From positions 1 through 44,590 of the forward strand of contig CAILLA010000158.1 of NCBI GenBank assembly GCA_903834925.1: a DNA stretch of 44,590 nucleotides, written 5' to 3'. A program made the position numbers and the translations under genes. Under the pieces are notes generated by a model. The model had not been told where the DNA came from and did no database searches. It saw only the letters and a program-made list of their open reading frames with translations. Origin of the DNA: an uncultured Schlesneria sp. Its GTDB lineage: Bacteria; Planctomycetota; Planctomycetia; Planctomycetales; Planctomycetaceae. Below, one piece after another: positions 1 through 44,590 of the stretch. The first letter of the stretch is position 1, and every line of letters begins with the position of its first letter.

Positions 1-24
1 CCACAAATAATATTATCACGACAG

Positions 25-143
25 TCCCCCTGCGGCGGTGGTTAACGGGCCTTTGCCCTAGGAATTCGAATGAAATTGCTTGTCGGTGAATGTTGGCTCG
101 TGCTGGTGCAAAGGCCCGATTACCACTGCCGCAGGGGCAGTGG
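25..143. repeat. Palindromic intergenic repeat, family C, inverted pair
   Basis: The left arm (25-60) reads CCCCCTGCGGCGGTGGTTAA and then CGGGCCTTTGCCCTA. The right arm (about 107-143) is its reverse complement with a few changes (GCAAAGGCCCGATTACCACT then GCCGCAGGGG), leaving about 46 bases between the arms. Related sequence occurs at 14804-14925 and 44480-44520. No ORF with coding character overlaps. It looks like a small non-autonomous or REP-like element. Nothing else was seen between 1 and 172. Confidence 0.7.
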
Positions 144-172
144 GGTTTCGTTGGGTTGCCTGCTTCATCGCC

Positions 173-212
173 GAGTGCCACTGGCGGCTCAAAGCAGCCG
201 CCAGTGGCACTC
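173..212. repeat. Perfect 17-bp stem hairpin
   Basis: GAGTGCCACTGGCGGCT (173-189) is exactly complementary to 196-212 across a 6-base loop. A T-rich stretch (CCTTTTTG) begins about 9 bases after the stem, so it might end transcription entering from the left, but the gap is too long for a textbook intrinsic terminator. It starts with GTGCCAC, like repeat family A elsewhere in the window, but its stem is different. Between 213 and 394 I see no gene. Confidence 0.7.
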
Positions 213-394
213 ATTATCGTCCCTTTTTGTTCCTAAAGGAGGTCTTTCCCAACAACGCAAGCATCTCATATTCAGTTTGTTTGACGGAGTCACCACGTCC
301 TCCTGAATGAAATGCCCGCAGAGCGGACTGTCGGAACAAGATTCGCTACAATAACCGTCTGGTTCGAAAACCGATTGTGTAATTTAGGATGATT

Positions 395-1849
395 ATGACT
401 TTCGCCTCGATGGCCGAATTCCTCGCCTTGCTCCAAGACAACGGTGAACTCGTCCGAATCACGGCCTCGGTCGATTCGGCACTGGAAATGGCTGCAATCA
501 CGGATCGGGTCGCGAAATCGTCACCCGAGGGTGGGCCGGCGATCCTGTTCGAAAATGTGAAGAATAGCAAGATTCCCGTCGTGACGAATCTGCTGGGGAG
601 TCGACGTCGGCTTTGTCTTTGTCTCGGTGTGGCAGAATTGGATGACGTCACTTCTGAACTCGACCGACGCTGGGTCACAGAACAAACAGGAAGTTGGCTT
701 GACGCATTAAAACTTGTTCCCGGTTGGGGCGGGATGAGCAAGTGGTCGCCCAAACTGGTGAAGTCGGCCACCTGTCAGCAGGTCGTTCGACTGGGACGAG
801 ACGTCAATCTTTGGGATCTACCGGTTCCAAGGTGCTGGCCGTGCGAATCTGATCCGGTCATCACTTCGGGGCTACTCGTGACGTGCCACCCGACGATGGA
901 AAAGTCCACAATCTTCAATGCGCCTCTCGTTGTCACTGCTCAAAACGAATTGGCAATTTACGACGGAGACCATTATCAGCGAGATTTGATCAACGCGGCG
1001 ATTGAGACAAAACGCAATCTTCCCGTGGCGATCGTTCTCGGCAGCGACCCCATTGTCAGTCTGGCTGCATCGCTGCCAGGAATGAGTGACCCACGATTAT
1101 TTGCGGGACTTTTACGCGGGGCCAGTCTGGAACAGGTTCGCTGCCGTTCGAACGAGCTTGAGGTTCCTGCTGCCGCCGAGATTGTCATCGAAGGCTATCT
1201 CGATGCGGCGAATCCCCGGTCATCAAAGCCCCTCTCGGTCGCGAGAGGGAATGGCCGATACGTTCGGCGAGAAATGCCAATCATCCAGGTGACGGCGATC
1301 ACTCATCGAGCCAACCCGGTCTTTCCGGCAACTGTCGTATCATCGACACCACCGGGAGAAGAGTCCTGGGTCGCATTAGCCTGTGAGCGGATGACGCTGC
1401 CGCTTCTCAAAAGGCTACTTCCAGAAATCGTGGATATTCATCAGCCGTTTTCCGGCGCTGGCCGGAACCTGTTGTTCGTCAGCATCCATAAATCGATCGA
1501 ACATCAGGCGCGACGAGTGTTGCATGCGCTTTGGGGGATGGAATTGTTTGGTAGAATCAAAACCATCGTGATCGTCGACGCGGATGTCGACGTACATCAT
1601 GAGGATCGCGTCTGGTTCACCGTCGGCAACAACGCTTGTCCGAGTCGAGATTTTCTCTTCTCTGATGGTCTTGCGCGGGATGATGACTACACTACTTTAT
1701 CGTCAACATTAAGCAGCCGAGTTGGAATTGATGCGACATGGAAGAATCGCCGTGAATCATTGGTTGCCTGGCCGGATACGTTAGAAATGTCTGACGAAAT
1801 TGTTGCGCAAGTCATGGAACGCTGGTCCGAATATGGTTTGGATCGGTGA
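395..1849 (+). CDS. UbiD family decarboxylase
   Basis: Prenylated-FMN-dependent decarboxylase of the UbiD family (about 484 residues, usual length). The N-terminus (AEFLALLQDNGELVRI) is typical of the family, and the stretch AEIVIEGY near residue 265 carries the paired glutamates of the Glu-Arg-Glu active site. Two in-frame ATGs occur at 389 and 395; AGG at 386-388 abuts the first and sits 6 bases before the second, so 395 is preferred. A menG gene follows 85 bases downstream. In futalosine-pathway bacteria a UbiD-type enzyme removes the ring carboxylate before MenG methylates the ring, so a role in menaquinone synthesis is a reasonable inference. The substrate cannot be read from sequence, and other aromatic acids remain possible. 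No UbiX (flavin prenyltransferase) or UbiA homologue lies in the window. Confidence 0.9.
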   Translation: MTFASMAEFLALLQDNGELVRITASVDSALEMAAITDRVAKSSPEGGPAILFENVKNSKIPVVTNLLGSRRRLCLCLGVAELDDVTSELDRRWVTEQTGSWLDALKLVPGWGGMSKWSPKLVKSATCQQVVRLGRDVNLWDLPVPRCWPCESDPVITSGLLVTCHPTMEKSTIFNAPLVVTAQNELAIYDGDHYQRDLINAAIETKRNLPVAIVLGSDPIVSLAASLPGMSDPRLFAGLLRGASLEQVRCRSNELEVPAAAEIVIEGYLDAANPRSSKPLSVARGNGRYVRREMPIIQVTAITHRANPVFPATVVSSTPPGEESWVALACERMTLPLLKRLLPEIVDIHQPFSGAGRNLLFVSIHKSIEHQARRVLHALWGMELFGRIKTIVIVDADVDVHHEDRVWFTVGNNACPSRDFLFSDGLARDDDYTTLSSTLSSRVGIDATWKNRRESLVAWPDTLEMSDEIVAQVMERWSEYGLDR

Positions 1850-1934
1850 GCGATGCTGAATCGGGCAATTATGACAAAACCAACGTAACGCCCAACGACA
1901 ATACGAATCACCCTGCTTCTTGAAAAAGTAAAAT

Positions 1935-2672
1935 ATGTCCGCGACCGTTGATAAATCAGAAGCTCGTGTCCGCCAGATGTTTGGTGAGATCTCGGGGCGA
2001 TACGACCTGATGAACCATGTCCTTTCAGGGGGTGTCGATTACTACTGGCGCTGGCGAACAATTCGTATGGTTGCGCCGAAAGGGAACGCTCCAATCCTGG
2101 ATGTCTGTACGGGAACCGGAGACCTCGCTTTGGCCTATTGGAAAGCGGGGAAAGGAAAGATCCCCGTCATGGCGACCGACTTCACGCCAGAAATGTTGCG
2201 ACTGGCCGAAGGGAAACGGGATAAGCAATGGGGCAAGCAGATTGCCGAGGGGGCCGCACCATTGACGTTCCTCGAAGCCGATACACAGAAACTTCCCTAT
2301 GAGAATGATCAATTTCAGATTGTATCCGTGGCGTTCGGCCTGCGAAATGTGACGAATACCGAACTCGGGTTAAACGAAATGATCCGCGTCTGTCAGCCTG
2401 GTGGGCAAGTCGCCGTGCTGGAATTCTCGATGCCGACCAACCCACTGTTTAATGTGATCTATCGAAATTATTTTAAGTATGTCCTTCCACGCATCGGTCA
2501 GCTGTTCGCTCGAAACAAGCAATCGGCGTACAATTACCTTCCGGCGTCAGTTTCTGAATTTCCCTATGGAAAAGCACTCGCCATCAAGTTGGAAGCGTGC
2601 GGCCTGACGAACGTGACATGGACTCCGCTTACATTCGGGATCGCCACGTTGTACGTTGGGCAAAAGCCGTAG
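1935..2672 (+). CDS. menG: Demethylmenaquinone methyltransferase MenG/UbiE
   Basis: SAM-dependent C-methyltransferase that performs the last step of menaquinone synthesis (and of ubiquinone synthesis in organisms that make it). It has 245 residues, the usual length. Family signatures are visible: RYDLMNHVLSGGVDYYWR near residue 23, the SAM-binding DVCTGTGDLAL near 58, and VAFGLRNVTN near 130. The UbiD decarboxylase upstream is on the same strand and supports a quinone role. Since planctomycetes mainly use menaquinone, demethylmenaquinone is the likelier substrate. The C-terminus (ATLYVGQKP) is intact. Confidence 0.93.
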   Translation: MSATVDKSEARVRQMFGEISGRYDLMNHVLSGGVDYYWRWRTIRMVAPKGNAPILDVCTGTGDLALAYWKAGKGKIPVMATDFTPEMLRLAEGKRDKQWGKQIAEGAAPLTFLEADTQKLPYENDQFQIVSVAFGLRNVTNTELGLNEMIRVCQPGGQVAVLEFSMPTNPLFNVIYRNYFKYVLPRIGQLFARNKQSAYNYLPASVSEFPYGKALAIKLEACGLTNVTWTPLTFGIATLYVGQKP

Positions 2673-2692
2673 CGTCGTAACGTCGTACCAAC

Positions 2693-2715
2693 GTAGCATG
2701 GGCTTTAGCCCGTGC
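2693..2715. repeat. Short palindromic repeat, family D
   Basis: GCATGGGCTTTAGCCCGTGC within 2693-2715, between menG and the CobW-like gene. The same motif lies inverted at 22711-22733 (GCACGGGCTGAAGCCCATGC) and in a variant form at 14752-14771. It is a near-perfect palindrome. An open frame runs through it into the next gene, but the repeat is intergenic and argues for the later start at 2770. Confidence 0.65.
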
Positions 2716-2769
2716 AAAAGACATTTTTTGCGGCATGAAAGCCAAACCGAAAAAAACTGGCCACCCTTT

Positions 2770-3801
2770 ATGACCGACCGGCCAAGAATCCCAACGAATC
2801 TGATCACGGGCTTTCTCGGCGTGGGAAAGACCAGTGCCATCCGGCATTTGATCGCCCAAAAACCGACAGACGAGAAATGGGCCGTCCTGGTGAACGAGTT
2901 CGGCGAAGTCGGCATCGACGGAGCCATCATCGAGGCTGCTGGTTCCGACTACGTCGCCGTAAGCGAAATTGCTGGAGGCTGCTTTTGCTGTTCAACGGAT
3001 GCCCCGATCGAATTCTCTTTAATGGAATTGATCCGTCAGACAAGTCCCCAGCGGGTGTTGATCGAGCCGACGGGACTCGGTCACCCGGCGAAGGTGCTGG
3101 ATACGCTACGTGGACCGTGGTTTCGCAGCGTGATCGATCTCCACGCGACGATTTGCCTCGCCGATGCCGCCGACTTCGATAATCCGAAAGTCACGAATGT
3201 AGAGGTGTTCCAAGATCAGCTTCACATGGCCGATATTGTCGTTGTGAACAAGCTTGATCGAACTGACCCCGTTCGACTGAATGCATTTCTAAAATATCTT
3301 CTTGAGATGTTCCCGCCGAAGTCTCAGATTCTGACCACAACGCAAGGACAATTGGATCTTGCGCTGCTCGACTCTGACATTTCTCCTGAGCGGGTCCCAT
3401 TGTTCCCTGATGCACACCGCGTCGAATCGAAAGAACAAGCTGAACCAACTTTTCTAAAAAATAACATTTCGTTTCTCTTGCCCCGTCATCCCGTGCGGAA
3501 GGAAAGTCGTCAGGGCGACCGAGCCGCGTGTGGTTGGCTGTTTTCGCCAATCGACAGCTTTCGCCGAGTCGACTTGTTTGAACTCTTCAACGGCAGTTTT
3601 GACGTGCATCGATTAAAAGGTGTTTTTAACGTCGGAAACGAATGGCTTCTGTTTAACAGAGTCGGGGGCGAGTTGACCTGCGAGTCGATCCCCTACCGCC
3701 GCGACAGTCGACTGGAAGTGATCCTCGACCAGCCAAGTTTTGATTGGAACGAATTCGAGCGGTTGCTGCTGAATTGTTTGCGAACGACATCGTCCTCATA
3801 G
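2770..3801 (+). CDS. COG0523/CobW family GTP-binding protein
   Basis: G3E GTPase of the COG0523 group (CobW, YjiA, P47K), often a metal-insertion chaperone. Starting at ATG 2770 gives 343 residues. Walker A GFLGVGKT is at residues 14-21, the metal-binding GGCFCC with its CxCC core is at 69-74, IEPTGLGHP follows, and the guanine-specificity motif is VVNKLD. The C-terminal part is short but matches a reduced CobW_C domain (from about residue 255). The frame is open upstream to 2656, but that part covers a repeat and lacks family similarity, so the shorter form is chosen. The metal and client protein are unknown; no zinc-regulon or cobalamin gene is adjacent. Confidence 0.88.
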   Translation: MTDRPRIPTNLITGFLGVGKTSAIRHLIAQKPTDEKWAVLVNEFGEVGIDGAIIEAAGSDYVAVSEIAGGCFCCSTDAPIEFSLMELIRQTSPQRVLIEPTGLGHPAKVLDTLRGPWFRSVIDLHATICLADAADFDNPKVTNVEVFQDQLHMADIVVVNKLDRTDPVRLNAFLKYLLEMFPPKSQILTTTQGQLDLALLDSDISPERVPLFPDAHRVESKEQAEPTFLKNNISFLLPRHPVRKESRQGDRAACGWLFSPIDSFRRVDLFELFNGSFDVHRLKGVFNVGNEWLLFNRVGGELTCESIPYRRDSRLEVILDQPSFDWNEFERLLLNCLRTTSSS

Positions 3802-3838
3802 TGCCACTGCATCGGAGTCTTCTCCGACGCAGTGCCTT
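3801..3838. repeat. Repeat family A, single unit (hairpin)
   Basis: GTGCCAC opens the unit. A 30-base hairpin at 3805-3834 has arms CACTGCATCGGAG and CTCCGACGCAGTG around a TCTT loop, with a single A/C mismatch. It begins at the last bases of the CobW-like gene and may act as an RNA 3' structure, although no T-run follows. The same layout recurs at 11451-11480 and in inverted pairs at 19933, 28605 and 36698. From 3839 to 4023 I see no gene. Confidence 0.75.
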
Positions 3839-4023
3839 TATCGTTTAACCCGAAGCCAGCGGCGCAGGCGGGTCGGCGGTCAGGCGACCTCTTCGAGCGT
3901 TGCGCCAGGCCCGAGTTTTCGGACCGCTCCCAAGAGAAATGACGCCTCGGTTGACGGCAATTCCGCCACTCCGTTCTCGCTTCTCTTCGAGGCGCGGTTA
4001 AACAATGAATCTGTCTTCATCGT

Positions 4024-5181
4024 TTAACTCACGCGTTTCAAAAAGTTGACCCTGCCGGTTGGGACCCATTCGACGACGAACAGATTTCCTGAGTGGTCAA
4101 AACAAGCGTCGTGCGGATGAATGAATCGCCCCGGTTGCCACAACGATCGATCGACACGAACCGGGAATTTACCGTCTCCCAGCACTTGTTTGGTCCATGC
4201 GGGATCATACCCCAAATGAGTAATCACCTTATTATTCTTGTCAAACAGAGTCACCCGTGCGTGCAGATCGGGAACTAACAGCACATCGCCCCGGATATCA
4301 AAGTGTGCCGGGAAACTGACGGGTGAATTCAATTCCCCCACCTCAGACGTCATTCCCGGCTTGCCGTTGGCATCCTGCGTCACAAACCCGGCATGCTTTC
4401 CGTCGACTGTCATATACTGAAGGCGAGCGTTAGCGCGATCTGCAACCACTAGCGCAGTCTCACGGCCAGGACGATCGTCAAGCCACAATCCATGGGGTGT
4501 TTTGAACTGACCCGGTTCTGCTCCTGCACCACCGAAAGTCCTTATCCATTTCGCATTTGAATCAAACTGGTGAATCCAGTGCGAACCATATCCGTCGGCG
4601 ATATAAAAACCGCCATCGGGTGCAAAAGCAATGTTGGTCGGACTGTATAGCGTTTTTGGATCGTCATACTTACCCGATTCCAGCAATCGCTCTTTCTTCC
4701 AGACGATCTCACCCTTGAGAGTTGTCTTGGTGACCAGTCCTGTCCGGGTTGCACAAAGATAAAGGAATTCTTCTCCACCCTCTTTGCGAATATCAATTCC
4801 GTGTCCACCCGTGTGGTATTCTTTACCGAACGATCGGACAAATTTTCCTTGTGGATCGAAGACAGCGATCGCGTCGACTGGTTCCGGTAAACTTGAGCGA
4901 TGTTTAATGTAAACCAATCCCGCTTCATCCACGGCTACGCCATGCGTTTCCCCCCATTGCAAATGGCTCGGGAGTTCTCCCCAACTTTGGGAAACAACTT
5001 CGTATTGATATTCGCCCTCACCCAGAATCGGACTTTTAGAGCCCGATTTATCTGTGGCACGAAGAATCAGCGGACTGACACTGGCCGCTGCAGCGACGCC
5101 GGCGATTTGCAAAAAATCGCGTCGAGTTGCACTCGGGGTCTTTGATGGATTGGAATTTGGTTCTTGTTGACGAGCGGTCAT
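4024..5181 (-). CDS. Tat-exported NHL-repeat protein
   Basis: A 385-residue secreted beta-propeller protein. The N-terminus has a twin-arginine signal: TRRDFLQIAGVAAAASVSPL at about residues 19-38. The body contains NHL-type repeat blades, for example FVRSFGKEYHTGGHGIDI, WIRTFGGAGAEPGQFKTPHG and FIHPHDACFDHSGNLFVVEW. Such proteins in planctomycetes are often labelled peptidylglycine alpha-hydroxylating lyase-like, but no catalytic role can be assigned here. The ATG at 5181 is preceded by AAGGGAT, a fair ribosome site. The THUMP-like methyltransferase gene upstream is on the same strand, 39 bases away, so they may share a transcript, though nothing links their functions. Confidence 0.82.
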   Translation of the reverse strand: MTARQQEPNSNPSKTPSATRRDFLQIAGVAAAASVSPLILRATDKSGSKSPILGEGEYQYEVVSQSWGELPSHLQWGETHGVAVDEAGLVYIKHRSSLPEPVDAIAVFDPQGKFVRSFGKEYHTGGHGIDIRKEGGEEFLYLCATRTGLVTKTTLKGEIVWKKERLLESGKYDDPKTLYSPTNIAFAPDGGFYIADGYGSHWIHQFDSNAKWIRTFGGAGAEPGQFKTPHGLWLDDRPGRETALVVADRANARLQYMTVDGKHAGFVTQDANGKPGMTSEVGELNSPVSFPAHFDIRGDVLLVPDLHARVTLFDKNNKVITHLGYDPAWTKQVLGDGKFPVRVDRSLWQPGRFIHPHDACFDHSGNLFVVEWVPTGRVNFLKRVS

Positions 5182-5220
5182 GACGATCCCTTTTCGTTCG
5201 CACCAGTGATTAAAGTCATT

Positions 5221-6414
5221 TCAAGACACAACTCGCTTTGCACAGATAATCCGCGCCTTGCCATCGAGTCGAACAAAGACCACGACACCGGGATCTCTTC
5301 CGTCAAGTGGCAGCCGTCGACGCAACACATCGGCCTGCACGGGAATGTGCCGGCATTTGATTTCGAGTGGACCGAAACCGGATGTGCGCAGCCATCCTTT
5401 TAAGTCTCGTTCATTATTTGGGAGGTTCGCCAAGACTTCAAATGTCTGAACGAACGGGGAATGAATCAACTGATCCGATGTCAGGTATTCTTCTGCGCTG
5501 TCGAGACGACTTAGACCGAGTTGATCAGCCATGACGTCAACTAAACCTGCTCGAACGACAGCTGGATCTGGGTCATATAAAAACCGACCAAGGGGAGTGA
5601 CCGGGACAGCAACCTCAAGTGGATGCCCTGAAATACTTTCACCTTCCGGTAAAACCGTCGCGCGGAAAAGTGAGTCTCGGGCGAGTTCTCCAAACCAGAC
5701 GGTGGCTTCCTTACACTCACCATTCAGGCTGATCAATTCGATTTCGGCGTCTGGAAACTTGCCGCCAAAGTTACTCGCGGGGCTGACCTTGATGGCACCA
5801 CCCCGACATCGGGTCATAAGTTCCTGCAGGAAATCCAGACCAGGAACGTAGTCTTCGATCCGGGAAACTCGTCCTCCCGAGCCAGGCCGACGATCCGGGT
5901 CGATATGAACCAGCCCGTCCAGTTCCTTAAGTTCTCGAACATCGGCGCAGCGAGCTTGCATGCGATCTGCAACGTTGTAAGCCTCAGCATTCCACAATGT
6001 TCGCAGTCCCGCAGCCGGATTGATATCGACGGCAGTGACGTCACAGTGAGATGCCAGCGAAAGCGCATCGCTACCTATCCCGCTACAGAGATCCCAGACC
6101 GGACCCGCAAATCGCGTGGCCTTGTATCTTGAGACGGCCTCGGTAGTGGACTGCTCCAATCCCTGGCGATCGAACCACATCTGGCTGGCACGGGTGAATT
6201 TGACGCCTCCTCGTTTTCGTAACTCGCACAGTGAGACCGCAGCTCGCACCAGGTCGTCGGGGTATTCTCGACGGAGCTTCGACTGCATTGCAAGTTCGGA
6301 ACCACTCGATGCCTCGATCAGTTCAAAGATGAGCGGCGTTGCGCGTAGTTCGCGAAGAATACGGCATTCATCATTGGTATTGACGGCTAGTTGTTCGGCA
6401 GGCACTGTGTTCAT
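5221..6414 (-). CDS. Class I SAM-dependent methyltransferase with THUMP-like domain
   Basis: A 397-residue cytoplasmic methyltransferase. The SAM-binding motif LCSGIGSDALSLA is near residue 132, followed by VTAVDINPAA. HIDPDRRP, at about residue 175, is the motif IV equivalent. The C-terminal 75 residues (for example SGFGPLEIKCRHIPVQADVL) match the THUMP-like domain of this family, which suggests RNA as substrate. Members are widespread in Planctomycetes and Actinobacteria and the substrate is not established to my knowledge. The start at 6414 gives a normal N-terminus. It lies between two secreted-protein genes on the same strand without obvious connection. Confidence 0.82.
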   Translation of the reverse strand: MNTVPAEQLAVNTNDECRILRELRATPLIFELIEASSGSELAMQSKLRREYPDDLVRAAVSLCELRKRGGVKFTRASQMWFDRQGLEQSTTEAVSRYKATRFAGPVWDLCSGIGSDALSLASHCDVTAVDINPAAGLRTLWNAEAYNVADRMQARCADVRELKELDGLVHIDPDRRPGSGGRVSRIEDYVPGLDFLQELMTRCRGGAIKVSPASNFGGKFPDAEIELISLNGECKEATVWFGELARDSLFRATVLPEGESISGHPLEVAVPVTPLGRFLYDPDPAVVRAGLVDVMADQLGLSRLDSAEEYLTSDQLIHSPFVQTFEVLANLPNNERDLKGWLRTSGFGPLEIKCRHIPVQADVLRRRLPLDGRDPGVVVFVRLDGKARIICAKRVVS

Positions 6415-6523
6415 TTCAAGGCAAGTAGAAAGATCAATATAAAAAAGAGCCAGCCGTTCGAAAGCAACGGAATCGTGGCCGCGTTCGGAAATCGAATGGA
6501 GTTGATTCCGTGGTTGTGGTTTT

Positions 6524-9500
6524 TTAAGGGGTTTCGATTAGTAGCGACAGCACAGCCGACGCGTAGACTCGATGGCCGAAGTCGCTGGGGTGGTTGACTC
6601 CGTTGCCGGTGAGGTCGCAGTCTCGTTTTCGCCTCAGCATTTCGGTCCACAACGTGGTCAGGTCGGCCAGGGCGACTCCGTCGCCGCAGAGCGATTGCAA
6701 CGCTTCACGGTATTTCGGAAACATTTCGCGTGGCGTGTGTGTCCATTGATCGTTGCCGACCATGGTTGCAACGAGGATAATTTCCGCTTGGGGCTTTGCC
6801 GATTTGATGCGTGTGATCATTTGCTGAATCCCGTCGCGGTAGGCGTCCGGGTTTCGGCGACCGACGTCGTTCATGCCATATGCGATAATAACGAGGTCCG
6901 GGTTCGATTCGAGAAGCTTATCGAGATCAGCGAGTCCGTTGGGGACACCCCAGCCCCCGACAGCTCGATTGATCAAAGCGACTTCGCCGCCGTAACTGGC
7001 TCGCAATTGAGCCGCGATCAGATCGGGGTACATCGGCATATAGGGAGAAGCTCCGACGAGCCCAGAAGCGTTTAAGCCATAGGAAATACTGTCGCCGCTC
7101 ACGGCGATTGTCAGTTTTTGTTTGGCCTTGAGACGAGCCAAGGTCTTTGGCAGCTTGGAAGCGTCGAATTTCGGTGTCCCTTCAGGCCAGTCGTTTGCTG
7201 TGCGAATATACGTTACTTCGATCTGTTGATCGTGAAACCAGTGTCCGTTGTCGAAGAGCAGGTGAGTTTCCGGATCACCGAGTTTATGTGGCAGTGCACA
7301 AGGGACCGCTGGCTGTGCTCCGCCAGCCCAGACGGGTCGGGCACCCCGTGGCATGAACAGGTCAGAACCTTTCAGATAAGGGATTCTCGACTCTTCGGTG
7401 CGAACAATCTGTTTCCCGTCGGCGGAACGAGTGAAGTCGATTCCTTCCTGGAACTGTTGACGTCCATCAGCCGTGTGGAGAGCAAGAATTTTCGTTGTGG
7501 GAAACAACAGCTTGCCTGTCGCAGGCTGGTTCACGTTGTCTTCGACACAAAGTACGCTTTCGCGGAAGACGATCCCTGAACGCCAGAACGGTTCGAGGAG
7601 ATGCAGGTCGGGAAGCGTTTCGGCGACGGTAACCGGTTTGAGTTCAATCCGACGAACATCCATCACGGCGACACCGACCAGCTGTTGCGGTTTGACCGTC
7701 AGGGTGTATCGACCTGGTTTATCGAGAGTCACGATTCCCAAGTCTTGCGGGACGAAGTTTTGAAAGTGGCCGGTCCCTGGGACCTTCAGGGGCAGTGTCT
7801 GTCCGGCGACTTCAAAGTTGACAAGGCTACCTCCGCTTGTACCGCAACCGACATGTGGCACGAGATGAAAACGGCCCGGCTTTTTTAACGTGAATTCATA
7901 ACTGGCCCAGTCGTCCTTTTTCACCCAGTAGCCGATCGTGTCCTTGTTTGGAAGCGGTTCATAACGGAGCATCACGCCGAAGACGTCGGCGGTACTTGAT
8001 GCCATCATCACTGAGCCATCGTCGGCCTGGAGATTCGGGGCATAGCCTGGGTTCTCCGTTGGCATCTTTGCACCGACCGCTTCTCGCCATTTAGCCAGTT
8101 TTGCCGCGAGATCCTTCGCGATATCCGCCTTTTCTTCGATGAAGTTCTGTCCTTCGCCTCCGTTTTTGTTGACGTTAAATAATTCGCGTCGACCGGTAAG
8201 GGCTCCGGCCTGAGCGTTGCTCGAAGCATCGTGGGGCGTTGTTTCGTAGTACTCGATCAACTTCCAATCGCCCGCTCGAATGGCACCACCCGGTTTCGCA
8301 CCGGCGTTGACATTGTAGTGCGGAAAGTGCCAGAACAAAGCTTCGCGAGAAATTTGCCCGGTCCCTTTCAACAACGGTAACAAACTGACTCCGTCCAGCG
8401 ACACCTGCTTAACGGCTCCGTTGCATGCCTCAGCGATCGTCGGAAATAAGTCGAGACACGACACGATTTCGTCATTCGTCGAACCCGCTTTGACAACGCC
8501 GGGCCAGGTCACAAGCAGAGGAACCCTAAGCCCCCCTTCGTACAGATGTCCCATGCCATCTCGTAACGGCGCGTTGGATGTGGACGGAATGATCTGACCG
8601 TTCCCATTACAAACGCCGCCATTATCAGACGTCAGCAGGATTAGCGTGGTCTTTGAAAGTTCGAGATCATTAAGCGTTTTCAAAACGCGGCCGACGGCTG
8701 CGTCCATGCTTTCAATCATCGCGGCAAAGTTGGGATTGATCTGGGAACCATTCGGTTCGCTCGGCATTTTTCCGTACTTGGCGACAATTTCTGGTTTGGG
8801 ATTGGCGGGCATATGAACCGCGAAGTGCGGCAGATAGAGAAAAAATGGCTTAGATTTGTGGTCGGTAATGAATTTCTCGGCTTCGGAGGCCAATCGATCT
8901 GTCAGGAACTCGCCGTCCGGCGCCTGCTCAAGTCCGGGCAGCACGTTTCCTGCCGGGTCGGTGTACGGTGCCACATCGCGATAGGGAACACTCACGACAT
9001 CAATGCCAGCGACGCTGACATCAAAACCTTGTTCCTTCGGACCGAAGCCTTGTCCACCGAGATTCCATTTTCCAACCGAACCTGTTGCATAGCCGAGGGG
9101 CTTGAGAGCTTCCGCAATCGTGACTTCCGACAGCGGCAATTGCGGTGCAACTTCCGGCGGCTTCAAACGGCGGTTCGGATCATCCACTTTGCCCAGCACT
9201 GATGTCGTAATTCCGACTCGTTGCGGATATCGCCCCGTCATGATTGCTGCTCGGGTCGGCGACCCGACGGGCGCCGTAGCGTAGGCCTGAGTAAACCGCA
9301 TCCCGTCTGCCGCCAGGCGATCGAGATTGGGAGTTTTGTGAAACTTGCTGCCGTAGCAGCCAAGATCCGCCCAGCCGAGATCATCAACCACGATCAGCAC
9401 GACATTTGGTCGAGTCTCGTCCGCCGCCAGAACATTTCCGAGAGACATCAGGAACGAGAAAAACAGGATCGCTCCAATGGAAATCGATCCCGGATATCGA

Positions 9501-9553
9501 TTTTCGCAGGGAACTCGCGTGTGAATCTTGCCGAATTGGATGTTCAACGTCAT
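6524..9553 (-). CDS. Secreted sulfatase-like protein fused to an SGNH hydrolase domain; sulfatase site degenerate
   Basis: About 1009 residues from ATG 9553, which gives a signal peptide (hydrophobic ISIGAILFFSFLMSLGNVLA, residues 24-43). Residues 45-530 are an arylsulfatase-type alkaline phosphatase-fold domain. Metal ligands D57-D58 and D310-N311 are present, as is H247. However, the CxPxR motif that yields formylglycine reads GSPTR (97-101), with Gly instead of Cys/Ser, and the usual GKWHLG reads GKWNLG (161-166), with Asn instead of His. Residues about 570-695 look like a carbohydrate-binding beta-sandwich. After a beta-rich linker comes an SGNH/GDSL hydrolase domain (from about 808) with GDS at 820-822, GGWG near 866-869, YGMND near 892-896 and a C-terminal NHPSDFGH. 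The esterase is probably the active part, for example deacylating a sulfated or acylated polysaccharide (inference). An open frame extends to 9709, but family similarity and the signal peptide favour 9553. Confidence 0.88.
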   Translation of the reverse strand: MTLNIQFGKIHTRVPCENRYPGSISIGAILFFSFLMSLGNVLAADETRPNVVLIVVDDLGWADLGCYGSKFHKTPNLDRLAADGMRFTQAYATAPVGSPTRAAIMTGRYPQRVGITTSVLGKVDDPNRRLKPPEVAPQLPLSEVTIAEALKPLGYATGSVGKWNLGGQGFGPKEQGFDVSVAGIDVVSVPYRDVAPYTDPAGNVLPGLEQAPDGEFLTDRLASEAEKFITDHKSKPFFLYLPHFAVHMPANPKPEIVAKYGKMPSEPNGSQINPNFAAMIESMDAAVGRVLKTLNDLELSKTTLILLTSDNGGVCNGNGQIIPSTSNAPLRDGMGHLYEGGLRVPLLVTWPGVVKAGSTNDEIVSCLDLFPTIAEACNGAVKQVSLDGVSLLPLLKGTGQISREALFWHFPHYNVNAGAKPGGAIRAGDWKLIEYYETTPHDASSNAQAGALTGRRELFNVNKNGGEGQNFIEEKADIAKDLAAKLAKWREAVGAKMPTENPGYAPNLQADDGSVMMASSTADVFGVMLRYEPLPNKDTIGYWVKKDDWASYEFTLKKPGRFHLVPHVGCGTSGGSLVNFEVAGQTLPLKVPGTGHFQNFVPQDLGIVTLDKPGRYTLTVKPQQLVGVAVMDVRRIELKPVTVAETLPDLHLLEPFWRSGIVFRESVLCVEDNVNQPATGKLLFPTTKILALHTADGRQQFQEGIDFTRSADGKQIVRTEESRIPYLKGSDLFMPRGARPVWAGGAQPAVPCALPHKLGDPETHLLFDNGHWFHDQQIEVTYIRTANDWPEGTPKFDASKLPKTLARLKAKQKLTIAVSGDSISYGLNASGLVGASPYMPMYPDLIAAQLRASYGGEVALINRAVGGWGVPNGLADLDKLLESNPDLVIIAYGMNDVGRRNPDAYRDGIQQMITRIKSAKPQAEIILVATMVGNDQWTHTPREMFPKYREALQSLCGDGVALADLTTLWTEMLRRKRDCDLTGNGVNHPSDFGHRVYASAVLSLLIETP

Positions 9554-9690
9554 GCTCCTGTGGGAGTCGTGGGTAGGTAATGTGAGGGGGAGACGCACAT
9601 GACAAAGAGTATCGCGTGTCACTCCCCTGTGGAACTGATTGGCTAATTGATTGTTTCGAACAATTGGCGGATCTTTATAAGGACAATGGC

Positions 9691-10815
9691 ATGTCGTTGC
9701 GGCGCACACCTCTTTTTGATTGGCACACGAATCATGGCGGCCGAATGGTGGAATTCGGTGGTTGGGAAATGCCAGTCCAGTACACGAGCATCGTGGACGA
9801 ACACCATACCGTGCGAAAGGCTGTCGGGCTATTCGATATTTCGCACATGGGCCGGTTGAGTTTTATTGGCCATGATGCCGCTAGACTATTGGCTCATTTA
9901 CTGACGTGCCGAATCGACAATCTCGTCGACGGCCAGATTCGATACGGACTGGTCTGTAACGATGTTGGGGGAATTCTCGATGACGTGCTCGTCAATCGAA
10001 TTGATGCGACATCGTATGGACTCGTCGTCAATGCCAGCAATCGCGAGAAGATTGTTGATTGGATCGGGAAACGAACGTCGGATATTGCCGCCGCAAATCA
10101 AACGCTCGATCTTCGTTTCGAAGATCACACGCTCGATACGGCAATGATCGCCGTTCAAGGGCCGCTGGCACTGAAACTCGTCAATCAAGTGACAGGTGAG
10201 AGCTTTGACTCGATGCGGTACTACACCGGTCGAAGTGTTAAGCTCGATGGGGTGCAAGTCTTCGTCAGTCGAACTGGCTACACCGGGGAAGATGGCTTTG
10301 AACTGATTGTTCCAAACGCAACCACAACTTACTTGTGGGAAGCGTTCATGGCATCTGGTAAGGATATTGGCATCAAACCCTGTGGACTCGGGTGCCGTGA
10401 CACGCTTCGTCTTGAAGCCGCCATGCCGCTTTACGGCCACGAATTGTCAGAGTCGGTCGATCCACTAACGGCTGGACTCGGTTCTTCCGTCAAATTGGAC
10501 AAACCAGAGTTCATCGGTCGTGAAGCACTCGCCAAAACTGCAGAAACGGCGAATCGAAACGTTCGTGTCGGGGTAAAGCTAAGCTCGCGACGGATCGCTC
10601 GAGAGCACAGCGAAATCTTTGTTGGAGCGGAACGAGTCGGCGAAGTGACGTCGGGAACATTTTCACCGACGCTGGAACAGGCCGTCGCAATGGCGTATGT
10701 CACTGCCGAGCAGTCGAAAGTTGGTACGTCCGTCGAAATCGATATTCGTGGAAAGCGTGAAGCGGCAGAAGTCGTCGCGCTCCCATTCTATAAGAGGGCC
10801 AAACTTGGATCGTAA
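9691..10815 (+). CDS. gcvT: Glycine cleavage system aminomethyltransferase GcvT
   Basis: T-protein of the glycine cleavage system; it moves the methylene group from the aminomethyl-lipoyl H-protein to tetrahydrofolate. It has 374 residues, the standard length, from ATG 9691. Start and motifs fit: SLRRTPLFDWHTNHGGRMVE at the N-terminus, VGLFDISHMGR near residue 45, VFVSRTGYTGEDGFELIVP near 190, and CGLGCRDTLRLEAAMPLYGH near 230. The H and P proteins are not nearby, so the cassette is split. The following Fe-S gene starts inside the last codons of this one. Stand-alone GcvT-like proteins can have other roles (YgfZ, sarcosine oxidase-type), but the full-length match favours true GcvT. Confidence 0.9.
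   Translation: MSLRRTPLFDWHTNHGGRMVEFGGWEMPVQYTSIVDEHHTVRKAVGLFDISHMGRLSFIGHDAARLLAHLLTCRIDNLVDGQIRYGLVCNDVGGILDDVLVNRIDATSYGLVVNASNREKIVDWIGKRTSDIAAANQTLDLRFEDHTLDTAMIAVQGPLALKLVNQVTGESFDSMRYYTGRSVKLDGVQVFVSRTGYTGEDGFELIVPNATTTYLWEAFMASGKDIGIKPCGLGCRDTLRLEAAMPLYGHELSESVDPLTAGLGSSVKLDKPEFIGREALAKTAETANRNVRVGVKLSSRRIAREHSEIFVGAERVGEVTSGTFSPTLEQAVAMAYVTAEQSKVGTSVEIDIRGKREAAEVVALPFYKRAKLGS
10792..10798 (+). promoter_or_regulatory. Ribosome binding site deciding a TTG start
   Basis: AAGAGGG lies 6 bases before TTG at 10805, within the end of gcvT. No ATG in the right frame gives a plausible Tat signal peptide without a long extra N-terminus, so this site supports the TTG start of the 2Fe-2S subunit and translational coupling to gcvT. 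Confidence 0.55.
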
Positions 10816-11428
10816 CCATATCAATCGAAGCGGGCCGGGATTCAGCCGTCGTGAATTTCTGAAAGGCTCGGGTGCCGCAGTCGTCGTCGGGGCCGCAGCC
10901 ACATCCGCAGTGGAAGCACCGCTGGAAGCTCAACAGCCTGCGACGAAAATCATTTCGGCGGGACCTCATACGATCACACTCAACGTGAACGGCGAGAATA
11001 AGCAAGTCACTGTCGAGCCGCGGGTCCTGTTAATCGACGCCTTACGGAACGATTTGAATCTGACCGGCTGTAAGGATGTTTGTGATCGTTCGACCTGTGG
11101 TGCCTGTACGGTCTTGATCGACGGAAAGCCGGTTTACGCGTGTACTCGGTTTGCAATTGAAGTTGTGGGACAAAAAATTGACACGGCGGAATCACTATAT
11201 TCTCCCGAGAAAACCGATGATGTCGTGACGGCCTTCTGTAAGCATGACGCGATTCAGTGTGGTTTCTGTACCCCCGGTTTCGTGATGACGGTACGAGGAT
11301 TCTGTGACCAGAATCCCGGCGCAAGCGAAGAAGCGTGTCGTCGCGCGTTGGGGGGGAACATCTGCCGATGTGGAACATACGACGGTGTTTTGAAGGCTGC
11401 GTACGACACGGCCCAGATTGTTCGATAA
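10805..11428 (+). CDS. 2Fe-2S subunit of a xanthine dehydrogenase-family enzyme, Tat-exported
   Basis: Small electron-transfer subunit, about 207 residues from TTG 10805. It has a twin-arginine signal (SRREFLKGSGAAVVVGAAAT) near the N-terminus. A plant-type ferredoxin domain follows with ligands in CDRSTCGACTVL and VYAC. The C-terminal helical domain binds the second 2Fe-2S cluster through CGFC and CRC (HDAIQCGFCTPGF; GGNICRCGTY). It passes electrons from the molybdenum centre to FAD or an external acceptor. The Mo subunit gene follows after a 133-base gap holding a repeat, then the FAD subunit. Neither partner has its own signal peptide, so the complex is probably exported folded with this subunit as carrier (inference). 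Substrate unknown. Confidence 0.85.
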   Translation: MDRNHINRSGPGFSRREFLKGSGAAVVVGAAATSAVEAPLEAQQPATKIISAGPHTITLNVNGENKQVTVEPRVLLIDALRNDLNLTGCKDVCDRSTCGACTVLIDGKPVYACTRFAIEVVGQKIDTAESLYSPEKTDDVVTAFCKHDAIQCGFCTPGFVMTVRGFCDQNPGASEEACRRALGGNICRCGTYDGVLKAAYDTAQIVR

Positions 11429-11447
11429 ACGATGGCGACAGGTCTTG

Positions 11448-11486
11448 TGCCACTGCATGAACGTCTTCGGTCAAGCAGTGCTCTTC
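11448..11486. repeat. Repeat family A, single unit, inside the molybdoenzyme gene set
   Basis: GTGCCACTGCATGAACG is followed by TCTT and CGGTCAAGCAGTGC, then TCTTC. The hairpin spans 11451-11480, with the same 30-base layout and TCTT loop as the unit at 3805-3834 but a different stem sequence in the middle. It sits between the 2Fe-2S and Mo subunit genes, where it could trim or stabilise mRNA segments. Confidence 0.72.
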
Positions 11487-11561
11487 AGACGTTGCAAACC
11501 GTAAGAGGAATTCCGATAGACTTCGAAGCGATGGCGAAGTGCGATAAGAGGATAAAATCAG

Positions 11562-13730
11562 ATGGTCGAACGGAAAGTTGGTTGGGAACCACAAGGTTCG
11601 CATGCACTCATTGGTGGAGAGATCCAACGAGTGGATGGCAAAGTCAAAGCGTCCGGCCAGGCCAAGTACACGAACGATATCAACCCACCAGGAACGCTGT
11701 TTGCAAAACTGCTGACGGCACCGCACGCTCATGCGAAACTGGTTCTTCTGAACATCGACAAGGCCAAAGCGGTCAAAGGAGTAAAGTCCGTAATAGTAAT
11801 GGCAAAGTTGGGTGATGAGATCCGGTATGAAGGTTGGCCCATCGTTGCGATTGCCGCCGAACGACCTGAGTTTGCTGAAGACGGTCTGCGAGCCATTGAA
11901 TTCAAGTTTGAATCGCTACCGCATTTCGTTGACGGATTGGATCTCAAAGGAGCTGTCGAGGCAGACTTGGCTGCCGACGGCAAACCGCTGAAGCTGACGA
12001 AGTCGCTGGGAAAGTCTGAACAAGGGGACGTTGAAGTCGCGTTGAAGGAGGCCAAACACGTTCATGAGGGGTTTTACGGCGTACAGACGATCACTCACAT
12101 GAGCATGGAACCTCATGGGTCTCATGCCGCGTGGGACGGCGATCACTTAAACGTCGCGCTGTCGACGGAGAATGTCTCGGGAACATCAGGCCAATACGTG
12201 CAACCGGTCGGTGTCGAGGCTATGAACGTCAATGTTCGATGCGATTTTCTGGGAAGCGGTTTTGGTTCGAAGTCCACGGTTGATGTATGGGATGTCGCCT
12301 GTGCCAAACTGTCCAAAGTAACTGGTAAGCCAGTTCGGCTGATGCTGAGTCGTACCACCGAAATGCAAATCGCAGGTAACCGCCCGTCGGCCTTTGCTGA
12401 AGTGACCGTGGGCTGCGATGCCGAGGGGAACGTGACGGCTTGGGACAGTCGTCACTGGGGATCGAACGGTTTGGAGGGTTCGATCGTCGGTCTTGATGTC
12501 ACCCCTTATGTTTTTCGGCCTAAGAATCGTAAAAGCATCGCAACGGGAATCGCAACGAATTGCAGTCCCGAACGTCCCTGGCGAGCACCGCATCATCCAC
12601 AGGCTTGTGCCTACACGCAGACCGCACTGGATGACCTTGCCGCCAAGGCGGGAATCGACTCACTTCAGTTCTTTACGAAGAATCTGAATCTGACGAGTCT
12701 GCCTCATATCTATGAGCCGGAACTTGAAATCGCTGCGAAACTGATGGACTGGAAAGGGAAATGGCATCCACGCGGTAAGGGGGCAGGAAACGGTCCCGTC
12801 AAACGGGGCATCGGTGTTGCTTTGCATACGTGGAACGGCGCTGCAAATCAATCGAACGTGACGCTGAAAATCCATTCTGATGGGTCGGTGGAGGTCGTCA
12901 CGGGAAGCCAGGATGTCGGAACCGGAACGCGAACGTGTATTGCTCAAGTTGCTGCCGACACGTTTGGCGTATCGATGTCGGCGGTCAAAGTCTCACTCGG
13001 TTCGAATCAGTTTCCAAAAGCGGGAGCGTCTGAAGGAAGTTCGACAATCGGTGGTGTGACTGGTCCGGTCAGGCGAACCACTCAGCAGGCCCTTTGGAAA
13101 ATTCTCGATCTCGTCGCGATCAGGCACACAGTCGATGGAACGACGTTGGCCGCTCGCGATGGAAAAGTCTGGTCGGGCGATAAAGAGATCTGCACCTGGA
13201 AGCAGGCTGCGAGTCTGATTGGACCGATGGGCCTGGAACTTTACGGCGGACCTGTCACCGATGACGAAGGCTTGACGAACCATCAGGTGGGCGGTGTTCA
13301 AATGGCCGAAGTCGCTGTTGACACGGAAACCGGTGTAATACGGATCGTGAAGATGGTGGCCGTCCAGGATGCCGGGATGATCGTGAATCGATTGCTGGCT
13401 CGCAGTCAGGTCTATAGCGGTCTGATCATGGGGATCGCGTATTCCTTATGCGAGGAACGAATCATGGACAATAAAACGGGGCGGTTTATCAATGCGAATT
13501 TGAATGACTATAAGCTCCCGCGTATCGGCGATATTGGCGATCTTGTCGTCGAGTTTTACGAACCCGAAAGCGAATACAAACGGGGGGTCATCGGGTTGAG
13601 TGAGCCTCCTGTGATTTCCACTGGCGCCGCCATCTCGAATGCTGTGGCGAACGCTATTGGCGTACGAGTCCCCGTTCTTCCTTTGACGCCCAAGCGAGTT
13701 CTCGACGCTTTGAAAGGAGCCAAAGGATGA
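11562..13730 (+). CDS. Molybdopterin-binding subunit of a xanthine dehydrogenase-family enzyme
   Basis: Large catalytic subunit (722 residues) that holds the molybdenum cofactor and hydroxylates or oxidises its substrate. Residues about 15-125 form the a/b hammerhead domain (RVDGKVKASGQAKYTNDINP at its start). The Mo-binding part follows, with DFLGSGFGSKST near residue 230, RAPHHPQACAYTQTALDDLA near 345, GSQDVGTGTRTCIAQVAADT near 450 and GASEGSSTIGG near 490. The conserved glutamate near the C-terminus lies in GLSEPPVISTGAAISNAVAN. ATG 11562 is preceded by AAGAGGAT. No signal peptide is seen. Its stop overlaps the FAD subunit start by 4 bases (ATGA). Homologues act on purines, aldehydes or aromatic CoA thioesters; the sequence does not decide among them. 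Confidence 0.9.
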   Translation: MVERKVGWEPQGSHALIGGEIQRVDGKVKASGQAKYTNDINPPGTLFAKLLTAPHAHAKLVLLNIDKAKAVKGVKSVIVMAKLGDEIRYEGWPIVAIAAERPEFAEDGLRAIEFKFESLPHFVDGLDLKGAVEADLAADGKPLKLTKSLGKSEQGDVEVALKEAKHVHEGFYGVQTITHMSMEPHGSHAAWDGDHLNVALSTENVSGTSGQYVQPVGVEAMNVNVRCDFLGSGFGSKSTVDVWDVACAKLSKVTGKPVRLMLSRTTEMQIAGNRPSAFAEVTVGCDAEGNVTAWDSRHWGSNGLEGSIVGLDVTPYVFRPKNRKSIATGIATNCSPERPWRAPHHPQACAYTQTALDDLAAKAGIDSLQFFTKNLNLTSLPHIYEPELEIAAKLMDWKGKWHPRGKGAGNGPVKRGIGVALHTWNGAANQSNVTLKIHSDGSVEVVTGSQDVGTGTRTCIAQVAADTFGVSMSAVKVSLGSNQFPKAGASEGSSTIGGVTGPVRRTTQQALWKILDLVAIRHTVDGTTLAARDGKVWSGDKEICTWKQAASLIGPMGLELYGGPVTDDEGLTNHQVGGVQMAEVAVDTETGVIRIVKMVAVQDAGMIVNRLLARSQVYSGLIMGIAYSLCEERIMDNKTGRFINANLNDYKLPRIGDIGDLVVEFYEPESEYKRGVIGLSEPPVISTGAAISNAVANAIGVRVPVLPLTPKRVLDALKGAKG

Positions 13731-14752
13731 AACCCTTCGAATACACTCGACCAACGACGGAAGCGGAAGCGGTCGAATTCCTTGGTGAGACTGGAGTTCA
13801 AACGGCCATTCTGGCGGGTGGAACCGATCTGACCAGCCTCATGCGAGCCGAACTTGCCAGTCCATCCCGCGTGGTCGATCTCAAGCAGATTCCCTCGCTG
13901 TATCAGGTGACTCGTTCTGAAGACGGGATTCAGATCGGTGCATTGGTCACGCTTGCCGATCTCGTGAAAAATCCGTTGTTGGATGGATATCGCTCGTTAT
14001 TCGATGTTGTCGACGGCGTTCGCTCGATTCAAGTTCAAGGTAGCGGAACGATCGGCGGTGATTTGTGTCACCTGCCGAACTGTTGGTATTTTCGTAATGG
14101 ATATGGGTTACTCGGCCAGGAGAACGGTGTCTCGCTACCCGAAACGGGCGATAACCGCTATCACGCGATCTTCGGCAATGAAGGAGCGGCCAAATTCGTG
14201 AACGCATCTCGCTTCGCTCCTGCACTAATGGCATGGGGCACCAAGGTTCGGATTGTTGGTCCCGCAACCAAGACTGGTTCCCGCGAACGGTCAAGTGGCT
14301 TAACAGTCGGTGCCGAATGGATTCCGCTGGAGTATTTTTATGTGACTCCCAAGACGGACCGACAGGGAAACACAATCTTAAAGCCAGGCCATTTCGTGTC
14401 TCACATCTGGTTGCCCGATGCGAATCAGATATCGAGTGCAACATATGAAGTTCTGCAAATGGAGGGGCTCGATTGGCCGCTTGCAACGGCGAGCGTCTGC
14501 CTGAACGTCGAAGCCGGTTTAGTGCATGATGCAAGCATCGTGATGGGTCACGTGGCTCCAATCCCCTGGGTTACCGAAGACGCAAGCCGTTGGCTGATTG
14601 GTCGGCCGCTTAACGAGGAGACTGCAAGTTTTGCAGCCGATATCGCAGTATCAAGCGCGAGACCGCTTTCGATGAACGAATACAAAGTTCAAATTGTTCG
14701 CACTGCGGTCAAACGGGCATTATTGAAAGCCATTGGTCAGCTTAACCCGTAA
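13727..14752 (+). CDS. FAD-binding subunit of a xanthine dehydrogenase-family enzyme
   Basis: Medium subunit of 341 residues with a PCMH-type FAD domain: AILAGGTDLTSLMRAELASP near residue 27 holds the pyrophosphate loop, and GSGTIGGDLCHLPNCWYFRN near 105 is the second FAD loop. The C-terminal CO-dehydrogenase flavoprotein domain covers about 230-340. The CHLPNCWYFR stretch is typical of the subgroup with a cysteine-rich insertion, although only two close cysteines are visible, so an extra cluster is doubtful. It overlaps the Mo subunit gene by 4 bases, indicating coupled translation. Cofactor order across the operon (2Fe-2S, Mo, FAD) matches the three-subunit forms of the family. Confidence 0.88.
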   Translation: MKPFEYTRPTTEAEAVEFLGETGVQTAILAGGTDLTSLMRAELASPSRVVDLKQIPSLYQVTRSEDGIQIGALVTLADLVKNPLLDGYRSLFDVVDGVRSIQVQGSGTIGGDLCHLPNCWYFRNGYGLLGQENGVSLPETGDNRYHAIFGNEGAAKFVNASRFAPALMAWGTKVRIVGPATKTGSRERSSGLTVGAEWIPLEYFYVTPKTDRQGNTILKPGHFVSHIWLPDANQISSATYEVLQMEGLDWPLATASVCLNVEAGLVHDASIVMGHVAPIPWVTEDASRWLIGRPLNEETASFAADIAVSSARPLSMNEYKVQIVRTAVKRALLKAIGQLNP

Positions 14753-14771
14753 CCCGGGCTTCAGCCCGTGG
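14752..14771. repeat. Short palindromic repeat, family D variant
   Basis: ACCCGGGCTTCAGCCCGTGG, just at the end of the FAD subunit gene. Its core GGGCTTCAGCCCGTG matches the copies at 2693-2715 and 22711-22733. Confidence 0.55.
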
Positions 14772-14803
14772 ATTCTTTAAAGAACCCAACCCAATCGGCG
14801 TTC

Positions 14804-14925
14804 AACGGGGGTAAACGAGCCTTTGCACGAGCGGGCCGAGGGAATGATCGGATCATCCTCTTGAATAGGGGCGATAAGAAACAATTCCCATGGCTGAGAC
14901 CCGTTAACCACCCCCCTAGGGGGGC
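14804..14925. repeat. Palindromic intergenic repeat, family C, diverged inverted pair
   Basis: Left arm ACGGGGGTAAACGAGCCTTT (from 14806) and right arm ACCCGTTAACCACCCCCCTA (from 14899) are related to the arms at 25-143 in opposite orientations. The right arm also holds the perfect palindrome CCCCCCTAGGGGGG (14911-14924). It lies between convergent genes, so a role in transcription ends is possible. Confidence 0.6.
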
Positions 14926-14961
14926 GTGTGAGTCCGTTGAAACTCTTTCGTCGCTTGCTTT

Positions 14962-16962
14962 TCACGGATCACGAACGATTTCACAATCGGGAAGACTGTC
15001 CAAAAATAGTTGTCCATATCGCTTGGTTTTCACTCGAGGGTCCAGAATCACGACGATTCCTTTGTCCGTCCGGGTACGAATTAGCCGGCCAAATCCCTGC
15101 TTCAATTTGATCACTGCTTCAGGGACCTGATAGTCCATGAACGGGTTTCCCCCCGCTGTCCGGATCGCTTCCAATCTTGCTTCCAGCAAGGGGTGGTCCG
15201 GGACGCTAAACGGCAATTTCGTAATGATCACGTTTTGTAGAGCGTCACCGGGAACGTCGACTCCTTGCCAGAAGCTGTCGGCTCCGAAAAGGACGCCTGC
15301 CGGGTCACTTCGAAATTTTTCCAGCAACATCGTGCGGGGCATATCTTCGCCCTGCGAATACAAATTCATGTTCTTCGAGACAAACCAGGGGGTCAGCCGA
15401 CGAGCACAGTTGCGCAACATTTGATAACTGGTGAACAGGACAAACGCGTGGCCGTTCGTCATTTCGACGTATTGCTGAATCCGGTCGCAGACGGCCGATT
15501 CATAGGCTGTCGGCGATTCGCTCGGATCAGGCATCCCCTCTGGCAGGATTAACTTCATTTGCGATCGATAATCAAACGGACTGCCAACTTTTTTCTCGTT
15601 CGATTTGGTCAGTCCAAGCCGCTGACGGATGAAGTCGAAACTTTGCCCTCCGACGGCGAGTGTCGCACTCGTCAACACGACAGTACTGATTTTGTTGAAG
15701 AGCTCGTCTCGCAAAACTGGACCTACGTCGATCGGGGCAGAAACCAGTTTGATTCGCTGCTGGTTCTGGCCACTCGTCTCAAGCCAATAGACCGCGTCCT
15801 CGGTCCCCTGTTGAAGCCAGGTATTTAACGTGTCGGCCAAACCGGAGCATCGTTCTGCTCCCGAGGTATATTCGATCCGTTCTTCGTCAGAGGTGATATG
15901 AGAGCTGAACTGCAGGATCATCGACCCGAGTTCCTTGAGCGCCGGGCTGACGTCATTTTTTAGGTCAAGCGGCTTCCGAAAGCGGCCATTCTTTGCCGCC
16001 TGACTTCGTTGGCTTTCCTGAACCGCATCGAAAAGGTCACGAGCGAGAAACCGAATCTTGTCGACAAGTTGAAGAGCCTCTCGCTGCAGATTCAACGTCG
16101 ACGAATTGTGGGTCGTCAATCGCATGAGCAACCCCTTTTGGGTTCGATCGTTGTAGAGCTTGCCCAGCATGTATTCGACCTGGCCGTTCGAAATCGAAAG
16201 GCCAAGATGATCTGCCGCGACCTGCTCAACCGTGTGCGCTTCGTCAAATACAACGACGTCGTAGTCTGGCAAGAGACTGACGCCATCTCGACGAAGTGCA
16301 AGATCCGCAAAAAACAGTGCATGATTCACCACCATGACGTCGGCGTTCCAGATCCGGCGACGGGCTTTGTAATACAGGCACTGTTCGTGGGTTGGACATT
16401 TCTTTCCCATGCAATTGCCATGATCGCTATGCACTTCATCCCAGACATTGGACATCGGTTTGAAGTCGAGATCCGCCAGACTGCCGTCGGTCGTATTCCG
16501 GGACCATTCAACAACCTTCTCCAACTGAGCGATTTCATCCGGTCGTGAATACAGAGAATGAGAGCGATCGACGGCCCCTTTCATCCGGCGGAGACTGACA
16601 TAGTTCGATCGTCCCTTGACCAGCACTGCCGAAAATTCCACAGGCATTACGGCATTGAGGAACGGAATATCCTTGCCGATCAATTGTTCTTGAAGGCTGA
16701 TGGTGTGGGTCGAGATGATGACCTTTTTCCGCTTGCCCCCTTCACCCTGTTTGGCGGTCGCTGCAAGAATCGTCGGGACAAGATAGGCAAAGCTTTTTCC
16801 CGTTCCAGTTCCGGCTTCAACGACCAGGTGCTGATGATTCGCAATGGCTCGTTCGACGGCGCTGGCCATCTCAATTTGCTGAGGCCTGGATTCGTAGTTT
16901 TTCAGCCTGCGCGCGATGCTTCCACCGTCACCGAGAACATCATTCACGCCAAGAGCCACCAT
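14962..16962 (-). CDS. DinG-family ATP-dependent DNA helicase
   Basis: XPD/DinG-like superfamily 2 helicase, 666 residues from ATG 16962, which has AAAGGA five bases upstream; a TTG one codon earlier is less likely. Walker A is EAGTGTGKSFAYL near residue 55, the DEAH box is VVFDEAHTVEQ near 240, and motif VI is QGFGRLIRTRTDKG near 633. Iron-sulfur ligands of this family are partly present: CMGKKCPTHEQC near residue 190 gives three cysteines, but the usual first ligand (NYLCLRR) reads NYVSLRR, with Ser. The enzyme probably unwinds DNA ahead of repair or replication forks. The C-terminal helicase domain ends normally. It is on the opposite strand to both neighbours' operons. Confidence 0.87.
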   Translation of the reverse strand: MVALGVNDVLGDGGSIARRLKNYESRPQQIEMASAVERAIANHQHLVVEAGTGTGKSFAYLVPTILAATAKQGEGGKRKKVIISTHTISLQEQLIGKDIPFLNAVMPVEFSAVLVKGRSNYVSLRRMKGAVDRSHSLYSRPDEIAQLEKVVEWSRNTTDGSLADLDFKPMSNVWDEVHSDHGNCMGKKCPTHEQCLYYKARRRIWNADVMVVNHALFFADLALRRDGVSLLPDYDVVVFDEAHTVEQVAADHLGLSISNGQVEYMLGKLYNDRTQKGLLMRLTTHNSSTLNLQREALQLVDKIRFLARDLFDAVQESQRSQAAKNGRFRKPLDLKNDVSPALKELGSMILQFSSHITSDEERIEYTSGAERCSGLADTLNTWLQQGTEDAVYWLETSGQNQQRIKLVSAPIDVGPVLRDELFNKISTVVLTSATLAVGGQSFDFIRQRLGLTKSNEKKVGSPFDYRSQMKLILPEGMPDPSESPTAYESAVCDRIQQYVEMTNGHAFVLFTSYQMLRNCARRLTPWFVSKNMNLYSQGEDMPRTMLLEKFRSDPAGVLFGADSFWQGVDVPGDALQNVIITKLPFSVPDHPLLEARLEAIRTAGGNPFMDYQVPEAVIKLKQGFGRLIRTRTDKGIVVILDPRVKTKRYGQLFLDSLPDCEIVRDP

Positions 16963-17232
16963 CAAATCCTTTAAGCAAAAATACGTTTCGCCAATCCGAC
17001 GACATCGCGATCCATTTCAGTCGGCCTGGACCAACTCAATCATTGAACTAGCCCGTATGCTCGGACGCAACGTGCGTCGCTTCGATAACTCAATCATCCG
17101 ACTCACACAACCATTAGGACTGAACCATGAGTATAGCGGTTCGTTCGGAAGTGTGCCTTGTCTGTCGTGATCAACTTGTCCGATTCGCTCCAGACTTTTG
17201 CTGATTCACATTTCATCAGACTGACGTCAGGA
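16963..17232. other. Intergenic region between btpA-like and helicase genes
   Basis: About 270 bases separate the end of the BtpA-like gene from the helicase start. They should carry the helicase leader. A small inverted segment CGCAACGTGCG lies near 17067-17077. I see no tRNA, ORF with coding character or family repeat in it. Confidence 0.4.
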
Positions 17233-18033
17233 TTACGATCGATGTGCTGCATTCACCAACTCTTTAACGCGGGCAACGTCTACCGGTTTCCGGACACTGC
17301 AATCTTCTTTAAGGCTCGAACCAACAATCGCACCATTGGCATAGGGAAGCAACTGATGTATGGACTCTGCGGTGACTCCACTCCCCACCAGCACCGGCGT
17401 CGCACCGGCGGCGTCTTTGACGATACTGAGGGTGCCCAGATCAATCGGTTGCCCCGTTGCTGTACCGGAGACAATCACGGCGTCCGCTTTTCCTCGGGCA
17501 ATCAAATCTTGAACTTCGTCAGCCAAAGGACGGTCGGCGAACGCGGCCGAATGTTTGACATCAACATCGGCCCAGATCTGGATTGACGACGCTCGCAGGT
17601 TAGCTCGTTCTCGTAAAAGATCGTGAGCGATCCCTTGCAACAGGCCCTGGTCTGCCACGCGAGCACCACAAAGGATGTTGACGCGAATGAACGACGCTCC
17701 GCAGGCGACTGCGACGGCAAGAGCACTTCGACCGTCGTTTCTCAGGACGTTGATCCCAAGCGGAACATCAAACCGCCACCGCAGGTCGCAGGCCAGGGAC
17801 GTCATTGCAGCGACCGTGATCGCAGGAACTCGATCGGGATAAAACGGTGTATCGCCGAAGTTTTCCAGCATCAGTCCGTCAACGCCACCCGCCACCAGGG
17901 CCTCGGCATCTCGAATGACCGACTGACGGACTGACACGATGTCGCCGTCATACTCAGGCGAACCGGGAAGGGGGGGTGCATGCAACATCCCGATCACGGG
18001 ACAGGATATCGATGACCAATTGGCAAGTAACAT
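17233..18033 (-). CDS. BtpA/SgcQ family TIM-barrel protein
   Basis: A 266-residue protein of the BtpA family (PF03437). The start is ATG 18033 with AAGGAGC eight bases upstream; a TTG two codons earlier is open too. Matching segments are CPVIGMLHAPPLPGSPEYDG at the N-terminus, GVDGLMLENFGDTPF near residue 52, PLGINVLRNDGRSALAVA near 92, and DAVIVSGTATGQPIDL near 184. BtpA was named for its effect on photosystem I in cyanobacteria, but homologues in non-photosynthetic bacteria look like barrel enzymes of unknown substrate. The glycine-rich phosphate-binding-like end (VLVGSGVTAESI) suggests a phosphorylated ligand. It is divergent from the decarboxylase at 18154, with about 120 bases for both promoters. 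Confidence 0.85.
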   Translation of the reverse strand: MLLANWSSISCPVIGMLHAPPLPGSPEYDGDIVSVRQSVIRDAEALVAGGVDGLMLENFGDTPFYPDRVPAITVAAMTSLACDLRWRFDVPLGINVLRNDGRSALAVAVACGASFIRVNILCGARVADQGLLQGIAHDLLRERANLRASSIQIWADVDVKHSAAFADRPLADEVQDLIARGKADAVIVSGTATGQPIDLGTLSIVKDAAGATPVLVGSGVTAESIHQLLPYANGAIVGSSLKEDCSVRKPVDVARVKELVNAAHRS

Positions 18034-18153
18034 CGTCAAAGCTCCTTAAAAAGCGTCTTGCGGACTTTCGGGAACGGACCGATACTTTGCAACTGAGGCC
18101 GAATGATTTATTGCGATTTCAGAACGTGATCATAACTCAATTGAGGGACCGAC

Positions 18154-19842
18154 ATGGCGAAAAAATCCAGTTCAACGAAGTCGAAAGGCAAACCGACCGC
18201 AAAATCGAAAGCCGAGTTGACAATCGGCAGTTACCTCATCCAGCGACTTCAGGATTTCGGAATGACGGATATCTTCGGAATCCCCGGTGATTTTGTGCTC
18301 CAGTTCTACGGAATGCTGGAAGAGAGCCCGATCAAGGTGATTGGATGTACTCGCGAAGATTGCGCCGGATACGCAGCCGATGGTTATGCCCGCATCAACG
18401 GAATCGGTGCTGTCTGTGTCACGTATTGTGTGGGAGGCCTCAGTCTCTGCAATTCGATCGCGGGGGCATTCGCAGAGAAATCGCCCGTGATCGTCATCAG
18501 TGGTGCTCCCGGCGTGGACGAACGGCGATCAAACCCCCTGCTCCACCATCGTGTGCGCGACTTCAACACGCAACGCGAGGTTTTCGAAAAAATCACGGTC
18601 GCCAGTGCTTCGCTAGATGACCCCTTAACAGCCTTTCGCGAAATTGATCGCTGCCTGGAAACGGCAGTTCGACTGAAGCGTCCTGTCTATCTGGAGCTTC
18701 CTCGTGACCGGGTTCATACAAAATGCCCGTATCCACACGTCCCCAAGACCGAGACCTTCACCAGCGACAAAGACGCGCTGCGCGAATCACTTGCGGAAGC
18801 TCAACGAGCCATCAATGCCTGCAAAAAACCGGTCATTATTGCAGGAGTGGAAATGCACCGCTTCGGTCTGGAAGACGAAGTGGTGAAGTTTGCCGAAAAG
18901 AATTCCATTCCAATGTGTGCGACACTGCTCGGAAAATCGGTCGTCAGCGAAAAGCATCCACTTTATCTTGGCATTTACGAAGGGGCCATGTGCCGAGATG
19001 CGCTACGTCAGTACGTCGAAGAGAGCGATTGCCTGATCATGCTCGGTGCCTTTCTCACCGACATCGATATGGGAATCTTCACGGCGAATCTCGATCCGGC
19101 AAAATGCATCTATTCGACGTCTGACCAGACACGGATCTCGCACCATCACTTCCATGACATTCTGGTGACCGACTTCGTGCGAGGGCTGGGAAAACTGGAA
19201 CTGAAGGTTCCGAAAAGGACAATGCTTGCCAAGCCCAAGGGTGCCGATGCCAAGTTTGTCTTAAAGCCTGATGCCAAGATCACCAACGCCCGGTTGTTCG
19301 CCAGGATCAACGATCTGCTGGATGAAACGATGATTGTCGTCGCCGATGTCGGCGACTGCCTGTTTGGGGCAGCCGATCTGACCATTTATCGCAAGACCGA
19401 ATTCCTCAGTCCGGCCTATTATACGTCGATGGGCTTCGCCGTTCCAGCATCGATCGGAGTCAACGTGGCCGCACCCGACCGGCGGCCGATCGTCCTCGTC
19501 GGAGACGGAGCGTTTCAGATGACTTGCATGGAACTGTCCACCGCTGTCCGGCATGGCTTCAATCCGATTGTGATCGTGTTGAATAACAAGGGATATACGA
19601 CCGAGCGATTCCTTCAGGATGGCCCCTTCAATGATATCCTCAACTGGAATTATCATCGCATGCCCGACCTTTTAGGGGGTGGCTGGGGCTTTGAAGTCCA
19701 CACGGAAGGGGATCTGGACCAGTCCCTTAATGCAGCTCTCGCCAATAAAGACGCCTTCAGTATTTTAAACGTCCACCTTGAACCCGACGATATCAGTCAG
19801 GCACTGAAACGACTGGCTGAAGGTCTTTCAAAACGGCTGTGA
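18154..19842 (+). CDS. ThDP-dependent 2-keto acid decarboxylase (pyruvate/indolepyruvate decarboxylase type)
   Basis: A 562-residue thiamin-diphosphate enzyme that decarboxylates a 2-keto acid to an aldehyde. It starts with a lysine/serine-rich tail (about residues 2-20), which is unusual. The N-terminal ThDP domain has [15 protein letters not shown] and [14 protein letters not shown] with the catalytic Glu. The His pair typical of decarboxylases is in [10 protein letters not shown] near residue 128. The cofactor motif [15 protein letters not shown] runs to [12 protein letters not shown] near 480, with the active-site Glu in YTTER. These features separate it from acetolactate synthase. The physiological keto acid (pyruvate, indolepyruvate or phenylpyruvate) cannot be fixed. 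GAGGGA precedes ATG 18154. It is followed by a 100-bp repeat and an amidase gene. Confidence 0.86.
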
Positions 19843-19932
19843 TGTGGACCACCGACTCACCAGGAGGGCGAAGCAAAACAGGCCCACGGAATGCTGCTGC
19901 GCTTTGTCCGTGGAAAAGTAATCGAAACTCGA

Positions 19933-20032
19933 GGTGCCATGGTTTTGGAGTCTTCGACAAGGCTGTGTCTTCTATGTTCGGAAACACGTTCGAAGAGCAC
20001 GGCTTTACCGAAGACGGTAAAACCGTGGCACC
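19933..20032. repeat. Repeat family A, 100-bp inverted pair, copy 1
   Basis: Two inverted units, GGTGCCATGGTTTTGGAGTC at the left and its counterpart ending in AAAACCGTGGCACC at the right, span exactly 100 bases. A second copy of identical length and layout is at 36698-36797. The left flank ATCGAAACTCG is also shared by both copies, so the mobile unit may begin about 12 bases earlier. It fills most of the 307-base gap between the decarboxylase and amidase genes; nothing else was seen there. Confidence 0.85.
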
Positions 20033-20149
20033 CATTTTGAGGATTTCCTTTCCAAAAGCACCGCGCCGCTACGAACACAATCATCCTGTCGTCAGGTCAT
20101 ATCATCACGCCAGCCTCACCGCCCCTTGAAGACACCTTCGAGACCTCCC

Positions 20150-21055
20150 ATGAATCACCACGTTGTTCCAAGCTCCCGGTGCCAGCGAGCATTCGCTAGG
20201 GCCGCTCAGCCAGCTCTCGAAATTGATTCGGGGGATGTCGTGACATTTGAAACCACCGATGAGGCTTACGAGCGATTGTGGCGAGGTGAATCACCAGATG
20301 AGATTCCCGACGAAGACTATAATATCGTCACCGGACCCGTAGTTGTCCGCACAGCCGAGCCTGGCGATACGCTGAAGATTGAGATTGTTGATATTCACAT
20401 CCGCCGAGCCTGGGCCGTCTGGATTCCAGGTTATGGACCACTTGGTGAGCTGACAGATCAGCTCCATGTTCGTCCGTTTTCCTTTTCCAATGGTCAAATC
20501 ACTATCAGTGAACGTCTGCAGGTCCCTCTGTCGCCGATGATCGGATGCATTGGACTCGCCCCGGCAACCGGAACCGCATCGACTCTAGAACCGGCGTATC
20601 CCTTCGGAGGCAATCTTGATCTTCGCGAACTTTCTGTCGGAGCCACTTTGTTCCTACCCGTGCAGACGTCAGGTGCCTGGCTTTCTATTGGTGACTTGCA
20701 CGCAGCCATGGGGACGGGTGAACCAGCCCACATCAGTCTCGAAGCGGCAGGCGAGGCAACTGTTCGAGTAACCGTAGAAAAGAATCTGCGACTACTCGAT
20801 CCACGAATTGTGCTTGAGGATAAAACCTTGTGTTTGTCCGTCTTGAATGAACAAGGGACGATCGAGCAAGCTGCACAACTTGCTACCCGTCAGGCGTTCG
20901 ATCTTCTGGTCAACGAGTTCTTACTGACCCCCTTCGAAGCGTATGCGTATGTTTCCGCAAAAGTTGAGTTGAGATTCGGCGGTCCGGCCTCCCCAATCGT
21001 GATTGCGGTTGTTCCGCATCCAGTGATCCATCGTGCGGGACTGACCCCGATTTGA
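20150..21055 (+). CDS. Acetamidase/formamidase family protein
   Basis: A 301-residue member of the FmdA/AmdA family, which hydrolyses short amides to ammonia and the acid. Visible family segments are GDVVTFETTDEAYERL near residue 28, GPVVVRTAEPGDTLKIEI near 62, MIGCIGLAPATG near 132, FGGNLDLRELSVGATLFLPV near 152 and GDLHAAMGTGEP near 182. The last is usually GDxHAAQGDGE, so two positions differ from common members. The ATG at 20150 gives the usual N-terminus; a TTG at 20126 is also in frame. The substrate is unproven. It follows the keto acid decarboxylase gene on the same strand but across a repeat, so co-transcription is uncertain. Confidence 0.85.
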   Translation: MNHHVVPSSRCQRAFARAAQPALEIDSGDVVTFETTDEAYERLWRGESPDEIPDEDYNIVTGPVVVRTAEPGDTLKIEIVDIHIRRAWAVWIPGYGPLGELTDQLHVRPFSFSNGQITISERLQVPLSPMIGCIGLAPATGTASTLEPAYPFGGNLDLRELSVGATLFLPVQTSGAWLSIGDLHAAMGTGEPAHISLEAAGEATVRVTVEKNLRLLDPRIVLEDKTLCLSVLNEQGTIEQAAQLATRQAFDLLVNEFLLTPFEAYAYVSAKVELRFGGPASPIVIAVVPHPVIHRAGLTPI

Positions 21056-21183
21056 AGCGTCACCCGCCACTTTCATAAAATGATACCGATTGGACGGGCT
21101 GATTCGGTTTGCACTTGGCGTGCGCCTTCCGATTTGTCACATTGGTGATGGTTGATGAAATTGTTCTTTTGGTGAGTGCCCCG

Positions 21184-22641
21184 ATGCGTGACCGTTCTTC
21201 TGATTCATATTTTGACCACCAGCTGAATCGTCGTGCGGCACTTCAGGTCACGGGTGGTGCTGTCGGGTTGAATCTGGCCGGGTTTTGGCACGCACAGGCG
21301 GGTCTTGCTCAATCGGGAATCCCGTTGAATAAACCCGCATCCGTGTCTCCCATCAAGTCGTGTATTGTCGTTTTCTATTATGGAGGCCCCAGCCACCTCG
21401 ACACGTACGACATGAAGCCGAATGCACCGTCCGACGTACGGGGTGAATTCCGGCAGATCACCACGTCAGCACCTGGGATTTTTGTCAGCGAGCATCTGCC
21501 CAGAATGTCACGGGTGATGGATAAGGTCGCCCTCATTCGGAGCATGCACCATAACAATCGATTGCACGATTCGGCGTCGACGGAGGCTCTGACAGGCCGC
21601 CCTTCCCCGAATGGAGACCGGGAAGAGTTCGCTCCGATTAACCAGTTCTATCCCTGTTTCGGAGCATGTCTCAGTTATCTCTGGCAGAACAAGCGGATCG
21701 AGATTCCGCACGCCGCGCTCCCTTTTGTGTTTCATAACGTCGTCGATACTCCGTGTCAGGGGGGCGGATTTCTTGGAACGAAGTTCGACCCATTGCAGAT
21801 TTCGGTCGACATCGAAACAAAGACCTATCGAGCCGGTGCATTGACACTTCCTGCGGGGCACACATCGTCGCTGATTTCTGATCGACGCCGGTTACTCGAC
21901 ACGCTCGAACTGGCTGCCGCTTCGAGCACCCAAACACCCGTGGGCGAGCAGTGGCGGATGTTTTGCGACAAGGCGTTTCAACTGCTCGGTTCTGAGACCT
22001 TACGTCAAGCACTCGATCTGTCGCGTGAGACTGCGCAGATGCGAGATCGCTACGGGTTCGGCCCGTCACCCTCCAGCGTCGGCGAAGGGGGTGGTGGCGG
22101 AAACGGATCGGAAATGGGCTACGGTCGACAGATGCGCGGTCAAAATCTGCTGCTCGCCCGACGGATGGTCGAAGCGGGAGTTCCTTTTGTCAATGTTTAC
22201 GACTTCCGTCAGCAGGGACAGAATTGGGACGCTCACTTCAAAAACTTCAATCAACACAAATCGCACCTGCTGCCCCTTGCTGATCAGAGTCTCAGTGCCT
22301 TGATCGAAGATCTTGAAGATCGCGGCCTGCTCGATTCGACATTGGTCGTCGCTATGGGCGAATTCGGACGTACGCCCAAGATTAACGCCGACGGAGGCCG
22401 TGATCACTGGCCCGATTGCTACACGGTTCTCATGGCTGGCGGCGGTGTTAAGGGAGGCTCCGTCTTCGGCGCCAGCGACAGCATGGGAGCCTTTCCCGCC
22501 AGCGACCCTGTCACGCCTTCCGATCTGGCCGCAACGATCTTCTGGCGTTTCGGCATCGACCCCTCGACAGAGATCCACGACATGACCGGAAGACCAAGCC
22601 GCCTTTCGGACGGTCAGCCCATCACGTCACTGTTCGCATAA
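21184..22641 (+). CDS. DUF1501 Tat-exported protein
   Basis: A 485-residue protein of the DUF1501 family, which is greatly expanded in planctomycetes and related to alkaline phosphatase/sulfatase folds. The start at ATG 21184 gives a twin-arginine-type signal (NRRAALQVTGGAVGLNLAGF). Typical family segments: CIVVFYYGGPSHLDTYDMKP near residue 60, SEHLPRMSRVMDKVALIRSM near 103, YDFRQQGQNWDAH near 340, and VVAMGEFGRTPKINADGGRD near 390. It is usually paired with a DUF1549/DUF1553 cytochrome-like protein, but no such gene is adjacent, so this is an orphan. Exact function unknown. Confidence 0.87.
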   Translation: MRDRSSDSYFDHQLNRRAALQVTGGAVGLNLAGFWHAQAGLAQSGIPLNKPASVSPIKSCIVVFYYGGPSHLDTYDMKPNAPSDVRGEFRQITTSAPGIFVSEHLPRMSRVMDKVALIRSMHHNNRLHDSASTEALTGRPSPNGDREEFAPINQFYPCFGACLSYLWQNKRIEIPHAALPFVFHNVVDTPCQGGGFLGTKFDPLQISVDIETKTYRAGALTLPAGHTSSLISDRRRLLDTLELAAASSTQTPVGEQWRMFCDKAFQLLGSETLRQALDLSRETAQMRDRYGFGPSPSSVGEGGGGGNGSEMGYGRQMRGQNLLLARRMVEAGVPFVNVYDFRQQGQNWDAHFKNFNQHKSHLLPLADQSLSALIEDLEDRGLLDSTLVVAMGEFGRTPKINADGGRDHWPDCYTVLMAGGGVKGGSVFGASDSMGAFPASDPVTPSDLAATIFWRFGIDPSTEIHDMTGRPSRLSDGQPITSLFA

Positions 22642-22710
22642 AGCACTGCGAAAATCGTTGCATCGTTGGGGTAATGTGGGGCTTGATCCTTATCCGCGAG
22701 ACGTGCGCCG

Positions 22711-22733
22711 GCACGGGCTGAAGCCCATGCTAC
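22711..22733. repeat. Short palindromic repeat, family D, inverted copy
   Basis: GCACGGGCTGAAGCCCATGC followed by TAC, the reverse complement of the copy at 2693-2715 with one change in the centre. It lies between the convergent ends of the DUF1501 gene and the alpha/beta hydrolase gene. Confidence 0.65.
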
Positions 22734-22827
22734 GGCTTGTTGCTCGCAAGTTTATACTTACAGAAAAATGGCAACATCAGGACGATGATGGCCACTTTGA
22801 AAGAAGACCTGAATTCATTCGCGAACT

Positions 22828-23787
22828 TTATTCTCGATCGCTTCGACTTCGCCGATCTCGCCATTCACTTTGATACTCTTTTACATACTTCGTAAGGAAC
22901 GCAAGGATGTGATTACGAACATTGGCGTTCTTTGTGACCAGATCCATTCCACTAAAATTCTCTTCGTACTTCCACAAGTACGGAGGATCCTTTTCCCTGT
23001 CTTTTTCTTTCTTGACGATCAACTGGTCGAAAATCTTGTTCGCTGTGGAAAGATCATGGGTATTCTTGTCGCCGACGGCAATTACGATCGGACGTTTGAG
23101 GACGCGTAGTGCGGCAATCGCCTTGTTTGTTGAAAGTCCCGGAGTGTTCGCATCAGGCGAAATCAGGGCGAGTGCCTGAACGTCCTGTCCTCGCGGCGTT
23201 CTATCACTATCGACGGCACTATCATCGAAGGGAATCTTTTCCCAGTCCAAGTCTGTGTAAAGAATTGCCACGGAGGCGCTGAATTCGCAGGCGACGATGC
23301 CAAGTTTATTCATGTTCAGATTCTTCTTCGTATGCTCTTCCAGCAAAAAGTCTTTCACCGCCTCCATATCGAACGCAACCATCGCTTGATAGTCGGACTT
23401 CCGGATCTCGGCCTTTTTGGGAAACGGGCTTTCTCCATGTCCCCTCAGGTCAACCGTGACGACGGCGAAATCACCTTTTTGCTGTAAGTCTGAAGCGAAG
23501 CCCTTCCATTGCAGGCGTGTCCCTCGTTTGCCATGAAGCAACACGATCACGGGAGCATCGGGCCCGGCGGTCGATTTGAAGTACGAGATTTTCAGTTTGA
23601 AATCGTCCTTGGTGACGAGGTCCTTTTCTTGAATCTCCGGTTTCGTTGGCTTCTGTTGCGCGAACAGAGTTGGCGTAAGGATCAAGAAAGCAAGTGAAGC
23701 AGCCATCACTCGGACGTTCTGCATTTTTGTCCGTAGGTGACAGCCGATTGATGGAAGCTCGGGCAAACGGGACCAAAATTTCGACAT
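22828..23787 (-). CDS. Exported alpha/beta hydrolase
   Basis: About 319 residues from ATG 23787, which has AGGTGGAG six bases upstream; an in-frame GTG lies at 23799, and ATG 23724 would give a shorter protein. A signal peptide is visible at VRVMAASLAFLILTPTLFAQ, preceded by a rather long n-region. The alpha/beta-hydrolase fold shows in PVIVLLHGKRGTRLQWKGFA (oxyanion-loop region) and VVTVDLRGHGESPFPKK. The nucleophile elbow is unclear: GIVACEFSASVAI has Glu-Phe-Ser instead of a clean GxSxG, so catalytic competence is uncertain. The C-terminus is lysine/acidic-rich (VKKEKDREKDPP). No partner gene is obvious. Function unknown beyond the fold. Confidence 0.75.
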   Translation of the reverse strand: MSKFWSRLPELPSIGCHLRTKMQNVRVMAASLAFLILTPTLFAQQKPTKPEIQEKDLVTKDDFKLKISYFKSTAGPDAPVIVLLHGKRGTRLQWKGFASDLQQKGDFAVVTVDLRGHGESPFPKKAEIRKSDYQAMVAFDMEAVKDFLLEEHTKKNLNMNKLGIVACEFSASVAILYTDLDWEKIPFDDSAVDSDRTPRGQDVQALALISPDANTPGLSTNKAIAALRVLKRPIVIAVGDKNTHDLSTANKIFDQLIVKKEKDREKDPPYLWKYEENFSGMDLVTKNANVRNHILAFLTKYVKEYQSEWRDRRSRSDRE

Positions 23788-24024
23788 GGGATTCTCCACC
23801 TACTTGCGGGAAGTTAGCTTTTTATCGTTGTATCTTGTGTCTGGCTTTCACAGCCTGAATATCAGATTCCACATCAGACAATAGTCAAATTGTGCTGCGA
23901 TTGGGAATGTGAATTGACTGCGGAAGACCCATACGTCAGTGTAGGACTGTCCAAAATCGTGGTCAATCCGCGATACGCTTCTCAGATCATAATACGACAA
24001 GTTTGTTGTGAAAACCGTGTGCCA

Positions 24025-24843
24025 ATGGTTTCAACCCAATCGCCGACTCGACCCTGCATCACATTGCTGACAGATTTTGGAACCCGGGATACGTACGTTG
24101 CGCAGATGAAAGGTGCGGCTCTTGGCATCAACCCCGAAGCTCAAATTGTCGACCTGACTCACGAAATTCCTCCGCAACAGATTTTACGTGGTGCCTACGT
24201 CTGGAACGACGCCTTCATCGCCTTTCCTTCCGGAACGATTCATGTTGGTGTCGTTGATCCCGGTGACGGCAGTGATCGCCCCCTTGTCGCAGCAGAGATC
24301 GGAGAACACCGGTTTGTTTGTCCCGACAACGGACTTTTAACCGTTATTCTGCAAAACGAGATGCTCCATCGCGCTGTCAGACTCGATCATCCAAAGTGGT
24401 GGCGAAAGTCGATTTCAAACACGTTTCACGGTAGGGATATTTTGTCACCGGTGGCCGCAGCGTGGAGTCTTGGAGTCGATCTGGCGGAGTTCGGGTCTCC
24501 CTTGGCCTTGCCGCTTGTCACACTACCGTTGGTGAGTCACAGTCGAGGAAAAACGTCGTTGATTGGACACGTTGTGGATATCGATCGATTTGGAAATCTT
24601 GTCACGGATATCGAGCCGGCTCAGTTGCCACCCGATGCACAATCGCTGAGATGCGAAATCGGGGCGTTTCACGTCCACGGACTTTCGAAGTGTTACTTCG
24701 ACGTGGACGAAGGGGAGCCACTCGCTTTGATCGGCAGTTCAGGACGGCTTGAAATCTCTGTTCGTAATGGAAACGCCGCCGAAGAGATTCAGGCCGAATT
24801 CGGTCGCCGTGTTGTGGTGCGATGGGAAGGGGCGGGCTCCTAA
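24025..24843 (+). CDS. SAM hydroxide adenosyltransferase (DUF62 family)
   Basis: A 272-residue protein of the S-adenosyl-L-methionine hydroxide adenosyltransferase family, which splits SAM with water-derived hydroxide to adenosine and methionine. Family motifs are ITLLTDFGTRDTYVAQMKGA at residues about 12-31, VDLTHEIPPQ near 44, HVGVVDPGDGSDR near 72, FVCPDNGLLT near 93, and HGRDILSPVAA near 134. The C-terminal domain has DRFGNLVTDI near 190. ATG 24025 begins the family-like part; an open frame runs upstream to 23890 without similarity. Only one base separates its stop from bioD, so the two are almost surely co-translated. The physiological reason for SAM hydrolysis in this family is still unclear. 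Confidence 0.9.
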   Translation: MVSTQSPTRPCITLLTDFGTRDTYVAQMKGAALGINPEAQIVDLTHEIPPQQILRGAYVWNDAFIAFPSGTIHVGVVDPGDGSDRPLVAAEIGEHRFVCPDNGLLTVILQNEMLHRAVRLDHPKWWRKSISNTFHGRDILSPVAAAWSLGVDLAEFGSPLALPLVTLPLVSHSRGKTSLIGHVVDIDRFGNLVTDIEPAQLPPDAQSLRCEIGAFHVHGLSKCYFDVDEGEPLALIGSSGRLEISVRNGNAAEEIQAEFGRRVVVRWEGAGS

Positions 24844-24844
24844 G

Positions 24845-25648
24845 ATGAAAACACAGCCTGGGCAATTCCACGCAGATGAGCCAACGACAAGCACCATAGA
24901 CAACGCAGCACCTTCAAATCAACGCGGGTTATTTATTACCGGGACCGACACGGGAGTCGGGAAAACGCACATCACATGCCTGATCGCTCGGCAATTGATC
25001 GCCACAGGCGTTGAAACCGCTGCTTATAAGCCGGTCTGTTCGGGCGGAATCGAAAAGAACCCTGCAAAGTCCCACGGCCTGAACGATGTTGAATGGGACG
25101 ATATCATTCGGCTGAGTGAGGCCACGGGCGGAAAATGGTCTGATGAAACGATTTGTCCACAACGATTTGTCGCGCCCGTGGCACCACCCGTCGCAGCAAG
25201 AATGGAAGGACGGACGGTCGATTTTCAACTTCTCGTAGATGGCTCGCGTCGTTTCTCTGGCGCTGAAGTTCTGCTGGTGGAAGGGGCAGGCGGGTGGTTA
25301 TCACCGCTGACCGAAGCCGCGAGCGTGGCGGATTTGGCTCAGGAATTGAAGCTGCCGGTTCTGATCGTGGCGCGGGCGGGATTGGGAACAATTAATCACA
25401 CCTTGTTGACGATTGAGTCCATTCGGGCGCGAGGTTTGCCGATTGCAGGAGTTGTCCTGAACGAAGTCATTCCGGCGGGCGATGACATCTCGTGCGATAC
25501 AAACGGCGATGAAATACAAGCCCGCGGAGGCGTTCCCGTGTTTGGAATTGTTCCCCATGGATCAAAGTTCGATTTGCATCAGGGTGGCCAGCCCGTCACA
25601 ATTTACTGGCAAGCACTTGCTGGTTCGATGACCGAAATCAAATCATAG
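24845..25648 (+). CDS. bioD: Dethiobiotin synthetase BioD
   Basis: ATP-dependent carboxylase that closes the ureido ring of dethiobiotin from 7,8-diaminopelargonate. It has 267 residues, slightly longer than usual because of a roughly 35-residue polar N-terminal tail. The P-loop GTDTGVGKTHITCLIARQL is near residue 40, YKPVCSGG near 62, FVAPVAPPVAAR near 105, and VEGAGGWLSPLTE near 145. ATG 24845 is one base after the stop of the SAM hydroxide adenosyltransferase gene. No bioA, bioB or bioF is nearby, so the biotin genes are scattered. Biotin synthesis consumes SAM at the BioA and BioB steps, the only hint of a link to the upstream gene. Confidence 0.92.
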   Translation: MKTQPGQFHADEPTTSTIDNAAPSNQRGLFITGTDTGVGKTHITCLIARQLIATGVETAAYKPVCSGGIEKNPAKSHGLNDVEWDDIIRLSEATGGKWSDETICPQRFVAPVAPPVAARMEGRTVDFQLLVDGSRRFSGAEVLLVEGAGGWLSPLTEAASVADLAQELKLPVLIVARAGLGTINHTLLTIESIRARGLPIAGVVLNEVIPAGDDISCDTNGDEIQARGGVPVFGIVPHGSKFDLHQGGQPVTIYWQALAGSMTEIKS

Positions 25649-25680
25649 ATTTGATTTCAACTGAATTGGGGAGATTTTTG

Positions 25681-27396
25681 ATGGCGATGGAAGTCAGGTG
25701 TGGACAGTGCTATGGAATCTTACTAATCGAGACTCCGGGAGTCGTCGTGGCCTGTCCCCATTGTGGCGTCCATCTCTCGTTCCCTGGAACGGAAGCGGAA
25801 ACCACCCCAGATCCTGCGCTGGAACCTCCCGACGATACCACTGCCGAAACCCCTCTTCCATTCGAATTGGCGTCCGAATTAGAACGACACAAGCCAAGTG
25901 TCGAACCAACGTCAAATCTTTCCAAACAACCGCAGGCTTCAGCTGCGGCACCGGTCGCCACGTCGCCGTCATTCGCGCCACCTCCAGTCGAATCTCCACC
26001 TTTGGTTTCTCAACCAGTTTTCCCACAGCCGGTAATCCCACCACCGGTAGTTACCCAGCCGGTTGTATCGCAACCAGCGATTTCGCAGCCAGTTGCACCA
26101 CAACCCGTCGCGCCACCGCCAGTTGCACCGCAGCCGCAGGTATTGCATTCGTCCGCACTGCAGCCGCCGATATCACAGCCAGTCTTGCCGCCGCCGGTCG
26201 TTCAACAACCGGTCGTACCACCGCCAGCCATACCACAATCAGTCGCCCCAGCAGCGATCCCCTCACAAACTGGCCCTGACTTCTCATGGATGTCAACTCC
26301 AGAACGCGGCTCCGTACCGAACACACCATCCCCGGTTCCGTTTACGGGATTTGACGTGGCGTCTGCCAATGTTGCTAATGAGCTTCCGGGATTCTCGTCG
26401 GCTCCTGTTTTCGGGGGTGACCTCAAACAGGATTTGCTTCCCCCGTCGACCGGTTATCCATTCACGGCACCTGAAACACCGATTGAATCGCCACGACCAG
26501 GGAGTTTCGGACTTGGTACTTCTGGCCATGTGCCAACGACCCCTCCTTTTGATCCGTCGGCACCGCAATTGCCCGTCAACACAAGCGACTCGGCAGCAAC
26601 TGATGTCATCGATCCATCGGTGTTTGTTGCGCCATCTGCAGCCAAATTACCAGCCACAAAGGACCGTGGAGGATGCCTGGCGGTGCTGCTGCTGATGGTC
26701 GGAAGTTATGCCAGTTTGATCACAATCTATGCGATCTATCTGACTCTTCGTGGTCGGACACATCAATTGGAAAGTCTTCCTGATTTGAAGACGGTCCAGC
26801 AACAGGGTGGACGAGCGGTCGTTCCCCGTCCTGAAAACGAACTGCCTCCCGGCCACGAGCTTCGGATTGGCCAAACACAACGTTACGGAAACATTCGTGT
26901 CACCCCGTTACGTGTGACACGCGGTCCGATCAAGTTTTTCCATTTCGATAATAACCCGGCTGATGAACGAGCCCCCTCCAAAGATGTGCTGAAGCTGTGG
27001 TTGAAATTTGAAAACGTTTCCGCCGAGCAAAAAATCACCCCGATCGATTCCACGCTGATGTATTTTCAAAAGGGATACTCTCCCGTGATATCGTACAACG
27101 TGATTTTTCGTCAGATGGACCGGAAAAAGAAAGACGGCTTATTCTTCTATAATTTCGAAGGACTGCCTGAACGAAGCGAATGGCGGATCGTCGGACAGGA
27201 TGCAAATCGCGAACTTCTGCCGCACGAAGGCTATGAAACATTTATCCCGTCCCAGGAGAATGTTGAAATCCCGACCGGCGAAACGATCTGGCGCGTCCAT
27301 TTCCGAAAAGGCCTCGGTCCGCAAACGGGAAACGGCGTAACAACGCTGATTGATGTCCGGTTCGACACCAAGAACATCGTGCCTGACCCGGCGTGA
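25681..27396 (+). CDS. Zinc-ribbon, proline-rich, single-pass membrane protein
   Basis: A 571-residue protein I cannot assign to a named family. ATG 25681 has GGGGAG seven bases before it. The N-terminus is a zinc ribbon with ligands C6/C9 and C25/C28 approximately (VRCGQC; VACPHCG). Residues about 95-195 are a degenerate Pro/Val/Gln repeat (units like QPVVPPPV). Residues 195-325 are low-complexity and probably disordered. A membrane segment (CLAVLLLMVGSYASLITIYA) is near 332-351, and a folded C-terminal part of about 200 residues follows (for example YGNIRVTPLRVTRGPIKFFH; VPDPA end). The ribbon-linker-TM-domain plan is common among planctomycete proteins of unknown role. It follows bioD at 32 bases. 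Confidence 0.8.
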   Translation: MAMEVRCGQCYGILLIETPGVVVACPHCGVHLSFPGTEAETTPDPALEPPDDTTAETPLPFELASELERHKPSVEPTSNLSKQPQASAAAPVATSPSFAPPPVESPPLVSQPVFPQPVIPPPVVTQPVVSQPAISQPVAPQPVAPPPVAPQPQVLHSSALQPPISQPVLPPPVVQQPVVPPPAIPQSVAPAAIPSQTGPDFSWMSTPERGSVPNTPSPVPFTGFDVASANVANELPGFSSAPVFGGDLKQDLLPPSTGYPFTAPETPIESPRPGSFGLGTSGHVPTTPPFDPSAPQLPVNTSDSAATDVIDPSVFVAPSAAKLPATKDRGGCLAVLLLMVGSYASLITIYAIYLTLRGRTHQLESLPDLKTVQQQGGRAVVPRPENELPPGHELRIGQTQRYGNIRVTPLRVTRGPIKFFHFDNNPADERAPSKDVLKLWLKFENVSAEQKITPIDSTLMYFQKGYSPVISYNVIFRQMDRKKKDGLFFYNFEGLPERSEWRIVGQDANRELLPHEGYETFIPSQENVEIPTGETIWRVHFRKGLGPQTGNGVTTLIDVRFDTKNIVPDPA

Positions 27397-27570
27397 CTGT
27401 CTGCTTTGAAATTCATGTCAAATTCAGCAAGCATGATCTATTCTCTCGAAACTGAGGGAATCGAATCATTTTGAATCGCGTCTCGATTCGCAATCTTCAG
27501 GTGAAGTTGAAATAATATCCTTTGACTCCGATTCCTCTGCGACCGCTCACATTTCCAGGGAGACTGTTCC

Positions 27571-28581
27571 ATGTCGAAACCATTGCGCTCATGCCATGAC
27601 TGTGACTCTGTCGATCGTCGTGATTTTCTGAAAGCGATTGCCACCGGGGCCTCGGTCCTTGGCGCGGTCGGCTCGGGGCTCTGGTTAGCTCCCGGCGCCT
27701 ACGCAGCCCCCAGTCCCACGAGTGCTGCGGAAACCACCGTCGGACGTTTCTACAATTCACTGTCGGCCGAACAAAAGAAGACCATCTGCTTCGGTTTCAA
27801 TGACCCGCTTCGTCAAAAGATCAACGCCAACTGGCAAATCACCAAGCCAACGATCGGAACCGATTTCTACAACAAAGAGCAGCGTCAGTTGGTCGACGAA
27901 ATCGTGAAGAATGTGACCTCAAAAGACGGCTACGAACGGTTACAAAAGCAGATGGAATTTGACAGTGGCGGAATCCGGGAATACAGCATCGCCGTCTTCG
28001 GCGAACCTGGGACGTCAGCATTTGAATGGGAACTGACCGGCCGCCACCTGACGCTTCGAGCCGATGGAAACAGTGTCGACGGAGTGGCCTTCGGTGGCCC
28101 GATCGTTTACGGACACGGCGAAGAGACCCCAAAAGAGAACCTGTTTTACTACCAGACGCAACAGGTCAACGAGGTCTTTAAAGCTCTCGACGCCAGTCAG
28201 GCAAAAAGTGCTCTGGTGGCAACTGCCCCCAACGAAGCCGCCGTAGCACTACAAGGACCGTCAGGAAAATTCTCCGGTATTCCAGTCAGTCAACTGTCAT
28301 CTGACCAGAAGGGACTCGTCGAAAAGACATTGCAGGTTCTGCTCGCCCCCTATCGCCAGGAAGACACCGACGAAGCGATGGAAATCGTCAAAGCGGCAGG
28401 CGGAGTCGACAAGCTGCACATGGCCTTTTATCAGCAAGGCGATCTTGAGAACGACAAGCTGTGGGACATCTGGCGAGTCGAAGGCCCAGCCTTCGTCTGG
28501 CACTTCCGCGGCGCACCACACGTTCACGCCTACATCAACATCGGCGCCGTAGGTAAACAAAAGGCCGCAACGAACAGCTAA
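27571..28581 (+). CDS. DUF3500 Tat-exported protein
   Basis: A 336-residue secreted protein. The signal is a twin-arginine type (DRRDFLKAIATGASVLGAVG) at about residues 16-35, ending near APGAYAAPS. The body matches the DUF3500 family: SLSAEQKKTICFGFNDPLRQ near residue 60, FEWELTGRHLTLRADGNSVD near 150, and WRVEGPAFVWHFRGAPHVHA near 305. CAGGGAGAC precedes ATG 27571. DUF3500 proteins are common in planctomycetes and the function is unknown. The histidine-rich C-terminal stretch (HFRGAPHVHAYINIG) could bind metal (inference only). Confidence 0.85.
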   Translation: MSKPLRSCHDCDSVDRRDFLKAIATGASVLGAVGSGLWLAPGAYAAPSPTSAAETTVGRFYNSLSAEQKKTICFGFNDPLRQKINANWQITKPTIGTDFYNKEQRQLVDEIVKNVTSKDGYERLQKQMEFDSGGIREYSIAVFGEPGTSAFEWELTGRHLTLRADGNSVDGVAFGGPIVYGHGEETPKENLFYYQTQQVNEVFKALDASQAKSALVATAPNEAAVALQGPSGKFSGIPVSQLSSDQKGLVEKTLQVLLAPYRQEDTDEAMEIVKAAGGVDKLHMAFYQQGDLENDKLWDIWRVEGPAFVWHFRGAPHVHAYINIGAVGKQKAATNS

Positions 28582-28735
28582 TGCGTCGTCCACTTTAATA
28601 TTCGGGTGCCACTGGATGACCGTCTTCGGTCACCCAGTGCTCTTCGATTGCCTCGAAAAATGGCAAGCCAGTGCGTCGCCGAAGACGCCGATGCAGTGGC
28701 AGAAAACCCGATCTTTAAGTCTTGACGACGCACTA
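28580..28735. repeat. Repeat family A, inverted pair with extended outer arms
   Basis: The inner pair (28605-28701) consists of GGTGCCACTGGATGACCG, a TCTT loop, CGGTCACCCAGTGCTCTTCG, then an inverted unit ending in GATGCAGTGGCA. Beyond it, CTAATGCGTCGTCCACTTTA on the left pairs with TTAAGTCTTGACGACGCACT on the right, making one larger imperfect palindrome of about 156 bases. It begins at the last codon of the DUF3500 gene. It is the same family as 19933-20032 and 36698-36797. Confidence 0.78.
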
Positions 28736-28773
28736 GGTTTTGCCGAAAAGTCGTGAGGTATGTATTTTCCACT

Positions 28774-29021
28774 GTCCTGGAAGGACTAAAGCGATTAGCC
28801 GGTGGTTGCGCGAAGCAACACCACCGGTTTAGGAACGATTTTAAGATTTGCATACGAGAAGGATGACAGAACTATTTGGCAGAGATTTCGGCATTTGACC
28901 TTAAGTTGTCGACCAGCCACGTTTTGCTGGAATCCTTCCAGGATTCAAGACATTTCGCTCCACACATCCGGTGGTGTCGCTTCGCTCAACCACCGGCTAA
29001 TTGCTGCAGTCCCTCCGGGAC
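28774..29021. repeat. Composite palindromic element, family B, copy 1
   Basis: Order of parts: GTCCTGGAAGGAC (28774-28786), GATTAG then a 29-bp palindrome with CCGGTGG and CCACCGG ends (28799-28827), a spacer, AATCCTTCCAGGATT (28931-28945), a second 29-bp palindrome (28968-28996) followed by CTAATT, then GTCCCTCCGGGAC (29009-29021). The second half mirrors the first, so the whole element is a loose 248-bp inverted repeat. Copy 2 at 33560-33802 has the same parts in inverted order. Confidence 0.8.
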
Positions 29022-29076
29022 GAAGACGGATATCACGCCCCACACGTACCAAAGGGTAGAGTCATCGCGAAACCAC

Positions 29077-29338
29077 GGGGACACAGCACGATCATGATTT
29101 CGCTGACATCGATTGCTGCGGCGACTTGGCGACCTTCAGACAAACTTCCGTCGTAACTGTCCCAGCAGACGCGAGTGAGAGTACGATTCCTCCGCAACTG
29201 GAAACGCCCGCGTTACCGAACGTGCAGTGTCCGTACGGTTCGTTTGCCGTGTCTTCTGTGTCCTCCGTGTCCAAAATCTCTTTAATCAGTAATGAATTGT
29301 ACACGGAGGACACGGACCAGGAACAATTCAAGGTCTGA
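29077..29338 (+). pseudogene. Decayed gene fragment, copy A of a tandem duplication
   Basis: DNA from 29077 aligns with DNA from 29357: of the first 49 bases roughly 38 match. Similarity continues patchily to the segment reading LETPALPNVQCPYGS here and PKRLAAPNVLCPHGF in copy B. After that point copy A carries a short inverted repeat (29258-29313), and then ends DQEQFKV-stop, which resembles PEQFEAR near the end of copy B. No start codon with a ribosome site is convincing and the early part has stops in the frame used later. I do not recognise the parent family. Confidence 0.45.
29258..29313. repeat. Hairpin with 13-bp perfect arms inside gene fragment A
   Basis: GTGTCCTCCGTGT (29258-29270) is exactly complementary to ACACGGAGGACAC (29301-29313) with a 30-base AT-rich loop. 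It lies where similarity between the two gene fragments breaks off, as if inserted there. Confidence 0.7.
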
Positions 29339-29356
29339 ATTCTCATGGCAAGAGGC

Positions 29357-29647
29357 TTGGGGACAAAGCACGTTCGTCATTCCGACGGCTTCGATTGCTG
29401 AGGCGACGCACTAAGCTCCGTTCGCAAGTTCGTCATAACTTTCGCATTAAAAACAAGTTATTGCATAGTACTTCCGCAGCCGAAACGCCTCGCAGCACCG
29501 AACGTGCTGTGTCCTCACGGTTTCCAAGAGGTACGGGATTCCGTCATTGAACGAGCACGACAAACCAAGACTCCGATCATTGTCTTCGCCGAAAATCGAA
29601 TCCAATCATTAACGCCGGAACAATTTGAAGCGCGCGAAAAGCGTTGA
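29357..29647 (+). pseudogene. Decayed gene fragment, copy B of a tandem duplication
   Basis: The 3' part (about 29480-29647) reads as plausible coding sequence ending in a stop: APNVLCPHGFQEVRDS, then RARQTKTPIIVFAEN and SLTPEQFEAREKR. Upstream of it the frame has no good start and contains stops, and the sequence resembles copy A. This looks like the 3' remnant of a gene whose 5' end is lost. Family unknown. From 29648 to 29909 I see no convincing gene or repeat. Confidence 0.45.
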
Positions 29648-29909
29648 GCACTAAAGCTTGGATGTGAATTCGGGTCCTTGCCCTCTCGATGCCAAAACGC
29701 TGACGATTTCAGACGCATCACACCCTGCCTGATTGGCGGCGAGAGAATCATTACGACAAAATGCGGTACGGATCGATTGTCCCGTTCCAAGCGGGCGGAG
29801 TCCCGAGGTCGAGTCGTCGACCATGCCGTGATCCGCATCGCTGTTGGCAAAACGACTCCCCGCATAACGGATCGGGTTCGAGTTTCATGATTGCGTCCAA
29901 CGGTTCGCC

Positions 29910-31187
29910 TCAGGGCAAAAACGGCCAATAGACGACGCGACCGTCTCGACTTGTCACAAACCGGATCGCTCCGTCTTGCGAGACGACAATCACCAGACTT
30001 TCTGGAACCTCACTCACGAATCGATATGCCGATCGATGTCGAGTTCCGGAACTATCCGCTCTTTCGCGTTGCGTGCTCAAACCTTCCAGATCCAGCGACC
30101 GAAAGACTTCGCTGACGGCGCGTTCACCGAGGACTTCACCGCCAAATCCAACGACCTCCAATCGCTTCGTCAGAATGAGCGCGCCATCGACTGCCATCAA
30201 ATCGGCGAAGAGATGCGCGATTTCATAAAACGATTCGTCAATTTCCGTCAGCGTTGGATCGTCAATCTTCTGATAATCGGCCCAGGTCACGCTTTTGTAA
30301 CCGTGTCTGTGTCCAACCAGCGATAATCGAGTCATCCCCCTGAGCATTAACTCGCTGAAATGTTCGGTTGCCGGTCGCGATTCGAACGGGCAACGAATCC
30401 TTAAGTTGCTTGCCAGCGAATTGATGTCTGCCGAATCCTGGGGCAGGAAAATCAGCATCCCGCCGTGGCCTCGACTGCGAACGAGGCTAAGTATGCGCCG
30501 CACAACACTTTGAGCCATCGTTCGTATGAAGCATTCTTTGACTTCGGCCCCTTCCAAGCGTGTCGCTTTCAGTCGCTCGACCAGCCATTCACGAAAGGAC
30601 CGAAAATGAATTGGCATCCACTGCGATTGAAATGGGTCTAAGCCGGATTTCAGGATTTGGCCGCTATTGAGTTCCAATAATCTCTGATAGCCGCATGCAG
30701 CCATTAACCGGCCGGCACCGAGGATATGGACAACGAAATGAGGTGGAAGTGGTGTGCCGTCGAAGCGTCCACCTTCGACGCGGTTGACCCAGCGCGTTCC
30801 GGTTTGAATGATACCCCAGATTGATAATCGTTCTTCCTCGTCCATACCGACGCCCAGTATGGACCGATAATAAGAGGTCGCTGGAGCCAACTTGCGGATC
30901 TCTTGTGCGGTAAACGGACGCGGAGCTGCGAACCGTAAAACATGAAATCCTGTCGGCGGTCCTTCGCCCTGCTTCCAGTCACTAAAGTCAGAAACGATCG
31001 CGCGACACCGAACCGCTTCACCTTCTTCCATCAAAAAGCTTGCCTGGTAAGCAACGTCCAACACATTGGTTAAACACCGTACCGAAATGAGTGGTGGAGG
31101 CTGGTCCTCCAGCGAATCCCATGCGTCAGCGACATACTGAGCAAATGCCGGTGGATAAACGATGCTCGCCGTTTCGTCGTCAATCAT
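29910..31187 (-). CDS. DisA-like (diadenylate cyclase-type) domain protein, possible DACNV sensor family
   Basis: A 425-residue, probably cytoplasmic protein. The last 110 residues resemble a DAC (DisA_N) nucleotidyltransferase domain: the DGA motif is in VDGALIL (334-336), the RHR motif in GTRHRS (383-385), and SE follows in FVSEVPESLVIVVSQDGAIR. Spacing between DGA and RHR is about 49 residues, longer than the roughly 30 of classical DisA, so an insertion is present. The N-terminal 320 residues fit no domain I know well; I recall planctomycete proteins of this plan being called putative sensor domain DACNV-containing, but that is from memory. The ABC exporter gene ends 7 bases upstream, and GAGG near its stop serves as ribosome site, so translation is coupled. 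It may make or sense c-di-AMP-like nucleotides; activity is unproven. Confidence 0.72.
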   Translation of the reverse strand: MIDDETASIVYPPAFAQYVADAWDSLEDQPPPLISVRCLTNVLDVAYQASFLMEEGEAVRCRAIVSDFSDWKQGEGPPTGFHVLRFAAPRPFTAQEIRKLAPATSYYRSILGVGMDEEERLSIWGIIQTGTRWVNRVEGGRFDGTPLPPHFVVHILGAGRLMAACGYQRLLELNSGQILKSGLDPFQSQWMPIHFRSFREWLVERLKATRLEGAEVKECFIRTMAQSVVRRILSLVRSRGHGGMLIFLPQDSADINSLASNLRIRCPFESRPATEHFSELMLRGMTRLSLVGHRHGYKSVTWADYQKIDDPTLTEIDESFYEIAHLFADLMAVDGALILTKRLEVVGFGGEVLGERAVSEVFRSLDLEGLSTQRERADSSGTRHRSAYRFVSEVPESLVIVVSQDGAIRFVTSRDGRVVYWPFLP

Positions 31188-31194
31188 CAGAACC

Positions 31195-33327
31195 TCATCC
31201 CGCCCGTTTCAGCGTCTGGGCGTGGAACAGCCGTTGATACTGCGGGCAGGTCTTTAAGACCGTCTCGTGTTCACCAAACGAAAGGACTTGGCCCTGTTCC
31301 ATGACCAGGATATGCGTGACAAAGCTCAACAAACTTGGCGTCATTGCATGCGTCACGATGAACGTGGTTCGCCCCTTCGAGAATTCCAACAGCGCCTGAT
31401 GAATTAATTGTTCGCTTTGCGTATCGATCGCTGACGTCGCTTCGTCGAGAATCAGAATGGCTGGATCTCGTAAAATGGCCCTGGCGAGTGACACGCGCTG
31501 GCGTTGTCCACCCGATAAACGGTGACCCTTGTCGCCGATTTGTGTCAACAGCCCGTCGGGCATTTGACCGATGAAGTCGGTTACGTGAGCTTTATCAGCA
31601 GCCGTTTGAATTTCACTGTCCGAGGCGTCGGGTTTTCCGTAACGAATATTCTCGGCAATCGACAAATCAAAGAGCAATGTCTCTTGTGTGACGACTCCGA
31701 TTTGTGCTCGCAACTGAGACGGATCGGCGTCCACTAAATCGACGTCGTCGATCCGGACATGTCCTGAATGAGGGTCGAAAAATCTGGGCAATAGATTGAC
31801 CAGGGTCGACTTTCCGCAGCCATTCTCTCCCACAACGGCAACCGTCGCTCCAAACGGAATCGTGACGGAGACATCATCGAGAGCTTTTCGGCCAAGCGAT
31901 GTCGTATCGAGTTGTGCGTAGTGGAAAGTGACATGGTCGAATTCAATTGCTCGACTGTGACGAGGTATCGGGGTGAACGGTCGAGTCGATTTGACGAGGG
32001 AATCTCGATCCATCCAGGCGAAAACTCTGGTACAAGCGGTGGCCGACTTTTTCAGTTTGGAATACACGCCTGACAGTTTACGACCGGGGTCAAGCACGCC
32101 AGCCATACAGGTGTAAAGTAATGAAAGATCCGCGACCGTCATGGGCTCGGCAGCCAGTTGAATTCCCCAGATCGATGTCTTGTGTCGCAAGACCAGATAG
32201 GCACCGGGCAATGAAGCAATGAAGACCGCACACATTGCCAGGAATTCAACGCTCGGACTGACGAGCGCGTCAATTCTCAGAATACGCATCGCCTTGTCGT
32301 AGTAGGTTCGATGCTCCTGAGCCAATCGGTGTCGATGCAAACGCTCGTTTTGAAAGCCCTGGACGACACGGAACGATGTCAGGGTTTCGTCCAGCACTCG
32401 ATAAAGGCGAGACATGCTTTCCATCTGCCTTTGCGTCGCCTTCTTCAACTTCTTTCCCAATCCGCCGAATAGCCAGGCCATAATCGGGGCACAAATAAAT
32501 GCCAGTAACGTCAGCCGCCAGTTGGTCACAAATGCACAACCGATGCAGAGGGCCGCTTTAATCGGCTCGACAACAATCTTCCCACCCAACAAGACCATTC
32601 CATGCGCGACCTGATTGAGATCGAAGGTAAATCGCGACATCAATTGAGGGGTCGTCTCCAGCGCCAGCGTCTGCTGGTCTAGCTTCAGAGTCTGACGAAA
32701 CAGTTGTTGCCGTAATGACTGCATGACCCGTTGCACGACACTGCCAACGCACATTTCCTGAAAGTACGAGCACGTTTCCTTAAGCAATGTGAGCCCCAGC
32801 AGTACCGCCAGCAGAAATCCCAGGAAGTTGAAAGAGTCTGTCGGTAGTAATGGAACGATATGAGCATCGATCCAGCCATATTTCGCGACGCCCCACTCTC
32901 CCTTTTTTAAATCTTCCCGAGTTTTACGCTGATCTCGTCGAAGTTCGGACTTTGCATCGTCGGATTTGGCCTGTTGCCAGTTAGGATCTTGCAGCATCGT
33001 TTCGATTTCGGCCAATCGCTTCGATTCTTTCTCGACAGCCTCATTCGCCCGCTCAAGCTTCGTTCGCACATCCTGATCGTAGGTTTTCCCTTCGAGCAGC
33101 AATGTCATCGCCGGGTAGACCAGCGAGAGTTGAGCGACAGCGAAAAGTGCCGCGCCAACGGACAGCACAACAGACAGGATCAGCGCCCTGCGCTGCCTGA
33201 GAACGAACGGAATTAATCGGGCAAGACTTTCCACGGCGACATCCCTGTCAAAATTCAGTTCGCGCTTTGTCCTCGACTCGACAGTCCATTCGCGCTGATC
33301 GTACAGCTTATTTGGTTCTTCAGCCAC
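31195..33327 (-). CDS. ABC exporter, fused permease and ATPase (MsbA-like)
   Basis: A 710-residue half-transporter with a GTG start at 33327; no earlier start was seen. Transmembrane helices begin near residues 48-75 and 168-185, with further helices to about 400. The nucleotide-binding domain (from about 450) shows Walker A GENGCGKST, Q-loop GVVTQETLLFDLSIAENIRY, signature LSGGQRQRVSLARAIL, Walker B ILILDEATSA and the switch His in IVTHAM. Between helices 1 and 2 is an extra charged, likely coiled-coil region (about 80-160; KLERANEAVEKESKRLAEIE), much longer than in MsbA. The substrate could be lipid, peptide or drug. The DAC-like gene follows at 7 bases on the same strand. Confidence 0.9.
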   Translation of the reverse strand: MAEEPNKLYDQREWTVESRTKRELNFDRDVAVESLARLIPFVLRQRRALILSVVLSVGAALFAVAQLSLVYPAMTLLLEGKTYDQDVRTKLERANEAVEKESKRLAEIETMLQDPNWQQAKSDDAKSELRRDQRKTREDLKKGEWGVAKYGWIDAHIVPLLPTDSFNFLGFLLAVLLGLTLLKETCSYFQEMCVGSVVQRVMQSLRQQLFRQTLKLDQQTLALETTPQLMSRFTFDLNQVAHGMVLLGGKIVVEPIKAALCIGCAFVTNWRLTLLAFICAPIMAWLFGGLGKKLKKATQRQMESMSRLYRVLDETLTSFRVVQGFQNERLHRHRLAQEHRTYYDKAMRILRIDALVSPSVEFLAMCAVFIASLPGAYLVLRHKTSIWGIQLAAEPMTVADLSLLYTCMAGVLDPGRKLSGVYSKLKKSATACTRVFAWMDRDSLVKSTRPFTPIPRHSRAIEFDHVTFHYAQLDTTSLGRKALDDVSVTIPFGATVAVVGENGCGKSTLVNLLPRFFDPHSGHVRIDDVDLVDADPSQLRAQIGVVTQETLLFDLSIAENIRYGKPDASDSEIQTAADKAHVTDFIGQMPDGLLTQIGDKGHRLSGGQRQRVSLARAILRDPAILILDEATSAIDTQSEQLIHQALLEFSKGRTTFIVTHAMTPSLLSFVTHILVMEQGQVLSFGEHETVLKTCPQYQRLFHAQTLKRAG

Positions 33328-33559
33328 AAGTTACTGGCTGATCGAATTTTACCATCATTCTTTGCCGAGACAAAACACGAAGGGATTAGACACGGAAGTC
33401 GCTAAACGGTCCAGACCAGCGTCATCTCTTTTTGAAAACCGGGCTGTTTTCAGGCCGTGATCGATGCATCGTTATGCTTACAGGTTGGCGAGCCCCTTCA
33501 GAGCATCGACGCGAAGGTTTTTTTGCAACCAATGAGTTGGCAAAACCCCGTATCTCCTT

Positions 33560-33802
33560 ATGCCGAAGGCATTACAGTGATTAGCCGGTGGCTGAGCGTA
33601 GCGACGCCACCGGAATCGATCCCGTCAAAAATCTGAGAATCCTGAAGGGATTCCAGAATCGCCCGTTATTTTGTCGTCGATTCTTCCTTGTCGTCGGAAC
33701 GATAGAGTGCGATCCCGTTGGGATCGATGAGCGACATCAACATCAGTACCGGTGGCGTCGCTACGCTCAGCCACCGGCTAATCACTGACGTCCTTCCAGG
33801 AC
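33560..33802. repeat. Composite palindromic element, family B, copy 2
   Basis: Order of parts: ATGCCGAAGGCAT (33560-33572), GATTAG and a 29-bp CCGGTGG/CCACCGG palindrome (33585-33613), AATCCTGAAGGGATT (33638-33652), a spacer, a second 29-bp palindrome (33749-33777) with CTAATC, then GTCCTTCCAGGAC (33790-33802). It lies in inverse orientation to copy 1 at 28774-29021, and the two copies bracket the exporter/DAC-like operon. The rest of the 33328-34066 gap shows nothing I can name. Confidence 0.8.
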
Positions 33803-34066
33803 GGCAATAAAGAGGTGATGTCCCTATTTTTCACGCAAAAACATCCTGGCGTTGTCCTTCAGGGCATCCCATCATTTTGTGATCGTGCCCCCCGGAGCGG
33901 CGCTCAAAGACGAGCTTGCCTTGGGCGGGCACTTACGCCCATTCTGGGCAAAAAGAAATTTTGGTGCGACGTTGATTGAAACGGCGCTGTTTTGGCGAAA
34001 CAAAACGTCCTCACGTGAATACACCGTTTCATCGGGCCAGCATCGCGCCGTCAAAATTGTTGCAGC

Positions 34067-34816
34067 TCAATTGTTGTCCGGCAACTTCGACTGGGCGTCA
34101 TTGCCGATGTCCTCAATAACCATTTCGATTTCCTTCGAATAGTGCAGCAGGTCGTTTTCGTAGCTTTTGATTCGAAACCTTGCAGCGGCATAGACAGGCG
34201 AAGTGATTTGATCAAACCAGACCGTGGACTCCTCAATCCGTGTGCGATCCAGGTTTTTTCCAGGTGCAATCTCAAAGGTGTCGCTCGTCTTGTCGGTTCG
34301 TGTCCGCGCGTCTGAAATCGTCAAGCGTCCTTTCTGATAGTCGACAATACGCTCTTTCTCCAGCCGTTCTGCTTTCTGCCACACACCGGGAAAAATCCTC
34401 AGTAGATTGCTATCGGCCTTGATGTCTTTCCCGAAGATCATTGCACGTACATCGCTGTCACCACTTTTAACCCAGGCTCGCTTAAGACGTTCGAGCGGCT
34501 TTTCATTTTCGATCAAATCCTTTTCTGGGACAAGAAACTTGACCCAGGAGACCTTGTCCTTGCCCCCCAGTGACCAATCGCGCTTCTTTTCGACCCAGCG
34601 ACATTTCTCGCTATCTTCCGTTGCGGTACCGACGAAAGAACACGTGATTTTTTCTGTATATTCCTGGAGCTCACCCCTGACTTCTGTTTTTTCGTTCCAT
34701 GAATACCTGATCCACCAACCATCGTCGGGGAGTTTTGCAGTTTGGTCTTCCGCCCAGACGCAAACACAATTCGCCCAAACGAGTGCAAAAGGGATAATGC
34801 GACAAGTGATTTTCAT
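34067..34816 (-). CDS. Exported protein of unknown function
   Basis: A 249-residue protein with a signal peptide (MKITCRIIPFALVWANCVCV then WAEDQ). The mature part is polar and beta-rich, with many Lys/Glu residues, including WWIRYSWNEKTEVRGELQEY and the C-terminal RIKSYENDLLHYSKEIEMVI. I recognise no family motif. The phosphatase gene upstream is on the same strand, 33 bases away, so they may be co-transcribed. A lipoprotein is unlikely because no lipobox fits the cysteines in the hydrophobic stretch. Confidence 0.7.
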   Translation of the reverse strand: MKITCRIIPFALVWANCVCVWAEDQTAKLPDDGWWIRYSWNEKTEVRGELQEYTEKITCSFVGTATEDSEKCRWVEKKRDWSLGGKDKVSWVKFLVPEKDLIENEKPLERLKRAWVKSGDSDVRAMIFGKDIKADSNLLRIFPGVWQKAERLEKERIVDYQKGRLTISDARTRTDKTSDTFEIAPGKNLDRTRIEESTVWFDQITSPVYAAARFRIKSYENDLLHYSKEIEMVIEDIGNDAQSKLPDNN

Positions 34817-34849
34817 GCTTTCGAACCCATTAGGCTTTAGTATCTAAAA

Positions 34850-36367
34850 TCAAAGAACCTTGATCGCGACTGCGGTGATATCATCACGATTTGGTTCGCG
34901 TTCGCGGAACGCTTCATTCGCCGACTGAATTGCCGCCAGAATCTCGCAGGCGGATTGTGAATGCTGCCTTCGCAGGATCTCGACGAGCCTTACCTGTCCA
35001 AACAACTGTCGGTCCGGTGACGTCGATTCGACTAGTCCATCCGTCGCGATCAACACGAGGTCTCCCGACTTCAATTGAACGGTGGCTCCGTTTTCGAAGG
35101 CTGCCGTGGGGTTCATGCCGAGCACCGTCCCGGTACTTTTCAGTTGTTCTAATTCGCCGTTTGCATGCAAAAGAATGGCTTCGTGACCTGCAGCGGAGTA
35201 GCTCAGCGTTCGATCAGAAATATTGAGCGAGGCCAGAAACAGTGTAACAAACATGTCATCGGGTAGATCTTCTTCCAGAACCCGATTAAGACGCGTCAGG
35301 CATTGAGCGGGACTCGATTCATTCAGCAGCATCGTTCGTAAAACGGCTCGCGTTTCCACCATTTCCAATGCGGGTCCGAGACCATGTCCGCTGACGTCTC
35401 CGACTGCGATCCCTAATCGATTTTCACCCCATGGGATAAAATCAAAGTAATCGCCGCAGGCTTTTGAGCAAGGAATGCAGATCGCGGCAAAGTCAAAGCC
35501 AGCAATCGTTGGCATCTGTTTCGGATAGAGCGAGATTTGGATTCGCAGCGCGGTCTGAATCTCTTGTTCGGTCTCAACCTGTTTCAGTCGTTCTGTGGAA
35601 TCGCGAAATGCCAGAACAGCCCCCACAGTTTCTCCGGTATTGCAGATTGGAGCAACGGTATACTCGACAGGAAGCAGCGACCCATCACCCCGGCGAAATT
35701 TCGCGTCCTTCACCGTGATCGCGTCGTTTCCGTTTAATACGGCCTTCACGGGATGTTGTTCCAGATCAAAGACATGCGAACCGTTGAGCTTGCGTGGAGC
35801 GACGATCTTGGAGTGACAGACGCCTTTCAGTTCATCGGACCTCATTTCCAGCATCCGTTCTGCTGCCGGATTCAAAAAGGCGATACACCCCGCAGAATCG
35901 AGTCCGCAAATGCCGTCGGCAACGGAATTCAGTATCAGATGGTGACGGTATTCGAGCGACGCCATTTCACGTTCGACCCGAACCTTTTCTGTGATATCTG
36001 TCGAGATTCCCGCGATAGCGTAGACGGAGCCGGCGTGGTCGCGAAGCGGAAATTTCACGGAAAAGTATCGGTGCGGACCGTCGTCGTGCGGAGCGACCTC
36101 TTCGCAATACAAGGGTTCGCCCGTCTCCAGCACGATGCGATCATTTGCGCGAAACCCATCGGCCAGTTCCGGGTGAAAGACGTCATAGTCCGTTTTCCCA
36201 AGAATTTCCGACCGGTTCAGATGAAACAATGTTTCGAATTGGCGATTGATCAGCAAATAGCGAAAATTCAAATCTTTGGCGTAGATGACCGACGACGTAT
36301 TGTCGAGAAGATCATGGGCGAGCAATGTGAACTCATGATCGACTGAAAACGTCGCGTCGATGTTCAT
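34850..36367 (-). CDS. PAS-PAS-PP2C (SpoIIE-type) serine phosphatase
   Basis: A 505-residue cytoplasmic signalling protein; ATG 36367 preferred over an in-frame TTG at 36382. The first PAS domain (about 10-125) includes VIYAKDLNFRYLLINRQFET and ends ITEKVRVEREM; the second (about 130-260) includes ICGLDSAGCIAFLNPAAERM. A short linker helix (TERLKQVETEQEIQTALRIQ) precedes a SpoIIE/RsbU-type PP2C domain (about 285-505): GDYFDFIPW, GDVSGHGLGPALEMVETRAV, DLVLIATDGLVES and NRDDITAVAIKV. The metal-binding aspartates of the PP2C fold are present. Such proteins usually dephosphorylate a STAS anti-anti-sigma factor, but no STAS or HATPase partner lies in the window. The ligand for the PAS domains is unknown. 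Confidence 0.9.
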   Translation of the reverse strand: MNIDATFSVDHEFTLLAHDLLDNTSSVIYAKDLNFRYLLINRQFETLFHLNRSEILGKTDYDVFHPELADGFRANDRIVLETGEPLYCEEVAPHDDGPHRYFSVKFPLRDHAGSVYAIAGISTDITEKVRVEREMASLEYRHHLILNSVADGICGLDSAGCIAFLNPAAERMLEMRSDELKGVCHSKIVAPRKLNGSHVFDLEQHPVKAVLNGNDAITVKDAKFRRGDGSLLPVEYTVAPICNTGETVGAVLAFRDSTERLKQVETEQEIQTALRIQISLYPKQMPTIAGFDFAAICIPCSKACGDYFDFIPWGENRLGIAVGDVSGHGLGPALEMVETRAVLRTMLLNESSPAQCLTRLNRVLEEDLPDDMFVTLFLASLNISDRTLSYSAAGHEAILLHANGELEQLKSTGTVLGMNPTAAFENGATVQLKSGDLVLIATDGLVESTSPDRQLFGQVRLVEILRRQHSQSACEILAAIQSANEAFREREPNRDDITAVAIKVL

Positions 36368-37116
36368 GGAACCGTCTCGCAATGATCGGGATGCGGATGT
36401 CGTCCTGTTTCGAGAAGAGTGATCGAGACTTCCATTCCTGCAAAATCATTCGTCCGCGAAAGTGTACTGAAATCACGAAGACAATAAAACTGCATTTTTT
36501 AGGGATGTGGATTGATAATTTCGAATCAGCGATCAATGAGCGAGCAGACTTTGTGCATTCTTTAGGGCGAACATTTGATTTCTTTTCCCGTGACACAGAT
36601 TTTGCACCGGGATGTCGAGGCTGATCTGATGAAACGGCCAGGCTGTCGTGGGATTACGCTGTTGAGGCTGATGGGTGGACATGAGATCGAAACTCGGGGT
36701 GCCACGGTTTTGGAGTCCTCGACAAGGCCGTGTCTTCATCGTTCGAAACCGTGTCTGAAGAGCACGGCCTTACCGAAGACGGTAAAACCGTGGCACCCTT
36801 TTTATCTCCGCGTTTTATTACAAAGACACATCGTCTCTTGCACTGCATACATTCCATCTTCGGGTCATTTCTTCAGACTCGGGCGCGGCTCATGACGAGC
36901 CTTAAAGCAGGCACACGCATCGACTCTTCGACTCGATAGGAGCCTCGCCCTCCCATTGGGTTGCGCGCAAGCCCCGTGCCTGGGACCTTCATTTTTTCGT
37001 CCGTCAGTTGTTTTCGCATCAACGGCGCGTTACGTGTTACGCACTCGGGCCGAAGAGAGGCTTTGGTCGCGAGCAATCACCCTTGAAGAATTTGCTTGAG
37101 AGAAGGAGCCGACACA
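36368..37116. other. Long intergenic region with repeats
   Basis: A 749-base gap between divergent genes (phosphatase to the left, esterase to the right). It contains a 100-bp family A element (36698-36797) and, at 36939-36955, GGAGCCTCGCCCTCCCA, which resembles another repeat I associate with planctomycete intergenic DNA. No open frame has coding character. Promoters for both flanking genes must lie here, but I cannot place them with confidence. Confidence 0.5.
36698..36797. repeat. Repeat family A, 100-bp inverted pair, copy 2
   Basis: Left unit GGTGCCACGGTTTTGGAGTC and right unit ending AAAACCGTGGCACC, total exactly 100 bases. Same layout, length and left flank (ATCGAAACTCG) as 19933-20032; the central part (TTCATCGTTCGAAACCGTGT) differs more. 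Arms GGTGCCACGGTTTT and AAAACCGTGGCACC are perfectly complementary here. Confidence 0.85.
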
Positions 37117-38658
37117 ATGCGGATCGGGATCACGGTACGAACAATGGTCAAGAGAAATGGATGGCTCGCAGCTGCGATTGCAGCTGTGTTGATGGGCGCG
37201 ACGGCTCAGGCCGACGTCAAACTGCCGAATGTTTTCGGCGATCACATGGTTCTTCAGCAGGGACAACGAAACAAAGTTTGGGGACTGGCGGAGGCGGGTG
37301 AGGCGGTCACTGTTGCGATCAACGGACAAAACCAGACAGCAACGGCCGCTGCGGACGGCACATGGCACGTCTATATCGATCCTGTTCCTGTCGGTGGACC
37401 TTATGCATTGACCGTGAAAGGGAAGAACGAAATCAAGTTTTCCGACGTGCTGGTCGGCGAAGTCTGGGTCTGTTCCGGTCAGTCGAACATGCAATGGTCG
37501 GTTAATGCCTCAAATGATCCCGACATCGAACGGCTCGCTGCGAAGTATCCAAAAATCCGGATGATCAACTTCCCTCAAGTCGGTACTCAAGACGTCAAAT
37601 GGAGTCACGACGATCGCAAGTGGATGGTCTGTACGCCCGAAACCGTCGGTGGTTTCTCGGCGGTTGGCTACTTCTTCGCTCGACAACTCCAACAAACGTT
37701 GGGTGTTCCCGTCGGAATGATCAACAATGCCTGGGGCGGTTCGGCCTGTGAAGCCTGGGTTCGTCGCGATGTATTGAATGCTGATCCACTCTATAAGCCG
37801 CTGATGGACCGCTGGACTCAGATGGAATCTAAGCATGCTGAACTGGTTGCGAAGGGAAGCAATCTGAATGACGAAGAGAAAAAGCAGCTCCAGGGATTGC
37901 AGAATCAAATGGGTGGCAACAGCCGTCCGGCAAATATTTACAGCGGCGTACTGAAGTCACACATCGGTTACGGGATTAAAGGGGCGATCTGGTACCAGGG
38001 CGAATCAAACGCTGGTCGGGCTTACCAATATCGTGACCTGTTTCCGCTGATGATCAAGAATTGGCGTGATGACTGGGCGCAAGGGGACTTTTCGTTCTAT
38101 TGGGTTCAATTGGCTGACTTCCAGAACGAACAACCTCAACCGGGTGAAAGTGCCTGGGCTGAATTGCGTGAAGCACAGACCATGACGATGGCTCGCCTTC
38201 CCAAGACCGGCGAAGCGGTCATCATCGAAATCGGTGAAGGAAAAGACATTCACCCGAAGAACAAAGTTGATGTCGGTCGACGACTCGCACGCTGGGCTTT
38301 GGCCAAGGATTATGGAGTTGCCATTCCGTATCACAGCCCTCAATACAAATCGATGGCCAAGGCGGATAACAAAATCGTGTTGACGTTCGATCATGTCGAT
38401 GGCGGCTGGCGTCCGTTCGACGTCAACGAACCACGCGGATTTGCGATTGCTGGTGAAGACAAAAAATTTGTCTGGGCGACGGCAAAAGTACAGAAAGATA
38501 ACACGATTGAAGTTTCGAGCGACCTGGTCCCCAACCCTGTCGCCGTACGCTATGGTTGGGCCGATAACCCTGTTGTCAATATGTTCGACGGAGCGGGACT
38601 GCCGCTGACACCATTCCGTACCGACGATTGGCCTGGAACTACCATCAACAACAAGTGA
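37117..38658 (+). CDS. Secreted sialate O-acetylesterase-like SGNH hydrolase
   Basis: A 513-residue exported esterase. ATG 37117 has AGAAGGAG about 8 bases upstream and gives a signal peptide (WLAAAIAAVLMGATAQA). A beta-sandwich (NVFGDHMVLQQGQRNKVWGL) precedes the SGNH domain, whose nucleophile is in GEVWVCSGQSNMQW near residue 110. GAIWYQGESNAGRAYQYRDL near 290 carries the Gly/Asn-region motif, and the catalytic Asp/His pair is probably in GKDIHPKNKVDVGRRLARWA near 385. The family removes O-acetyl groups from sialic acids or from plant polysaccharides; in planctomycetes the latter is likelier (inference). No polysaccharide lyase or glycosidase is adjacent. Confidence 0.88.
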   Translation: MRIGITVRTMVKRNGWLAAAIAAVLMGATAQADVKLPNVFGDHMVLQQGQRNKVWGLAEAGEAVTVAINGQNQTATAAADGTWHVYIDPVPVGGPYALTVKGKNEIKFSDVLVGEVWVCSGQSNMQWSVNASNDPDIERLAAKYPKIRMINFPQVGTQDVKWSHDDRKWMVCTPETVGGFSAVGYFFARQLQQTLGVPVGMINNAWGGSACEAWVRRDVLNADPLYKPLMDRWTQMESKHAELVAKGSNLNDEEKKQLQGLQNQMGGNSRPANIYSGVLKSHIGYGIKGAIWYQGESNAGRAYQYRDLFPLMIKNWRDDWAQGDFSFYWVQLADFQNEQPQPGESAWAELREAQTMTMARLPKTGEAVIIEIGEGKDIHPKNKVDVGRRLARWALAKDYGVAIPYHSPQYKSMAKADNKIVLTFDHVDGGWRPFDVNEPRGFAIAGEDKKFVWATAKVQKDNTIEVSSDLVPNPVAVRYGWADNPVVNMFDGAGLPLTPFRTDDWPGTTINNK

Positions 38659-38700
38659 TCCGTTGACGATATCCAATCCGAAATTTCCGATTTTGACGAG

Positions 38701-38739
38701 AGCCCTGCTTGCCAAGCCAAAGGCAGGCAGGGCTTTTTT
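38701..38739 (+). terminator. Intrinsic terminator of the sialate O-acetylesterase-like gene
   Basis: AGCCCTGCTTGCC (38701-38713) pairs with GGCAGGCAGGGCT (38722-38734) through 13 pairs, one of them G-U, around an 8-base loop, and is followed at once by TTTTTT. It lies 43 bases after the stop codon. Confidence 0.85.
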
Positions 38740-38899
38740 CACACGAAAGATCCTTCAAGGTTTCGCCTGCGACCCCGTCGTCGGCCTTCCACTGTTGCAG
38801 AAGATTCCATGAATCGCCATAGTTCACGTTCCTAGTGGCGGGCATTCATTGGAAGTTGCCCACCCGATAAACCGAATTCACAACGACCAGCAAGTACAC

Positions 38900-40501
38900 A
38901 TGGCAAATCCTGCACAGCGCGGTTCCACTCCTGATGACGATTCCTGGGGCAAAATTGCCACGGATTTGTTTGGGATTCAGTTCAACGACGACGATGATTT
39001 TGAACTCCCGGATGATCAGGCTCCCGTCGCCAAGACTCCACCAGTAACTCCTTCGCCGGGAAGTGCAACGACCATCAAGTCAGAGGAAGTCCGACACGCG
39101 GACAAAGTTGAAGAAGTTGTCGCTGAAGAACCCGAGCCCGCCAAAAAGGGAATAACTCCGGGAAACGAAGATCACGACGAATTCTGGGACATTCTCGAGT
39201 CGTGGAACTGGGACGAATCGGCCAAGGGTTCAACACCTGCCAAGAAAACCGATGATTCCCGCGGACGCAAACCCGCTCGACACGAGCCTGCACCGGAACC
39301 ACGCCGTAGTCAACGCGAAGAAGCCCCTCGCCGCGAAGAATCACGTCAACGTCGTGAAGAACCGGCCCGGCGCGATGAGCCGCCACGACGCGAAGAACCT
39401 CCGCGACGTGAGGAACCACCGCAACGAGAAGAGAAGCGGCGCGAAGAAACCCGGCGAGACAGTGCCGATAGACCACGACGCCGAGACGCAGCACCCGTCC
39501 AGGAAACGTCCACGTCGAGCGACGATGAAGCTCGAAAGAGCCGATCGCAACGAGAAGAAACTCGACGCGAGCGCCCAGCACGTGCTGAACAGCCGCCGCG
39601 AACCCGACGATCTGAAAGTGACCGACCAGCGGCCGAGCGAGCGCCAGCAGAGCGTACCCCGGCTGAACGGCGTCCCGAGAGATCGAGCGACCGACCACGT
39701 ACTCGAGAAGTTCCATCGGCATTCGTGGGAGATGAATTCGGTTCAGGTGTCGACGAGCCAGTCGAGCCACCACGTTCACGTCACGCTCAACCAGTTCGCA
39801 AACGAGAAGAACCACCGACGCCGCCACAGCGAAAACCCGCTGCCGCCAAGCAACGACCCAAGCCAGTCGACGATTTCGAAGGCGACCTTTTTGTTGACGA
39901 TTTAGAAGAAGAGGAAGTCGTTGAGGACGAATTCGATGACGTCGCGGAAAAATCTGCGACGGAATCGGACGACGGTGACAACGAGAGTGCTCCGACTCGA
40001 CGACGACGACGACGACGACGAGGGCGTGGCCGTTTGACTTCAGACTCAACCGCCAATTCCTCGGATCAGGAGATCGAAGAAACCTCGGATTCTGATGAGA
40101 TCGGCTCGTTTGATGAAACCGATGAGGAGACTGCCGAATCAGAAGCGACGGACAACGACCAGGATCAGGACGAAGAGCGAGAAGTTCGTCGCCCCCGTCG
40201 ACGCCGACGACGTCGCAGCCGTCGACCTGAAGCAGCCCCCGCATCGGAAATTGAATCGGATGACTATGAGGATTCGTCGCACGAAGAAAGCGACGATGAC
40301 GAGCAAGACGAGATGGACTCTGGCGACCTTGAGTCCGAATCGGATGATCCCGATGAAGAGGTTGTTGTTCCAGTCAGCTACGAAGGAATTCCAACGTGGG
40401 AAGAAGCGATATCGTATCTCGTGATCATTCCACCGAATGAGTCGCGCGGTCATCGCGGTCGTAGTGATGGAAACCGACGCGACGATTCACGAAGACGCTA
40501 G
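38900..40501 (+). CDS. Intrinsically disordered, Arg/Glu-rich protein
   Basis: About 533 residues from ATG 38900; no clear ribosome site, and an upstream TTG at 38849 is in frame. Residues 10-60 are acidic (WGKIATDLFGIQFNDDDDFE), about 115-290 are blocks of RREE/RDEP type, about 290-490 alternate acidic stretches with poly-Arg runs (RRRRRRRRGRG near 366; RRPRRRRRRRSRR near 431), and the last 40 residues hold a hydrophobic, probably conserved motif (YEGIPTWEEAISYLVIIPP). The plan resembles RNA-binding scaffold regions such as the RNase E tail, but there is no catalytic domain. Repetitive GAC/CGA codons make the region prone to slippage. Function unknown; RNA or polyanion binding is an inference. 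Confidence 0.75.
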   Translation: MANPAQRGSTPDDDSWGKIATDLFGIQFNDDDDFELPDDQAPVAKTPPVTPSPGSATTIKSEEVRHADKVEEVVAEEPEPAKKGITPGNEDHDEFWDILESWNWDESAKGSTPAKKTDDSRGRKPARHEPAPEPRRSQREEAPRREESRQRREEPARRDEPPRREEPPRREEPPQREEKRREETRRDSADRPRRRDAAPVQETSTSSDDEARKSRSQREETRRERPARAEQPPRTRRSESDRPAAERAPAERTPAERRPERSSDRPRTREVPSAFVGDEFGSGVDEPVEPPRSRHAQPVRKREEPPTPPQRKPAAAKQRPKPVDDFEGDLFVDDLEEEEVVEDEFDDVAEKSATESDDGDNESAPTRRRRRRRRGRGRLTSDSTANSSDQEIEETSDSDEIGSFDETDEETAESEATDNDQDQDEEREVRRPRRRRRRRSRRPEAAPASEIESDDYEDSSHEESDDDEQDEMDSGDLESESDDPDEEVVVPVSYEGIPTWEEAISYLVIIPPNESRGHRGRSDGNRRDDSRRR

Positions 40502-40605
40502 TATTCGTTTGTTGTTTTAGGATCTTTCGTTTTGGCGGTTCGTTTCCCGATAGCGTCTTGTTGGTATTGTTGTTGAGAAGTTCGTAGGACGCGTTTGAGG
40601 TTTTC

Positions 40606-41901
40606 ATGTCAGAAAAACTCTGCCGGCTTGTGACGCTCGGCTGCAAAGTCAATCAGTACGAAACGCAACTCGTGCTTGAGGCGCTCGAAAAGAACGGATT
40701 TCGCGAAGCGCGCGACGACGAAACGGCCGATTTGTGCGTCGTTAATACCTGCACTGTGACCTCGAATGCGGATTCGAGGTCGCGGCAGGTGATCCGCCAA
40801 TTGGCCAAACACAATCCCGGAACCAGAACCCTGGTGATGGGCTGCTATGCCACCCGCGATTCTGACGCGGTCGCACGTTTGCCATCTGTGTTTGAAGTCG
40901 TGACCGACAAACGGGAACTTCCCGATATCCTCGGGCGACATGGGATCGTCGACATCCCTACGGGGATCAGCCGTTTTGAAGGACGCCGACGAGCGTACGT
41001 CAAAGTCCAGGATGGCTGTATTCTGCGATGCAGCTATTGCATCATCCCGCAGGTTCGCCCGGGCCTTCGCAGCCGCTCGCCCGAAGATATTGAAGCCGAA
41101 GTGCGGCGACTGATCGCCAATGGTTACCGCGAAATTATCATTACCGGTGTTCACGTCGGCCACTACGGCGTTGATACGTCACGTGGCCGATTGGGCGTGG
41201 CTCCGTTTCGGCTGCCTCACCTGTTGAAAAAGCTCGACAAGATTCCCGGAAAATGGCGGATGCGACTTTCGAGCATCGAGACGGCTGAAATCGACGATGA
41301 ATTCATCAAAGTTGCCGCCGATTGCGAACACCTTTGCCCGCAATTTCACCCGGCTTTACAAAGCGGCTCGAATACAGTCCTGCAACGAATGCGACGACGG
41401 TATTCAGTAGAGAGTTTTCTTGGAAAACTCGATCGCATGCGAGAAGTTCTTGATCGGCCTGCTTTTGCCACCGATGTCATTGTTGGATTTCCCGGCGAGA
41501 CCGACGCGGAATTCGATGAGACGCTTGAAGCCTGTCGTCAGGCCGAATTCATGAAAATTCATATTTTCCCGTTCAGCCCTCGTACAGGAACGCCTGCGGC
41601 GACGTATTCAGGTCAGGTTCACGGGACAATCTGCCAGGAAAGAATTACACGGCTGGAGCAATTGGAGCGGGAATTGGCGGAACGTTATTATCGTTCGCTG
41701 CTCGGTCGCCGCTTAGAAGTCATGGTCGAAGGACGATCCACGCGTGAAGGGTGGGTCTGCGGAACGGATCGAAGTTACGTTCCCGTGGAACTTCCCGGAA
41801 CAGGTGACGACATCGGACGGATATGTCACGGCAAAGCAGTGCGGGCCACACGCCTGTTCTTAGAAGCCGATCGAGAGGGTTCCGAGAATGTCATTGTGTG
41901 A
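40606..41901 (+). CDS. mtaB: tRNA t6A37 methylthiotransferase MtaB
   Basis: Radical SAM enzyme (431 residues) that adds a methylthio group to t6A at position 37 of tRNA. The N-terminal UPF0004 domain has cysteines in VTLGCKVNQYETQ (about 12), CVVNTCTVTSNADSRSRQV (about 47) and VMGCYATRDSD (about 83). The radical SAM cluster motif is CILRCSYCIIPQVRPGLRSR near residue 138, followed by ITGVHVGHYGVD and the HPALQSGSNTVLQRMRRRYS segment. A C-terminal TRAM domain (VMVEGRSTREGWVCGTDRSY) binds RNA. It is MtaB rather than MiaB or RimO by the GCKVNQYE and GVHVGHYG forms. TGAGG lies five bases before ATG 40606. The gene is complete. Confidence 0.93.
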   Translation: MSEKLCRLVTLGCKVNQYETQLVLEALEKNGFREARDDETADLCVVNTCTVTSNADSRSRQVIRQLAKHNPGTRTLVMGCYATRDSDAVARLPSVFEVVTDKRELPDILGRHGIVDIPTGISRFEGRRRAYVKVQDGCILRCSYCIIPQVRPGLRSRSPEDIEAEVRRLIANGYREIIITGVHVGHYGVDTSRGRLGVAPFRLPHLLKKLDKIPGKWRMRLSSIETAEIDDEFIKVAADCEHLCPQFHPALQSGSNTVLQRMRRRYSVESFLGKLDRMREVLDRPAFATDVIVGFPGETDAEFDETLEACRQAEFMKIHIFPFSPRTGTPAATYSGQVHGTICQERITRLEQLERELAERYYRSLLGRRLEVMVEGRSTREGWVCGTDRSYVPVELPGTGDDIGRICHGKAVRATRLFLEADREGSENVIV

Positions 41902-41990
41902 TTTCAAGCCGGTTCACTTCACGATTGAAGAACGACATCCAGTTGTCGTAGCAGTCATGGTCAAGTCAAGCCTTTCCGCTAGAAGATAAC

Positions 41991-42338
41991 ATGTCCGAAA
42001 CATTCATTCTCATACCGGGCCGCACCAGTGATCAGGGTTGCGGAATCAGTGAAGGGAAATTTCTCGAGAAGTACCAGAAAGAGATCAACACTCTACAGGT
42101 TGCGCCGGGCGATATGAAACGGCTGGGGCTGAACGATGGCGACCGAGTCCGATTAACGAGTGAAGAGGGACAGGTCGTCGAAGTCGCTGTCACGCCCGCC
42201 AAGCAAGACGAGTTGCCGGAGGGAATCTTGTTTATCGCTTACGGAGACATCTCAAGCCGCCTGATGGGGGGCGACACCCACGGCTCAGGCATGCCGACCA
42301 GCAAAGGGATGGACGTCCAATTGGATGTGATCAGGTAA
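41991..42338 (+). CDS. Formylmethanofuran dehydrogenase subunit D-like protein (molybdopterin dinucleotide-binding fold)
   Basis: A 115-residue stand-alone protein that matches the small molybdopterin dinucleotide-binding subunit D of formylmethanofuran dehydrogenase. Recognisable parts: LIPGRTSDQGCGISEGKFLE at the N-terminus, RLGLNDGDRVRLTSEEGQVV in the middle (the beta-barrel core typical of molydop_binding), and YGDISSRLMGGDTHGSGMPT near the C-terminus. Planctomycetes carry tetrahydromethanopterin-linked C1 genes, so it may belong to the formyltransferase/hydrolase complex encoded elsewhere. No other C1 gene is in this window. It is followed by upp, on the same strand, 98 bases on. Confidence 0.78.
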   Translation: MSETFILIPGRTSDQGCGISEGKFLEKYQKEINTLQVAPGDMKRLGLNDGDRVRLTSEEGQVVEVAVTPAKQDELPEGILFIAYGDISSRLMGGDTHGSGMPTSKGMDVQLDVIR

Positions 42339-42436
42339 AGCCATTCGGAATTCCGCACGTTAAAAGTCCGTTCGCTGTTCGAAAGCGATCTTGGTCCGTA
42401 GGCTATGCCGAGTCTCGCAACCTTAGGGGCCTTAGC

Positions 42437-43075
42437 ATGCTTTGCGTTTTCGAAAGTGTTCATCCGCTCGTTCGGTATCATCTCACACAACTGCGTGACA
42501 AAAACACGTTACCAGTTGAGTTTCGAGCCTTATTGCGACGGCTATCCTCTCTGCTGGCTTACGAAGCATCGCGCGATCTTGCTGTTCGTGATCGCGCGAT
42601 TCAAACGCCACTGACATCAATGGCCGGATCAGAGCTTGCCGTAAAAATTGCCCTTGTTCCAATTCTGCGTGCGGGGTTGGGAATGGTCGATCCGATTCTT
42701 GATCTTATCCCTGAAGCCGAAGTCTGGCACTTGGGTTTATACCGTGACGAAGCGACGGCTCAACCGGTTCGTTATTACAACAAGCTGCCTGAAACAAACC
42801 CCGTTGATGTCGCGATTGTTCTTGACCCGATGCTCGCCACGGGAGGCAGTGCAACGGTCGCAATCGAATCCTTAACCCAATGGGGTGTGAAATCAATCAA
42901 ACTCATTTCGGTCATCGCCTCGCAAGCGGGGGTGGATGCCGTTGCGTCGCGATTTCCCGACACCCAAATTATCGTCGGTGCGATTGATCCTGAGCTGAAT
43001 GCCGTCAAGTACATTGTTCCCGGATTGGGAGACGCAGGTGATCGAACGTTTAATACTCTGAGGTATCTCGAATGA
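42437..43075 (+). CDS. upp: Uracil phosphoribosyltransferase
   Basis: Salvage enzyme (212 residues) that makes UMP from uracil and PRPP. Typical segments are ESVHPLVRYHLTQLRDKNTL at the N-terminus, VPILRAGLGMVDPILDLIPE near residue 73, YYNKLPE near 112, the PRPP-binding loop VLDPMLATGGSA near 127, and the uracil-binding C-terminal IVPGLGDAGDRTFNT. The length is standard. The nucleoside transporter gene follows 56 bases later, which makes a pyrimidine salvage unit. Confidence 0.94.
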   Translation: MLCVFESVHPLVRYHLTQLRDKNTLPVEFRALLRRLSSLLAYEASRDLAVRDRAIQTPLTSMAGSELAVKIALVPILRAGLGMVDPILDLIPEAEVWHLGLYRDEATAQPVRYYNKLPETNPVDVAIVLDPMLATGGSATVAIESLTQWGVKSIKLISVIASQAGVDAVASRFPDTQIIVGAIDPELNAVKYIVPGLGDAGDRTFNTLRYLE

Positions 43076-43131
43076 GATGACGCCATCAGTGATTAGGGTT
43101 GCTTTGTTTCTTTACTGAGCTTGATTTTCTC

Positions 43132-44331
43132 ATGGAACGCTTTATCAGCTTGTTCGGTTATATGGTCATGCTATTTCTGGCATGGTTAATGAGTTCCCAT
43201 AAACGGATCATCCCTTGGCGAGTGTTGTTCGCGGGAACGATTATGCAATTCGTATTTGCCATCTTAATTTTGAAGACGACTCCCGGCTTGATGTTTTTCG
43301 CCTGGATGGGTGACGTCTTCACGGCACTGCTCGACTTTTCTGATACGGGAGCGCGATTTGTTTTCGGCGATCACTTTAAGGACTTCTTTTTCGCGTTTAA
43401 GGTCCTGCCGACGATTATCTTTGTTTCGTCGCTGATGTCGGTGCTGTATTACATCGGTCTGATGCCGTGGATCGTCAACGGACTTGCATGGCTGATGCAG
43501 CGAACATTGGGAACATCGGGGGCCGAGACTCTTTCTGCCAGTGCCAACGTGTTTCTTGGACAGACCGAAGCGCCGTTACTGATCAAGCCGTATATCGCTT
43601 CCATGACACTGTCAGAATTAAATGCCGTGATGATTGGTGGTTTTGCGACAATTTCAGGCGGCGTCCTTGCTCTGTTCGTCGGGATGAAAATCCCTGCCGG
43701 GCACCTGATTACGGCATCCGTGATTTCCGCTCCGGCCAGTCTGGTGATTGCCAAGTTGATACTCCCTGAAACCGACAGCCCGGCAACTTTTGGTTCTTCG
43801 AAACTTGAAGTACCGCCGGCGGGCGTCAATCTGATTGATGCCGCAGCCAATGGCGCCGCCGACGGAATGAAGCTGGCAATCAATGTTGCAGCCATGCTGA
43901 TGGCGTTCATCGCTCTGATTGCAATGGTCGACAAGGGATTGGCAATGTTGGGTGAGACGATCGGCCAGGCGTGGTCGCTGAAGGATGGATTCGGATATGG
44001 ATTCGCTCCGATTGCCTGGCTGATGGGAATTGAATGGAAAGACTGCCTCAAAGGAGGCGAATTGCTCGGGCTGAAAATGGCCTTGAACGAAGTGATCGCG
44101 TATGGTGAGCTGGCCAAGTGCAAACATGAACTTACGGAGCGGTCGTTTGTCATTCTCACGTATGCCTTATGCGGGTTTTCGAACTTCAGCTCGATCGCCA
44201 TCCAGATCGGTGGACTTGGCGGGATGGCCGAAGAGAGAAAAGGTGACATCGCCCGCCTGGGCCTTCGCGCCATGCTCGGTGGCATGCTCTCGTGTTGCCT
44301 GACCGCATGCGTCGCTGGTGTGATTCTTTAA
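43132..44331 (+). CDS. NupC-family nucleoside transporter
   Basis: A 399-residue inner-membrane, cation-coupled nucleoside permease (concentrative nucleoside transporter family). The start ATG 43132 begins MERFISLFGYMVMLFLAWLM, the first helix. Family signatures are FLGQTEAPLLIKPYI near residue 142, AMLMAFIALIAMVDKG near 255, and YALCGFSNFSSIAIQIGGLG near 345. About eight or more hydrophobic segments are seen. It probably imports nucleosides for the adjacent uracil phosphoribosyltransferase pathway, although converting a nucleoside to uracil also needs a phosphorylase or hydrolase not seen here. Confidence 0.92.
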   Translation: MERFISLFGYMVMLFLAWLMSSHKRIIPWRVLFAGTIMQFVFAILILKTTPGLMFFAWMGDVFTALLDFSDTGARFVFGDHFKDFFFAFKVLPTIIFVSSLMSVLYYIGLMPWIVNGLAWLMQRTLGTSGAETLSASANVFLGQTEAPLLIKPYIASMTLSELNAVMIGGFATISGGVLALFVGMKIPAGHLITASVISAPASLVIAKLILPETDSPATFGSSKLEVPPAGVNLIDAAANGAADGMKLAINVAAMLMAFIALIAMVDKGLAMLGETIGQAWSLKDGFGYGFAPIAWLMGIEWKDCLKGGELLGLKMALNEVIAYGELAKCKHELTERSFVILTYALCGFSNFSSIAIQIGGLGGMAEERKGDIARLGLRAMLGGMLSCCLTACVAGVIL

Positions 44332-44479
44332 AAAACTCTCGTTCAATTTTTGCCGATTATGCGGTCGATATAGGCCAATAGAGTCGACAGCCAAAGGTTC
44401 CCGCAATCGGCAAAGCCTGCCGCAGTGAGGGCCGTTTCGCCATTCGACTCACAAAAAACAAAAATAAAGAACGAAACCC

Positions 44480-44520
44480 CACCCCCCCTGCGGGGGTGGT
44501 TACCGGGCCTTTGCCCTAGA
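44480..44520. repeat. Palindromic intergenic repeat, family C, partial
   Basis: CCCCCCTGCGGGGGTGGTTA then CCGGGCCTTTGCCCTAG, nearly identical to the left arm at 25-60. The matching right arm is not visible before the window ends. The stretch 44332-44590 holds no gene. Confidence 0.7.
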
Positions 44521-44590
44521 GCCTAATACCCTGTTAATAAACGACTAATGATCCTCGCCCAAAATCGAGCTCATTAACAACTGATAATCC

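Follow-up and report, generated by a model that had tools for sequence, protein, structure and literature searches.

Formylglycine (FGly) sulfatases carry their nucleophile in a C/S-x-P-x-R motif. Among 4058 aligned sequences the nucleophile was Cys in 78.9% and Ser in 21.1%, and the motif Arg was 99% conserved, according to PMC5066984. Further reference residues are the active-site Lys375 of AtsA, which is 96% conserved, and its catalytic His115. For S1_16 sulfatases, Trp79, His125 and His149 are given as typical pocket residues in PMC11760155. Putatively inactive sulfatases without the motif Arg are reported from Planctomycetes and Lentisphaerae (PMC5066984). No described pseudo-sulfatase was found in the literature searched, which took in few subscription papers.

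The window (the whole 44,590-nucleotide stretch of DNA that was analysed, from an uncultured Schlesneria sp.) encodes a multi-domain protein that begins with a sulfatase-like part and ends in an SGNH esterase (Table 1). Pfam matches on this protein were Sulfatase at residues 49-377 (195.5 bits), SGSH_C at 337-439 and Lipase_GDSL_2 at 820-996 (87.6 bits). The Sulfatase score, together with the match to 9FO1, an S1_16 enzyme and the closest solved structure, identified the first domain as a sulfatase by homology and fold. An N-terminal hydrophobic leader was recognised by eye and coincided with an AlphaFold helix at residues 22-42. The structure model of the full protein was of modest confidence (mean pLDDT 67.4, pTM 0.54), so the orientation of the sulfatase pocket relative to the esterase is not readable from it.

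Between the two enzyme-like parts lies a CBM6-like module. A profile search matched it to 2cdo, the CBM6 of an agarase (E 0.004); at E 0.1 Pfam reported no CBM. Foldseek aligned it to 2cdo and 2cdp chains with TM 0.61-0.71 by target length, although other beta-sandwiches, including non-CBM ones, also matched, and these fold matches rest on a middle-domain model of modest confidence (pLDDT 64). The sulfatase and the CBM6-like region were found in one frame in 49 of 50 family sequences, the exception being the cut G014 copy. The module, like the additional pocket losses at positions 334 (Lys) and 118 (Trp), was absent from an earlier reading of this DNA made from the sequence only.

Besides gcvT, the neighbours of the fusion gene in the window were a xanthine-dehydrogenase-like set, a THUMP-like methyltransferase and an NHL-repeat protein. 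The substrate is therefore not revealed by gene context, and an operon or polysaccharide-locus setting was rejected.

Table 1. Features of the fusion gene and its divergent neighbour in the window
Feature	Coordinates	Strand	Content or basis
Whole CDS, 1009 aa	6524..9553	(-)	Leader, predicted pseudo-sulfatase, CBM6-like module, SGNH N-terminal accessory domain, SGNH esterase
Predicted pseudo-sulfatase (S1-type sulfatase fold without nucleophile), residues 48-505	8039..9412	(-)	Pfam, 9FO1, Foldseek
CBM6-like beta-sandwich, residues 514-645 (approx.)	7619..8014	(-)	Profile match, Foldseek
Beta-rich domain before SGNH, residues 650-810	7124..7606	(-)	Aligns with the same region of stand-alone SGNH homologues
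SGNH/GDSL esterase, residues 811-1009	6527..7123	(-)	Pfam Lipase_GDSL_2 87.6 bits, motif alignment, codons
gcvT (aminomethyltransferase), divergent neighbour	9688..10815	(+)	Pfam GCV_T; marks the Gly-clade locus
Codon 97 GGG = Gly, for formylglycine-precursor Cys	9263..9265	(-)	Read from DNA
Codon 118 TCA = Ser, for S1_16 pocket-wall Trp (Trp79 of 9FO1)	9200..9202	(-)	Read from DNA
Codon 164 AAT = Asn, for catalytic His of GKWH (His125 of 9FO1, His115 of AtsA)	9062..9064	(-)	Read from DNA
Codon 334 ATG = Met, for sulfate-contacting Lys (Lys287 of 9FO1, Lys375 of AtsA)	8552..8554	(-)	Read from DNA
Metal ligands Asp57-Asp58 (GAT GAT), kept	9380..9385	(-)	Read from DNA
Metal ligands Asp310-Asn311 (GAT AAT), kept	8621..8626	(-)	Read from DNA

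The sequence-only reading had claimed Gly for Cys at residue 97, Asn for the catalytic His, and intact metal ligands at D57-D58 and D310-N311; the codons in the DNA (GGG, AAT, and GAT GAT with GAT AAT) agree on every point. Judged by these residues the sulfatase domain is a pseudoenzyme. The nucleophile position is Gly97 in the window and in all eight members of its clade, and the active-site Lys is replaced by Met334 in 8/8. Asn164 stands for the catalytic His in the window and in 6/8 of the clade, with His retained in G006 and G007. The motif Arg is present as Arg101 in 8/8, and the predicted D-D-D-N calcium ligands of the window protein are complete (Asp57, Asp58, Asp310, Asn311). The S1_16 pocket is likewise broken, with Ser118 and Asn164 in the window where Trp and His stand in the 42 family members that bear Cys. 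At the place of His149 of S1_16, located by eye, the Cys-bearing relatives shown also have a residue other than His.

SGNH/GDSL enzymes are recognised by GDS in block I, a Gly in block II, G-x-N-D in block III and a His in block V, where an Asp lies three residues ahead of the His. Alignment with homologues and Pfam located Ser822 (AGT, in GDS), Gly866, Gly893-Met-Asn895-Asp896 (Asn895 AAC, in GMND) and His988 (CAC) in the window protein, and the GDS and GMND motifs are thus retained, as the sequence-only reading had it. In the window motif DLTGNGVNHP, Asp980 lies eight residues before His988, a layout common to the aligned SGNH homologues.

Matches to the fusion were found in 13 of 15 genomes of the genus, 12 whole and one cut by a contig end. 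A wrong start or frame was rejected, the same frame being present in 12 further genomes of the genus, truncated in one of them where the contig ends. Eight of the 13 copies, from eight species, were linked to gcvT, and all eight carried Gly97, Ser118 and Met334. The other five had intact Cys, Trp, Lys and His and were not at gcvT; accordingly gcvT adjoined the fusion in 8/8 Gly copies and 0/5 Cys copies. The remaining 42 family members in the alignment, 5 of them fused and 37 non-fused, all had Cys, Trp, Lys and His. Seventeen of the 50 sequences entered these residue counts only, and not the trees, rates or invariant-column tests; three rows of the 162-row survey, P0001, L031 and L010, represent one protein.

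In the sulfatase-domain tree the Gly copies formed one clade (support 99.9/100). Trees of gcvT, NuoL-like and NuoM-like sequences divided the genomes in the same way as Gly and Cys; the NuoL-like tree was built without G008 (short sequence) and the second NuoM-like copies of G012 and G006 were unused. A clade sharing Gly97 and the SGNH fusion, proposed earlier as a check, was found in eight genomes; seven show the complete fusion, and in the eighth the contig ends before it is complete. Fused homologues with Cys and His still in place, which the sequence-only reading held would point to a sequencing or local mutation event, were also found, in five genomes. They form a separate group and so date the loss, and the conservation of the Gly clade stands. 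From the sequences and the tree, the fusion appears to have come first and the active-site loss later, the loss probably occurring once.

The codon for Gly97 was GGG, GGC, GGT or GGA across species, showing that Gly persisted while the third base changed. This bears on a sequencing or assembly error, or a mutation in one genome, as the source of the changes. The window genome is in 307 contigs, which would leave room for error, but the same residues occur in eight species with differing synonymous codons, one of them a single-contig genome (G003), and error was rejected as an explanation with negligible probability left to it. Genome-wide loss of sulfatase maturation was likewise unsupported. 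Cys was present in 26/28 sulfatase rows of the window's own genome (the 28 rows cover part of its 37 matches), and 32 matches to PF03781 (FGE-domain proteins) were found there, all of them candidates for the true formylglycine-generating enzyme. Because other Cys sulfatases and FGE-domain proteins persist in this genome, maturation has probably not been lost genome-wide.

The dead sulfatase domain is still under purifying selection, and most family-invariant positions are kept. With 4 taxa omega for this domain was 0.109 and with 7 taxa 0.092; both values are far below 1 and compare with 0.054 and 0.055 for the sulfatase domain of the active copies. The esterase gave about 0.04 in both clades, and the CBM6-like module of the Gly clade 0.017-0.027, the lowest among the four domains. 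In the Gly clade, sulfatase divergence relative to the esterase was raised 1.79-fold (bootstrap interval 1.27-2.57). The 25 Cys sequences examined share 100 invariant positions, and 84 of these were intact in all seven full-length dead copies. Foldseek alignment to 9FO1 (TM 0.84 by target length, on a model of modest confidence) predicts that the sulfatase fold is kept, the outcome of a fold-model check that had been proposed earlier.

The invariant positions that did change mostly lie near the former active site: 12/16 had an active-site residue no more than 4 residues away, as did 23/84 of those kept (Fisher p 0.0005). Changes fixed in all seven copies affected 3/11 active-site and 3/89 other invariant columns (Fisher p 0.017), a weaker test than that of any change; both treat related sequences as independent and their p values are rough. 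Changes at nine family-invariant columns were also seen in the active fusions; four of these columns lie near the site, and all 11 active-site residues are unchanged. Some of the clustering thus reflects ordinary evolution of the pocket.

The main rival explanation is a vestigial domain, in which the sulfatase is unused, retained solely through its linkage to the esterase and the need to fold, and slowly eroding. The roughly twofold faster evolution (in omega) of the dead domain than of its active counterpart fits such erosion and counts against a kept domain. Further losses have also occurred in some species: His164 in 6/8, Asp58 in G007, and Ser98 in G006, G003 and G007. Against erosion, omega stays at 0.09-0.11, the 84 invariant positions are intact in seven species, each of the seven full-length copies can be aligned from end to end in a single open frame, and Gly97 is fixed though its codon varies. 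On this balance we consider a vestigial domain rather unlikely.

Two other explanations start from what the pocket has kept. Asp57, Asp310, Asn311, Arg101, Lys162 and His247 are present in 8/8 Gly-clade copies; Asp58 is present in 7/8 (Asn in G007). The old pocket might still bind a sulfated sugar and present it to the esterase, as a lectin would, comparable to Cys-to-Ser mutants in crystals such as PsS1_19B C77S, solved in complex with glycan (6psm). Yet 8/8 copies have Met for the sulfate-contacting Lys and Ser for the pocket-wall Trp, the catalytic His is Asn in 6/8, and G007 is without one metal-ligand Asp. A sulfate-binding module, as the sequence-only reading suggested, is thus less supported by these replacements, and we regard it as improbable. 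Alternatively, the same kept metal site, Arg and His could activate water, or a newly gained nucleophile, for hydrolysis of another ester; Ser118, a polar residue that is new and fixed in 8/8, would be a candidate. The old nucleophile is gone, Lys has become Met, a metal ligand is lost in G007, and the remaining replacements common to all seven full-length copies brought in Gly, Met or small/hydrophobic residues, with Thr in one copy. The different metal-dependent hydrolysis proposed earlier therefore lost ground too; it appears very unlikely, with the fixed Ser118 keeping it barely open.

A whole clade in which the working parts of the sulfatase are lost and the rest of the domain is largely conserved suggests that a former enzyme has been retained in a different role. 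The favoured reading, at a probability of roughly 0.6, is a natural pseudo-sulfatase kept as a scaffold or glycan-positioning domain for the esterase. The overall interpretation made from the sequence alone is partly supported: the Gly clade, the predicted fold and the strong selection found here speak for it, and the sulfate binding and new hydrolysis it offered as functions are less supported. Counted against the scaffold or glycan-positioning reading is the CBM6-like module already present in the protein.

The following course of events may be proposed. In the genus ancestor, an S1_16-like sulfatase with its CBM6-like module would have been joined to an SGNH esterase while its site was intact, as sequence and tree suggest. 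The sulfatase site would then have been lost, probably in one episode, in the one of two genus lineages that has the gene at gcvT, through Cys to Gly, Lys to Met and Trp to Ser in 8/8 species and His to Asn in six, in an order that we infer. The dead domain would most likely serve as a rigid scaffold and glycan-contacting wing, placing an acylated polysaccharide, together with the CBM6-like module, before the SGNH domain. Acyl (probably acetyl) removal by the SGNH domain would be the only chemistry left. More tentatively, the FGly sulfatase domain may now be a non-catalytic helper that recognises or gates, for the esterase joined to it, a glycan that is desulfated or was never sulfated. If this helper role holds, a sulfatase clade has been retired from catalysis and retained for function, with sister species as a built-in control.

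Pfam-type counts of sulfatases would still take in the dead clade, which has no nucleophile: the window protein reaches 195.5 bits, with the cut-off at 25. The genus, with its two lineages, also offers a clean natural experiment, one multi-domain protein with a live-looking or a dead sulfatase. Such a pair is useful for asking about non-catalytic roles of a carbohydrate-active enzyme domain.

Among known systems, the kappa-carrageenan 4-O-sulfatase AMOR_S1_16A (PDB 9FO1; PMC11760155) aligned with window residues 48-513 at E 5e-126. It shares the fold (TM 0.84 by target length), the metal ligands and an equivalent of its His201, but has Cys58, Trp79, Lys287 and His125 where the window has Gly97, Ser118, Met334 and Asn164, and its 467-aa chain matches the sulfatase part only. 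The fused sisters in the other genus lineage (L042, L065-L068) have the same full-length architecture at 63-70% identity; they differ in their intact CSPTR, GKWH and Lys and in not lying at gcvT. Non-fused sulfatase-CBM6-like proteins from other planctomycete genera (L043-L050, L196, L199-L209, L217-L233) had an intact active site in 37/37, and their frames end ahead of the SGNH part. Esterase and sulfatase as separate neighbours before the fusion were rejected: no SGNH homologue was found at E 1e-5 in 12 neighbourhoods of the non-fused sulfatase, some shortened by contig ends.

Planctomycete SGNH esterases with the same N-terminal domain (L053, L079, L097, L139-L163) shared 41-56% identity over the SGNH region and the GDS, GMN and NHP motifs with the window protein. 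Six of them were scanned and none was fused to a sulfatase; three had a SASA esterase, one a cytochrome c domain, one a second SGNH and one no other match. A search for other sulfatase-SGNH fusions scored four candidates per genome in the order and two in the phylum, a range that fusions on more distant sulfatases would escape. Seven long-frame regions were fetched, and all but L215 contained frames of at least 700 aa; of these six, which were scanned, five had sulfatase matches and no SGNH, and one had no match. The Arg-less, putatively inactive sulfatases (PMC5066984) resemble the window clade in having a broken C/S-x-P-x-R motif in planctomycetes, but they lost the Arg and kept the nucleophile, whereas the window clade lost the nucleophile and kept the Arg.

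The domain layout of the fused sulfatase-esterase is listed in the table. The source genome (9.02 Mb) is in 307 contigs, and the window is on contig 158. Two regions between the sulfatase and SGNH parts gave no Pfam match. A fold search with the CBM6-like region (model pLDDT 64) returned CBM6 chains 2cdo and 2cdp at TM 0.61-0.71 by target length, together with larger glycoside enzymes and other beta-sandwiches. A leader read by eye suggests that the protein is secreted. Elsewhere in the window, about 1.3 kb (28582-29909) has no ORF as long as 150 aa, and neither tRNA genes nor Rfam matches were found in the window.

Features of the fused protein, with the basis of each assignment
Feature	Position	Strand	Basis
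Sulfatase-esterase fusion	6524-9553	-	ORF, 1009 residues
Sulfatase domain	residues 49-377		Pfam
SGSH_C	residues 337-439		Pfam
CBM6-like region	residues about 514-645		profile match to agarase CBM6 2cdo, E 0.004
N-terminal part of planctomycete SGNH type, also found alone	residues about 650-810		homologue alignment
Lipase_GDSL_2	residues 820-996		Pfam

Among solved structures, 9FO1, a kappa-carrageenan sulfatase of subfamily S1_16, came closest (E 5e-126); for the sulfatase fold, Foldseek gave TM 0.84 by target length. According to PMC11760155, 9FO1 binds Ca through Asp18, Asp19, Asp263, and Asn264, has Cys58 as nucleophile, binds sulfate through Lys287 and His201, and carries Trp79, His125, and His149 as residues typical of S1_16. 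In the sequence alignment the four Ca ligands correspond to Asp57, Asp58, Asp310, and Asn311 of the window protein, and His201 corresponds to His247, whereas Cys58 is replaced by Gly97, Lys287 by Met334, Trp79 by Ser118, and His125 by Asn164. The sequence-only reading, which had claimed loss of the Cys and the His with retention of the metal ligands, is upheld on each count, and the alignment adds that the Lys contacting sulfate and the Trp of the pocket wall have been lost as well. The place of His149 is non-His by eye in Cys-bearing relatives too. In PMC5066984 the nucleophile is Cys in 78.9% and Ser in 21.1% of 4058 aligned sequences, the Lys (Lys375 in AtsA numbering) is 96% conserved, and the equivalent of His125 (His115) is the catalytic base. 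The window protein is predicted to have no sulfatase activity.

Matches to the fusion at E 1e-130 or better were found in 13 of the 15 Schlesneria genomes; none was found in G009 (4.7 Mb) or G004 (89% complete). The whole fusion was visible in 12 of the 13; the esterase part of the G014 copy was not seen because the contig ends near residue 340. Seven of eight full-length loci (L061-L068) were titled Schlesneria and one Planctomycetota bacterium. Among 170 genomes of the order, full-length matches were confined to the genus, and none of the matches listed outside it extended past residue 652. A phylum sample of 392 genomes gave six matches at E 1e-140, of which only that of the window's own genome was full-length. 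Other sulfatase arrangements were also seen: in L214 (1139-3895), one reading frame encodes a sulfatase and, after it, a 3-keto-disaccharide hydrolase domain, and in the stop-to-stop frames of L210 and L211 (1011 and 1003 aa) the sulfatase starts only at about residue 570, the first half having no Pfam match and possibly being non-coding.

Eight copies (G000, G001, G002, G003, G005, G006, G007, and G014; hereafter Gly copies) all carried Gly97, Ser118, and Met334, and all kept Asp57, Arg101, Lys162, His247, Asp310, and Asn311. Asn164 was present in six, with His in G006 and G007, and Asp58 in seven, with Asn in G007. The fusions of G008 and G010-G013 (Cys copies) had the intact set 5/5: Asp57, Asp58, Cys97, Arg101, Trp118, Lys162, His164, His247, Asp310, Asn311, and Lys334. 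The same set was found in 37/37 non-fused relatives (one from each of 28 matching genomes outside the genus in the order search, two from the phylum search, and seven others). Across a wider alignment of 162 rows, residue 97 was Cys in 151, Ser in one, and Gly in 10; these 10 rows and the 10 with Met334 all belonged to the Gly clade, three being the window protein itself. The Gly97 codon was GGG, GGC, GGT, or GGA depending on the species; the residue is kept while its codon turns over.

A clade sharing Gly at the formylglycine position, envisaged in the sequence-only reading, was recovered in the sulfatase-domain tree, where the eight Gly copies stood apart from all others (support 99.9/100). 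In the same tree the Cys fusions of the five other genomes grouped together (92.1/94). The fusion was the divergent neighbor of gcvT in 8/8 Gly copies. No fusion gene lay within about 1.5 kb of gcvT in the five Cys genomes; in three of these genomes the Cys copy follows two NuoL/NuoM-like genes. The same Gly/Cys split was obtained, with support of 100, from gcvT (14 genomes; G009, without the fusion gene, in the Cys set) and from the NuoL-like (G008 omitted) and NuoM-like genes, where G004, also without the fusion gene, fell in the Gly set. The simplest account is that sulfatase and esterase were fused once, in the genus ancestor, and that the gene was then inherited vertically, moved to another place in one lineage, and lost its sulfatase site in the gcvT lineage. 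Since G006 and G007 keep His164 and are the earliest to diverge within the Gly copies of the sulfatase tree (weak support, 66.5/81), the change of His to Asn probably came later than the other three; the order is uncertain because a tree of the SGNH part alone separates G006 from G007 and pairs G003 with G007 (85.2/67). At the gcvT locus, a Tat-signal [2Fe-2S] protein and a molybdopterin-binding xanthine-dehydrogenase-like subunit run from the end of gcvT in the window (10697-13730, forward strand), and the [2Fe-2S] gene also adjoins gcvT in L061, L062, L063, and L170.

The omega of the sulfatase domain was 0.109 (four close copies) and 0.092 (seven) in the Gly copies and 0.054 and 0.055 in the Cys copies, so the dead domain is about twofold relaxed yet far from neutral. 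The SGNH catalytic domain gave 0.040 and 0.042 (Gly) versus 0.038 and 0.043 (Cys). Protein tree lengths agreed on this relaxation (Gly clade, sulfatase 1.72 and SGNH 0.65; Cys clade, sulfatase 0.65 and SGNH 0.63), and from pairwise distances the sulfatase/SGNH ratio of the Gly relative to the Cys clade was 1.79 (bootstrap interval 1.27-2.57). A set of 25 Cys sequences shares 100 invariant columns, and 84 of these are unchanged in every one of the seven full-length Gly copies. Twelve of the 16 changed columns were no more than four residues away from a residue of the active site, versus 23 of the 84 kept (p 0.0005). For a control, 20 non-fused relatives were used to define 109 invariant columns. 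Of these, nine are changed in the Cys fusions (none of the 11 active-site residues; four close to one) and 21 in the Gly copies (five active-site residues; 15 close to one). The main rival to a retained role is that the sulfatase domain is vestigial. Near the pocket, at the places of residues 117, 335, and 417 of the window protein, the five active-looking fusions (L065-L068 and L042) already depart from the control set of 20 non-fused relatives, with Asp117 to Thr, Gly335 to Ser, and Gln417 to Ala; residue 417 aligns with the sugar-contacting Gln370 of 9FO1. Their presence in all five active-looking fusions hints at a substrate shift when the esterase was added.

The SGNH residues Ser822, Gly866, Asn895, and His988 are present in the window protein, in agreement with the earlier claim of intact GDS and GMND motifs. 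Block V usually has an Asp three before the His. Here it reads DLTGNGVNHP, without that Asp, a layout common to the aligned SGNH homologues, so its absence would appear to be no defect. From the esterase family and the CBM6-like module, the substrate might be guessed to be an acetyl group on a polysaccharide. The SGNH module is a promiscuous esterase module. The same module was joined to a SASA esterase in L143, L150, and L152 of other planctomycetes, to a cytochrome c domain in L155, and to a second SGNH domain in L141.

The window protein has lost the nucleophile, Lys, and Trp, keeps most family-invariant positions and intact esterase motifs, and has a putative binding-type module between its dead sulfatase and esterase parts. 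The dead domain may serve as a scaffold or make contact with glycan. Binding of sulfate by this domain in the classical way is less likely because it has lost three residues of the sulfate or sugar site; it keeps some plausibility because the metal ligands are still there, as are the Arg and one His, and because 6psm, the structure of a Cys-to-Ser sulfatase, contains its glycan according to its title. Titles and abstract openings on inactive or pseudoenzyme sulfatases and on Schlesneria sulfatases described no pseudo-sulfatase. Inactive members of the sulfatase family are not new as such, since PMC5066984 points to nine sequences from planctomycetes or Lentisphaerae that have lost the Arg of the motif and might be inactive.
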